NCBI GenBank assembly: GCA_027071315.1
Contig: JALSUP010000007.1
Span: 1 to 47,211 of the forward strand
Direction of reading: 5' to 3'
From: Sulfurovum sp.
GTDB lineage: Bacteria > Campylobacterota > Campylobacteria > Campylobacterales > Sulfurovaceae
Length of the DNA stretch: 47,211 nucleotides
Shown here: one piece after another, positions 1 to 47,211 of the stretch
How the letters are laid out: each line of letters starts with the position of its first letter
Position numbering within the stretch: the stretch's first letter is position 1
Notes under the pieces: generated by a model
Seen by the model: only the letters and a program-made list of their open reading frames with translations
Told to the model about the DNA's origin: nothing
Databases searched by the model: none
Made by a program: the position numbers and the translations under genes

Positions 1-1
1 T

Positions 2-124
2 ACCATACTTGATGAAATAGCTAAAATCGAAGATGTTGTCAACAGGAATGAGGATTTAGTGAGTATTATCGCTGTGTTGCAGGATGTCACTCAGAAAATG
101 CTTGGGTTTAGGTGCGAAAGTTAA
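2..124 (+). CDS. possible C-terminal end of a gene cut by the window edge
   Basis: An open frame enters from the left edge and runs 40 codons to a TAA at 122-124. The peptide is rich in I, L, V, D and E, looks coding-like and ends in GFRCES. It overlaps the convergent cytochrome gene by 69 bp, which argues against it. No family is recognised. It could be the true end of an upstream gene or a chance open frame. Confidence 0.3.
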   Translation, partial: TILDEIAKIEDVVNRNEDLVSIIAVLQDVTQKMLGFRCES

Positions 125-550
125 GTTCCTTATATAATTTAAAATTGTTTCATCCATGATCTCCCCCACTTTCTGACTTCTGTCTTTAAAAAGATTGGTG
201 AAGGGGTTTTTCAGAACCTCTTTGGGAAAACTGTACTCTTTCTGCAGGTTTGTATCATTGAAATAGTTCGGAACCTTTCCTTTGGTATGACAGCTGTAGC
301 AGGGGTTCGATACCATTGAGTCCTCTGCATCCTTTGTTTTGGTATAACACATGGAAGTAATATAGCCACCGCGTGTATTGATGATCTTGGCATAGCGGAT
401 ACCGTTTATTTTTTCCAGGGCTTGAATATAGTGCTCTTTGTTTGTCTCGAGACTCTGAAGATCGTTCACTTTTTCTCTCTGCTCTTTGCCTGAACCATCT
501 GCACAACCTACGACATACAATGCTGCCATACTCATATAAATAAATTTCAT
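56..550 (-). CDS. small c-type cytochrome lipoprotein
   Basis: A 164-residue exported protein. The N-terminus has a short hydrophobic stretch and a lipobox-like VVGC with Cys16 as the probable lipidation site. A single haem c motif CYSCH (C84, C87, H88) indicates one covalently bound haem; the layout resembles the DUF3365/Tll0287-like haem family, but that match is from memory. The role is probably periplasmic electron transfer or redox sensing. It lies downstream of the PhoX-type gene on the same strand, separated by a hairpin terminator, so it probably has its own transcript or depends on readthrough. The end of the gene overlaps a possible open frame on the other strand. Confidence 0.7.
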   Translation of the reverse strand: MKFIYMSMAALYVVGCADGSGKEQREKVNDLQSLETNKEHYIQALEKINGIRYAKIINTRGGYITSMCYTKTKDAEDSMVSNPCYSCHTKGKVPNYFNDTNLQKEYSFPKEVLKNPFTNLFKDRSQKVGEIMDETILNYIRNLTFAPKPKHFLSDILQHSDNTH

Positions 551-567
551 TTCATTGCTCCATGCAT

Positions 568-599
568 CAAAAGACCGTAACAGGGTTACGGTCTTTTTG
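568..599 (-). terminator. hairpin terminator after the phoX-like gene
   Basis: A perfect 10-bp stem (571-580 with 586-595) with a 5-nt loop, flanked by A-rich and T-rich runs so that it can act on both strands. It starts directly after the stop of the 601-2571 gene and lies upstream of the cytochrome gene. Confidence 0.7.
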
Positions 600-600
600 C

Positions 601-2571
601 TTATTTTAAAATTTCTGTAGGGATACCGTCGATGTATCCGATGACTGCTTTCAACTCTTCTTCCGTCGCATTTTCAAGTAACGCACTGTTCGGTTTGGAA
701 CCGTCCGCTGCTTTTGGGTTGTCTTTGAACGGGTGCTGTGTATTGATAAGAAGCATACCCTTACCGCCTACTACGCCCATATCGACACCGGTCACTTCAG
801 CCCCTATCGGCAGGGACGCTACTCTTGTCATGCTTGCATTTTTAGTATTGTATGCCCAGGTCATATTGTTGACATGGTATTTGGTGTCTTCACTGATCAT
901 CAGTGTATCGTGTCCAATATAGGTAATGTTGTCAGGGTTTGAGATACCGTTCGGGTCACAGGCCCACTCATCGGCATAGGCATCCCCTTCGTTCAAGGGT
1001 TTACCCACTACGATCGCTTTCATGGCTGTGGCACTGTAGCTACTGTCAAGTGCCAGTTCGTATACCCCGCCACACTGGTTGGCCGGAAGTCTGATATCAT
1101 TATTCGTTTCATTGCCTTTATAGTTGTCTTCCATACTCTTTTTAATTTGACTCATGGCAACATAGAGCACATTTTTATCTGCGTTGTAGCTAAGCCCTTC
1201 CTCTTTTCTAAACTCAATGGTTGCATCTTTATAGGCTGCATATTTTCTTGTTTCAAGGAATGCCGCTTCTTTCTCTTTTCCTGCATGAAGTTTCAGACAC
1301 TCCGATTCACTGTCTTCATTGATCTTCTTAAAGCCTGCGGCACAGGTACCGTTCTCATCGGGTGTGGCAATATCAAATATGTCGGTGAGTTTCATTTTGT
1401 TTTCGATCATCACTTTGATCTCACTGTCTTTGGCATGGCCAAGTGTTACCCAGTCAAGTGTAAAGACCCCGCCGTTTTGGTCAGATGTCTGTGTTACTTT
1501 GGCAGCATAAAGGGTACCTTCCCAGTCACTTTCAAACTGCACTATCTTTTTGTCCGATACAAATTTCCAAAGCCCTTTATAGGTACCGTCATCAGACATA
1601 TAGACTGTTTTTCCGTCCGGCATCATGGCTGCCAGTTCCGGTGTGTACTTCCCTGTAACATAGTGTTTGGCCGACTTTGTTGTGCCATCTGCCTGAGGGG
1701 CGACTTCAACGATGTATCCATAGTTGTATGGGGAGAAACTGTCTCCGTTATAGCCGTTGTTCTTATCTATATTCGTGTCTCCCAGATATTTACCCATCTC
1801 ATCTACGTAAGAACAAAAGTAATTAAATTCACCAGAAGTATCATTACCATTTTCATCCAGAGCACAGTCAACGTAGAAAGGTGAATTTTTATCGGCATAG
1901 CGGGTATTGAGTGAATAATCCTCTTCTCCTCCCAGGTGGGAACCGTAGGCTGTTTTTGTGCTGGCACAGTTGATAATCGTGCCACCCATCTCTGAAAGAT
2001 CCACCGGCTTGGTATCGACTGTTCTGACCTCACCGTTTTCAAGCTTCAGTTCCGTATGGTACAACGCACCCGGTCTCTCTTCCATATGCGTAATAAGATA
2101 ACTTTTATCACCGACATTAATAAGTGAATTTCCATCGGGTCCATCAGAGATATCTTGTGAGCCATCAGCTTTTAAGAGAGGATCACCGTTTTTATCTGTC
2201 ATAAGTCCTATGGTGCCATTGCCTATCTTGTCACCCATTTTAGCAAGGGTCTTGTAACTAAGTGTATAGCTTTGGTTTGTTTTATCATCATATGTCACCG
2301 TCATCTTGGGAGAAACTCTCATGATTTTCTTTTCGGCATCATTTTTAGAAAGATCAACCGGAGAAAAAGCAATATCTACAATATGCTTTTGCGTATTACT
2401 GTTTGGATTTGCATTACTATTTGGATTTGCATTACTATTTGGATTGGCATTGCTATTTGGATTAGTATTGCTGTCCAGATTCGTATCGTTATTTGAATTT
2501 CCGCAACCTACGACAATAAAACCTATGACTGTCGTCGTTGCTACCATTGAGAGCGACTTGTTAATTAACAT
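601..2571 (-). CDS. phoX: PhoX-type alkaline phosphatase (DUF839) lipoprotein
   Basis: A 656-residue protein that probably releases phosphate from organic phosphoesters outside the cytoplasmic membrane. The PhoX/DUF839 family is suggested by the segment MPDGKTVYMSDDGT, by GGEEDYSLNTRYA, and by the acidic, metal-binding style of the whole chain. Instead of the Tat signal common in PhoX, the N-terminus is a lipoprotein signal with lipobox IVVGC (Cys23). It is followed by an N/P/S-rich linker with repeats of NPNSNA. The ATG at 2571 has AAAGGA upstream. The gene is divergent from pstCAB-phoU and shares a Pho-box-like element with it, which supports a role in phosphate starvation. Substrate range cannot be read from sequence. 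Confidence 0.82.
   Translation of the reverse strand: MLINKSLSMVATTTVIGFIVVGCGNSNNDTNLDSNTNPNSNANPNSNANPNSNANPNSNTQKHIVDIAFSPVDLSKNDAEKKIMRVSPKMTVTYDDKTNQSYTLSYKTLAKMGDKIGNGTIGLMTDKNGDPLLKADGSQDISDGPDGNSLINVGDKSYLITHMEERPGALYHTELKLENGEVRTVDTKPVDLSEMGGTIINCASTKTAYGSHLGGEEDYSLNTRYADKNSPFYVDCALDENGNDTSGEFNYFCSYVDEMGKYLGDTNIDKNNGYNGDSFSPYNYGYIVEVAPQADGTTKSAKHYVTGKYTPELAAMMPDGKTVYMSDDGTYKGLWKFVSDKKIVQFESDWEGTLYAAKVTQTSDQNGGVFTLDWVTLGHAKDSEIKVMIENKMKLTDIFDIATPDENGTCAAGFKKINEDSESECLKLHAGKEKEAAFLETRKYAAYKDATIEFRKEEGLSYNADKNVLYVAMSQIKKSMEDNYKGNETNNDIRLPANQCGGVYELALDSSYSATAMKAIVVGKPLNEGDAYADEWACDPNGISNPDNITYIGHDTLMISEDTKYHVNNMTWAYNTKNASMTRVASLPIGAEVTGVDMGVVGGKGMLLINTQHPFKDNPKAADGSKPNSALLENATEEELKAVIGYIDGIPTEILK
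2398..2487 (-). repeat. 18-bp minisatellite encoding NPNSNA repeats
   Basis: Four clear 18-bp units (2398-2415, 2416-2433, 2434-2451, 2452-2469) and one decayed unit (2470-2487) in tandem, in frame inside the phoX-like gene. They encode the flexible linker after the lipidated cysteine. The units differ by one to three bases, so copy number could vary between strains. Confidence 0.9.
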
Positions 2572-2618
2572 TTTTTTATCCTTTGAATATTATGTGCATC
2601 GAAAGAATAAAGTAAACC

Positions 2619-2646
2619 GGAAACAAATCGGAAACAAAATGGAAAC
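2619..2646. promoter_or_regulatory. Pho-box-like triple direct repeat
   Basis: Three copies of GGAAAC at 2619, 2630 and 2641, an exact 11-bp period; on the minus strand they read GTTTCC three times. The Campylobacter jejuni PhosR box, as I recall it, is GTTTC-N6-GTTTC with the same period. The element lies between the divergent phoX-like gene (48 bp from its start) and pstC (98 bp from its start), so it may control both. A possible -10 for the pst side (GATACT, 2653-2658) follows it directly. Confidence 0.7.
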
Positions 2647-2743
2647 ATATTTGATACTTAAAAGTAGTTCCAAACAACAGCTAGTAATACAATTGTTATC
2701 AAATTCCACTACAATCCCAACCAATAAACAGTAAAGGCCCAAA

Positions 2744-3607
2744 ATGAGTGGAAAACTCTTTCGAAATTTCTCTTTTTTATCAGCAACACTCTCCTTTTTC
2801 ATCTTGGTAGGAATTTTTGCTGTGCTCTTTACCTATGCGCAGGATGCCATGCACGAGTTTGGTTTTGACTTCCTTTTTAATGAAACATGGGAAGCAGACG
2901 AAGATGATGAAGGCGGGATCTTCGGTGGGTTCATCCCCATCATCGGTACGCTTTTAAGTACACTTATTGCCATGCTCATTGCCACACCTTTGGCCATGGG
3001 TATCTCCATCTTCCTGACAGAAATCGCCTCTGAAACTATTGCCAAACCGGTCTCCATCGCCATTGAACTACTGGCAGCGATTCCAAGCATCATCTACGGT
3101 ATGTGGGGACTTTTTTACTTTGCACCTATTGTGCATGACATTTTTGGTGGTAACGGAGTGGGCTTGCTTACAGCAGGGATCGTACTGGCTATTATGATCA
3201 TCCCTTTTATGGCAGCCATTACCAGAGACTCCATGAACACGACACCGCAGGTACTTAAAGAGTCTGCTTATGCCATGGGTGCAACCAAGTTTGAAGTCAT
3301 AAAAGATGTGGTCATGCCTTATGCCAAAGGAGGGATCATCGGTTCGATCATCCTGGCTTTGGGAAGGGCTTTGGGCGAGACGATGGCAGTGGCCTTCCTC
3401 ATCGGTTCGGTCATGAGCCTTCCCGGGAAGATCACCGATCCGACGACATCCATACCGGTTCTGTTGGCAAACAACTTTGCTGAGGCGCAGGACCTGGAGA
3501 TGAGTTCTATGTACTTCCTGGCACTCATCCTCTTTGTGGTGAGTTTCTTTATTATCTCTATTGCCAAGTTCTATTTCCTTGGCAAACCTGTCAAAGTTAA
3601 GAAGTAA
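2744..3607 (+). CDS. pstC: phosphate ABC transporter permease PstC
   Basis: A 287-residue inner-membrane permease with about six hydrophobic segments and the binding-protein-dependent transport signature around GRALGETMAVAFLIG. Together with PstA it forms the channel for high-affinity phosphate import driven by PstB. An acidic stretch (EADEDDEGG) lies in the first external loop. It is the first gene of the operon, with pstA 11 bp downstream. The usual first gene, pstS for the periplasmic binding protein, is absent here. Confidence 0.93.
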   Translation: MSGKLFRNFSFLSATLSFFILVGIFAVLFTYAQDAMHEFGFDFLFNETWEADEDDEGGIFGGFIPIIGTLLSTLIAMLIATPLAMGISIFLTEIASETIAKPVSIAIELLAAIPSIIYGMWGLFYFAPIVHDIFGGNGVGLLTAGIVLAIMIIPFMAAITRDSMNTTPQVLKESAYAMGATKFEVIKDVVMPYAKGGIIGSIILALGRALGETMAVAFLIGSVMSLPGKITDPTTSIPVLLANNFAEAQDLEMSSMYFLALILFVVSFFIISIAKFYFLGKPVKVKK

Positions 3608-3618
3608 AGGCAAAACAG

Positions 3619-4428
3619 ATGAACAGATTACTTTTAAATAAAATCATTTTGGTACTGTCAACCCTCTCGGCGGTCATAGGTATTGGCTTCCTTTTTTGGA
3701 TACTCGGAACACTCTCTTATAAAGGCATTAGCAGTATTCATTGGAGTACTTTTGCCAATGACCTGGTAGAAGGGGGGATCCGTAACCTGCTTGTGGGACA
3801 GTTCACCATGGCACTTTTAGCATCTGCCTTGGCAGTACCGCTGGGAATGATGGCGGGTATCTATCTGAGAGAGTATGGACACGGAAGCAAGCTGGCTTCG
3901 CTCATTCGTAATCTGAGCGACATTATGATGTCTGCACCTTCCATCGTCATCGGTGTTTTTGTCTTTGCCCTGTTTGTTGACCCTTTTGGAGGGTACAACG
4001 GCTATGCCGGTATTATCGCACTGGCGATCATGATGATTCCCATCATCATCTCTACGACGGACAACATGCTGGCATTGGTACCCAAAGAGTTGAGAGAAGC
4101 AGGCATTGCTTTGGGTGGATCAAAGCACAAGATCATCCTGCAGATCGTCATTAAAGCAGCCAAAGTGGGCATTACTACAGGGGTACTGCTCTCATTTGCA
4201 AGGATCATCGGAGAGACGGCACCGCTGCTCTTTACTTCGGCGAATAACCAGTTCTTTACCATGGACTTGAGCGGGCAGTTCCCTTCACTCACGGTAAGTA
4301 TCTACAACCTGGCAACGTATCCGGACTCGGCAAGTCGAGAGTTGGCCTGGGCGGCATCGTTCATTTTGACTATGATCGTACTCTGTATCAATCTCATCGG
4401 GCGTTATGCCATCAGAAATAAAAAGTAA
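3619..4428 (+). CDS. pstA: phosphate ABC transporter permease PstA
   Basis: A 269-residue multi-spanning membrane protein and the partner of PstC. The EAA-type loop is visible in KELREAGIALGGSKHKII and the family motif in FARIIGETAPLLFTS. Length and hydrophobic profile fit PstA. It is preceded by pstC and followed after 9 bp by pstB, so the three are surely one transcript. Confidence 0.93.
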   Translation: MNRLLLNKIILVLSTLSAVIGIGFLFWILGTLSYKGISSIHWSTFANDLVEGGIRNLLVGQFTMALLASALAVPLGMMAGIYLREYGHGSKLASLIRNLSDIMMSAPSIVIGVFVFALFVDPFGGYNGYAGIIALAIMMIPIIISTTDNMLALVPKELREAGIALGGSKHKIILQIVIKAAKVGITTGVLLSFARIIGETAPLLFTSANNQFFTMDLSGQFPSLTVSIYNLATYPDSASRELAWAASFILTMIVLCINLIGRYAIRNKK

Positions 4429-4437
4429 GGGTCAAAT

Positions 4438-5229
4438 ATGACAGATAACAATTTGGTACTGGAGATCAAAGATTTCTCTTTTACTTACGCGAGTGCAGAT
4501 GCACCTTCATTGAAAAAAATAAATCTTCCTATTGAAGAGAACAAGATCACGGCGATGATCGGGCCGAGTGGCTGTGGAAAGTCAACTCTTCTGCGTGCCA
4601 TGAACCGTATTCATGACCTTTACCCGGGAAATAAATATGAAGGGGAGATCAACCTTTACAGGGAAGCGCAGGAGAAAGAGAATATTCTTCATCTCAAAAA
4701 AGAGAATGACTTCATTAAGTTACGGCAGGAAGTGGGTATGATCTTCCAGAAGCCGACCCCTTTTCCTATGAGTATCTTTGACAATGTGGCTTACGGCTTG
4801 AAGCTGGCAGGGCTCAAGAATAAAACAGAGCTCAAAGACCGTGTAGAGAAAGCATTGAAAGATGCTGCCATTTGGAAAGAGACCAAAGACCGTCTGAACC
4901 AAAGTGCTTTGGGTATGTCGGGTGGTCAGCAGCAGCGTCTCTGTATCGCGCGTGCCGTTGCCCTGAAACCGAGGGTTTTGCTTTTTGACGAGCCGACTTC
5001 CGCCCTTGACCCCATTTCGACAGGGGCCATCGAAGAGTTGATCTCCGAGATAAAATCAGAAGTCTCTATGGTCATCGTGACACACAATATGCAGCAGGCA
5101 AGCCGTTTGAGCGACTATACGGCATTTATGTATCTGGGCGATATGGTCGAGTATGACAAAACGGAAAACATCTTCCTGAACCCAAAAGAGAAGCTGACAG
5201 AAGAGTATATTACCGGTAGATTCGGTTAA
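4438..5229 (+). CDS. pstB: phosphate ABC transporter ATPase PstB
   Basis: A 263-residue cytoplasmic ATPase that powers PstCA. Walker A is GPSGCGKST, the signature is [10 protein letters not shown] and Walker B is [12 protein letters not shown], followed by the switch histidine in [10 protein letters not shown]. The [17 protein letters not shown] region is typical of PstB rather than of other importers. It lies 9 bp after pstA and 14 bp before phoU. Confidence 0.95.
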
Positions 5230-5243
5230 GAAAAAGGAAGAGT

Positions 5244-5909
5244 ATGTTATCGAAAAATGAAGAGAAACTAATAGAAGTACGCGAACGCACAGTAGAGATA
5301 TTTGAAGCTTTGACCAAGTCACAAAAAGAGGCGTTGACCGCATTGGAAAACTGTGATGCCCAGGCCTTTGAGTCCATTATGGTACCGCTAAAAAGCATTG
5401 GGAAGATGGTGACAGACATTGACAACCTTATTCTCACCATCTTTGCACTCTATACGCCTGAAGCCAAAGACCTCAGAGAGATGGTAGCCTTTTTAAAGAT
5501 CACCTCTTCCCTGCAGCGTATTGCGACCAACGAGAAGAACTATATTAAAAAAATGTCACTTTGCACGGAAGAGACAGATGATGACATAAAGCGTATCATT
5601 AAAGAGTCTCTGCACATTAACCGCTGTACCATTCGTGCTTTGGAGTATGCCATTGAAATGGTCAAAGAGACCGAAGATATGGACAGACTCAAAGAGCTCA
5701 ATGCCAAAATAGACGTGGAGTATTCCAAAACGGATGATGTCTATGCCATTGTGGAAAAAGATGTGCTGCAGGTGATGCATAACAATTATACGATGAATGA
5801 TGAGAACGTGAATATCCTCAAATATATCCGTAAAAATCTCAAGATCATTGACCGCTTGGAAGACATTTCTGACCGTTTGATGTTCGCACGTATGGGCGGT
5901 AAACTCTAA
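5244..5909 (+). CDS. phoU: phosphate transport regulator PhoU
   Basis: A 221-residue, mostly helical protein in two PhoU-like halves, without signal peptide. In known systems PhoU links the PstSCAB transporter to the Pho two-component system and limits uptake when phosphate is plentiful. An AAGGAAG ribosome site precedes the ATG. Position directly after pstB and before a PhoB-like regulator supports the assignment more strongly than any single motif. Confidence 0.85.
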   Translation: MLSKNEEKLIEVRERTVEIFEALTKSQKEALTALENCDAQAFESIMVPLKSIGKMVTDIDNLILTIFALYTPEAKDLREMVAFLKITSSLQRIATNEKNYIKKMSLCTEETDDDIKRIIKESLHINRCTIRALEYAIEMVKETEDMDRLKELNAKIDVEYSKTDDVYAIVEKDVLQVMHNNYTMNDENVNILKYIRKNLKIIDRLEDISDRLMFARMGGKL

Positions 5910-5924
5910 ATCACCTTTTTTGTG

Positions 5925-5933
5925 TGCTATAAT
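5925..5933 (+). promoter_or_regulatory. extended -10 promoter just before the response regulator
   Basis: A perfect extended -10 (TGC then TATAAT at 5928-5933) lies only 5 nt before the ATG of the regulator gene. Initiation about 6-7 nt downstream would start at or next to the ATG, giving a leaderless mRNA in addition to operon readthrough. Confidence 0.55.
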
Positions 5934-5938
5934 GCAGC

Positions 5939-6622
5939 ATGCAAAACAGTATAGAGATCATCGTAATAGAAGATGAAGAAGATATTTTAGAACTGATAGA
6001 GTACCACCTCGAATCAGAAGGCTACACCGTGACAGGCTTTCTCTCCAGCGAGAATGTCGAACAGTTCCTTGAAGAAGAGACCCCTGCATTGATGATCGTT
6101 GACCGAAACCTTCCGGGAATGGAAGGAAGCGAATTTGTCGCCTATTTACGTGACATAGGCTACACCATACCGGTTATTTTTCTTACAGCCAAAGACAAAG
6201 AGTTTGAACTTGAAGAGGGTTTTGTTGCCGGTGCAGACGACTACATTACCAAACCTTTTCGTCCTATGGAGCTGAAACTCCGTGTCAAGGCACTTCTTAA
6301 ACGCTACGGGGTACTGACCAAACAGAAACGCTTGAAATATAAAGAGATCCTCATTGATCTTGAAGAGAGCAGTGTGCTGGTCAAGGAAAAAGCTGTTTCC
6401 CTGACACCGCTCGAATTTAAACTCCTGAAAACCTTCCTTGAAAATATAGACAAACCGCTGACCCGTGATTTCCTGCGTGATGAGGTATGGGGTTCAGAAG
6501 GCGAAGGGGTCAATGACAATGCTGTCAATGTAGCCATAAACCGTTTGAAAAACAAGATAGACCCTCAAAATGAAGCCAATTATTTCTCTCCTGTCTGGGG
6601 AGTAGGGTATAAATTTTCCTAA
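5939..6622 (+). CDS. OmpR/PhoB-family response regulator
   Basis: A 227-residue two-component regulator. The receiver domain (about 1-120) has the acidic pair E11/D12, the phosphoacceptor D55 in IVDRNLPG, the TAKD threonine, and K105 in YITKPF. A winged-helix DNA-binding domain (about 130-227) ends in the typical GVGYKF. Its place at the end of the pst-phoU operon suggests the phosphate regulator (PhoB or PhosR type), which would bind the three-repeat box at 2619-2646. No histidine kinase gene adjoins it; recQ follows. Symbol left blank because orthology to PhoB or PhosR was not tested. Confidence 0.88.
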   Translation: MQNSIEIIVIEDEEDILELIEYHLESEGYTVTGFLSSENVEQFLEEETPALMIVDRNLPGMEGSEFVAYLRDIGYTIPVIFLTAKDKEFELEEGFVAGADDYITKPFRPMELKLRVKALLKRYGVLTKQKRLKYKEILIDLEESSVLVKEKAVSLTPLEFKLLKTFLENIDKPLTRDFLRDEVWGSEGEGVNDNAVNVAINRLKNKIDPQNEANYFSPVWGVGYKFS

Positions 6623-6646
6623 AAATATGTCAATATGACATATTTT
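6622..6646. promoter_or_regulatory. 25-bp perfect palindrome before recQ
   Basis: Two 11-bp arms (AAAATATGTCA and its complement) around a 3-nt centre, starting in the stop codon of the regulator gene and 36 bp upstream of recQ. It may be an operator or an AT-rich terminator of the pst operon; the arm ends in four T. A very similar palindrome is at 9100-9124. Confidence 0.6.
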
Positions 6647-6682
6647 CTCTCACTTTCTTTCTAAAAAAGGTACACTTCCTCT

Positions 6683-8464
6683 ATGAATAAATTAGAAACC
6701 CTAGAACACTATTTCGGACACAGCGCCTTTCGACCTTTGCAAGAAGAGGTGGTCGATGCCATACTGAACAGAGAAGATGTACTGATGATCCTGCCTACGG
6801 GTGGAGGAAAGTCTCTCTGCTACCAGCTCCCGACACTACTGATGGAGGGCATTACCGTTGTTGTCTCTCCTCTGCTTGCCCTCATGCATGACCAGGTCAC
6901 GGCACTCAAAGCCAATGGTATTCCTGCGGCCATGTTGAGTTCCATGCAGGACCTGGAGCAGAGTCAAAAGATAGAAGGCGAATTGAGAGCAGGGAAGATC
7001 AAACTGCTTTACGTGGCACCGGAACGCTTGACCAATGCCTATTTCCTGACTATGCTGCATCAACTCCCCATCAACTTTTTTGTCATAGACGAAGCGCACT
7101 GCGTTTCAGAGTGGGGACATGAATTCAGAGAAAACTACAGACGACTCTCTCTGCTCAAAGAGCAGTTTGCCACAACCCCTATTACCGCTTTTACAGCCAC
7201 AGCAACCAATGCCGTGGAACAGGACATCGCCACCAATCTGGGCTTGCAAAACCCAAAACGTGTCAGAGGGTCACTTTTCAGAGACAATCTGACCATCCAT
7301 GCCAAACACCGCATTAAAGACGGTCGTGCACAACTCATGGAGTTCCTGAAAATGCATCAAGGCGAATCGGGGATCATCTATACCCTCTCCCGTAAAAATA
7401 CAGAAGCCGTAGCACATTTTTTACAGGAAAAAGGCATAGAAGCCAAAGCCTACCATGCCGGTCTCCCCACGCAGGAGAAGAACAAAACCTATGCAGACTT
7501 TGTGGCAGACAAGGTACAGGTTGTCGTGGCAACTATCGCCTTTGGTATGGGAATTGACAAGTCCAATATCCGTTTTGTCGTACACATGACCATGCCCAAA
7601 ACGCTGGAGAACTTCTACCAGGAGATCGGACGGGCAGGACGGGACGGACTGGAAGCGGAAACCCTTCTGCTCTTCTCTGCTCAGGACATTGTGCAGCAGA
7701 AGATGTTCATTGAAGACCTGCCGGAGACCCCTTACAAAGAGCATGCCTTCAACAAACTCGACAGCATGGTACGTTTTGCCAACTCTGAAAACTGCCGCCA
7801 TCAGTCTGTGGCTGCCTATTTTGATGACCGTATTAAAGCCTGTGAGACATTGTGTGACAACTGTACCGCACCAGAGAGTGAAAAGGTTGACATTACAACC
7901 GCCTCGCGCATGCTGCTCTCTACCATTTTGCGTACAGACCAGAAGTTCGGTCTGCACTATGTCATTGATGTACTTAAAGGCTCCAAGGAGCAGAGACTCC
8001 TTCAAAACGGGCATGACACACTCTCTGTCTATGGTATCGGTACGGAGTATTCTAAAAACCAATGGTTGACAATCGGTGACAAGCTGCTTGAACTGGGTGC
8101 TGTTGAAATCGGTGAATTTAAAGTCTACAGGTTGACAACCTTTGGGGTGGAAGTCATTAAAGGTGCCCACGAGATCCTGCTCAAAAAAGAGCGTCTTGAA
8201 GTGCAAAAAGCCGTTGCGAAGAAAAAAGTCAGCTATTTTGATGATTATGATGTAGAGATGTACGACAGACTGAGAGACCTCCGTACACAAATTGCTTCTG
8301 CAAAAGGCATACCTCCATACATCGTCTTTTCAGACAAAACACTTAAAGACCTCTCCTCCAAAGTCCCTCAGGATAAAGAAGAGATGCTTGCTGTCCACGG
8401 CATAGGTGAAGTGAAGTTTGAACGGTATGGGGAAGCCTTTTTAGCGTTGCTGATTGATGGGTGA
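6683..8464 (+). CDS. recQ: ATP-dependent DNA helicase RecQ
   Basis: A 593-residue 3'-5' DNA helicase for recombination and replication repair. Walker A is LPTGGGKS, the DEAH box is VIDEAHCVSEWGHEFR, and motif VI is QEIGRAGRDG. The zinc-binding region has cysteines at CRHQS and CETLCDNC, followed by a winged-helix RQC part and a C-terminal HRDC domain (about 515-593). Length fits the RecQ family. The ribosome site is weak (AAGG about 14 nt away) and a TACACT hexamer ends 7 nt before the ATG, so a leaderless start is possible. A 25-bp palindrome lies just upstream. Confidence 0.95.
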   Translation: MNKLETLEHYFGHSAFRPLQEEVVDAILNREDVLMILPTGGGKSLCYQLPTLLMEGITVVVSPLLALMHDQVTALKANGIPAAMLSSMQDLEQSQKIEGELRAGKIKLLYVAPERLTNAYFLTMLHQLPINFFVIDEAHCVSEWGHEFRENYRRLSLLKEQFATTPITAFTATATNAVEQDIATNLGLQNPKRVRGSLFRDNLTIHAKHRIKDGRAQLMEFLKMHQGESGIIYTLSRKNTEAVAHFLQEKGIEAKAYHAGLPTQEKNKTYADFVADKVQVVVATIAFGMGIDKSNIRFVVHMTMPKTLENFYQEIGRAGRDGLEAETLLLFSAQDIVQQKMFIEDLPETPYKEHAFNKLDSMVRFANSENCRHQSVAAYFDDRIKACETLCDNCTAPESEKVDITTASRMLLSTILRTDQKFGLHYVIDVLKGSKEQRLLQNGHDTLSVYGIGTEYSKNQWLTIGDKLLELGAVEIGEFKVYRLTTFGVEVIKGAHEILLKKERLEVQKAVAKKKVSYFDDYDVEMYDRLRDLRTQIASAKGIPPYIVFSDKTLKDLSSKVPQDKEEMLAVHGIGEVKFERYGEAFLALLIDG

Positions 8465-8588
8465 TTTTTTGTGTAAAATTAAAATGACATAAGGGTGTAG
8501 GGTGTTGTGCCCTCACAACACCACAAATTTGAATTACGATTGAAATTTATTTGTATGCATATTGTCGGTGTTGTAAGGGTACAACACC

Positions 8589-9065
8589 CTACGGGTTTTT
8601 TATGAATGATGAATATTTCCATGCCTCCCACGTATCAACATAAGCATGTTTGACAGCGTTGTGTTGTATATAGTGCATTTTTCCGAGCCAGTCTTTTTCA
8701 TCTCTTATGGTATGTTCATAAAATCTTTTTTGCCAGATACCAGAGAGTTTACGCTTGTAGCCAGAGGAGCTTAGGTGTAATTTGGCTTTTTCTTTGAGTG
8801 ATGCATCTAGCCCGTAAATAAAACTACGCTTGATATGGGTGATGATTTTGGAGTATTCCTGAGGGTTTTTAGGTGTGAGTATCATATGTATATGGTCAGG
8901 TAAAATGACAATAGCATCTATATGATAATCATACCGTTGTTTGCTCAGTTTAAAACTGTCACGTAAGAGTGTAATGTTGTCAATGAGTATGGGGTTCCGT
9001 CCCTGGGTAACCATGGTGATAAAGTAGCTATACCCATCAAGATATATTCGTTTATAATTTGACAT
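8589..9065 (-). CDS. REP-associated tyrosine transposase (RAYT, TnpA_REP)
   Basis: A 158-residue single-strand DNA transposase of the HUH Y1 class related to IS200/IS605 TnpA. The metal-binding HUH motif is HIH (H58, H60) in LPDHIHMIL. The probable nucleophile is Y132 in HYIQHNAVK, followed by the RAYT-like tail WEAWKYSSF. RAYTs are known to cut and join REP hairpins at a GTAG or similar foot rather than to move themselves. The surrounding family A hairpins start with GTAG, matching this. The gene's TAG stop (complement of 8589-8591) is part of the GTAG foot of the hairpin at 8567-8592. A 25-bp palindrome lies 34 bp upstream of the start. Confidence 0.9.
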   Translation of the reverse strand: MSNYKRIYLDGYSYFITMVTQGRNPILIDNITLLRDSFKLSKQRYDYHIDAIVILPDHIHMILTPKNPQEYSKIITHIKRSFIYGLDASLKEKAKLHLSSSGYKRKLSGIWQKRFYEHTIRDEKDWLGKMHYIQHNAVKHAYVDTWEAWKYSSFIKNP

Positions 9066-9099
9066 AGTTCATAGTAGCATAGATAAAAATGAGAGATGA

Positions 9100-9124
9100 A
9101 AAATATGACAAATTGTCATATTTT
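9100..9124. promoter_or_regulatory. 25-bp perfect palindrome before the RAYT gene
   Basis: Two 12-bp arms (AAAATATGACAA and its complement) around one central base. It is identical at 21 of 25 positions to the palindrome at 6622-6646. Its place upstream of the RAYT start suggests an operator; a repeat element is the alternative. Confidence 0.6.
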
Positions 9125-9542
9125 GGATTTAATCATAATTTGGATTGTTGTGGGCTGTAGGGTGTTGTCTCCCGACAACACCGAAAACATGGATTCTATA
9201 ATATTACGTATTTACAGATATATTATTATTCAAATTATCGGTGTTGTAAGGGTATAACACCCTACGGTTGGCATGAGAATTGTGATGTACCGGGGAAGGG
9301 TTGTGCCCCTCACAACACCACAAATTTGGCTATAATTATTATCTTTATGACAAGAGGAAACAGTTTAGACTTGCTAAAGAATTAGGATTGATATGAATTT
9401 CTAGTTAAAAAGGTGTTGTCGTGGGACAACACCCTACGGTTGGAATGCAAATTAAATTTAATAGGGTGAAAAATCCTGTAGGGTGTTGTACCCTTACAAC
9501 ACCGATAATATAAACAACACATAAAAACAATTCGGAGAAAAA

Positions 9543-10109
9543 ATGAAACAACAAAAGAAACCCCTCTGCGGCATAGATGAAGCAGGTCGCGGTCCTTTGG
9601 CCGGTTCTTTGGTGATGGCAGGGGTGATACTGAAAAATCCTGTTGATGGGTTGATGGATTCTAAAAAGCTTACGGAGAAAAAACGTGAAGTACTTTTCCC
9701 TCTGGTCATTGAAAATTCAGACTATCATATTGTTTCCTTTTCTGCAAAGGAGATAGATGAACTTGGTATTTCAAAGTGCATCCATGCCGGTTTGAAAAGT
9801 ATTCAGGATCATTTGCCTGAAGCTGAGTATCTTTTTGACGGTAACAGCACCTTCGGGGTTGACAACATCACGACGATGGTCAAAGCGGACGATAAAGTAC
9901 AGGAAGTCTCAGCGGCGAGTATTTTGGCGAAGGTGACACGGGACAGAGAGATGGTAAAAATGGCGAAGGTCTATCCGGAGTATGGGTTTGAGAAGCATAA
10001 AGGCTACGGTACCAAAGCCCATATGGAAGCCTTGGTCAGGTATGACCGCTGCGAGATCCACCGTAAAACCTTTCGTGTGAAAGGCTTAGATGAACCCGCA
10101 CTCTTTTAA
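9543..10109 (+). CDS. rnhB: ribonuclease HII
   Basis: A 188-residue enzyme that removes ribonucleotides from DNA and RNA from RNA:DNA hybrids. The family motif CGIDEAGRGPLAG near the N-terminus contains the first catalytic acidic pair. Further typical segments are LFDGN, KADDKVQEVSAASILAKVTRD and EYGFEKHKGYGT. The ATG has a GGAG ribosome site 5 nt upstream. It stands alone on its strand, with the hairpin array before it and a double hairpin after it. Confidence 0.95.
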   Translation: MKQQKKPLCGIDEAGRGPLAGSLVMAGVILKNPVDGLMDSKKLTEKKREVLFPLVIENSDYHIVSFSAKEIDELGISKCIHAGLKSIQDHLPEAEYLFDGNSTFGVDNITTMVKADDKVQEVSAASILAKVTRDREMVKMAKVYPEYGFEKHKGYGTKAHMEALVRYDRCEIHRKTFRVKGLDEPALF

Positions 10110-10140
10110 GGGAATCTCTAATACCATTTATAGTTTGGGG

Positions 10141-10176
10141 ATGCGACTTCAGTCGCATGTAAGCGACTGAAGTCAC
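10141..10176. repeat. double hairpin between convergent genes
   Basis: Two adjacent small palindromes: ATGCGACT-TC-AGTCGCAT (10141-10158) and GCGACT-GA-AGTCAC (10163-10176, one mismatch). They can also pair with each other. On the minus strand GGAG lies close before the stem, so it may be a REP-like element of another family, or a bidirectional terminator between rnhB and the convergent gene. Confidence 0.6.
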
Positions 10177-10199
10177 TGCTCCAAAGTCCTTAGTGCGGT

Positions 10200-11543
10200 T
10201 TACATCAACGGAGAGCCGTTGACAGTCAGTTTTCCCTCTTTGAGTTCAAGTTCATAGATCTTTTTGCCATTGACGACTTTGGGCTGAATGAACATGGCAA
10301 GCAGCATCACCTGTGGCTGCTGTGCAATGATGGCGAAGAGTGCATCAGAGAGGGTGATTTTTGTTTTGCTGTCCAGTGCATTCAACAGTGCCAGAGGATT
10401 CTCTTTTGCGGCAGCCAGATCAATATTTTTATTGACGGCAAAACTTGAGGTGATCGTGAATCCATCCATTTCTTGACCCAGATACGCCAGACGTTTTACC
10501 TCCAAAGTCGGTATTTCCATCTTAATACCTTTGCCGAGCAGTGACTGTACCAGTGTATTGATCTTCTCTGTGTCATTCACATCGGTCGCATCGATCTGTT
10601 TAAGAATATCCATATCCAGATTGGAGATCTTGAAAGAGAAGGTACTGCCCATCAGCTTTGTCTCTGTACTTCCGTCGTTGATCGCGGCAGAGGCGACCTT
10701 GAGTTTCATACTGTTGTTGGCAAGGTTGTCTGTTACGGCAGTTGTGTCTTCACCGCTGATCTCAGAAAAATGCATCTCGATGGGCATCTCTTTCACTTTG
10801 GCCTGGAGGGTGACATTTTTGACAGTAAATCCGTAGTGGGAATCATACAGCGTTTTACCGTTGAGAACATAATCACTTTTACTCTCTTCTATATGAAGGG
10901 CAAGTACCTCTCCCATTACCAGACCTATCTGTTCGATCTTCTGATCCATAGCCGTGATACGGTCCTCTTTGATCTCTCCCTTAAAGCTGTCTCCTTTGAG
11001 TGTGATCACCGTTTTTTCTTTGAGCATCAGTGTTTCATTGATGTCCTTGACATAGCCTTTGAAACTTGAGAGCATTTTGTTGAAATCGATATGCACTAAA
11101 ATGGCTTTTCTCCTGAGCATCTCGTTAAGCTGGTCAATGAGGGCTTTGTCCTCTTCTGTGAGCTCTTTTGCTTTACTCAGCGTGTCGGGAAGGGAGAGCG
11201 GGTAAAGGTCTGCAGAGAGGGCGGAGTAGCTGTCATTGAGGTAGGTGAGGTCGACGCCGATCTTCAAACCTTTCAGCGCCTCTGCATCTTTCACTTCCAG
11301 TTCTGTACCCTGTGTCTGATAGAATGCCGCAACTTTTTTCGGGTCTTCAACAGAGAGTACAAAGTGCTCATTCTTCTCTTTGACCATCCGCTCTTTCACT
11401 CCGAAACCCTGCTGTTGGAGCTTGGAGAGTTCTGTGTTGACACGTATCTTCATCTCATCTCTGAGTTGTGTGGAACCTGCTGTCACATAGTAGAGTGCTG
11501 TAAGCAATATAATGGCAACAATGCCAAGTCCGAATTTTTTCAA
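10200..11543 (-). CDS. membrane-anchored protein, YdgA/DUF945-like (tentative)
   Basis: A 447-residue protein with one N-terminal membrane segment (about residues 4-22) and a long soluble part of alternating beta-type repeats, probably in the periplasm. The overall build and the C-terminal ELKEGKLTVNGSPL resemble the DUF945/YdgA family, whose function is unclear; I am not sure of this match. The start is TTG at 11543, with AAGGAA a few bases upstream. It is the last gene of the minus-strand run lapB-like, rnhA, rnc, aroC and follows aroC after 9 bp. Confidence 0.6.
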   Translation of the reverse strand: MKKFGLGIVAIILLTALYYVTAGSTQLRDEMKIRVNTELSKLQQQGFGVKERMVKEKNEHFVLSVEDPKKVAAFYQTQGTELEVKDAEALKGLKIGVDLTYLNDSYSALSADLYPLSLPDTLSKAKELTEEDKALIDQLNEMLRRKAILVHIDFNKMLSSFKGYVKDINETLMLKEKTVITLKGDSFKGEIKEDRITAMDQKIEQIGLVMGEVLALHIEESKSDYVLNGKTLYDSHYGFTVKNVTLQAKVKEMPIEMHFSEISGEDTTAVTDNLANNSMKLKVASAAINDGSTETKLMGSTFSFKISNLDMDILKQIDATDVNDTEKINTLVQSLLGKGIKMEIPTLEVKRLAYLGQEMDGFTITSSFAVNKNIDLAAAKENPLALLNALDSKTKITLSDALFAIIAQQPQVMLLAMFIQPKVVNGKKIYELELKEGKLTVNGSPLM

Positions 11544-11552
11544 AGTGTTTCC

Positions 11553-12647
11553 TTATTTTTCCTGTTTTCCCAGTTTCCTATAAATGGCAGTCAGATGCTC
11601 CATCTTTTTCCCCATATTGAGCAGGGACATGTCAGCCAGCGTCAATGCCATCATCGCTTCACAGACAACCGCACCACGAAGTGCTACACAAGGGTCATGT
11701 CTCCCTTTTAAGTTACATTTGACCTCTTCATTGTGTGTGGTAATGGTATCCTGCTCCTGAAAAATGGATGGGGTCGGTTTAAAGTGGGTTTTTACAATGA
11801 CCGTGTCTCCGTTGCTGATACCACCCAAAATACCGCCGGCATGGTTACTCTTGAAGCCTTCAAGGGTAATAGGGTCATTGTTCTGGGAACCTTTGAGGTG
11901 GGTAGAGGCAATGCCGTCACCGATCTCAACGGCTTTTGCCGCGTTAATGCCCATCATCGCTTCAGCTAAAATGGCGTCGAGTTTATAGTAGAGTGGTTCA
12001 CCCAAGCCAATGGGGACACCTGTTGCCGTCGTCAGTACCACGCCACCTACCGAGTCATGATTCTCTTTGGCTCTCAGGATCGCTGCTTCCTGTTCTGCCT
12101 CTTTACGGGGGTCAAGTGCATACATTTTGGAGGTTTTTGCATGTTCAAAATCCTGCACTTCCCCTTTAATGCCATCCACTTCACAGAGTCCGCTCTGCAC
12201 CGAAATACCAAGTTCCCTGAGTATCAGTTTGGCAATGGCACCGCCGGCGACCCTTGCTGCTGTCTCTCTTGCAGAAGAACGTCCGCCGCCACGGTAGTCT
12301 CTCAACCCGTACTTGTGAAAGTAAGTGAAGTCTGCATGTCCGGGACGAAAAAGATCTTTCACGTTCTCATAATCTTTAGACTTCTGGTTGGTATTGAAGA
12401 TCACCATGGCAATAGGGGTACCTGTGCTTACGCCCTCAAAGGTACCTGAGAGAATTTCAAATTTGTCATCCTCTTTACGTCCTGTCTCCAGTTTGCTTTT
12501 CCCCGGCTTTCTGCGGTCAAGTTCAGACTGTATGAAGGCTTCGTCTATCTTCAGTCCTGCGGGTACACCGTCGAGTATGCACCCGAGTGCTTTTCCGTGG
12601 GATTCCCCAAAGGTGGTGAGTGTCAGTTTCTTTCCAAAGGTATTCAT
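11553..12647 (-). CDS. aroC: chorismate synthase
   Basis: A 364-residue enzyme that makes chorismate from EPSP, the last step of the shikimate pathway, using reduced FMN. The three family signatures are visible: GESHGKALGCILDGVPAG near the N-terminus, RGGGRSSARETAARVAGGA in the middle and LKGRHDPC near the end. Length is normal. The start lies 1 bp after the rnc stop, so translation is probably coupled. Confidence 0.96.
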   Translation of the reverse strand: MNTFGKKLTLTTFGESHGKALGCILDGVPAGLKIDEAFIQSELDRRKPGKSKLETGRKEDDKFEILSGTFEGVSTGTPIAMVIFNTNQKSKDYENVKDLFRPGHADFTYFHKYGLRDYRGGGRSSARETAARVAGGAIAKLILRELGISVQSGLCEVDGIKGEVQDFEHAKTSKMYALDPRKEAEQEAAILRAKENHDSVGGVVLTTATGVPIGLGEPLYYKLDAILAEAMMGINAAKAVEIGDGIASTHLKGSQNNDPITLEGFKSNHAGGILGGISNGDTVIVKTHFKPTPSIFQEQDTITTHNEEVKCNLKGRHDPCVALRGAVVCEAMMALTLADMSLLNMGKKMEHLTAIYRKLGKQEK

Positions 12648-12648
12648 G

Positions 12649-13320
12649 TCAGCCCTTCAATATGTCTAATGCAATGCGTGCAGCTTTCTGCTGTGCATCT
12701 TTTTTACTTTTGCCTTTTGCAGAGGCAATGGTCTTGTTGTCCAGTACAATGGCGATCTCAAACTCTTTTTTATGGTCAGGTCCTGAAGAGCCGAGCATCT
12801 CATACGATGGCGTCACACCATGGCTCGCCTGTGTCAACTCCTGTAAAGCTGTTTTGTAATCTTTTGACAGGGACTGCAGGTCTATTTTCGGGTGACACTC
12901 TTCCAGCAGTTTAATAGAAATGTCTTTGACTTTTTCCAGTCCTGCTTCAAGGTAAATCGCCCCCATGATCGCTTCAAAGGCATTGGAGAGGAGAGAGGGT
13001 TTATGTCTGCCGTTGTTGTTCTCTTCGGCCAGAGAGAGATAGATATAGGCACCGAGATCCAACTCTTTTGCCAAAAGAGTAAAGCCGCTTTCGTTGACAA
13101 GTGAAGCACGTATTTTGGAGAGTATGCCTTCGTTCGAGCTTGGGAATTTGAAAAAGAGGTACTCTCCGACAATGAGGTCGAGTACCGCATCTCCCAAAAA
13201 CTCAAGCCGCTCATTATTGTAAGGCTTTTTGTAACTTTTGTGTGTCAAAGCCTCAATAATCAATTGCTTGTTGTCAAATGTATAGTTCAGTCTCTTTTCA
13301 AGTTGACTGTAGTCGTTCAT
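12649..13320 (-). CDS. rnc: ribonuclease III
   Basis: A 223-residue double-strand RNA nuclease for rRNA and mRNA processing. The catalytic signature is [13 protein letters not shown], with the second acidic residues in [16 protein letters not shown] double-strand RNA-binding domain occupies the last 70 residues. I place the start at 13320 (peptide [11 protein letters not shown]) because AAAGGA stands 6 nt upstream; an upstream extension to 13362 would run into a REP-like hairpin and is unlikely. It is followed directly by aroC. Confidence 0.95.
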
Positions 13321-13352
13321 TTTTATTCCTTTATTTTTGGTTGTTTGGGTTT

Positions 13353-13395
13353 GGGCAGACACGTTGTTTGGGCAGACACGCAGGTCTGCCCCTAC
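13353..13395 (-). repeat. REP-like hairpin, family D, with an extra half arm
   Basis: On the minus strand: GTAG (13392-13395), stem GGGCAGAC, loop of 6, stem GTCTGCCC (13370-13391 overall). A further copy of one arm lies at 13353-13360. The TAG of the GTAG foot is the stop codon of rnhA. It sits between rnhA and rnc. Confidence 0.8.
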
Positions 13396-13835
13396 AGGTT
13401 TGCCTTTATGCGTTCTGCTTCATCACGTGCCAGTTCGTCGCAGCGTTCGTTTTCCGGGTGTCCGTTATGTCCACGAACCCAGGTACCGTGCACGTTGTGG
13501 GGTGCTGCCGCTTCAAGGTAGGCTTTCCAGAGGTCTACATTTTTTACCTTGGCAAAGTTTTTACGTACCCAGCCGGCCAGCCATTCATTGATGGCCTTGA
13601 CTACGTAAGAGCTGTCCGAGATCACTTCGACATCACAGGGTTCCTTGAGGAGTTTCAGCCCCTCTATGACCCCCATCAGCTCCATACGGTTATTGGTGGT
13701 ATGGGTCTCCCCGCCGCAATACTCTTTTCTTTTGCCTTTAAATTCGAGTATACCGCCGTAACCTCCCGGTCCGGGGTTTCCCAGGCTTGAGCCGTCAGAG
13801 TAGAGAGTAATTTGTTTGCGGGCTTGATTTTGCAA
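13392..13835 (-). CDS. rnhA: ribonuclease HI
   Basis: A 147-residue enzyme that cuts the RNA strand of RNA:DNA hybrids. Catalytic acidic residues are seen in [23 protein letters not shown] and VISDSSYVV, and the late His/Asp region in [17 protein letters not shown]. The start is TTG at 13835 with GAGGAAG upstream; no better start exists, so it overlaps the end of the upstream TPR gene by 41 bp. Its TAG stop lies in the GTAG foot of a REP-like hairpin. The window thus has both RNase HI and RNase HII genes. Confidence 0.95.
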
Positions 13836-14841
13836 TTTCTTCCTCGACTTTTACAGAATTTATGGCCATACAGTTAGGACAGCGCTTGAAGGAAACAGGG
13901 AAACTCTGTTTACATTTTTTACAAAGATAGGAGAAGAGCAGTTCCCCCTCCTCAAATCCGCCTTTTCTGGCTGTGGCAAGCATATCAAGCGCAAAAATAC
14001 CGGATTTCTCTTTCGGTGCTTTTTGCAGATAACCTTTGGCATAATAGAGTGTGTGCAGGGCACTGTTGGATGAGATTATATCTAAATCGACTTGTGAATT
14101 CGGTAAGAACCAGAAGATGTCCAGTATCTCATCTATACGTGCCATATCGATGGTCTCCCAGGCTACCTGAGTGTCCAGTTGAAGCAGTACGGAAATGACC
14201 TGTCTATAGAGATGCGGTTCATCTTCAAGCAACTGTTTGAGCTTTTTGACTTTGTCTTCAATGGAGGTACTTTTACTTGAAGTGATCTGTGAGAGTGTAA
14301 GGAACTTTTCCAGATTGTACGTATCTTCTCCCAACAGTTCAAGGGGCTCTATGACCTCTTTGGCTTTGTCATACTGGTGCATCATTTCATACACCACTCC
14401 CAGCTCATACAGCACTTTGACATTGCGTGGTTTTTTACGCAGTACTTCCACGTAGAGACTTCTCGAACGCTCCAAAAAACCGGCATGCAGATACGTCTTC
14501 CCCAAACGCTCCATGAGCTCCAGTTTTCCCTGCTCATTGCTGACATGTTTGATGAGGTAGAGGTAGATGGAGATGGACTTATGGTACTCGCCGGAATTTT
14601 CAAAGGCTTTGGCCAGCAGGGAGAGGGGTTTGAGCAGGTGCATTTCAAAAGGCATGTCCGAAGTGTCAAGCGCGCACTCCGCAGAATCGAACTTGTCCAG
14701 AAATTTGAGCAGATTCCCCTGTTCTTTCTGCTGCTTGTACATCCCCCAGCCATAGGTGGCAACGGCAATAATGAGAGAGATGATGACAATAAGCAGAATA
14801 CTGAACAATGGGTCATTGTATTCGGGTAGAAAATTTTCCAA
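13795..14841 (-). CDS. LapB/YciM-like TPR protein with zinc ribbon
   Basis: A 348-residue protein with one N-terminal membrane segment (about residues 13-32), several TPR-like helical repeats (about 65-290), and a C-terminal CxxC-x10-CxxC zinc ribbon (CKKC and CPNC). This order matches LapB (YciM), which in Escherichia coli controls LpxC turnover and LPS assembly at the inner membrane; orthology is inferred from architecture only. The start is TTG at 14841 with AAAGG six bases upstream and a TATAAT -10 at 14870-14875. It is the first gene of the run ending at 10200. Confidence 0.72.
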   Translation of the reverse strand: MENFLPEYNDPLFSILLIVIISLIIAVATYGWGMYKQQKEQGNLLKFLDKFDSAECALDTSDMPFEMHLLKPLSLLAKAFENSGEYHKSISIYLYLIKHVSNEQGKLELMERLGKTYLHAGFLERSRSLYVEVLRKKPRNVKVLYELGVVYEMMHQYDKAKEVIEPLELLGEDTYNLEKFLTLSQITSSKSTSIEDKVKKLKQLLEDEPHLYRQVISVLLQLDTQVAWETIDMARIDEILDIFWFLPNSQVDLDIISSNSALHTLYYAKGYLQKAPKEKSGIFALDMLATARKGGFEEGELLFSYLCKKCKQSFPVSFKRCPNCMAINSVKVEEEIAKSSPQTNYSLL

Positions 14842-14869
14842 GTTTTGCCTTTATGCTTTGTGAGGTTAA

Positions 14870-14891
14870 ATTATACCTAATTAGATATAAT
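14870..14891. promoter_or_regulatory. divergent -10 boxes for the lapB-like gene and dnaG
   Basis: TATAAT on the minus strand (14870-14875) for the TPR gene and TATAAT on the plus strand (14886-14891) for dnaG, only 10 bp apart. The dnaG box ends 7 nt before its ATG, so transcription should begin at the ATG. Confidence 0.65.
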
Positions 14892-14897
14892 TCTCTT

Positions 14898-16553
14898 ATG
14901 ATAGATAACGCCTCCATAGAATCACTCAAAAACAGTATTGATATTGTTGATGTCATTGGCAACTTCATAGAATTGAAAAAAGCTGGTGCCAACTACAAAG
15001 CCAACTGCCCCTTCCATGGAGAAAAAACACCCTCCTTTGTAGTGAGCCCAAGTAAGCAGATCTACCATTGTTTTGGCTGTGGTGTAGGTGGTGACAGCAT
15101 TAAATTCGTGATGGAACTGGAGAAACTCTCTTACCCTGAGTCCATAGAAAAACTGGCTTCTATGTATAACTTTTCATTGGAATATACCAAAGGTTCTTCG
15201 GACTATTCCGATGCCAAGCGGATACTCGAAGCCATTCAGACCTGGTATGTGAAAAATCTTGAACATAACCCTACGGCCAGGAACTATCTTTTGGACAGAG
15301 GTGTTGCGGAACGTTCCATTCAAAAATTCGGTATTGGTTTTGTGCCTGAGGGAAATTCGGTGCTGAATTTTCTCAATTCAGCCCTGCTTCCTCTGCCTAA
15401 AGCGGTAGAAGCAGGTGTGCTTGCACAGGATGACGGAGGCAGACTCTATGCCCGTCTGGTAGAGCGTATTACCTTTCCTATCTTCTCTGCTTCGGGTGCG
15501 GCAGTTGGTTTTGGAGGTCGTACCATTACGAATCACCCTGCCAAATATATCAATTCTCCACAGACCAAACTTTTTAACAAATCACGTCTGCTTTACGGCT
15601 ACGATCTGGCAAAAGAGAGTATTTACAAAAATAAAAAGCTCATTGTCTGTGAAGGGTACCTGGATGTGGTGATGTTTCATCAGGCCGGTTTTACCGAAGC
15701 AGTTGCTTCTATGGGTACCGCTTTAACGCCCGAGCATTTACCTTTACTCAGAAAGGGTGATCCTAAAATCATTCTGGCCTATGACGGTGACAAAGCAGGG
15801 CAGGCGGCAGCACTCAAAGCGGCACAAATGCTCTCTCATTCCGGTTTTGACGGAGGGGTGGTGCTCTTTCCCGATGGGCAGGATCCGGCAGACCTGATTG
15901 CCAAGGGGCAGAGTGAAGAGGTTGCCTCACTGCTCAGAGGAGCCAAGCCGCTCATTCCTTTTGTACTGGAGCAGACCATTTATGCCTATGACCTGAATGA
16001 CCCGCGTGCCAAAGAGGCGGCTTTCGGGAGTGCCAAACAGTTCCTCGATACGCTGACCCCCATCATTAAAGATGCCTATATCCCCATGGCTGCGACACTT
16101 CTGGGCATCACCCCGGCACTCTTCGGCAAACAGACCAATTTGGGCAATGCCCGGGAAAATATTTCCCAAAAACGTGACGATGTGGCGCAGTTGAGTATTT
16201 TGAAAACACTTTTGGAGAAGCCAAATCTTATTGACTCCGTACTGGATGTCATTGATGTGCCTATGTTCGGTGGCTATGCAGAACTTTTCTCTGCCCTGAT
16301 CAACGGAGAGAAAGAGCACCCACATCTTATGGGACTTGCCGTGGACGATACCTTCGAAGTGATGAGTGAAGAGGAGCTACAGCATGTTCTTCGCAGTTTT
16401 CTCATTAAGCATTATGATGCCAAACTGAAGCAGATCGTGGCTGATACAAGCATGCTTTTTGCCAAAAAAAGTTTTATGATACGTAAAATAAAAACCGATA
16501 TAATACCCCGACTCAAAAGAGGCGAACTGGTCTCTTTCGATACCAACATTTAA
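14898..16553 (+). CDS. dnaG: DNA primase DnaG
   Basis: A 551-residue enzyme that makes RNA primers for replication. The N-terminal zinc site is C37, H40, C58, C61 (NCPFHGEKTPSF and YHCFGCG). The catalytic Toprim domain holds CEGYLD (about 251-256) and AYDGDKAG (about 293-300). The C-terminal third, which binds the helicase, is less conserved. I chose the ATG at 14898; upstream in-frame starts would precede the promoter. There is no ribosome site, and a TATAAT ends 7 nt before the ATG, so a leaderless mRNA is likely. The parvulin gene follows 10 bp later. Confidence 0.95.
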   Translation: MIDNASIESLKNSIDIVDVIGNFIELKKAGANYKANCPFHGEKTPSFVVSPSKQIYHCFGCGVGGDSIKFVMELEKLSYPESIEKLASMYNFSLEYTKGSSDYSDAKRILEAIQTWYVKNLEHNPTARNYLLDRGVAERSIQKFGIGFVPEGNSVLNFLNSALLPLPKAVEAGVLAQDDGGRLYARLVERITFPIFSASGAAVGFGGRTITNHPAKYINSPQTKLFNKSRLLYGYDLAKESIYKNKKLIVCEGYLDVVMFHQAGFTEAVASMGTALTPEHLPLLRKGDPKIILAYDGDKAGQAAALKAAQMLSHSGFDGGVVLFPDGQDPADLIAKGQSEEVASLLRGAKPLIPFVLEQTIYAYDLNDPRAKEAAFGSAKQFLDTLTPIIKDAYIPMAATLLGITPALFGKQTNLGNARENISQKRDDVAQLSILKTLLEKPNLIDSVLDVIDVPMFGGYAELFSALINGEKEHPHLMGLAVDDTFEVMSEEELQHVLRSFLIKHYDAKLKQIVADTSMLFAKKSFMIRKIKTDIIPRLKRGELVSFDTNI

Positions 16554-16563
16554 AGGATAACAC

Positions 16564-16845
16564 ATGGCAACAGCAAGTGCAAGACATATTTTAGTAGACA
16601 GCGAAGCAAAATGTAACGAACTCAAAGAGCAGATCAATTCCGGAGCAATGACTTTTGAACAGGCAGCAAAAGAGAACTCAACCTGTCCATCAGGTGCAAA
16701 CGGCGGAGACCTTGGTACTTTTTCACAAGGACAGATGGTACCTGAGTTTGACAAAGTGGTTTTTAACGATGAGGTAGGTGTAGTTCACGGACCGGTAAAA
16801 ACACAATTCGGTTACCACCTTCTCGAAGTCACTTCACGTTCATAA
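16564..16845 (+). CDS. parvulin-type peptidyl-prolyl isomerase
   Basis: A 93-residue single-domain PpiC/parvulin. Family motifs are SARHILV at the start, GGDLGTFSQGQMVPEFD in the middle and TQFGYHLLEV at the end. With no signal peptide it should act in the cytoplasm on proline bonds during folding. AAAGGA stands 6 nt before the ATG. It lies 10 bp after dnaG and is probably cotranscribed. Confidence 0.92.
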   Translation: MATASARHILVDSEAKCNELKEQINSGAMTFEQAAKENSTCPSGANGGDLGTFSQGQMVPEFDKVVFNDEVGVVHGPVKTQFGYHLLEVTSRS

Positions 16846-16870
16846 GTTTTTTTCTCTTTTTGTATCAAAA

Positions 16871-16932
16871 GGTCGGCTGAAGCCAACCCTACAGGGCAAA
16901 ATAGGTATCCGTAGGGTTGGCTTCAGCCGACC
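16871..16932. repeat. REP-like hairpin pair, family B
   Basis: Two inverted copies of GTAG plus stem GGTTGGCT/AGCCGACC: 16871-16892 on the minus strand and 16911-16932 on the plus strand. Here the GTAG feet face each other, and the two copies can pair into one long 22-bp stem. It lies between the parvulin gene and tRNA-Ala. A second pair of the same family is at 27764-27823. Confidence 0.88.
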
Positions 16933-16971
16933 ACTTATCGGGGATAAAGTAGAAAATAAGCTACGACAACC

Positions 16972-16977
16972 TATAAT
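16972..16977 (+). promoter_or_regulatory. -10 box of tRNA-Ala
   Basis: TATAAT at 22 bp upstream of the first base of tRNA-Ala. No clear -35 box. Confidence 0.6.
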
Positions 16978-16998
16978 ACGGACGTTTTAACCACATAT

Positions 16999-17074
16999 GG
17001 GGAATTAGCTCAGCTGGGAGAGCGCTTCGCTGGCAGCGAAGAGGTCGACGGTTCGATCCCGTTATTCTCCACCA
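16999..17074 (+). tRNA. tRNA-Ala (GGC anticodon)
   Basis: A 76-nt tRNA with 7-bp acceptor stem (GGGGAAT with ATTCTCC, one wobble), D-loop AGCTCAGCTGGGAGAGC, anticodon stem CTTCG/CGAAG with loop CTGGCAG, T-loop GGTTCGATCC, and an encoded CCA end. The anticodon GGC reads GCC and GCT alanine codons. It is a single tRNA, not inside an rRNA operon. Confidence 0.97.
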
Positions 17075-17116
17075 TATCTTCTTTTTTAACTACACACAGA
17101 TATTTTTTGAATTAGC

Positions 17117-17122
17117 TATAAT
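17117..17122 (+). promoter_or_regulatory. -10 box of the small secreted protein gene
   Basis: TATAAT 27 bp upstream of the ATG at 17150, with an AGGA ribosome site in between. Confidence 0.6.
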
Positions 17123-17149
17123 ACACAAAAACTTTTCAGGAAAAATATC

Positions 17150-17560
17150 ATGACATCAAAAAAAATATTCTCTGTTCTCTTTAGCTTTCTGCTGTTGGGA
17201 TCTTTTGCTTCTGCAGATGTGATCATGAAAAAAGCAGTCCCCAAACCAAAACCTGTACACCCCATTGTCCCGGACAGACCTATCATCCGGCCAGGTGTAA
17301 GACCCATACTCAATACAGGTGTTGTGTATCAGGACAACTACTATACGACTGTTGAGGGCTGTGGATCATACAAAAAGCAGATCGATGAACTGAATGCCTA
17401 TATAGACGGACTGGAAGCAGAGCTTGCCGCACTTAAAGAGAAAGTCTATGCAAACATGAGGGAAGAGCTCAAGCAGAAGAATGAGGCAGAACTCGAGAAA
17501 TTTGAAAACAGAAAAAGTACCGTCAAAACAAAAAACAGTATTGAGATCAAAAGTAAATAA
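17150..17560 (+). CDS. small secreted coiled-coil protein of unknown function
   Basis: A 136-residue protein with an N-terminal signal peptide (charged start, hydrophobic core, cut probably near ASA at about residue 23). A proline-rich segment (about 28-50) with the repeated style VPKPKPVHP and IIRPGVRP follows. A predicted coiled coil (about 75-125) is rich in E, K and L. Not recognised as a named family. It has its own promoter and stands between tRNA-Ala and the efflux operon; a link to the efflux pump is possible but not shown. Confidence 0.75.
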   Translation: MTSKKIFSVLFSFLLLGSFASADVIMKKAVPKPKPVHPIVPDRPIIRPGVRPILNTGVVYQDNYYTTVEGCGSYKKQIDELNAYIDGLEAELAALKEKVYANMREELKQKNEAELEKFENRKSTVKTKNSIEIKSK

Positions 17561-17579
17561 CTTATACATATCTTAAATA

Positions 17580-17588
17580 TGCTATTAT
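17580..17588 (+). promoter_or_regulatory. extended -10 promoter of the efflux operon
   Basis: TGC followed by TATTAT (17583-17588), with the expected start near 17595 and the first gene's TTG at 17632. Confidence 0.5.
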
Positions 17589-17631
17589 CATTTTTTTTAC
17601 TTTAAAAGTATTACACGTTAAAAGGAACACT

Positions 17632-18765
17632 TTGTCACTATCTTTAAAATCATCTTTACTCCTCTGCTCGGCAGCACTTTTACTTTTATCGGCTTGTGGA
17701 GAGCAGAAAAAGAGTAAAGAAGTTGTTGCTGAAACCAAACCTATTGAGGTGAAGGTACATACCTTAACAAAAGAGGCCTACCCTATCTGGGGAAGCTTTT
17801 CCGGGAAAACACAGGCGGTCGATAAAGTGACGGTCCTGGCACGGGTGGAGGGTGAACTCAAAGAGCGTCTCTTTAAGCCCGGTGACGAAGTCAGAAAAGA
17901 TCAAATTCTTTTTACCATAGACAAAAGTGAGTATCAGGCAGTGGTCGATCAGAAAAAGGCAGTCCTGGAAAAAGACAAAGCCAGTCTGAAACTTGCCAAT
18001 GCCAATGTCAAGCGTTACAAACCTTTGGTCAAAGAGCAGTTGGCACCCAGGGAGAAACTGGATGAACTTGTGGCGACTCAAAAGCAGTTGGAAGCCACGA
18101 TCCGAGCAGACGAAGCAGCCCTTGTTGCCGCTACGCTCAACCTCACTTACTGTGATGTGCATGCCAGTATTGACGGGCAGATAGGGAAAGAGAAAGTACT
18201 CATAGGCAATATTGTCAAACCCGGGACAGAGTTGGCACAAATTGTGAATTCTGAGTATCTCTATGTCAATTTCAACCCTTCTGCCGGAGAAGTCTCCGTG
18301 ATACAGAAATACAAGTCTCTGCCTAAACCCAAAGTAAAAGTATATTTACGAGGCGGTAAAAGAACAAAGGTCATTTTGGACGGAAATATCGAGTTTATAG
18401 ACAGTGTCTCCAATGCATCGACGGGAACGGTACCGGTAAGAGCGAAAGTACATAACCCGGACAGGACTATTTTCCCGGGCTCTTTTGTGATCGTTGATGT
18501 ATTGATATCAGATAAAATGTCAGTTGTCGCAGTGGATCCTGATCAGGTCTACCAAAATCAGCAGGGACAGTTTATTTATGTTGTCGATAAGAACAACAGT
18601 GTGCAGATCAGGCAGATCAAGCCGGTCTTCAGCAATAATGATATGGTGATACTGCCAAAAGTATTTGCAGGAGAACGGGTCGTGGCTGAAACCATACGTG
18701 CACTTGTTCCCGGTGTAAAGGTTTCTCCCGTTGAGATCAATAACACCGTGACACTCTCGGAGTAA
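17632..18765 (+). CDS. RND efflux periplasmic adaptor lipoprotein (AcrA type)
   Basis: A 377-residue membrane fusion protein that links the inner-membrane RND pump to the outer-membrane channel. The lipobox LLSAC puts lipidated Cys at residue 22. A barrel-sandwich (lipoyl-like) half precedes a helical hairpin (about 95-150), then the second half with NLTYCDVHASIDGQIG and the beta-barrel with VPVRAKVHNPDRTIFPGSFV. The start is TTG with AAAAGGA upstream. It is followed after 3 bp by the pump gene. Confidence 0.93.
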   Translation: MSLSLKSSLLLCSAALLLLSACGEQKKSKEVVAETKPIEVKVHTLTKEAYPIWGSFSGKTQAVDKVTVLARVEGELKERLFKPGDEVRKDQILFTIDKSEYQAVVDQKKAVLEKDKASLKLANANVKRYKPLVKEQLAPREKLDELVATQKQLEATIRADEAALVAATLNLTYCDVHASIDGQIGKEKVLIGNIVKPGTELAQIVNSEYLYVNFNPSAGEVSVIQKYKSLPKPKVKVYLRGGKRTKVILDGNIEFIDSVSNASTGTVPVRAKVHNPDRTIFPGSFVIVDVLISDKMSVVAVDPDQVYQNQQGQFIYVVDKNNSVQIRQIKPVFSNNDMVILPKVFAGERVVAETIRALVPGVKVSPVEINNTVTLSE

Positions 18766-18768
18766 GCG

Positions 18769-21700
18769 ATGTTCTCACTCTTTTTTATTGACCGTCCTGT
18801 CGTTGCGAAGGTCATTTCGATCTTCATTGTCATTGTGGGACTGATCTCTATTAACATCCTTCCTATTGCACAGTTCCCTGAGATCGTTCCTCCGACCATA
18901 CAGGTCAGTGCCAACTATACCGGCGGGTCTGCAGAAGTGGTCGAACGTTCTGTGACAGCACCCATTGAAGAGCAGCTTAACGGAGTAGAGGGGATGATCT
19001 ATATGGATTCCATCTCTGCTTCGGACGGATCTTCCACGATCAACGTCTATTTCAAATTGGGTTATGACCTCGACATTGCTGCGGTTGATGTACAGAACAG
19101 GGTGGCATTGGCAACACCTTCTCTGCCCGATACGGTCAAACAGATGGGTGTGACCACCCGTAAACTCTCCACCTCGATGGTACAGATGGTCACCATAGAA
19201 TCCTCTGATCCCAGTCATGATGCCTTATTCCTCTCCAACTTCGCCTCTTTGAACATACTTGAAGAGTTGAAGCGTATCGAGGGTGTGGGAAATGTACGGA
19301 ATATGGGAGAGCGGAAGTACTCTATGCGTATTTGGATCGACCCGGACAAGCTCTCCTCTTTTGGTCTGACCATCAGAGAGGTGCAGCAGGCACTAAAAGA
19401 CCAGAATGTACAGATTGCCCTTGGGAAGATAGGGGATACTACTGCCGCAGGTCAGAACAAGTTCCAGTACACGCTGGTCTCCAAAACGCGGCTTGATTCC
19501 AGTAAAGATTTTGAAAACATTATTGTCAAAGAGAATGATGACGGCAGCCGGGTGCGTATTCAAGATATTGCCCGGGTAGAACTGGGTGCAGAGTCCTACA
19601 TGTGGTCGGCTTCTCTCAATAACAAACCGACAGCACTTTTGGGTATCTATCAACTGCCTGATGCCAATGCTTTGGCTGTCGCCAAAAAGGTCAAAGCTAA
19701 GCTCGATGAACTGAAAAAACGTTTTCCAAAAGGCATTACGGCAAAACCGACCTACGATACGACCAAATTTGTGGAAGTCTCCATCGATGAAGTGGTGAAA
19801 ACACTCTTTGAAGCCTTGATACTGGTACTGATCGTCGTCTATTTCTTTTTGCAGTCTTTCCGTGCAACGTTCATTCCTGCCATTGCCATTCCGGTCTCAC
19901 TCATAGGTACTTTTGCCGTACTGGAAGTAGTGGGGTTCTCCATCAATACCCTGACCCTCTTTGGACTCATTCTTGCCATCGGTATTGTGGTCGATGATGC
20001 CATTCTGGTGGTTGAAAATGTAGAAGCCAACCTGGAGAAGGACCCTGATATCAGCCGTAAAGAAGCAACGAAAAAAGCCATGAAGGAGATCTTCGCACCG
20101 ATCGTCTCTACGACTTTGGTACTGCTGGCTGTCTTTGTGCCTGTCACGTTCATTCCGGGTATTTCCGGTGCACTCTATAAACAGTTTGCCATGACCATCT
20201 CTTTTTCCGTGCTCATTTCAGCACTGGTAGCGCTGACCCTCTCTCCTGCACTTGCAGCGACTATCCTGAAGCGTAGAAAAGGGGAGAAGAATATTTTCTT
20301 TCAAAAATTCGATCAGGGGCTGGATGGTCTGAAACATGTGTACGAAAAAGTACTGCGCACACTCATTAAGTTCTGGTATGTGGTTTTACTTGTCTACATA
20401 CTCTTTCTGGCGGCAACCTATGGCATATTTAAAGTACTGCCGACAGGCTTTCTCCCCAATGAAGATCAGGGCTCCATCATCGCGTCTGTCTCTCTGCAGC
20501 CCGGTACCAACCTTCAGAAGACAGAAGAGAGTACACGCAAAGCCGTAGAGATATTTGAAAAGACCAAAGGGGTTGCTGACGTCATCGCCATTAATGGATT
20601 TAACATGATCACAGGTGCGCTGGACTCTTCCACTTCGACCATTTTTCTCATACTCGATGACTGGGATCAGCGGAAAAGCAAAGAGACTTCTGTGCCTGCC
20701 ATTATGGCCAAAATACAAAAAAGGGCGAAAGTACAGATACCTGAAGCCGAAGTACGGGCCTTCTCTCCGCCCTCCATTCCCGGTCTCTCTGCTGTCGGCG
20801 GTTTTGAATTCAAGCTGCAGAACCTGACCGCTATGCCGCTTCAGGAGTTTGAAACACACGCCCGGAAGTTCCTTCAAAAGCTCAATGCCGATGAACGCAT
20901 TATGATGGCCTATACCATGTTCAATGCCAACTACCCGCAACTCTATGTCGATATTGACAGAGACAAAGTCTTTTCTTTAGGGTTGAAACTCGATGATGTT
21001 TTCTCTGTCCTGCAAACTTATTTGGGCTCATTCTATGTCAATGATTTCAATAAATTCGGTAAAACCTACCGTGTCTTTATGCAGGCCGATGAGAGTTACC
21101 GTACCAATAAAGATGACATTACGGCCTTTTTTGTCAAGAACAAGAAGGGGGAGATGATACCGCTGAGTACGATCGTACGTATCCACAATATCTCCGGCCC
21201 CAATGCCATTACCCATTTCAATGCCTATCAGAGTATTGCCATCAACGGTGTGCATAACATCAAAGAAGGCTTCTCTTCCGCTGATGCCATTGCGGCCATA
21301 GAAGAGGTGGCGGCAAAAGAGTTGCCAAGCTCCATAGGCTATGAGTATTCGGGTATTACCCTGCAGGAGAAAGAGGCAGGAAATGCCGCTATGTATATTT
21401 TCATGCTCTCTCTGCTGATGGTCTTTCTTTTCCTCTCTGCCCAGTATGAGAGCTGGATGACCCCGCTGATCATCATGCTGCCTATTCCGGTAGTGATGTT
21501 CGGTGCGCTGGGTGCCAATATGATCGCAGGTCTGCTGAACGATACCTACACACAGATCGGACTGGTCCTGCTCATAGGGATGTCTTCCAAAAATGCCATT
21601 CTTGTGGTGGAGTTTGCAAAAGAGTTGCATGTTTCAGGCATGAGTCTCATTGAGAGTGCCGTGCAAGCATCTATTTTACGACTGAGAGCTATTCTTATGA

Positions 21701-21900
21701 CCGTCTTTGCCTTCCTACTGGGTATTTTACCTTTGGTCTTTGCTTCGGGGGCAGGTGCAGCATCGAGACAGTCCTTGGGTACGGCAGTATTTGGCGGGAT
21801 GCTTCTCTCCACGCTGTTGACATTTTTACTGACGCCTGTCCTGTTCGTGGTTCTGGAACGTTTAAAAGAAAGATTTACAAAGGAAGAAAATGAAGCGTAA
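18769..21900 (+). CDS. RND multidrug efflux transporter (AcrB type, HAE1 family)
   Basis: A 1043-residue inner-membrane proton-driven pump. The start FSLFFIDRPVVAKVISI is typical of HAE1 pumps. Proton-relay acidic residues are in the transmembrane segment GIVVDDAILVVENVEAN. The porter domains are marked by QLNGVEGMIYMDS and PSIPGLSAVGGFEFKLQ. Length is that of AcrB, with 12 expected membrane segments. Substrates cannot be told, but the AcrB-like (not CusA-like) sequence points to organic compounds such as drugs, detergents or bile-like molecules. It overlaps the channel gene by 11 bp. Confidence 0.95.
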   Translation: MFSLFFIDRPVVAKVISIFIVIVGLISINILPIAQFPEIVPPTIQVSANYTGGSAEVVERSVTAPIEEQLNGVEGMIYMDSISASDGSSTINVYFKLGYDLDIAAVDVQNRVALATPSLPDTVKQMGVTTRKLSTSMVQMVTIESSDPSHDALFLSNFASLNILEELKRIEGVGNVRNMGERKYSMRIWIDPDKLSSFGLTIREVQQALKDQNVQIALGKIGDTTAAGQNKFQYTLVSKTRLDSSKDFENIIVKENDDGSRVRIQDIARVELGAESYMWSASLNNKPTALLGIYQLPDANALAVAKKVKAKLDELKKRFPKGITAKPTYDTTKFVEVSIDEVVKTLFEALILVLIVVYFFLQSFRATFIPAIAIPVSLIGTFAVLEVVGFSINTLTLFGLILAIGIVVDDAILVVENVEANLEKDPDISRKEATKKAMKEIFAPIVSTTLVLLAVFVPVTFIPGISGALYKQFAMTISFSVLISALVALTLSPALAATILKRRKGEKNIFFQKFDQGLDGLKHVYEKVLRTLIKFWYVVLLVYILFLAATYGIFKVLPTGFLPNEDQGSIIASVSLQPGTNLQKTEESTRKAVEIFEKTKGVADVIAINGFNMITGALDSSTSTIFLILDDWDQRKSKETSVPAIMAKIQKRAKVQIPEAEVRAFSPPSIPGLSAVGGFEFKLQNLTAMPLQEFETHARKFLQKLNADERIMMAYTMFNANYPQLYVDIDRDKVFSLGLKLDDVFSVLQTYLGSFYVNDFNKFGKTYRVFMQADESYRTNKDDITAFFVKNKKGEMIPLSTIVRIHNISGPNAITHFNAYQSIAINGVHNIKEGFSSADAIAAIEEVAAKELPSSIGYEYSGITLQEKEAGNAAMYIFMLSLLMVFLFLSAQYESWMTPLIIMLPIPVVMFGALGANMIAGLLNDTYTQIGLVLLIGMSSKNAILVVEFAKELHVSGMSLIESAVQASILRLRAILMTVFAFLLGILPLVFASGAGAASRQSLGTAVFGGMLLSTLLTFLLTPVLFVVLERLKERFTKEENEA

Positions 21901-23167
21901 GTTACTCTTTTTGGCCTTACTGTTTTGTGCCAACCTGGAAGCAAAAACAGAGACTTTGACCATCGATACGCTGGTTCAAATTGCTTTAGAGCACAGCCCC
22001 GATATTGATGCCAGCCGTTTTGACTTTCATGGGGCACAGGAGCGTGCAAAGTTTGCAGAGGGATTCTACCTGCCAAAACTGGATGTGGGATTTGCAGCAG
22101 GTAAGCAGCGAGCCACGGTACCAAACCTGCCAGCCATCAATTCTGATGTTTTGACCGGCACCATCTCTGCTTCCCAACTGCTTTATGATTTCGGGAAAAC
22201 CACAGGTAACATTCACCGTACTGAGTCGGAAGCCTTATCGCTTCAGGCACAAATGCAGCAAGTCATCTCTGACAAAATTTTACTGGTAAAACAACACTAT
22301 TACGAAGTACTCAAAAGCAAGAGTATCATTCATGTACAGCAAAAAAATGTACAACTGCAGCAGCAGCAGCTTCACCGGGCACAACGCTATCTGGTTTCGG
22401 GTATTAAGACCATCATTGATGTCTCCGATGCAAAAGTAGCCTTGGAACAGGCAAACCTTGACTTGCAAAATGCAGAATTTGAACTGGAAATAGAACGTGC
22501 AAAACTGGAAGAAACTTTAGGGTACGTCCCCAACAACGGACAGTACAAACTCTATAGTAAAAAGCTCTCTTTACCACATGTCAGTCAAAAACTTCCTGTG
22601 GTAAAAACCTCTTTAAACCGTTTGGAAGATTTTGCCTATGAGCATCGCTATGTTTTGCAAAGTTCAAGGCATATCGTGCAAAGCAGCAAGTCCAATGTGG
22701 CGTCACAAAAAGGGGATTATGCCCCGACACTTACGCTTAACGGAAGCTACAGCGAGCAGAAAGATGATGGTTTCACTCCTCAGGACCAGGGAGTAGTGAC
22801 TGTCAATATGAATTGGAATCTTTTTTCCGGGTATCAGACAGATGCTTCCGTACAGGAGGCAAAGATAGCTGTTTTAAAAGCAAGTTCACAAGTAAGAAGC
22901 ATCAAGCTTTCTGTCAAAAGAGAAGTGATTGAAGCCCATATTTCTTTACGGAGAAACAGGCAAAATGTGAAACTCTCCGAGAGTATTGCAAAAACAAGCA
23001 AACAAAAATTAGATCAGGCACAAAAACGGTATGAAAATGAATTGTCAGATTTTGTTGAACTCCAAAATGCACAGCAGGGCTATATTAAATCTCTCTCCGA
23101 TCTGGTTACGGCCTATTATGATTACTTCATTGCCATGGCACAATTAGACCATGCAATAGGAAAATAA
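21890..23167 (+). CDS. TolC-type outer membrane efflux protein
   Basis: A 425-residue channel subunit that completes the tripartite pump. A signal peptide (about residues 1-17, after MKRKLLFLALLF) is followed by two repeats of the outer-membrane efflux domain with long amphipathic helices rich in Q, L and A. Typical segments are QLLYDFGKT and NWNLFSGYQTDASVQEAK. The ATG overlaps the end of the pump gene, indicating coupled translation. No repressor gene lies next to the operon. Confidence 0.93.
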   Translation: MKRKLLFLALLFCANLEAKTETLTIDTLVQIALEHSPDIDASRFDFHGAQERAKFAEGFYLPKLDVGFAAGKQRATVPNLPAINSDVLTGTISASQLLYDFGKTTGNIHRTESEALSLQAQMQQVISDKILLVKQHYYEVLKSKSIIHVQQKNVQLQQQQLHRAQRYLVSGIKTIIDVSDAKVALEQANLDLQNAEFELEIERAKLEETLGYVPNNGQYKLYSKKLSLPHVSQKLPVVKTSLNRLEDFAYEHRYVLQSSRHIVQSSKSNVASQKGDYAPTLTLNGSYSEQKDDGFTPQDQGVVTVNMNWNLFSGYQTDASVQEAKIAVLKASSQVRSIKLSVKREVIEAHISLRRNRQNVKLSESIAKTSKQKLDQAQKRYENELSDFVELQNAQQGYIKSLSDLVTAYYDYFIAMAQLDHAIGK

Positions 23168-23269
23168 CGAATATTATCGAATACTGATTGTAATGTGTTC
23201 GATGAAACCGAAGCTATGGTATGTATGGTAATGATTTTTGTGATAAATAAAATTTGGGGAATATTTTGT

Positions 23270-23344
23270 TGGTGACCCCAAGGAGACTCGAACTCCTATA
23301 ACATGGATGAAAACCATGGATCCTAACCGTTAGACGATGGGGCC
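23270..23344 (-). tRNA. tRNA-Glu (TTC), copy 1
   Basis: A 75-nt tRNA with encoded CCA. Anticodon stem CATGG/CCATG with loop TTTTCAT gives anticodon TTC for glutamate. T-loop AGTTCGAGTCT. It is identical to copy 2, which is transcribed first; 32 nt separate them. Confidence 0.97.
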
Positions 23345-23376
23345 AACAAAATTTAAAAAAGTTTACAAGGTACAAA

Positions 23377-23451
23377 TGGTGACCCCAAGGAGACTCGAAC
23401 TCCTATAACATGGATGAAAACCATGGATCCTAACCGTTAGACGATGGGGCC
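23377..23451 (-). tRNA. tRNA-Glu (TTC), copy 2
   Basis: A 75-nt tRNA identical at every base to the copy at 23270-23344, also with encoded CCA and anticodon TTC. The two are in tandem and probably one transcript. Confidence 0.97.
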
Positions 23452-23471
23452 ATTCACAACTTGTGGACGAA

Positions 23472-23516
23472 ATTATAGTGATTGAGTGCTTAACTTTCTC
23501 TTAAAGAGGGTATAAT
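23472..23516. promoter_or_regulatory. divergent -10 boxes for tRNA-Glu pair and lipoprotein gene
   Basis: TATAAT on the minus strand (23472-23477), 20 bp upstream of the tRNA-Glu genes, and TATAAT on the plus strand (23511-23516), 26 bp upstream of the lipoprotein ATG. Confidence 0.6.
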
Positions 23517-23542
23517 TTTTAAAAAAACAGAAAGAGTTCAAA

Positions 23543-24028
23543 ATGTCTTCTAAAATTATATGGCCTCTGCTTGGGCTCATCTTCTTTTTTAACGCCTGTG
23601 GAAGTACCCCCTACCTGAAAGAGAACAGTGCCTTCATTGTTTTTAAAACACCTACTTTTAAGTATGCCGATATGGGTTTTGTGTATGAAAACAAGCATGA
23701 AGTCAAAGCCGAGATCTATGGTTCAGGTCAGGCTATTATGTCTTTGCGTATTTCCGACGGGTCTGTCTGTATGAATCTTTTGGCCTGTATGCCGGAAAAA
23801 CAATTTAACCAACAAGTGCTATCTGCAAGGTATCCTGAAGGCACATTGGAAGCTATCTTCAGAGGAAAAGCACTCTTTTCGGGGCATAATATGAAGAAAA
23901 CCCGTAACGGCTTTACACAAAAACTGATAAGTCACAATAAATATAACATAGACTATACTGTTTTAAATAATGATATAATTTTTCGTGATACAATCAACCA
24001 TATACTTGTAAAAGTGAAAAAACAATAA
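23543..24028 (+). CDS. small lipoprotein of unknown function
   Basis: A 161-residue protein with a lipoprotein signal: hydrophobic stretch then lipobox FFNAC with Cys19. The mature part is beta-rich and contains two further cysteines in VCMNLLAC that may form a disulfide. Not recognised as a named family; similar small lipoproteins are usual in Campylobacterota. It has its own promoter and lies 21 bp before nfo, so the two may be cotranscribed. Confidence 0.75.
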   Translation: MSSKIIWPLLGLIFFFNACGSTPYLKENSAFIVFKTPTFKYADMGFVYENKHEVKAEIYGSGQAIMSLRISDGSVCMNLLACMPEKQFNQQVLSARYPEGTLEAIFRGKALFSGHNMKKTRNGFTQKLISHNKYNIDYTVLNNDIIFRDTINHILVKVKKQ

Positions 24029-24049
24029 TTTAAACGGGCAAGGAAGAGC

Positions 24050-24940
24050 ATGAAATTTGTAGGCGCACACGTCTCTGCAAGCGGTGGAGTGGACAAGGCA
24101 CCATTAAATGCAATGGCGATCGGAGCAAAAGCATTTGCTGTATTTACAAAAAATCAGAGACAATGGGTGGCAAAGCCTCTGGAAACAAAAACCATTGATG
24201 CTTTCCATAAAAACCTTGAAGCTTCAGGCATATTGCCGAAACATGTGCTTCCACACGACTCTTACCTGATCAATCTGGGACACCCTGAAGTGGAAAAACT
24301 GGAAAAATCCAGAGAAGCCTTTGTCGATGAGTTGGAGCGTTGCCGATTGCTCGGACTGGACAGACTCAATTTTCATCCGGGATCCCACCTGGTGAAAATA
24401 CCCAAAAAAGATCCGGAGTATATGGATAAACTGATGCAGGCAGAACTTGGATGTCTGGATGTTATAGCAGAGTCACTGAACAGAGCCATAGATGCCACAA
24501 AAGATTCAGAGGTAAAACTTGTTATTGAAAATACCGCGGGTCAAGGTTCCAATCTTGGTTACAAATTTGAACATTTGGCACACATCATCGATAAAGTAGA
24601 AAATAAAAGCCGTGTGGGTGTCTGTATAGATACCTGCCACATGTTCACAGCCGGATATGACATCCGTACCAGAGAAGTCTATGACAAAACCTGGGAGAGC
24701 TTTGACAAGATCGTTGGCAGTCAGTACCTGATGGGAATGCACATCAATGATTCCAAGCCAAAACTGGGCTCCAGAGTTGACAGACACCAGTCCCTGGGCC
24801 AGGGGGAAATAGGCTGGGATGCGTTCCGCTTTATTATGAATGACTCCCGTATGGATGATATACCTCTGATACTTGAAACCATCGATGAGACGATCTGGGC
24901 ACAGGAGATACAGGAACTGTATGCACTGATAGAAAACTAG
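24050..24940 (+). CDS. nfo: endonuclease IV (apurinic/apyrimidinic)
   Basis: A 296-residue base-excision repair enzyme that cuts DNA 5' of abasic sites using three zinc ions. Family motifs are [14 protein letters not shown] at the start, [38 protein letters not shown] and [17 protein letters not shown]. All the usual His, Asp and Glu zinc ligands seem present. Length is normal. Confidence 0.96.
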
Positions 24941-25030
24941 AGATGGGACACTCTGAGCTTGATTGAAGATCTATGACAGGTCTTGACCCAAGTTCAGAAA
25001 AACAAGGACTTTTAAAAACAAGGAGAAAAA

Positions 25031-26239
25031 ATGAAAACAATCGTAAAAGGTTTAGCACTGAGTGCTATTGCATCTTCAGTCGTCATGGCCGGAGGGTACA
25101 AGATCCCGGAGCAGTCACTTAACTCAATGGCATTGGGTGCAGCATACGTTGCACACACAAGCGGAGCAGACACATCATACTTCAACCCGGCCAATATGGC
25201 ATTTATGGATGAGAAACAGTATATAGACGGTGGTCTTACTCTGGCGCACCTGCCTGAAAATACCTATAGTCTTGGGCCTGTGTCCGGAAATACAGAGACA
25301 GAAAATATTCTGATCCCTAATCTCCATTATGTTTCAGCACCTATGGGTGATTTTAGATGGGGTGTATCATTGACAGCCCCCGGTGGATTGACAAAAAGAT
25401 GGGAAACCCCATTCCAAAAAGCATTTGCAGAAGAGTTTACGCTTAAAAATATTGAATTGAATCCTACCGTTTCCTACAGAGTGATGGACAACTTCAGTAT
25501 TGGTGGTGGTGTCAGGATCGTATACAGTGAAGGTGTGGTTAAAAATGATGCAACCGGCATAGGCATGCCATTAAAAGTTGATATGGAAGGTGATACCTTT
25601 GAGTTCGGTTACAACCTTGCCGCTACGTATAAACCAGCTGAAGATATTGCTATTGCTGTGACATACCGATCAAATATTGATCTTAATGAAGAGGGGACAG
25701 CAACGATCATGTACCCAGTGACAGATACACAAGGTATGACAGTAACCGGTGATGCCGGCGTCTCTATCCCTTTACCGGCAGCTTTGAATATTGCTATCTC
25801 AAAAACCTGGGATAATACATTTACACTCGAAGCAGTCTATGAAAGAACATACTGGTCAACATATGAGACATTGGAGTTTACAGGTACAAATTTACCGGTC
25901 TCTCCTAAAAACTGGATGGATACCAATACCTTCAGGATCGGTGCTACGGTCGAACTTGAAAAGATCACTATGATGATGGGTTTCGCGATCGACGAAACGC
26001 CGGTACCTGTTGAAAATCTAGGTTTCGAACTACCTGATACAGATGCAAAAGTCTTCTCTATGGGTTTCAGATATCAGCAGAACGAAAATCTTTCCTGGGG
26101 TGCAGCATTGTTATTTGACAGTAAAGAGAGTCTTTCTATGCCAAGAGGAGTCAACGATAATCCTGTTCTTGCAAATGGCGGAACATTCGGCGGCGGCGGT
26201 GCTATCTTAACCACTATCGGTGCAGCGTACGAGTTCTAA
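25031..26239 (+). CDS. FadL/OmpP1-type outer membrane transporter
   Basis: A 402-residue outer-membrane beta-barrel for hydrophobic compounds such as long-chain fatty acids. Signal peptide of about 20 residues ending VVMAGG, followed by the FadL hatch-like N-terminus GYKIPEQSLNSMALGAAYVA and the family motif SYFNPANMAF. The last residues (GAAYEF) end in an aromatic residue as expected for barrel insertion. A strong AAGGAG ribosome site precedes the ATG. The next gene, an acyl-CoA synthetase, starts 1 bp after its stop, which supports a fatty-acid uptake and activation pair. Confidence 0.9.
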   Translation: MKTIVKGLALSAIASSVVMAGGYKIPEQSLNSMALGAAYVAHTSGADTSYFNPANMAFMDEKQYIDGGLTLAHLPENTYSLGPVSGNTETENILIPNLHYVSAPMGDFRWGVSLTAPGGLTKRWETPFQKAFAEEFTLKNIELNPTVSYRVMDNFSIGGGVRIVYSEGVVKNDATGIGMPLKVDMEGDTFEFGYNLAATYKPAEDIAIAVTYRSNIDLNEEGTATIMYPVTDTQGMTVTGDAGVSIPLPAALNIAISKTWDNTFTLEAVYERTYWSTYETLEFTGTNLPVSPKNWMDTNTFRIGATVELEKITMMMGFAIDETPVPVENLGFELPDTDAKVFSMGFRYQQNENLSWGAALLFDSKESLSMPRGVNDNPVLANGGTFGGGGAILTTIGAAYEF

Positions 26240-26240
26240 G

Positions 26241-27767
26241 ATGGCTGAGCAGTTTTCCAATCTCTACGAGATCATCGTTCATCAGGGTCAGAAGCGTAAG
26301 CGTAAAACAGCGCTTTTTGATGATGATATTAAGATCAGTTATGGCGAGATCCTGGAGAGAGCAGACAAACTGGCAGCCTATTTTGTACAGCAGGGCATCA
26401 AAGAGGGTGACAGGGTCGCCCTCTTTTTGCGGAATTCTCCGGAGTTCATCTATACCATTTTTGCTGTGGCAAAGATCGGTGCTGTCTCTGTACCGGTCAA
26501 TACTTTTTTAAAGTCTGAAGAGTTGGATTACATTCTCAAAGACAGTGGTGCAAAACTGCTTGTTGCTTCCGAGATACACAAAAAAGTAGTGAATGAAAAC
26601 TCTGTGTGCAGTAACATCCTTTGGGAAGGTGTCTCTTCAAAAGAGAAAGAACTTTCCTCTTTTGAAGATGCATTAATGCAGGAAAATGAAGTAGAACAGA
26701 CGGTACGAGGACTTGATGACTGTGCCGTGATCATTTATACTTCCGGTACCACTGGACAGCCCAAGGGTGCCATGCTCAGTAACAAAAACCTGTTGAGCAA
26801 TATGGAGTATTCCCGAAAACTCATAGAGGTGAAACCCAAAGACAGGATCATCGTCTTTTTACCGATGTTTCATACCTTTACCCTTACCGTGGGTGTCATC
26901 ATGCCGCTTTATGTGGGCGGGTCTATGGTCATCATCAAATCCCTGCAGCCCTTTAGCAATATTTTTAAACAAACACTTATGAAACGGGTGACACTCTTTT
27001 TCGGTATTCCCGATGTCTATAATGCCTTGGCAAAAGCCAAACTTCCCTGGTACTTTTTATGGTTCAACAAGATCCGTGCATTTATTTCCGGTGCGGCAGC
27101 GCTTCAGCCCAAGACGCTCGAAGCCATGTCTAAAAAGTTCAAGCGGGCAAAACTGCTTGAAGGGTACGGCTTGAGTGAAGCCAGTCCGGTGGTCTGTGTT
27201 AACACCATCAAAAAACAGAAAGCAGGTTCCGTAGGCTGTGCCATGTATGGCCATGCCGTCAAAATAGTCGATGCCGATATGAATGAACTTTCCCAGGGTA
27301 CGGTGGGAGACATCATCTTCAGCGGCGACAATGTCATGATGGGCTACCTGAACCGGCCTGAAGCCACAGCAGAGACCATCGTCAACGGCTGGCTCCTGAC
27401 AGGCGATATGGGTTACCTCGATGAAGAGGGGTTCCTCTACATTGTGGACAGAAAAAAAGACTTGATCATCTCCAAGGGGATCAACATCTACCCCCGGGAG
27501 ATAGAAGAGGTGATCGATATCTTTCTTGGTGTGAAAGCTTCTGCTGTTATAGGTATTTTTGATGAAAAAAGCGGTGAGATACCTGTAGCGTATATAGAGC
27601 TTGAAGATGAGGTAGAGTCAATCGATGAACAAGGCTTGCGCGTCCATATGCGGGAGAAGTTGGCAAACTATAAAATACCCAAACATCTTCACATCATAGA
27701 AGAACTTCCCAAAAATGCCACAGGGAAGATCCTCAAACGTGTCCTAAAAGAGAAATTGAATGGGTAG
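26241..27767 (+). CDS. long-chain acyl-CoA synthetase (FadD-like, AMP-forming)
   Basis: A 508-residue ligase that activates a carboxylic acid with ATP and CoA, most likely a fatty acid. Motifs are IIYTSGTTGQPKGAML (AMP binding), EGYGLSEASPVVCVN, GWLLTGDMGYLDEEGFLYI and the C-terminal catalytic lysine in LPKNATGKILKR. I start at the ATG 26241 directly after the fadL stop. The TAG stop lies in the GTAG foot of a family B REP-like hairpin. Beta-oxidation genes are not seen here, so direct use of acyl-CoA or acyl chains in lipids is possible. Confidence 0.9.
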   Translation: MAEQFSNLYEIIVHQGQKRKRKTALFDDDIKISYGEILERADKLAAYFVQQGIKEGDRVALFLRNSPEFIYTIFAVAKIGAVSVPVNTFLKSEELDYILKDSGAKLLVASEIHKKVVNENSVCSNILWEGVSSKEKELSSFEDALMQENEVEQTVRGLDDCAVIIYTSGTTGQPKGAMLSNKNLLSNMEYSRKLIEVKPKDRIIVFLPMFHTFTLTVGVIMPLYVGGSMVIIKSLQPFSNIFKQTLMKRVTLFFGIPDVYNALAKAKLPWYFLWFNKIRAFISGAAALQPKTLEAMSKKFKRAKLLEGYGLSEASPVVCVNTIKKQKAGSVGCAMYGHAVKIVDADMNELSQGTVGDIIFSGDNVMMGYLNRPEATAETIVNGWLLTGDMGYLDEEGFLYIVDRKKDLIISKGINIYPREIEEVIDIFLGVKASAVIGIFDEKSGEIPVAYIELEDEVESIDEQGLRVHMREKLANYKIPKHLHIIEELPKNATGKILKRVLKEKLNG

Positions 27768-27823
27768 GGTTGGCTTCAGCCGACCACAGTTCAATAGTGA
27801 TGGTCGGCTGAAGCCAACCCTAC
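27764..27823. repeat. REP-like hairpin pair, family B (second locus)
   Basis: Two inverted copies of GTAG plus stem GGTTGGCT/AGCCGACC: 27764-27785 (+) and 27802-27823 (-), feet outward. The GTAG of the first copy supplies the TAG stop of the acyl-CoA synthetase, and the second ends 7 bp before the nagA start. Confidence 0.9.
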
Positions 27824-27830
27824 AAAAGGA

Positions 27831-28958
27831 ATGAGTATCAAAGCGATCATCAATGGTAAACTTATTGTCAACGATGCCATTATTGAAGGTAAAACCCTTC
27901 TTTTTGACAAGAAGATCATCTCAATTTCAGACAGCGTTGACATGGAAAATATACAGACCATCGATGCCAAAGGCCACTACGTCTCTGCCGGCTTTATCGA
28001 CCTGCACATCCACGGGTCCGGGGGTGCAGATGTGATGGATGGCACGGCCGAAGCTTTGGAAACCATCTCTTCCACCCTTACACAGACGGGTACGACCTCT
28101 TTTCTCGCAACGACCATGACCATGTCAAGTGAAGTGATCGAGAAGGCTTTAGGCACTGTTCAAAACAATATGGGAAAAGTGTCGGGAGCCGAAATCCTTG
28201 GTGTCCATTTGGAAGGCCCTTTCATTAATGCTTCCAAGCATGGTGCTCAGGATCAAAAGTATATACAGCGTCCCGGTTTGGCATTGATCGATCATTATCT
28301 TGATATTGTCAAAATGATCACCCTTGCCCCTGAGGTAGAGGGTGCAGAATCTTTTGTCAAATATTTGCATACAAAGCATCCGCATATTATTTTGAGTATT
28401 GGACATTCAGAAGCGAACTATGAAGAGAGTAAAAAGAGTTTTAGCTGGGGTGTCTCACATGCCACACATCTCTTTAATGCCATGAATCCCTATCATCACA
28501 GGGAACCGGGAATCGTCGGGGCAGTCTTTGAAGACCCTGAGGTGAGTTGTGACATTATTGCCGACCTTGTTCATACCCATCCTTCCACTTTGGCCTTGAC
28601 CTATCAAGTCAAAAAAGAGAAACTTGTTTTGATCACTGATGCCATGCGTGCTGGGTGTATGAAATGCGGTACATATGATCTGGGTGGTCAGGCTGTGACT
28701 GTGGAGAATGGACAGGCGACACTCTCTGACGGTACCCTTGCAGGCTCAGTCCTGAAACTCAATGAAGCACTCAGACATATGGTGGCACATACCGCCATGA
28801 CCCGAATAGATGCGGTGAATGCCGTGACAAAAATACCTGCTGAAAAACTGGGTGTTAACAAAGGGGTGTTGAAAGAAGGGTATGATGCCGATATAGTCAT
28901 CTTTGATGAAGATTTCAGTATCATTACAACAATCATAGCCGGAGAGCAAAAAGGATAA
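27831..28958 (+). CDS. nagA: N-acetylglucosamine-6-phosphate deacetylase
   Basis: A 375-residue amidohydrolase that turns GlcNAc-6-phosphate into glucosamine-6-phosphate and acetate. Metal and substrate residues are seen in FIDLHIHGSGG, VHLEGPFINASKHGAQD, SIGHSEANYEES, THLFNAMNPYHHREPG and the catalytic Asp in VLITDAMRAG. The AAAGGA lies unusually close to the ATG. It comes just after a REP-like pair and 2 bp before the PTS IIA gene. No nagB (deaminase) is in the window, so the product may feed cell-wall precursor synthesis directly. Confidence 0.95.
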   Translation: MSIKAIINGKLIVNDAIIEGKTLLFDKKIISISDSVDMENIQTIDAKGHYVSAGFIDLHIHGSGGADVMDGTAEALETISSTLTQTGTTSFLATTMTMSSEVIEKALGTVQNNMGKVSGAEILGVHLEGPFINASKHGAQDQKYIQRPGLALIDHYLDIVKMITLAPEVEGAESFVKYLHTKHPHIILSIGHSEANYEESKKSFSWGVSHATHLFNAMNPYHHREPGIVGAVFEDPEVSCDIIADLVHTHPSTLALTYQVKKEKLVLITDAMRAGCMKCGTYDLGGQAVTVENGQATLSDGTLAGSVLKLNEALRHMVAHTAMTRIDAVNAVTKIPAEKLGVNKGVLKEGYDADIVIFDEDFSIITTIIAGEQKG

Positions 28959-28960
28959 AC

Positions 28961-29431
28961 ATGTTTGGATTTTTAAAACGTAAACCAAGAATAGTCAACG
29001 CCCCAATAGACGGGCAGCTTTTAGCCATAGAAAGTGTGGATGATGAAGTCTTTTCCCAGAAAATGGCAGGTGACGGTGTCGCTATTTTACCTGTGGGAAG
29101 TATTTTTACAGCCCCGATCGATGGTGTGATCACAAAAATATTTTCAACCAACCATGCCTACAGCATTAAGAACAAACAGGATCTGGAAGTGCTTGTACAC
29201 ATTGGTCTTGAAACGGTTGCCCTTAAAGGCGAAGGTTTTGAACGCCTGGCCAATGAAGGTGATGAAGTGAAAGCCGGAGATCCCATCATTAAAGTAGACC
29301 TGGACTACATTAAAGCCAATGCCAAAGACATCATCACCCCTATTTTAATTACCGATGAGAGTAAATACAATGAAATAGACAAAAATGATAATGTCGTGAT
29401 AAGCGGCGATGCCATTATGGAAGTGAGTTAA
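28961..29431 (+). CDS. crr: PTS glucose-family IIA component
   Basis: A 156-residue cytoplasmic phosphocarrier that takes phosphate from HPr and gives it to the IIB domain. The phosphorylated histidine is H80 in VHIGLETVALKG and the partner is H65 in NHAYSI, the same 15-residue spacing as in E. coli IIA-Glc. Gene order puts it with nagA, and the only IIBC in the window (nagE at 29643-31022) lacks its own IIA domain, so the two should work together. Confidence 0.93.
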   Translation: MFGFLKRKPRIVNAPIDGQLLAIESVDDEVFSQKMAGDGVAILPVGSIFTAPIDGVITKIFSTNHAYSIKNKQDLEVLVHIGLETVALKGEGFERLANEGDEVKAGDPIIKVDLDYIKANAKDIITPILITDESKYNEIDKNDNVVISGDAIMEVS

Positions 29432-29432
29432 G

Positions 29433-29525
29433 ATGCCGAGTGACAATATCTATTATTATGTGGTGTATGCTGTTATTTTAGTCGTGTTTTTTATTATTTT
29501 AAAGAGCCCGAAGAAAAAGAAATAG
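29433..29525 (+). CDS. 30-residue single-span membrane peptide
   Basis: An ORF starting 1 bp after the IIA stop: M-P-S-D-N then a tyrosine-rich and hydrophobic span (about residues 6-23) and a basic tail KSPKKKK, an N-out or hairpin-free single-span design. The tight spacing, membrane-like composition and positive C-terminus suggest that it is a real gene and not chance. No family is recognised. It may associate with the PTS membrane component. A REP-like pair follows 4 bp after its stop. Confidence 0.55.
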   Translation: MPSDNIYYYVVYAVILVVFFIILKSPKKKK

Positions 29526-29529
29526 TCGC

Positions 29530-29624
29530 GTAGGGTGCGTAATCACGCACCACATGGCTAAATCGGCATATCATGATACATTGACCGAAAGGGTTAAACA
29601 TAGGTGCGTGACTACGCACCCTAC
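29530..29624. repeat. REP-like hairpin pair, family C
   Basis: Two inverted copies of GTAG plus stem GGTGCGT/ACGCACC with 4-nt loops: 29530-29551 (+) and 29603-29624 (-), feet outward. It lies between the convergent small peptide gene and nagE and may also stop transcription from both sides. Confidence 0.88.
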
Positions 29625-29642
29625 GCGAGAGCATTGCAATAT

Positions 29643-31022
29643 TTATTTCATCGCTTCCTTAATCCCCTCAGCCACCTCTTCAGCCTTTGCCCCCAATACA
29701 ACCTGAATAGATTTCTTGTCAGGACGTATGACCCCTTTGGCTCCCAACTTCATAAAGTCTTCATCTTTCAATGCTGAACTGTCGGTCACAGACATGCGTA
29801 AGCGGGTAATACAGGCATCGGTATTGACAATGTTGTCAACACCTCCAAGGGCAGTAATGAAAGCCAAGGCTTCATCGGAAACCTCTCCTTCATTGTCATC
29901 TCCCGAAAGTTCCGTCTCCATGATCTTCAGCTTTAAAAACCTGATGAGGTAATAACTCAGGACAAAATAGAGTGCGGCAAAAACAATACCCAGAGGTAAA
30001 AGAAGCAGAGGCTTGGTTGCCAGTTTATAGTTGATAACGTAGTCAATGAAGCCTGCGGAGAAACCGAAACCGGCATGTATGTTGAAAAGTTGTGCCGTCG
30101 CCAATGCGAGACCGGTCAGGAGGGCATGCAGTACAAAGAGTGGCGGTGCCACAAAAAGAAAGAGAAATTCGAGGGGTTCGGTGATGCCTGTTAAAAAAGA
30201 GGTGAAGGCAACCCCTGCCAAAATGGCACCCGCTTTTTTTCGGTAGGCTTTGGGTGTGTTGAGGTAGATGGCATAGGTCATTGCAGGCAGACCGAACATC
30301 ATGACCAGATAGAAGCCTGACATATAGACACCGGCAGTAGGATCGCCTGCAAAGAAGCGGTGCAGGTCACCGTTGGCCACGACTTCGACACCATCTTTCA
30401 TATACGTGTAGTCACCGAGTTGGAACCAGAAGACCGAGTTGAGTATGTGGTGCAGACCCAGTGGGATGAGGAGACGGTTGAGGGTACCGTAAATGAAGGT
30501 ACCGACTTCTCCCAGACCGATGATCATATTGGAAAAGGCATCAATGCCGCCCTGTGCATAGTGCCAGAAGTATCCGGCCAGGACACCCACGACAATGGCA
30601 GCAAGTGCGGTAATGATGGGGACAAAACGTTTGCCTCCGAAAAAGCCTAAGAACTCAGGTACTTTAATGTTGTGGAAACGGTTGTAAAGTGTGCCTGCAA
30701 GTACACCGATGATGATACCCACAAAGACACCCATGTTGACATCTTTGTCAATACTGAGGTAAACCGCTTTTGCGATGAGCACACCGATGGCTCCGGCCAG
30801 GGCTGCCGCACCGTCATTGTTTTTGGCAAGTCCGTAGGCGATACCGATACCAAAGAGCATGTCAAGGTTGGAGAAGATGGCATCTCCGGCAGACTTCATA
30901 ATGAGGGCGATCTGCCCGTCAAAAATGTCACCAAAGCCCAAACGAAGCAGCAGCGCTGCCACAGGGAGTACGGCGATCGGGGTCATGAGGGCTTTCCCGA
31001 TGCGTTGCAGTAAGTTAAACAT
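29643..31022 (-). CDS. nagE: PTS N-acetylglucosamine-specific IIBC component
   Basis: A 459-residue sugar permease. The membrane IIC domain (about 1-365) starts with FNLLQRIGKALMTPIAVLPVA and has the GlcNAc/glucose-type loop GITEPLEFLFLFVAP. The IIB domain (about 385-459) has the phosphorylated Cys404 in NTDACITRLRMSV. E. coli NagE carries a IIA domain in addition; here IIA is a separate gene. GlcNAc specificity is inferred from sequence style and from nagA nearby. AGGAT stands upstream of the ATG. It follows the HPr-EI gene by 25 bp. Confidence 0.92.
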   Translation of the reverse strand: MFNLLQRIGKALMTPIAVLPVAALLLRLGFGDIFDGQIALIMKSAGDAIFSNLDMLFGIGIAYGLAKNNDGAAALAGAIGVLIAKAVYLSIDKDVNMGVFVGIIIGVLAGTLYNRFHNIKVPEFLGFFGGKRFVPIITALAAIVVGVLAGYFWHYAQGGIDAFSNMIIGLGEVGTFIYGTLNRLLIPLGLHHILNSVFWFQLGDYTYMKDGVEVVANGDLHRFFAGDPTAGVYMSGFYLVMMFGLPAMTYAIYLNTPKAYRKKAGAILAGVAFTSFLTGITEPLEFLFLFVAPPLFVLHALLTGLALATAQLFNIHAGFGFSAGFIDYVINYKLATKPLLLLPLGIVFAALYFVLSYYLIRFLKLKIMETELSGDDNEGEVSDEALAFITALGGVDNIVNTDACITRLRMSVTDSSALKDEDFMKLGAKGVIRPDKKSIQVVLGAKAEEVAEGIKEAMK

Positions 31023-31047
31023 CTATTCTTATCCTTCTAAAGTATTT

Positions 31048-32874
31048 CTACTGTTCTCTAATGGTTTTTTTTGTCTCGGCAATACGTTTGGCTGAAACAG
31101 AGAGTGTTTCAAGTCCAATTTCCAGCAGCTTCGGGATGGCTTCTGTGTTCGCAGCCAACTCTCCGCAAATACTGACAGGTTTTTCTGCTTTACTGACGAT
31201 CAGCGCAAGGGCATCGAAAACAGCAGGAGAGAGGTCATTGGTCTTGAGTGTGGCGTGGGTACGCTCTATGGCAAAGAGGTACTGGGTGAGGTCATTGGTT
31301 CCGATGGAGTAGAAGTCAACGACTTTGTTGAAATCTTCCAAAAGAAAGAGGACAGAAGGCACTTCGATCATAATGCCAAAATGAATATTGGAAATATCGA
31401 TCTCATACTCTTTCGCTACATTTTGTGCAAAGGCTTTGGCTTCCATGAACTCTTCAACAGAAGAGACCATAGGGAACATGATCTTGACAGCGCTGTGCTG
31501 TGCCGCAGAAAAGATGGCATGCAGCTGCTCTGCAATGATTTCAGGGTGGGTGTTAAAAAGTCTCACACCGCGTATGCCCAAAAAAGGATTGTCTTCCTGA
31601 ATGAGGGTAATGTAGGGGAGTGCTTTGTCTCCTCCCACATCAAGTGTACGCACGGTAACCTCGTCAAAAAGAGCAAAAATGGCTTGGTAGGCTGCCACCT
31701 GTTTCTCGTAGGAGGGCTGTTCTTTTTTAAAAAGAAACTCCGTACGTAAAAGTCCAATCCCCTCTGCCCCTTCCTCTTTGGCTGTTCTGGCAGAGTCAGG
31801 GTCTGTCACATTGGCTAAGACTTTTATGCGTTTACCTGTTTTTGTCTCTGCTGCTTCAAAACGCTTTTCAAAAGCTGATTGCTGTGCTTCTTTATCTGCT
31901 CTTTCTCTTTTGCGAGCGGATTCAAGCTCTTTTTCACTGGCCTCAAGGACAATGAGTCCGGCATGGGCATCGAGAATGATCCGGCTATCCTCTTCAATAG
32001 GCGTATAGTCTGCAATGAGTGAAGGCAGACCTGCCCCGCGAAGTAAGATAGCCGTATGTGAGTTGAGCGAAGTCTCTTTGAGAATGACTGCCTGTACCGA
32101 AGTGTGGGAAAGTGTCTCTATCTGGGAGGGGAGCAGATCATCTGCCATCAGAATGAAAGGATGCTCCGGGAAGTGCATTTCACTTGTGATCCCCAAATGT
32201 GCTTTAATGCGTTGGAGGATGTCCTTATAGTCGACAATTTTGGCTTCAAGTTTTGTTCCCATGAGTTGTGAGGAAGCATTGGCAATACTCTTTTCCAGAG
32301 AAGCAAGGTCCGTCACTTCGGCTTTTAGGGAAGAGAGCAACTCTTTTTGTGCCAGATAAATGTCTGCATTGCTTTTCTCTTTATTATCCGAATAGAGTGT
32401 GGTCAACTCTGCTTCACTTTTTTCGAAGGCTTCTTCAAAACTCAGGGTCGAGGCTCTGTTTGATTGGGTCTCCCGGTAGCGTGTTGCAGGCCCGATGGCA
32501 ATACCGGAAGCGATGATCTCCCCGGATATGGTCTTGCTTTCGTAAGTCATCTCTTCTTTCTCAACCACAGAGATTTCGACATCGTCCTGCATGAGCGTGT
32601 GAAACAGACTGCTGAGTGCTTTTAAGGCTTCTTCTGCATCTTTTCCTTTGGCTCTTACCGTAAAAGTGTCTCCCTGTTCCAAAGAGAGAGACAGAAGGGT
32701 ATTGACCCCTTTGGCATCAGCATTTTTCCCTTGAAAAGAGGCTTGTATGTCCGACTGGTACTGTTTGGCAGTCGCCACAAATTTGGCAACAGGTCTCAGG
32801 TGAAAGCCGTTACCCGAAGTGACTGTCAATTCAGCCGAGTGCGGCTTGGAGAAAAAGAGAGAAAAGAGTCCCAT
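31048..32874 (-). CDS. HPr-enzyme I fusion phosphotransferase
   Basis: A 608-residue fusion of the two general PTS proteins. HPr (about 14-95) has the phosphorylated H25 in NGFHLRPVAKF and the serine region NTLLSLSLEQGD. Enzyme I (about 112-608) has the phosphohistidine in SLNSHTAILLRGAGLPSL and the PEP-binding barrel motifs TLDVGGDKALPY, GLLRTEFLF, MFPMVSS, IMIEVPSVL and STNDLTQY. This order, HPr first, resembles the tail of NagF/FruB-type IIA-HPr-EI proteins without the IIA. It would pass phosphate from PEP to the IIA gene product and on to NagE. Confidence 0.93.
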   Translation of the reverse strand: MGLFSLFFSKPHSAELTVTSGNGFHLRPVAKFVATAKQYQSDIQASFQGKNADAKGVNTLLSLSLEQGDTFTVRAKGKDAEEALKALSSLFHTLMQDDVEISVVEKEEMTYESKTISGEIIASGIAIGPATRYRETQSNRASTLSFEEAFEKSEAELTTLYSDNKEKSNADIYLAQKELLSSLKAEVTDLASLEKSIANASSQLMGTKLEAKIVDYKDILQRIKAHLGITSEMHFPEHPFILMADDLLPSQIETLSHTSVQAVILKETSLNSHTAILLRGAGLPSLIADYTPIEEDSRIILDAHAGLIVLEASEKELESARKRERADKEAQQSAFEKRFEAAETKTGKRIKVLANVTDPDSARTAKEEGAEGIGLLRTEFLFKKEQPSYEKQVAAYQAIFALFDEVTVRTLDVGGDKALPYITLIQEDNPFLGIRGVRLFNTHPEIIAEQLHAIFSAAQHSAVKIMFPMVSSVEEFMEAKAFAQNVAKEYEIDISNIHFGIMIEVPSVLFLLEDFNKVVDFYSIGTNDLTQYLFAIERTHATLKTNDLSPAVFDALALIVSKAEKPVSICGELAANTEAIPKLLEIGLETLSVSAKRIAETKKTIREQ

Positions 32875-32877
32875 AGG

Positions 32878-33288
32878 CTACTGACTGTCTCTGACACAAC
32901 GTACATAACGGTCATAATAGCGAGAAGCTTTTGAACTGGCACCACGCTTGAAGTTCACACCCCAAAAAGCGTCATCTTCATCAGCAACATGTGTTTTTGT
33001 CCAGTAAAAAGATTCAGGTTCCACATAAGAAAAAGCAGGAAGAATGGCGGGAGAGACACGTTTGTAGTCAATAAGAGTGAGCAGCTCATGTATGGTTGGC
33101 AGTCGCCAGTCCAAATGTCCACCCAGGTGCAATTCTGAGCAGTACTCTTTTGCCCTTGGCTGGGTAATTTTTGTTTCTCTGACGTGGGCTGTGTCTTCCC
33201 ACATCAGTTTTGTGTTCTTGTCCTGTATCATCGTGATTTCAGCAAGACCATAAGAGAAAAACAGAGAAATAAGTAAAATAAAACGCAT
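32878..33288 (-). CDS. secreted DUF1566/Lcl-domain protein
   Basis: A 136-residue exported protein. The signal peptide (about residues 1-15) starts MRFILLISLFFSYG. The mature part follows the DUF1566 pattern: MWEDTAHV, the H-x-DWRLPT signature GHLDWRLPTIHELLTL, YWTKTHV and VRCVRDSQ. Function of this domain is unknown; it is often in extracellular or surface proteins. I use the ATG at 33288, 6 nt after AAGGAG; the adjacent ATG at 33291 is possible. It stops 3 bp before the HPr-EI start, so it is probably first gene of the PTS operon. Confidence 0.82.
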   Translation of the reverse strand: MRFILLISLFFSYGLAEITMIQDKNTKLMWEDTAHVRETKITQPRAKEYCSELHLGGHLDWRLPTIHELLTLIDYKRVSPAILPAFSYVEPESFYWTKTHVADEDDAFWGVNFKRGASSKASRYYDRYVRCVRDSQ

Positions 33289-33312
33289 CATAGACTCCTT
33301 TTGATTAATAAG

Positions 33313-33336
33313 AGTATAGCAAATATTTGTTATACT
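33313..33336. promoter_or_regulatory. palindromic back-to-back promoter
   Basis: A 24-bp near-perfect palindrome (one mismatched pair) whose ends are two extended -10 boxes: TGC-TATACT on the minus strand (33313-33321) for the DUF1566/PTS genes, and TGT-TATACT on the plus strand (33328-33336) for the AAA+ gene. The two RNA polymerase sites overlap, so only one can be used at a time. Confidence 0.65.
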
Positions 33337-33359
33337 CAAAGAAAAAATTAGGAAAATGA

Positions 33360-35093
33360 TTGAAACACCTTATTGATTTTATTGAAGCAAGAGATGTCAC
33401 AAAGACTTCTATATTTAAACATTTAAAATGTACCAAAGCCGAAGCCAAACTCATACAATATACCTGTCAACGCTATGTCAAAGGTTTGGAAGAGGTACCT
33501 GTACTTGAAATGCTGCAGCAGAATTTCCCGGAAGAGGGCTATGCTTATCTTAAAAAACTGGCACTGGTCAAAAATCTTTTAGACCTTGGCTGGATCATAC
33601 AAATGAGTTTCGGACAGGTCAAGGCACATGAAACCTCACAGCTTGAACTGCTCAACACGTCCATCACCCCAAGTATTGCTTTGCTGAGACTGCTGGAAGA
33701 GGGATCGTTGGAGATCTTTCTGCCTGAAGTCAAACCTTATACCGACCATTTGGAGTATTTGCAGGACCAGTTCGATATGGTCTCGCTTCTGCACAAGATC
33801 TCCACCTTCAAACAGGGCTTTGCCGACAACTCCTTGAGTATTGGTCGTCTCAAGAACAAGTTGACACTCCTGACAACACGTATTGAAGAGCGTGTCAAGA
33901 TGACGGAGACACCTATTGTGGTCGAAGAGTTCTTTAAAGAGAAAGGGCTCGATGAAAAAGAGCAGCGTATTTTCCTTGCCCTCTTAAAAGAGGAGTATTC
34001 CGGCGGAGAGGGACAGTTCAGGGATATGAATACACTCATTGAACTCATCTCTTTTGATGAATACGAAAAGATCAAAAACCGTGCCCTGCTGGAAGACGGA
34101 GCCAAGCTTATTACCGAAGATATCATTGACTATGAAGAGATACTCAATATGTTCGGTGGCGTAAGCCGTGCCTTTTACCTGCAGGAAGAGGTGATGCAGC
34201 GTATCATCCACCCCAAAAAGAACAAAAAGGTAGAGAAGCTCAAACTTGACGCCCTGGTACAGGAGCAGGAATTGTTTGAATATCTCAAGCCCCTTACCAC
34301 ACTCGATGATGTGGTACTGCACCCTAAAACAAGAGAAACACTCAACAATGTTGTCAAACAGGTTGACAAGAATGTCTTTAAAAAACTCAGAGAGTGGGGC
34401 ATTAAAGATAAAAAGAAGACCATTGATGCCCGTATTATCTTTTACGGTGCGGCAGGAACAGGGAAGACCATGACAGCCATGTCTTTGGCAAAAACACTCA
34501 AAAAACCCATCTTGTCTTTTGACTGTTCAAAGATCCTTTCTATGTATGTCGGAGAGAGTGAAAAGAATGTCCGTAAGATCTTTGACGACTTTAAAGAGCT
34601 CTCTGCCAAAGCCAAAGTTGAACCCATTTTGTTACTGAACGAAGCAGACCAGTTCTTAAGTTCCCGTTCTGAAGGACAGGGCTCTTCTGCCGATAAAATG
34701 CACAACCAGATGCAAAACATCTTCCTTGAGCAGATAGAAAAGTTTGAAGGTATTCTCATTGCCACGACCAACCTGCTGGGCAACATAGATAAAGCCTTCT
34801 CCAGACGTTTTAACTACAAAATAGAGTTCAAAAAACCGGGGAAAAAGCAGCGTTTGAGACTCTGGCAGTTCATGCTACCGGAAAAAGCAGACTACACAGA
34901 AGATTTTAACATGGCAGAACTCGCCAAGTACGAACTCACCGGAGGACAGATCAATCTTATTATTAAAAACACAGCCTATAAAGTAGCTGTAAGAGATGAA
35001 TCTGTCTTTGGAAACCAGGATTTTTTAGAAGAGATCGAAAAAGAGATGGGTTCCAGTTTTGACGGTGCCAAAAGTATGGGGTTCAAGGTTTAA
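33360..35093 (+). CDS. AAA+ ATPase with a large N-terminal domain
   Basis: A 577-residue protein. The first 330 residues form a helical domain that I do not recognise. The AAA+ domain (about 345-560) has Walker A GAAGTGKT (about residue 362), a Walker B-like LLLNEADQF where the usual Asp is Asn but the catalytic Glu is kept, and arginine-finger region FSRRFNYKIEF. No protease or membrane segment is seen, so it is not FtsH. The start is TTG at 33360 with AGGAAA upstream; the ATG at 33356 is in another frame and closes after six codons. It ends flush against the convergent rhodanese gene with no base between. Confidence 0.8.
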   Translation: MKHLIDFIEARDVTKTSIFKHLKCTKAEAKLIQYTCQRYVKGLEEVPVLEMLQQNFPEEGYAYLKKLALVKNLLDLGWIIQMSFGQVKAHETSQLELLNTSITPSIALLRLLEEGSLEIFLPEVKPYTDHLEYLQDQFDMVSLLHKISTFKQGFADNSLSIGRLKNKLTLLTTRIEERVKMTETPIVVEEFFKEKGLDEKEQRIFLALLKEEYSGGEGQFRDMNTLIELISFDEYEKIKNRALLEDGAKLITEDIIDYEEILNMFGGVSRAFYLQEEVMQRIIHPKKNKKVEKLKLDALVQEQELFEYLKPLTTLDDVVLHPKTRETLNNVVKQVDKNVFKKLREWGIKDKKKTIDARIIFYGAAGTGKTMTAMSLAKTLKKPILSFDCSKILSMYVGESEKNVRKIFDDFKELSAKAKVEPILLLNEADQFLSSRSEGQGSSADKMHNQMQNIFLEQIEKFEGILIATTNLLGNIDKAFSRRFNYKIEFKKPGKKQRLRLWQFMLPEKADYTEDFNMAELAKYELTGGQINLIIKNTAYKVAVRDESVFGNQDFLEEIEKEMGSSFDGAKSMGFKV

Positions 35094-35507
35094 TTATTTA
35101 ACGATCTCCAGATCCGTCCCAAGCAACCCGATCATCCCTGTTTTCACATTCAAGGGGGTGAACCCGTGGGCTTTCAAAATACGTGATGCAGCCACAGAGC
35201 GACTCCCCGAACGGCAGTAAACAACAATTTGTGTATTTTTACGTGCAGCTAATTTATTAAGATTCTTCTCAAGTTTTCCCAGAGGGATGAGCGTCGCACC
35301 TCTGATGTGCCCCTCTTTGAATTCATCTACCGTTCTGACATCCAAAAGTGTTACATTTTTATCTTCATCTATGAGAATCTCTGCCTGTTTCGGTGAAATG
35401 AATTTGAAATCTGCAAGGATCCATCCTTTGGTGTAGGCAAAATAGGCAAGGATCCCTGCCATTGCGATGTAGTATAAGATATTGATAAATGAATTTTTTT
35501 TCTGCAA
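35094..35507 (-). CDS. membrane-anchored rhodanese-like protein
   Basis: A 137-residue protein with one N-terminal membrane segment (about residues 6-24) and a single rhodanese domain. The active-site loop is VVYCRSGSRSVA with the persulfide cysteine, preceded by LLDVRTVDEFKEGHI. Probable role is sulfur transfer or cyanide/persulfide handling at the periplasmic face or membrane. I chose the TTG at 35507: AAAAGG stands 6 nt upstream, and an extended -10 (35525-35533) lies just before. Longer versions starting further upstream would cross that promoter. Confidence 0.83.
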   Translation of the reverse strand: MQKKNSFINILYYIAMAGILAYFAYTKGWILADFKFISPKQAEILIDEDKNVTLLDVRTVDEFKEGHIRGATLIPLGKLEKNLNKLAARKNTQIVVYCRSGSRSVAASRILKAHGFTPLNVKTGMIGLLGTDLEIVK

Positions 35508-35524
35508 ATGAAGCCTTTTCCCGT

Positions 35525-35533
35525 ATTGTAGCA
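35525..35533 (-). promoter_or_regulatory. extended -10 promoter of the rhodanese gene
   Basis: On the minus strand TGC followed by TACAAT, 17 bp upstream of the proposed TTG start. Confidence 0.5.
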
Positions 35534-35634
35534 CTATTTTTTTTTGTTTCACATAGTTACATTGCATTAATCTGACAGGCGATACGCTTATAGTGAGAAT
35601 AACTTTAACCATCTTTCAGTTACTATAAAAGTAA

Positions 35635-35647
35635 TATTCTGAGAATA
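35635..35647. promoter_or_regulatory. 13-bp inverted repeat upstream of the nuo operon
   Basis: TATTCT-G-AGAATA in the 200-bp gap between the rhodanese gene and nuoA. TATAAA (35624-35629) and AATACT (35644-35649) are weak -10 candidates around it. An operator is possible but not proven. Confidence 0.35.
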
Positions 35648-35706
35648 CTCTCGTTCCCTGATTTTGGGGGAGAAGAGAGAAGAATTAATATAGTTAAGGG
35701 ATTAAT

Positions 35707-36096
35707 ATGACTCATGTAATTACAGAACACCCGTATTTTGGTGTATTTGTTCTCTTTGCATTGACGGTGATCGCATTTCCCGCGACACTGGCATTGGCAA
35801 GATTTGTTTCTAGGAAATTGGCCAAACTCGATACGGAAAAGCTGAAGCTTACCATATACGAGTGTGGACCGGAAGTAACAAAACAACCAAACACTATCTC
35901 GGTACAGTTCTACCTGATAGCACTACTCTTCATCCTGTTCGATGTAGAGATCATCTTTATGTTCCCTTGGGCAATTGACTTTAAATTGCTTGGATGGTTC
36001 GGTTTCGCAGAGATGATACTATTTATTTTACTACTTACGATCGGATTCGTATACGCATGGAAAAAAGGAGCACTTGAATGGCACAGCATCAAGTAA
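35707..36096 (+). CDS. nuoA: complex I subunit NuoA
   Basis: A 129-residue membrane subunit with three hydrophobic segments. The family signature is [10 protein letters not shown] followed by [22 protein letters not shown]. It belongs to the proton-pumping membrane arm next to the quinone site. AAGGGA precedes the ATG. nuoB starts inside its last 19 bp. Confidence 0.96.
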
Positions 36097-36596
36097 ATTA
36101 TGCCTCGGCAGCAGGCTTACCGATAGCTTTGACTTCGGTAGATAAACTCGTAAACTGGGGGCGTTCAAACTCACTTTGGCCGCTTACCTACGGACTCGCA
36201 TGTTGTGCGATCGAAATGATGGCATCGGGTGGTGCACGTTATGACTTCGATAGAATGGGAACCATCTTTAGAGCCTCTCCAAGACAGGCAGATGTGATGA
36301 TATTGGCAGGAACACTTTCCAAAAAGCATGCTGAGTTCGCAAGAAGACTGTATGATCAGATGACAGAGCCTAAATGGGTCATCTCTATGGGTTCCTGTGC
36401 CAACACAGGTGGTATGTTTAACACCTATGCAACAGTACAGGGTGTTGACAGAATCATCCCGGTAGATATTTACCTGCCAGGCTGTGCACCAAGACCTGAG
36501 ACACTTCAGTATGCACTTATGATGCTTCAAAAGAAGATCAGAAGAGAGTCTGCAAACATGAATAACAATACAAAACAGAACTTGAGGTTAGTGTAA
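36078..36596 (+). CDS. nuoB: complex I subunit NuoB
   Basis: A 172-residue peripheral subunit that holds iron-sulfur cluster N2, the last before quinone. The four ligands are seen as the tandem pair in [14 protein letters not shown] and the single cysteines in [11 protein letters not shown] and LPGCAPRPE. It overlaps nuoA by 19 bp and nuoC by 1 bp (TAATG). Confidence 0.97.
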
Positions 36597-37378
36597 TGAG
36601 AAAGTACGTACCAAAAGACAATGTTCAGGGTAAATCATACTACACGGACAGATACTGGGTTGCCCCGCGTGTGCCAAGAATGGAAGTAGAAGCAGATTCT
36701 CACTTCGCTGATGTGCTTAAAGCATTGGGAAAACTTTCCAAAGAGTCTTATGTAGAGATCGGTCAGCTGGTTGTGCATATTGATGCGACAACAAATGTTG
36801 AAGTCATGACAGTACTGAAAGAGACTTGTGGTTATACACAGTGTTCTGAGCAGTCAGCAGTAGACTATTTGGCAAAAGACGGTGAGTTTGAACTTTTCTA
36901 CCAGCTTCTCAATATTACAGAAGCCAAAAGAGTCAGAGTAGTGTGCCGTATTAAAAAAGGAGAGGCGATCGAGTCAATCACTTCTCTTTACCATTCGGCA
37001 AACTTCGCTGAGCGTGAAATGTTCGACATGTTCGGTATTAAAGTCAATAACCATCCTTTCCTTAAGCGTATTTTGATGCCTGATGACTGGGAAGGTCACC
37101 CACTCCTGAAAACATACCCGATGATCGGTGATGAGTTCGCTTCATGGTATGAGGTCGATAAGATCTTCGGTAAAGAGTACAGAGATGTGATCGGTCCTGA
37201 AAACAGAGATCCGGCACGTATTGACAGATATGACACAAAACGTTTCTCAAGAGTCGGATATGAAGTACCGTTCGATGCAGATATTTCTGATGGTGAGAAA
37301 GAGCAGGCTATTGAGTACAGTGAAACACTACTTGTAGATTATACCACTTCATCTAAGACATTAGATGAGAGAAGATAA
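36596..37378 (+). CDS. nuoC: complex I subunit NuoC
   Basis: A 260-residue 30-kDa subunit of the connecting arm. The family signature is AEREMFDMFGIKVNNHP followed by LMPDDWEGHPLLK. The N-terminal 40 residues and the acidic C-terminal tail exceed the core fold. It is a separate gene from nuoD, not fused as in E. coli. Confidence 0.96.
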   Translation: MRKYVPKDNVQGKSYYTDRYWVAPRVPRMEVEADSHFADVLKALGKLSKESYVEIGQLVVHIDATTNVEVMTVLKETCGYTQCSEQSAVDYLAKDGEFELFYQLLNITEAKRVRVVCRIKKGEAIESITSLYHSANFAEREMFDMFGIKVNNHPFLKRILMPDDWEGHPLLKTYPMIGDEFASWYEVDKIFGKEYRDVIGPENRDPARIDRYDTKRFSRVGYEVPFDADISDGEKEQAIEYSETLLVDYTTSSKTLDERR

Positions 37379-37387
37379 GGGGAGAGT

Positions 37388-38617
37388 ATGCAACAACCTA
37401 ATAAATTAACGCCATTTTTTGAAAACCTCAATTTTGAGCGTGATGACAACACCATGGTCATCAACTTTGGTCCTCAGCACCCTTCTGCACACGGTCAGCT
37501 AAGACTTGTGCTTGAACTTGACGGGGAGCAGGTCGTTAAAGCCTATCCGGATATCGGTTACCTTCACAGAGGTATCGAAAAAATGGCAGAGAACATGACC
37601 TATAATGAGTTCCTGCCAACCACAGACAGACTGGACTACATTGCCTCTACTTCTAACAACTATGCCTATGCATTGGCAGTTGAAAAGTTACTTGGTATTG
37701 AAGCACCAAGAAGAGCACAGGTGATCAGAACAATGTTACTTGAAATTAACAGAGTGATCTCTCACCTCTTCTTTATTGCAACACATGCACTCGATGTCGG
37801 GGCAATGTCAGTCTTCCTTTACGCCTTCCGTGAACGTGAATTTGCCATGGACCTTATGGAAGATTACTGTGGTGCCAGACTGACACACTCATCTGTCCGT
37901 ATCGGTGGGGTGCCTTTGGATCTCCCCAATGAGTGGATCAATAAGATGATCGCATTCTGTGATAAGGTAGATTATGAAGTAGAGCATACCTATAATGCCT
38001 TGCTCCAGGAGAACCGTATCTGGAAAATGCGTTTGGAAGATGTAGGGGTTATCTCTGCTGAAGACGCACTTTCCTGGGGTTGTACAGGACCAATGTTAAG
38101 AGGTTCCGGTGTCAACTGGGATATTAGAAAAGAGGAGCCGTATGAATTGTACGGTGAGTTGGATTTTGACATTCCTACCTCTGACAGATGTGACTCATAC
38201 GGACGTTACAGACTCTATATGGAAGAGATGAATCAATCAACGAGAATATTGAGACAACTTGTCCCTATGTATAAAGAGTCTGAGCCTCAGTTGATGGCAC
38301 ACGCTCCGCAGTACATTTCTGCGCCTAAAGAGGAGATCATGACTCAAAACTATGCATTGATGCAGCACTTTGTACTGGTCACTCAGGGTATGAGACCGCC
38401 AAAAGGTGAAGTGTATGTGCCGACAGAGTCTCCAAAAGGTGAACTTGGTTTCTACATTAAGTCAGAAGGTGAGCCATACGCTTACAGACTGAAGTGTAGA
38501 GCACCAAGTTTCTTCCATACAGGATTGCTGCAAAAGCTTCTTGTGGGTACGTATATAGCAGACGTCGTTACAATTATTGGTACTACCAATATTGTATTCG
38601 GTGAAGTTGACAGATAG
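37388..38617 (+). CDS. nuoD: complex I subunit NuoD
   Basis: A 409-residue 49-kDa subunit, related to hydrogenase large subunits, that lines the quinone site together with NuoB. Motifs are [19 protein letters not shown] with the quinone-site histidine, [12 protein letters not shown] and [18 protein letters not shown] at the end. A GGGGAGAG ribosome site lies before the ATG. Confidence 0.97.
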
Positions 38618-38625
38618 GGGTTGAT

Positions 38626-39357
38626 ATGCAAAGATATGATTTAAGACATTTAAAAGATGATTTTTATGACAGAATGGTTGAGCTTATCGATAAAGGTATC
38701 AAAGTCGGTGAAGTTGGGATTTTCCTTTTTGAAGTAGGTGATTTTTCTTCTATCCAAAAGTCTGCTGACGTGATCAGAGCCACTGGTCATGACCTGATGA
38801 ACTCATTGAAGTTCAATGAGGTTGACTGGACTGTTGTGGTCAAAAAAGTAGATGAAGCCACACAAAAAGAGAGAGCTGAAAAGATCGAAGCTGCAAGAGT
38901 TGAAGCTGAGAAAAAAGCAGAAGAAGTACGTATTGCTGCAGAAGAGAAAGCCGAAGCAGACAGAGTAGCTGCGGAAGCAAAGGCAAAAGAAGAAGCAGAG
39001 AAAGCGGCTGCAGAAGCGAAAGCCAAAGAGGAAGCTGAAAAGGCTGAAGCAGAGGCCAAAGCAAAAGAAGAGGCTGAAGCCAAAGCAAAAGCGGCGCAGG
39101 AAGCTGCAGAAGCAAAGGCAAAAGAAGAAGCTGAAGCAGCAGCAGCCAAGAAAGCTGAAGCTGAAAAAGCACAAGCTGAAAAAGCTGCAGCAGAAAAAGC
39201 AGAAAAAGAGAAAATAGAGAAAGCTGCCTCTGAAAAAGCAGCAACAGCAGCCGAAACAACAAAGACAGAAGCCAAACCTGAAGCGAAACCTGCGGCAAAG
39301 AAGCCGGCAAGTAAAAAACCGGCCCCAAAAAGAGCCAGAAAGCCAAAGGCTAAATAA
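38626..39357 (+). CDS. NuoE-position complex I protein with a long Lys/Glu/Ala tail
   Basis: A 243-residue protein in the nuoE place. Residues 1-80 (RYDLRHLKDDF, KVGEVGIFLFEVGDF, LKFNEVDWTVVVKK) match the small protein found there in Campylobacter (Cj1575c type, from memory). It has no cysteines for the 2Fe-2S cluster of true NuoE. From about residue 85 a TolA-like, highly charged A/E/K helix or coiled coil runs to about 210 and ends in a basic P/K/R-rich tail. The stop overlaps the next start (TAATG). Role probably structural in the input module. Confidence 0.8.
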   Translation: MQRYDLRHLKDDFYDRMVELIDKGIKVGEVGIFLFEVGDFSSIQKSADVIRATGHDLMNSLKFNEVDWTVVVKKVDEATQKERAEKIEAARVEAEKKAEEVRIAAEEKAEADRVAAEAKAKEEAEKAAAEAKAKEEAEKAEAEAKAKEEAEAKAKAAQEAAEAKAKEEAEAAAAKKAEAEKAQAEKAAAEKAEKEKIEKAASEKAATAAETTKTEAKPEAKPAAKKPASKKPAPKRARKPKAK

Positions 39358-41366
39358 TGTCTGGCATTGTATTCTCTACTTGGAGGGACGAGTTTATCGA
39401 CAACCGTGATAAACCAGCCCAAGAGTGGGGTGAATCTGGATTTAAACTGCCGGAAACCTATCATGGAGACACAAACTCTAAGGCATTTATCGGATGGGAT
39501 GGCGTGGCCATTTTTGATGAAGATATAGATGCCGTAGAGTTGGCGTCACAGTATGCTGCACAGTACCAGGAGTACTCTGAAGCCTGTGGTCGTTGTGCTC
39601 CGGGTAGATGGGGTGGCAGGATCCTTTACGATTTGCTCGACAAAATAGCACGTGGGGAAGGTACGCATGATGATACGGCACATTTAAAAGAGATCGCAAA
39701 AACAATGATGACGACTTCTAAATGTGAGATCGGTAAGACCGTACCTAAACCTATTTTAGACTTGATGGAGCACTATAAAGCACAGTTCGATACCTGTATT
39801 GATGCACAGATCCCGTCAAAACATTATAATGGCGATACTTCGTATATAGCAAAAGTGACTGCACCGTGTACGGATATGTGTCCGGCACATGTAGACATTC
39901 CTGCCTATATAGAAGGTGTAAGAGATATGGTCTTTACCGAATCTCTTGAAGCCACAAGACAGACCATGCCGTTGGCACACACCTGTGGACGTGTTTGTCC
40001 ACATCCATGTGAAGATGCCTGTCGTCGTACGAACCTGGATGAGCCTATCTCCATTATGGAGCTGAAGCGTCTGGGTGCGGATTATGAGACAGACCATGAA
40101 CTCTCCTGGTTGCATCCGACAGAACAAAAGCCACCTAGAAATGATGGTAAAAAAGTAGCCATCATCGGTGCGGGTCCTGCCGGTTTAACCGCAGCCTATT
40201 ATCTTGGTCTTGAAGGTATTCAGGTAGACATCTTTGAAGAACTTCCTGTGAATGGCGGAGAAGTGGCAGTCGGTGTTCCCGAATACCGTATGCCCATTGA
40301 CAAGTACAATAAAGACATCGATTTGGTCTTAGAGCTTGAAACCGTCAGTATCACGAACAATCACCGAGTCAATGCAGAGCGTCTGAAAGAGCTGGACGAA
40401 GAGTATGATGCGGTAATGCTTGGATTTGGTGCAAGACTTTCCAAAAAAGTACGTGCTGCCAATGAAAACACAGAAATGGGCGGATACTGGGGTGCCATAG
40501 ATATGCTTGACAAAGTAAACCTTTGGCATAAATATCAGATCGGTGCACCGGCTTCCAACGAGTTGAAAGACAAAACGGTGGTCTGTGTCGGTGGTGGATT
40601 TACCTCTATGGACGTGGTCAGATGTTCCATCCGTGAAGGTGCGAAGAAAGTGGTGATGCTCTATAGACGTGATGAGAAGACGATCATTCGTAACACGACC
40701 TATGAAGAGTACCACGAAGCAGTAGAAGAGGGTGTAGAGTTCATCTTCCACTCAGCCATTGAAGAGATCTTTGATGATGGTGAAAATATCACTAAGCTTA
40801 AAGTGAACCGTTTTGAACTGGTCCCTGACCCGAATGGCGGTAGAGCACAACTGGTGAAGATAGAAGACGGTGATTTTGAAATTGAATGTGACTATTTGAT
40901 CCCAGCGGTTTCTCAGGCACTCGATACACAACTGCTTCCGGAAGAGTGGAACCTTGAAATGACGTCATGGAACTCCATTCTTACCAATGGTAAAGACTTC
41001 ATGACATCACGACCGGGACTTTTTGCTGCGGGTGACTGTGAATATGGTCCTATGACCATTGTCAATGCAGTCGGTCAGGCAAGAAGAGCCGCATCGGTCA
41101 TCAGCCGTTATATCTATGACGGTAAGTGTACGCTGCTTGATGATGAAATTATGGAAGACCACTTGAACAGACTTAAAGTCTATGACAAGAAAGAGAAGAT
41201 CACAGGTTGGATGCCGGGTCTGCCTCGTGCTGAGAGTGAAAAACTTGAAGTAGATGAGCGTAAGAGCAACAACAGAGAGGTCAACCTTGGCTTTACGGGC
41301 GAAGAGGCTATCTCTGAAGCGGAAAGATGTATGCGTTGTTACTACATCTCCATGGTAGCAGTGTAA
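39357..41366 (+). CDS. NuoF C-terminal domain fused to a GltD-like FAD/NAD(P)H oxidoreductase
   Basis: A 669-residue hybrid in the nuoF place. Residues 60-150 match the end of NuoF that binds cluster N3 (C77 and C80 in EACGRCAPGR, C123 in SKCEIG), but the third ligand is Gly83. The FMN/NADH-binding part of NuoF is missing. Residues 165-230 hold GltD-type 4Fe-4S cysteines (PCTDMCPAHVDIP, CGRVCPHPCEDACR). Two dinucleotide folds follow: IIGAGPAGLTAAYYLG (about 265-290) and CVGGGFTSMD (about 405-435), with the FAD motif FAAGDCEYGP. The end has CMRC. It should feed electrons from NAD(P)H or ferredoxin into the complex. Confidence 0.88.
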   Translation: MSGIVFSTWRDEFIDNRDKPAQEWGESGFKLPETYHGDTNSKAFIGWDGVAIFDEDIDAVELASQYAAQYQEYSEACGRCAPGRWGGRILYDLLDKIARGEGTHDDTAHLKEIAKTMMTTSKCEIGKTVPKPILDLMEHYKAQFDTCIDAQIPSKHYNGDTSYIAKVTAPCTDMCPAHVDIPAYIEGVRDMVFTESLEATRQTMPLAHTCGRVCPHPCEDACRRTNLDEPISIMELKRLGADYETDHELSWLHPTEQKPPRNDGKKVAIIGAGPAGLTAAYYLGLEGIQVDIFEELPVNGGEVAVGVPEYRMPIDKYNKDIDLVLELETVSITNNHRVNAERLKELDEEYDAVMLGFGARLSKKVRAANENTEMGGYWGAIDMLDKVNLWHKYQIGAPASNELKDKTVVCVGGGFTSMDVVRCSIREGAKKVVMLYRRDEKTIIRNTTYEEYHEAVEEGVEFIFHSAIEEIFDDGENITKLKVNRFELVPDPNGGRAQLVKIEDGDFEIECDYLIPAVSQALDTQLLPEEWNLEMTSWNSILTNGKDFMTSRPGLFAAGDCEYGPMTIVNAVGQARRAASVISRYIYDGKCTLLDDEIMEDHLNRLKVYDKKEKITGWMPGLPRAESEKLEVDERKSNNREVNLGFTGEEAISEAERCMRCYYISMVAV

Positions 41367-41382
41367 TGGGAGGCGATGTAAT

Positions 41383-43641
41383 ATGAGCATACATAATTCA
41401 TTAAATACCGGAAAAGAGATCACAGTTACCATTGATGGTAAGGTGTGTAAAAGTACCTTTGGAAAGACCATTTTAGAGATCGCAAGAGAGAATGACATTT
41501 ATGTACCGACCATGTGTTACCTGACAAAAGTACAGCCGATCGCATCGTGCCGTATGTGTATTGTCGAGGTAGAAGGTGTGGATGGTATGATTCTCTCCTG
41601 TCAGGAAAAAGCCACAGACGGTGCCGTTGTCAACACGAACAATGACGAGATCTATCATGAGCGTCAGAGTATTATGAAACTCTATAATGTCAACCACCCG
41701 CTTGAGTGTGGTGTCTGTGATAAGAGTGGCGAGTGTGATCTGCAGAACAAAACCATGGAATTTGACCTTGGAGAGCAGTCATTTACAGCCAGAGACCAAC
41801 ACAGACCGGTAGAGAACTGGGGACATGTCTCTTATGACCCGGCACTCTGCATTATGTGTGAAAAGTGTGTCCGTGTCTCTACTGAAATTACGGGAGACGA
41901 AGCACTTAAAGTACAGTTTGGCGGGTATGGTTCGACGATCATCAATACCAAAAAAGAGAAGAACTATGCTTCCTTGGGTGAAGCAGCAGCGGTGTGTCCT
42001 GTCGGTGCTTTGGTCAGTACAGACTTCAAATACACAGCCAATGCATGGGAACTGACAAAGATTCCATCGTCATGTCCCCACTGTGGTGGCGGATGTGACA
42101 TGGCGTATGAAGTGAAGAATGGCAAGATCTACAGAGTGTCCAACACTTTTGAATTTGCCAATCTTTGTGGTGCAGGCAGATACGGTTTTGACTATGCCAA
42201 TGAGAATGTGAACAAAGACAAAGCAGCCTTTGAGAAGGCAGTTGAAGCATTTAAAACAGCCGATACGGTTATCTTTGCTTCTCAAACTTCAAACGAAGAA
42301 GCGTTGATCCTGCAAAAGCTCAAAGAGAAACTGGGATTTAAACTGGTCTCTCATGAAGCCAAAGCCTATCAGTCGTTCATGCAGGCATATGCTGAAATTA
42401 CCGGGAAAAATATGAGTAACGGGACTTTGAAAAAACTTTCAGAGTCACGTGCTGTGATCGTGATGGGGACGAAGATCAACAATGACTCTCCGACAGTCAA
42501 GTATCATATTAACATGGCAAGTAAGTGGCAGCAGGCACGTGTGGCATACATGCACCCGCTTGAAGACCCTGAAATGCAGAGTATTGTGACACAGTTCATT
42601 AAATATGAAGCAGGTTCGGAAGAGGGGGCAGCAGCACTTTTGGCCAATGCACTTCTTTCTGAGGTTGAGTTGCCTAAAACACTGAGAGATTTCATGGACG
42701 ATCTGGACATTGGAAACTTGAGTGCAGAGAGTAACATCGGTGAAGAGGAGCTTGAAGCCCTTAAGAAATCACTCATTAAAAAGTCTGGTTTCTCACTGGT
42801 TGTGGGGACAGACCTCTATGCACACCCAAGAGCAAAGCATATTGCAAAACTGCTTGCCTTGCTTGAGGAGTATGCAGGATTCAATGTCATTTGTGTGCCT
42901 CCTGCAGGAAATGCCATGGGTATTTCACTCATTTGTGACTTGGATGCTGAGGTTGAAGGCAAAACTGTCGGTTACAATGCAGAGGCGGATTTCGTGCTCT
43001 CTGCACTTGGAGAGGGTGATCTGGATATGCCTGCGATGAATCAGCAGGAAGGAACACTCACGACTGTCGATAAACGTGTGGTACCGATGAACGTGGCACT
43101 TGACTATGGCGGATATGTCTTAAATGACATTGCCAATGCACTTGGGCTAAGCGCAGAATATACGATCGATTATACGAAAGTATTGCCTCAGGAGAGTGGT
43201 TTCACAGCACTTGCTTTTGATGACTTGCCAAACTATTTTGATGCCGTAGGGAATGAACATAGAGGGTATGTCTTAAAAGCACAAAAAGTGTCTGTCAGCA
43301 GAAAATTAGATGAAGTAGAAGAGATGGACGGTTTTGACGGTGCAGTGGTGTATAATTGTAATCCGGTAGAGCAGTTTTCACCATTTACTGCGAAGTCAAA
43401 ACTTCTCAAAGAAGAAGCAGTGCTTCTTGGTTCACAGCAGTTTGCCATGGCAACCAAGTTACAAGATGGAGACAAGATCTCTTTCGCCATAGACGGCATA
43501 CAGTTCGATCGTGTGTTTACGATTGATACAACTATGAAAGGAACCATCGCAGTCAACCCTACATTTGATATGGAATTAAGTACTGCTTTGCTATCCTCTT
43601 ATAGATTCAGCAGGTTAGATTTTGAAAGGTTAGGAAGTTAA
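41383..43641 (+). CDS. nuoG: complex I subunit NuoG, first copy
   Basis: A 752-residue iron-sulfur subunit. N-terminal 2Fe-2S ligands are C45, C56, C59 and C73. The His/Cys N5 site is NHPLECGVCDKSGECDLQ. The next 4Fe-4S site is CIMCEKC (about 156-162) with VCPVGAL (about 204). The N7-type site is SCPHCGGGC (about 229-237) plus NLCGAG. The last two thirds are a molybdopterin-oxidoreductase-like fold without a cofactor site. It is followed 1 bp later by a second NuoG, to which it is clearly related (both contain MPAMNQQEGTLT). Confidence 0.93.
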   Translation: MSIHNSLNTGKEITVTIDGKVCKSTFGKTILEIARENDIYVPTMCYLTKVQPIASCRMCIVEVEGVDGMILSCQEKATDGAVVNTNNDEIYHERQSIMKLYNVNHPLECGVCDKSGECDLQNKTMEFDLGEQSFTARDQHRPVENWGHVSYDPALCIMCEKCVRVSTEITGDEALKVQFGGYGSTIINTKKEKNYASLGEAAAVCPVGALVSTDFKYTANAWELTKIPSSCPHCGGGCDMAYEVKNGKIYRVSNTFEFANLCGAGRYGFDYANENVNKDKAAFEKAVEAFKTADTVIFASQTSNEEALILQKLKEKLGFKLVSHEAKAYQSFMQAYAEITGKNMSNGTLKKLSESRAVIVMGTKINNDSPTVKYHINMASKWQQARVAYMHPLEDPEMQSIVTQFIKYEAGSEEGAAALLANALLSEVELPKTLRDFMDDLDIGNLSAESNIGEEELEALKKSLIKKSGFSLVVGTDLYAHPRAKHIAKLLALLEEYAGFNVICVPPAGNAMGISLICDLDAEVEGKTVGYNAEADFVLSALGEGDLDMPAMNQQEGTLTTVDKRVVPMNVALDYGGYVLNDIANALGLSAEYTIDYTKVLPQESGFTALAFDDLPNYFDAVGNEHRGYVLKAQKVSVSRKLDEVEEMDGFDGAVVYNCNPVEQFSPFTAKSKLLKEEAVLLGSQQFAMATKLQDGDKISFAIDGIQFDRVFTIDTTMKGTIAVNPTFDMELSTALLSSYRFSRLDFERLGS

Positions 43642-43642
43642 T

Positions 43643-46099
43643 ATGAGCATAGTCAATATTAAGATTGATGGCAAAGAATTTGCAGTCAAAGAGGGTGAAT
43701 ACATCCTTAATGCCGCACGTGCCAATGATGTTTTTATTCCCGCAATATGTTACTTGACAAGATGTTCGCCAACACTGGCGTGTCGTATTTGTCTTGTAGA
43801 AGCGGACGGAAAACAGGTATATGCATGTAATGCAAAAGTCAAAGAGGGAATGGAGATCACAGTTGATACTCCAAACATTCTTGAAGAGCGTCGTGCCATT
43901 ATGGAAGTATATGATGTCAACCACCCGCTTCAGTGTGGTGTGTGTGACAAGAGTGGGGAGTGTGAACTTCAGAATTATACCCTTGAGATGGGTGTAGATT
44001 CGCAGTCATATATGATCCCGGATACAAAAAGAGACAATATCAACTGGTCTTCTGTCCTGCATTATGATGCAGGGCTTTGTATTGTCTGTGAAAGATGTAC
44101 CACTGTCTGTAAAGACATGATCGGTGATGCAGCCATTACCACTGTTAAAAGAGGTGGTGAAGCACTGGACAAAGGGCTCAAAGAGACCATGCCTAAAGAT
44201 GCATACTCTATGTGGAACAAGCTTCAAAAGTCTATCATTGCACCAAGTAACGGTACAGACTTTACAGACTGTTCTGACTGTGGTGAATGTACGGCAGTCT
44301 GTCCGGTCGGTGCCTTGACAGGAAGAGACTTTGTTTACAGCTCAAATGCATGGGAACTTAAAAGAACACCTGCTACCTGTGCACACTGTTCAAGCGGATG
44401 TCAGATCTATTATGAAACAAAGCACACATCTGTTTCTGACCGTGCAGAGAAGATTTACCGGGTGACCAATGAGTGGAACTATGTTTCTCTTTGTGGTGCG
44501 GGTCGTTACGGTTATGACTTTGAGAACAAAGTCGAAGGAAAAGATGAAACAGCCTTTAACGCTGCCATTGATGCCTTGAAGAAAGCAGATACCATTAGAT
44601 TTAACTCAGTCATCACCAATGAAGAAGCATTAATGCTTCAGACCTTGAAAGAGAAGATGGGTGTGAAGCTCATTAACCCGGATGCAAAAGCATTCCAAAA
44701 GTTCCTTGCTTCTTACAGTTTGGCAGCAGGACAGTCTCTTTATACCTATGACTTTAAAGAAGTCATGGCAACAGATTTTGTCATGTCTGTGGGAGCCTCA
44801 TTGAGAAATGATAATCCAAATGCACGTTACGCTTTCAACAATGTTCAGAAAATGAACAAAGGTGCAGGACTTTACTTCCATCCGGTAGGAGACAACTTAG
44901 TCCCAACCTTTGGTAAATCGGTTGAACTCTTTACGCATAAAGTAGGACTGGAAGAGGCAGCACTCTATTTGATCCTTGATCTTTTTGCAGACAAAGACCA
45001 ATTGCCTGCAGAGACAAAAGAGTATATTGAGAGCTTTAAATCTTCAAGTACGAAAACAGTGAAAGAGAAAGTCATGAAGAGTGTGACTGAAACTGTGATC
45101 GATGAAGAGACAGGTGAAGAGAAAGAAGTGACTAAAAAAGTACCGGAAATGGTAGAAAAAGAGGTCACAGTCGAAAAGAATGGTTTGGTTGAACTGCTTG
45201 GAAATGATGCAGACAAATTTGCTGAAACATTTGAAAAGATGATGAAAAAGAAAGAGTCTTTTTCTCTCATCGTTGGAGAAGACCTTTACTTCCACGAAAA
45301 AGCAGAGAACATTGCAAAACTCATCGCTTTGATCGAAAAAACATCAAGCGTAAAAGTGGCTATGATCCCGCCTAAGACAAACTCTCTGGGTGTGGCACTT
45401 ATTTGTGACCTCGATGACGATGCAAGCGGTTATACTGTCGGATACAATGAAAACGGTGACTTTAAACTTTCTGCACTTGGAGACGGTGACCTTGCGATGC
45501 CGGCTATGAACCAGCAAGAGGGTACATTGACGAACATGCACAAAAGAGTCACGCCAACCAATGCTGCACTTGAATTTAACGGCTATGAGTTGAATGACCT
45601 TATGAAAGTATTGGTCGATGCTCCTGCTGAAACGATCGACTGGACGAAAGCACTTCCGGTTGACAAAGGGTTCCAGGCAGTAGAGTTTGACTCACTTCCA
45701 AATGGTTACCTCAATGATGGTACGGAGAACAGAGGGTATGCCTTGCGTATGATCACGTCAGATGCTGCTGAAGTGAGCGTAGAGAAAGTAGACGAGTCTA
45801 AAGTCCTTGAGGGTGAGATCATTTACAGATGTAATCCACAAAGACAATTCTCTGACTTCTCAGACAAGTCACATGAGATCTTCGAAGCCTTTGGACTCTA
45901 TGCAAGTCCAGCCAAAGCAGAAGCACTTGGTGAAAAAGTAGAAATTGCTTTTGAATCAAAAAGCATCACCGTTTCTGTGATTGCTGATGAGAGAATGGAA
46001 GGGGACATTGTTTCTCTTTCTGACTTCAAAAGTGCAGAAGATGTCTATGGTCTCTTTGACGGATCAAGATACAAAACAGTAACAATGAGAAAGGTGTAA
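43643..46099 (+). CDS. nuoG: complex I subunit NuoG, second copy with an extra cluster
   Basis: An 818-residue paralog of the gene before it. It has the 2Fe-2S ligands (AICYLTR, ACRICLV), the N5 site NHPLQCGVCDKSGECELQ and an N7-like site CAHCSSGC. Between them is an extra four-cysteine pattern: CIVCERCTTVC (about 150-160) and CSDCGECTAVCP (about 210-221), i.e. two ferredoxin-type 4Fe-4S sites where the first copy has one. A charged insert of about 45 residues (about 470-515, rich in E, K, T and V) is also unique to this copy. Tight spacing and shared operon suggest that both are complex I parts. Confidence 0.9.
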   Translation: MSIVNIKIDGKEFAVKEGEYILNAARANDVFIPAICYLTRCSPTLACRICLVEADGKQVYACNAKVKEGMEITVDTPNILEERRAIMEVYDVNHPLQCGVCDKSGECELQNYTLEMGVDSQSYMIPDTKRDNINWSSVLHYDAGLCIVCERCTTVCKDMIGDAAITTVKRGGEALDKGLKETMPKDAYSMWNKLQKSIIAPSNGTDFTDCSDCGECTAVCPVGALTGRDFVYSSNAWELKRTPATCAHCSSGCQIYYETKHTSVSDRAEKIYRVTNEWNYVSLCGAGRYGYDFENKVEGKDETAFNAAIDALKKADTIRFNSVITNEEALMLQTLKEKMGVKLINPDAKAFQKFLASYSLAAGQSLYTYDFKEVMATDFVMSVGASLRNDNPNARYAFNNVQKMNKGAGLYFHPVGDNLVPTFGKSVELFTHKVGLEEAALYLILDLFADKDQLPAETKEYIESFKSSSTKTVKEKVMKSVTETVIDEETGEEKEVTKKVPEMVEKEVTVEKNGLVELLGNDADKFAETFEKMMKKKESFSLIVGEDLYFHEKAENIAKLIALIEKTSSVKVAMIPPKTNSLGVALICDLDDDASGYTVGYNENGDFKLSALGDGDLAMPAMNQQEGTLTNMHKRVTPTNAALEFNGYELNDLMKVLVDAPAETIDWTKALPVDKGFQAVEFDSLPNGYLNDGTENRGYALRMITSDAAEVSVEKVDESKVLEGEIIYRCNPQRQFSDFSDKSHEIFEAFGLYASPAKAEALGEKVEIAFESKSITVSVIADERMEGDIVSLSDFKSAEDVYGLFDGSRYKTVTMRKV

Positions 46100-46100
46100 T

Positions 46101-47153
46101 ATGGAAGTAGCAACATATACAAAGGTCGAAACATTCGTAAATCATTTACCGGAAGTGACGGCAACAGGTGTGATCATTAAAGCGATCATCATTCTGGCTG
46201 TCATCGCGGCAATTGCCGGTTTTGGTACCTATATTGAAAGAAAAGTACTTGCATTCATGCAAAGAAGACTGGGGCCTATGCACGTAGGACCTCATGGCTT
46301 ACTTCAGCTTGTTGCTGATGGTATTAAACTCTTTACCAAAGAGGATATCGTGCCTCAAAATGCCAATCCGCTGATCTTTAAGATCGCACCGTCCATTACG
46401 GCGGCGACAGCGTTTATCGCATTGGCGGCGGTACCTGTTTTCCCTGACTTTACCATTCCTGAGTGGGTACCGCTTCTTGGAGGTGTCTTTGTACCCTCTA
46501 TTGCAGCGGATCTGAATATTGGTATTCTTTTTGTGCTTGGTATGATGGCAGCGGGTCTTTACGGACCACTTCTGGCAGGTATGGCACAGGCGAACAAATG
46601 GGGTATTATCGGTTCAGCAAGAACAGCAGTACAGTTTCTCTCTTATGAAGTGGTGACCGGGCTTTCTATTCTTGCACCCATCATGTTGGTCGGGTCATTG
46701 TCGTTTGTTGACTTCAATGACTATCAGCAGGGTGGCATCAGTCACTGGATGATCTGGCAGCAGCCAGTTGCATTTGTGCTTTTCCTTATTGCCGGATTTG
46801 CAGAGACGAACAGAACACCATTTGACCTTCTTGAGCATGAAGCGGAAGTGGTTTCCGGGTATGCAACAGAGTATTCAGGGATGAGATGGGGTATGTTCTT
46901 TATTGGAGAGTATGCCAACATGATCACCGTTGCAGTGATTGCTTCTGTGGTTTTCCTTGGTGGATACAGTGTGGAAGGAATTGGTTGGTTGACGATTATT
47001 CTTAAAGTGGCTTTCTTCTTCTTCTTAATGTTATGGGTAAGAGCAGCTTGGCCACACATAAGACCAGATCAGTTGATGTGGCTGTGTTGGAAAGTCTTAA
47101 TGCCGCTTGCAGTAGTCAATATCGTGATTACTGGTATTGTGATGATGGTATAA
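46101..47153 (+). CDS. nuoH: complex I subunit NuoH
   Basis: A 350-residue membrane subunit next to the quinone site, with about eight spans. Signatures are TYIERKVLAFMQRRLGPMHVGP near the start, LLQLVADGIKLFTKED and AETNRTPFDLLEHEAEVVSGY in the middle. It starts 1 bp after the second nuoG. Confidence 0.97.
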   Translation: MEVATYTKVETFVNHLPEVTATGVIIKAIIILAVIAAIAGFGTYIERKVLAFMQRRLGPMHVGPHGLLQLVADGIKLFTKEDIVPQNANPLIFKIAPSITAATAFIALAAVPVFPDFTIPEWVPLLGGVFVPSIAADLNIGILFVLGMMAAGLYGPLLAGMAQANKWGIIGSARTAVQFLSYEVVTGLSILAPIMLVGSLSFVDFNDYQQGGISHWMIWQQPVAFVLFLIAGFAETNRTPFDLLEHEAEVVSGYATEYSGMRWGMFFIGEYANMITVAVIASVVFLGGYSVEGIGWLTIILKVAFFFFLMLWVRAAWPHIRPDQLMWLCWKVLMPLAVVNIVITGIVMMV

Positions 47154-47162
47154 GGAGAGAAT

Positions 47163-47211
47163 ATGGGATTAGAACAATTTAAAAACAGAAATGTAGGAAC
47201 ACAGACTTACA
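47163..47211 (+). CDS. nuoI: start of NuoI (cut by window end)
   Basis: ATG at 47163 with AAGGAGAG upstream opens a frame (MGLEQFKNRN...) that runs to the window edge. Only 16 residues are visible; the assignment to NuoI rests on its place after nuoH, the usual order, and not on visible cluster motifs. Confidence 0.65.
   Translation, partial: MGLEQFKNRNVGTQTY

Follow-up and report, generated by a model that had tools for sequence, protein, structure and literature searches.

Seven GTAG-tagged hairpins at positions 8497-9503 of a 47,211-nucleotide stretch of Sulfurovum DNA (the window; contig C7 of a 2.59-Mb genome, G000) lie between recQ and rnhB, around an intact HUH/Y1 gene. This arrangement raises the question of whether gene and hairpins form a REPtron, that is, a RAYT gene with its cognate REPs, and of how such a gene is controlled. 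The features concerned are the following.

6683..8464, plus strand: recQ, left neighbour (TIGR01389; synteny)
8497..8522, plus strand: REP 1, GTAG and 9-bp stem, ninth pair G-C
8567..8592, minus strand: REP 2, ninth pair A-T; its GTAG holds the RAYT stop codon TAG
8589..9065, minus strand: RAYT gene, 158 amino acids (NF047646, 4er8 alignment, AlphaFold2 model)
9157..9182, plus strand: REP 3, ninth pair C-G
9240..9265, minus strand: REP 4, ninth pair A-T, one stem mismatch
9290..9319, plus strand: REP 5, decayed, GTAG lost
9412..9437, minus strand: REP 6, ninth pair C-G
9478..9503, plus strand: REP 7, ninth pair A-T
9543..10109, plus strand: rnhB (RNase HII), right neighbour (model match; synteny)

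Analysis of the hairpins confirmed the places and the strict +,-,+,-,+,-,+ orientation described in an earlier sequence-only reading, together with the decay of the copy that it had placed at 9296-9319 (REP 5), the plus orientation of which is assigned from a match of its 3' flank ACAAATTTG to the one in REP 1. The hairpin itself, taken in that reading as 8 bp plus N6, had to be redrawn: in an intact copy, GTAG precedes a hairpin with a 9-bp stem (GGTGTTGTN) and a loop of 4 nt between its two arms, and the ninth pair covaries. Also missed earlier was the damage to REP 4, where a G>A stem mismatch accompanies a fold of just -3.9 kcal/mol; the intact copies have folding z values of about -3 to -4.4. 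A genome search gave 56 matches to the true hairpin pattern and none to the reversed control pattern, far above chance. REP 1 and REP 2 make up a REPIN with GTAG outward, and REP 3 and REP 4 are likewise REPIN partners. Strict alternation across the RAYT gene is particular to this locus; the order in relatives is -,+,RAYT,+,- or +,-,RAYT,-,+, and the recurrent unit is the inverted REP pair with GTAG outside. Directly 3' of rnhB, at 10145-10174, there is also a 12-bp inverted repeat (GACTTCAGTCGC) that is unrelated to the GTAG REPs.

The product of the gene passes the NCBIfam RAYT model NF047646 with 140.5 bits (cut-off 80); against the IS200 model it reaches 28 bits, short of the cut-off of 55. 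Its sole PDB relative by sequence is the E. coli RAYT (4er8), and the same entry, a RAYT bound to its REP hairpin, is the best PDB match of its AlphaFold2 model (pLDDT 92; E=8e-13), with the ISDra2 and IS608 transposases ranking behind. The HUH motif is formed by H58 and H60, with Y132 and N136 as catalytic residues, and W111, Q112, E117, H118 and R121 are the residues that contact GTAG in E. coli according to the 4er8 alignment; all of these positions are invariant across 20 RAYT relatives. With dN/dS values of 0.07-0.14 against five orthologues, the gene is under purifying selection. Its nearest named relatives come from Sulfurovum MAGs. Five RAYTs of this genome exceed the model cut-off, of which the two closest to the window RAYT are 57% identical to it and carry GGTGCGT stems, not GGTGTTGT, and two others share only ~30% identity; three Y1 proteins score below the cut-off. 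The model score, the full set of GTAG-contact residues and the match to a RAYT-REP hairpin complex bear out the earlier REP/RAYT interpretation, and by sequence and predicted structure the 8589-9065 gene is a bona fide RAYT. Elsewhere in the window, at 29530-29624, we observed an outward-GTAG pair of the GTAG-GGTGCGT family, the stem of which flanks a paralogous RAYT on contig C148.

Pattern searches of the genome detected ~40 dispersed REP copies at no more than one mismatch on 19 contigs, compared to 0-1 for the reversed control pattern; the copy count is a lower bound, as several copies sit at contig ends. A sister stem, GGTGCTGT, is intermixed with the GGTGTTGT REPs, even inside single pairs. 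Pair statistics were computed for 178 REPs drawn from eight genomes. In 169 of them the ninth stem pair, which may be G-C, C-G or A-T, is complementary, with 66 expected after shuffling, and neighbouring REPs are arranged as 36 outward and 15 inward inverted pairs against 2 direct ones. Of 51 pairs of inverted neighbours, 49 differ in their ninth pair, where 5000 permutations gave 35.6 on average and 45 at most. The inverted pairs are thus heterodimeric REPINs, comparable with the Y/Z pairs known from E. coli, and the many dispersed, mostly inverted copies that the sequence-only reading had regarded as support for mobilisation are present, with stems that differ at the last pair. When 133 GTAGs from different loci were examined, 26 were seen to close a reading frame open over 100 or more codons; the other frames gave 4-5.

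Two further repeat structures were noticed in the course of these searches. A second alternating array (+,-,+,-,+) with a ~196-bp period occupies positions 8825-9241 of contig C54 in this genome (L026, L077-L079), a contig on which no RAYT was detected; the array mixes GGTGCTGT and GGTGTTGT stems. A longer dispersed repeat of ~150 bp (containing AGAAAAAACGAAGCAAAAAATCGTTGTG and GGGCGTTCGCCACAACAGG) adjoins many REPs, as at L019, L024, L025 and L029 in this genome and L241 and L242 in relatives.

When the recQ-rnhB gap was compared between species, five others also proved to hold a RAYT there, 66-92% identical and with REP clusters to its left and right; in G024 the gap is only inferred, because recQ with RAYT lies at the broken end of one contig and rnhB at that of another. 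The gap measures 8 bp in G038 and ~95 bp in G050, which have no RAYT there, and in G002 and G003 it contains a single REP without RAYT, which looks like the remnant of a lost locus or may be a lone insertion. This synteny, together with the purifying selection, supports vertical inheritance of a RAYT gene that is not itself mobile and has been kept in the recQ-rnhB gap. In G004 and G046 the gap also contains ~2.7-2.9 kb of extra DNA beside RAYT, flanked by two REP clusters (L167, 4784-7644, and L168, 4104-6792, respectively).

The stem sequence is linked to the protein. Among 40 RAYTs with readable flanking REPs, the 14 stem types need 15 changes on the RAYT protein tree, compared to at least 25 with shuffled labels. 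Stem type therefore follows RAYT clade across Sulfurovum, in the comparison that the sequence-only reading had proposed. In a survey of 78 genomes of the genus, in which exact REP counts were set against the best RAYT match, all seven genomes with a match of at least 74% identity carry 26-67 exact REPs, and 33 of the remaining 71 have none (Mann-Whitney p 2e-5). One relative combines 40 exact copies with a RAYT in the recQ-rnhB gap. The pairing is nevertheless not strict in Sulfurovum: a search at E <= 1e-10 found no RAYT in at least seven relatives having at least 20 REPs, among them two genomes that are 99% complete and have 27 and 35 copies, and the RAYT of G041 is broken. The earlier reading had named two observations that would count against it; confinement of the hairpins to this locus is contradicted by their dispersal, and the occurrence of hairpins in many relatives lacking RAYT is borne out in part by these seven or more REP-rich genomes. 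Inactivation of a RAYT has left orphan REPs in Pseudomonas Pf-5 (PMC3390384), so the RAYT-less relatives weaken the REP/RAYT pairing and do not overturn it.

Turnover of the REPs was followed at six sites compared with relatives, three of which aligned well enough for reading; those on contigs C146, C171 and C120 have diverged flanks or other repeats. Downstream of a gene on contig C64, this genome and G046 carry a GGTGTTGT REPIN, and the same site contains a GGTGTGC pair in G038, a single GGTGTGC hairpin in G002 and a GGTGCGT hairpin in G004; in G061 the GTAG is present and the hairpin absent. All versions share their starting GTAG, and the stop codon of the gene lies within it. The two other orthologous sites display the same kind of exchange, with differences in both presence and family; in one case the site is filled in G008 (...TTGTAG) and empty in G061 (...TTGTAA). 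IS200/IS605 enzymes insert 3' of their tetranucleotide, and by analogy the site pattern fits insertion 3' of a GTAG target. Recombination that replaces one related REP by another would give a similar pattern.

The promoter of the RAYT gene contains a further element, which recurs in front of recQ.

6622..6646, no strand assigned: palindrome of the same operator-like type, recQ promoter, 39 nt before the ATG
9100..9124, no strand assigned: operator-like palindrome AAAATATGACAAATTGTCATATTTT, perfect, RAYT promoter, 37 nt before the ATG

Using a query built from these two sites and refined on RAYT orthologues, we found the palindrome (ATATGNCAAWWTGNCATAT) upstream of RAYTs, usually 37-38 nt from the start codon, a spacing that partly reflects the common descent of RAYT promoters. 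At no more than one mismatch it occurs in 19 places in the genome. Outside the window it was noted at C4:21865, C13:15056, C38:30081, C38:57718, C73:520, C91:13797, C126:37751, C164:3969 and C181:50073. All five RAYTs over the cut-off have it in their promoters (hypergeometric 1e-11, or ~1e-9 by a rough estimate that leaves out the window's own RAYT site); the window RAYT and recQ sites count by construction, as the query was built from them, which does not apply to the other four RAYTs or to the repair genes. It is absent at the three Y1 proteins of the genome below the RAYT cut-off. Within the clade and its relatives, 30 of 46 RAYT promoters contain the palindrome at no more than two mismatches, compared to 0.1 in shuffles, and about one third of the 46 RAYTs are without it, notably the clade with GTTTGG stems. 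The remaining places, from this genome and G004 together, lie upstream of recA, recQ, ruvA, radA, radC and nadK-recN, as well as of a Y-family polymerase gene, comM, dprA and recG, among others. Since it is common to RAYTs and to recA, recQ and other repair genes, RAYT appears to be part of an SOS-like regulon, and on this promoter comparison a regulon shared between repair genes and RAYT is probable. The palindrome is also located between divergent small genes (110 and 121 amino acids in G000; L260 and L253, at C140:19930 in G000 and 1056141 in G004), which are candidate new members of the damage regulon.

Two potential regulatory genes are likewise preceded by the palindrome. One encodes an 80-residue helix-turn-helix-like protein. 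The other encodes a protein of 217 residues that combines a CI-type helix-turn-helix (Phage_CI_repr) with an S24 peptidase domain and possesses what self-cleavage requires, an Ala97-Gly98 bond and a Ser138/Lys175 dyad. It is not a LexA orthologue, as its 34 bits against the lexA model are far from the cut-off of 111. Epsilonproteobacteria, or Campylobacterota, have been described as lacking LexA (PMC2390758); Bacteroidetes were once thought to lack it as well, and S24 repressors were then found to run their SOS response (PMC8565304). Judging from its domains and its own promoter, we consider it rather likely that the S24 protein is a damage-responsive repressor of the repair/RAYT regulon.

Several explanations of the locus have to be weighed against one another. 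That the RAYT gene and its hairpins move as one unit, like an ordinary insertion sequence, is suggested by the inverted hairpins on either side of the gene, which resemble IS200/IS605 ends. We reject this reading as the most improbable of all: near-identical whole copies are absent from the genome, where the paralogues are at most 57% identical and each has its own stem, RAYT occupies one orthologous site in six species, and the IS200 model stays below its cut-off. It is also very improbable that the hairpins serve chiefly to terminate transcription or to stabilise mRNA between convergent genes and lie near RAYT by coincidence. REP 1 and REP 2 do lie between the convergent recQ and RAYT genes, REPs are often found at gene 3' ends in this genome, and some GTAGs end long open frames (26/133). 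Against this, the stem sequence tracks the RAYT clade and not the host gene, GTAG is kept, orthologous sites vary in presence and family, and an Rfam search of the hairpins gave no match. From the identity of RAYT, the dispersed REPs, the tracking of stem by RAYT and the conserved site it follows that the locus is an ordinary REPtron of REPINs, and we regard it as almost certain that it comprises a RAYT with cognate GTAG-REPs in about three and a half REPINs.

What then has to be decided is whether the palindrome ties this REPtron to DNA repair. It might instead be an ancestral element of RAYT promoters, such as the site of a general activator, with no link to damage, so that RAYT and REPs behave as they do in E. 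coli and Pseudomonas. The anatomy, the heterodimers and the stop-codon overlap are all known REPtron features, and the nearly fixed spacing between palindrome and RAYT start is what inherited promoters would be expected to show. Moreover, there is no LexA box upstream of E. coli rayT, and such wiring is therefore not general. Inheritance of a RAYT promoter does not, however, account well for the palindrome that two genomes have upstream of unrelated genes for recombination and repair, for its presence at different spacing before remote RAYTs of ~30% identity, or for its absence at the three sub-cut-off Y1 proteins, and we consider this explanation unlikely. Taken together, a REPtron with repair-linked control of RAYT is the likely explanation of the locus as a whole.

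By analogy with known systems, the RAYT, which as an HUH/Y1 nuclease is a relative of the IS200/IS605 transposases, would bind the REP as a single-stranded hairpin, read its 5' GTAG and cut there, and could so spread or rearrange REPINs. Most likely, the S24 LexA-like repressor would bind the palindrome and keep RAYT as silent as the repair genes, until replication stress or damage to the DNA would release it along with RecA and RecQ. Such release would coincide with abundant single-stranded DNA, the presumed substrate, and RAYT may then act on REP hairpins in single-stranded DNA at stalled forks, with the spread and exchange of REPs as either a by-product or the purpose. We lean slightly towards the view that the RAYTs of Sulfurovum belong permanently to a LexA-like damage regulon under the S24/CI-type repressor, with REP mobilisation tied to replication stress, and that RAYT may be a domesticated enzyme for single-strand processing in the repair response, not a mere parasite.

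Parts of this picture are already known, namely the array type, the heterodimers, the stop-codon overlap and the GTAG REPs in Sulfurovum. The sequence-only reading knew of no described case in Campylobacterota, which is wrong: Di Nocera 2013 (PMC3733652) reported GTAG repeats in epsilonproteobacteria and referred by name to Sulfurovum NBC37-1, which according to that paper encodes tyrosine transposases. The same paper describes HH dimers and heterodimers, with many REP families preferring the latter, and GTAG REPs that often supply a stop codon. Its repeats are thus like ours in genus, dimers and heterodimers and the use of GTAG as stop codon; its main text contains no Sulfurovum REPtron, and regulation is not its subject. 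The REPtron of E. coli K-12 (rayT/tnpA-REP, Y and Z2 REPs, 4er8) likewise has GTAG-tagged hairpins, and its HUH/Y1 protein, a monomer, agrees with that of Sulfurovum in the HUH motif, the catalytic Y/N and the residues that contact GTAG; three REPINs of two unlike REP types surround one gene in K-12 (PMC6006769). The Sulfurovum system differs from it in its short, 9-bp hairpin without bulge, in its recQ-rnhB site and in the palindrome common to repair genes, where E. coli rayT has no LexA box. IS200/IS605 elements (IS608, ISDra2) share the fold, the hairpin with a 5' tetranucleotide guide and, as modelled, the HUH/Y1 chemistry; unlike them, RAYT is single-copy, vertically kept and below the IS200 model cut-off.

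On the regulatory side, the closest likeness is to the LexA SOS regulon and to the non-canonical S24-COG2932 LexA of Bacteroidetes (PMC8565304), with a palindrome before recA, ruvA, the recN operon, a Y-family polymerase gene and the S24 repressor gene, the product of which has Ala97-Gly98, Ser138 and Lys175. The Sulfurovum case, known from sequence, differs in the palindrome itself, in a helix-turn-helix of CI type and not that of LexA, and in the inclusion of RAYT genes. The literature on RAYT and LexA yielded only an E. coli promoter list and no LexA-RAYT link. The literature searched contains no earlier report of REP stems matched to RAYT clades in Sulfurovum, or of RAYTs in a putative SOS-like regulon.

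If true, an operator shared with recA, recQ, ruvA and recN would place RAYT in the DNA-damage response and would point to an SOS-like circuit in Campylobacterota, a group described as being without LexA (PMC2390758). The action of RAYT would then be timed to the exposure of single-stranded DNA, which bears on the long retention of single-copy RAYTs. The catalogue of 14 stem types for 40 RAYTs could be used at once to study hairpin recognition by these proteins.
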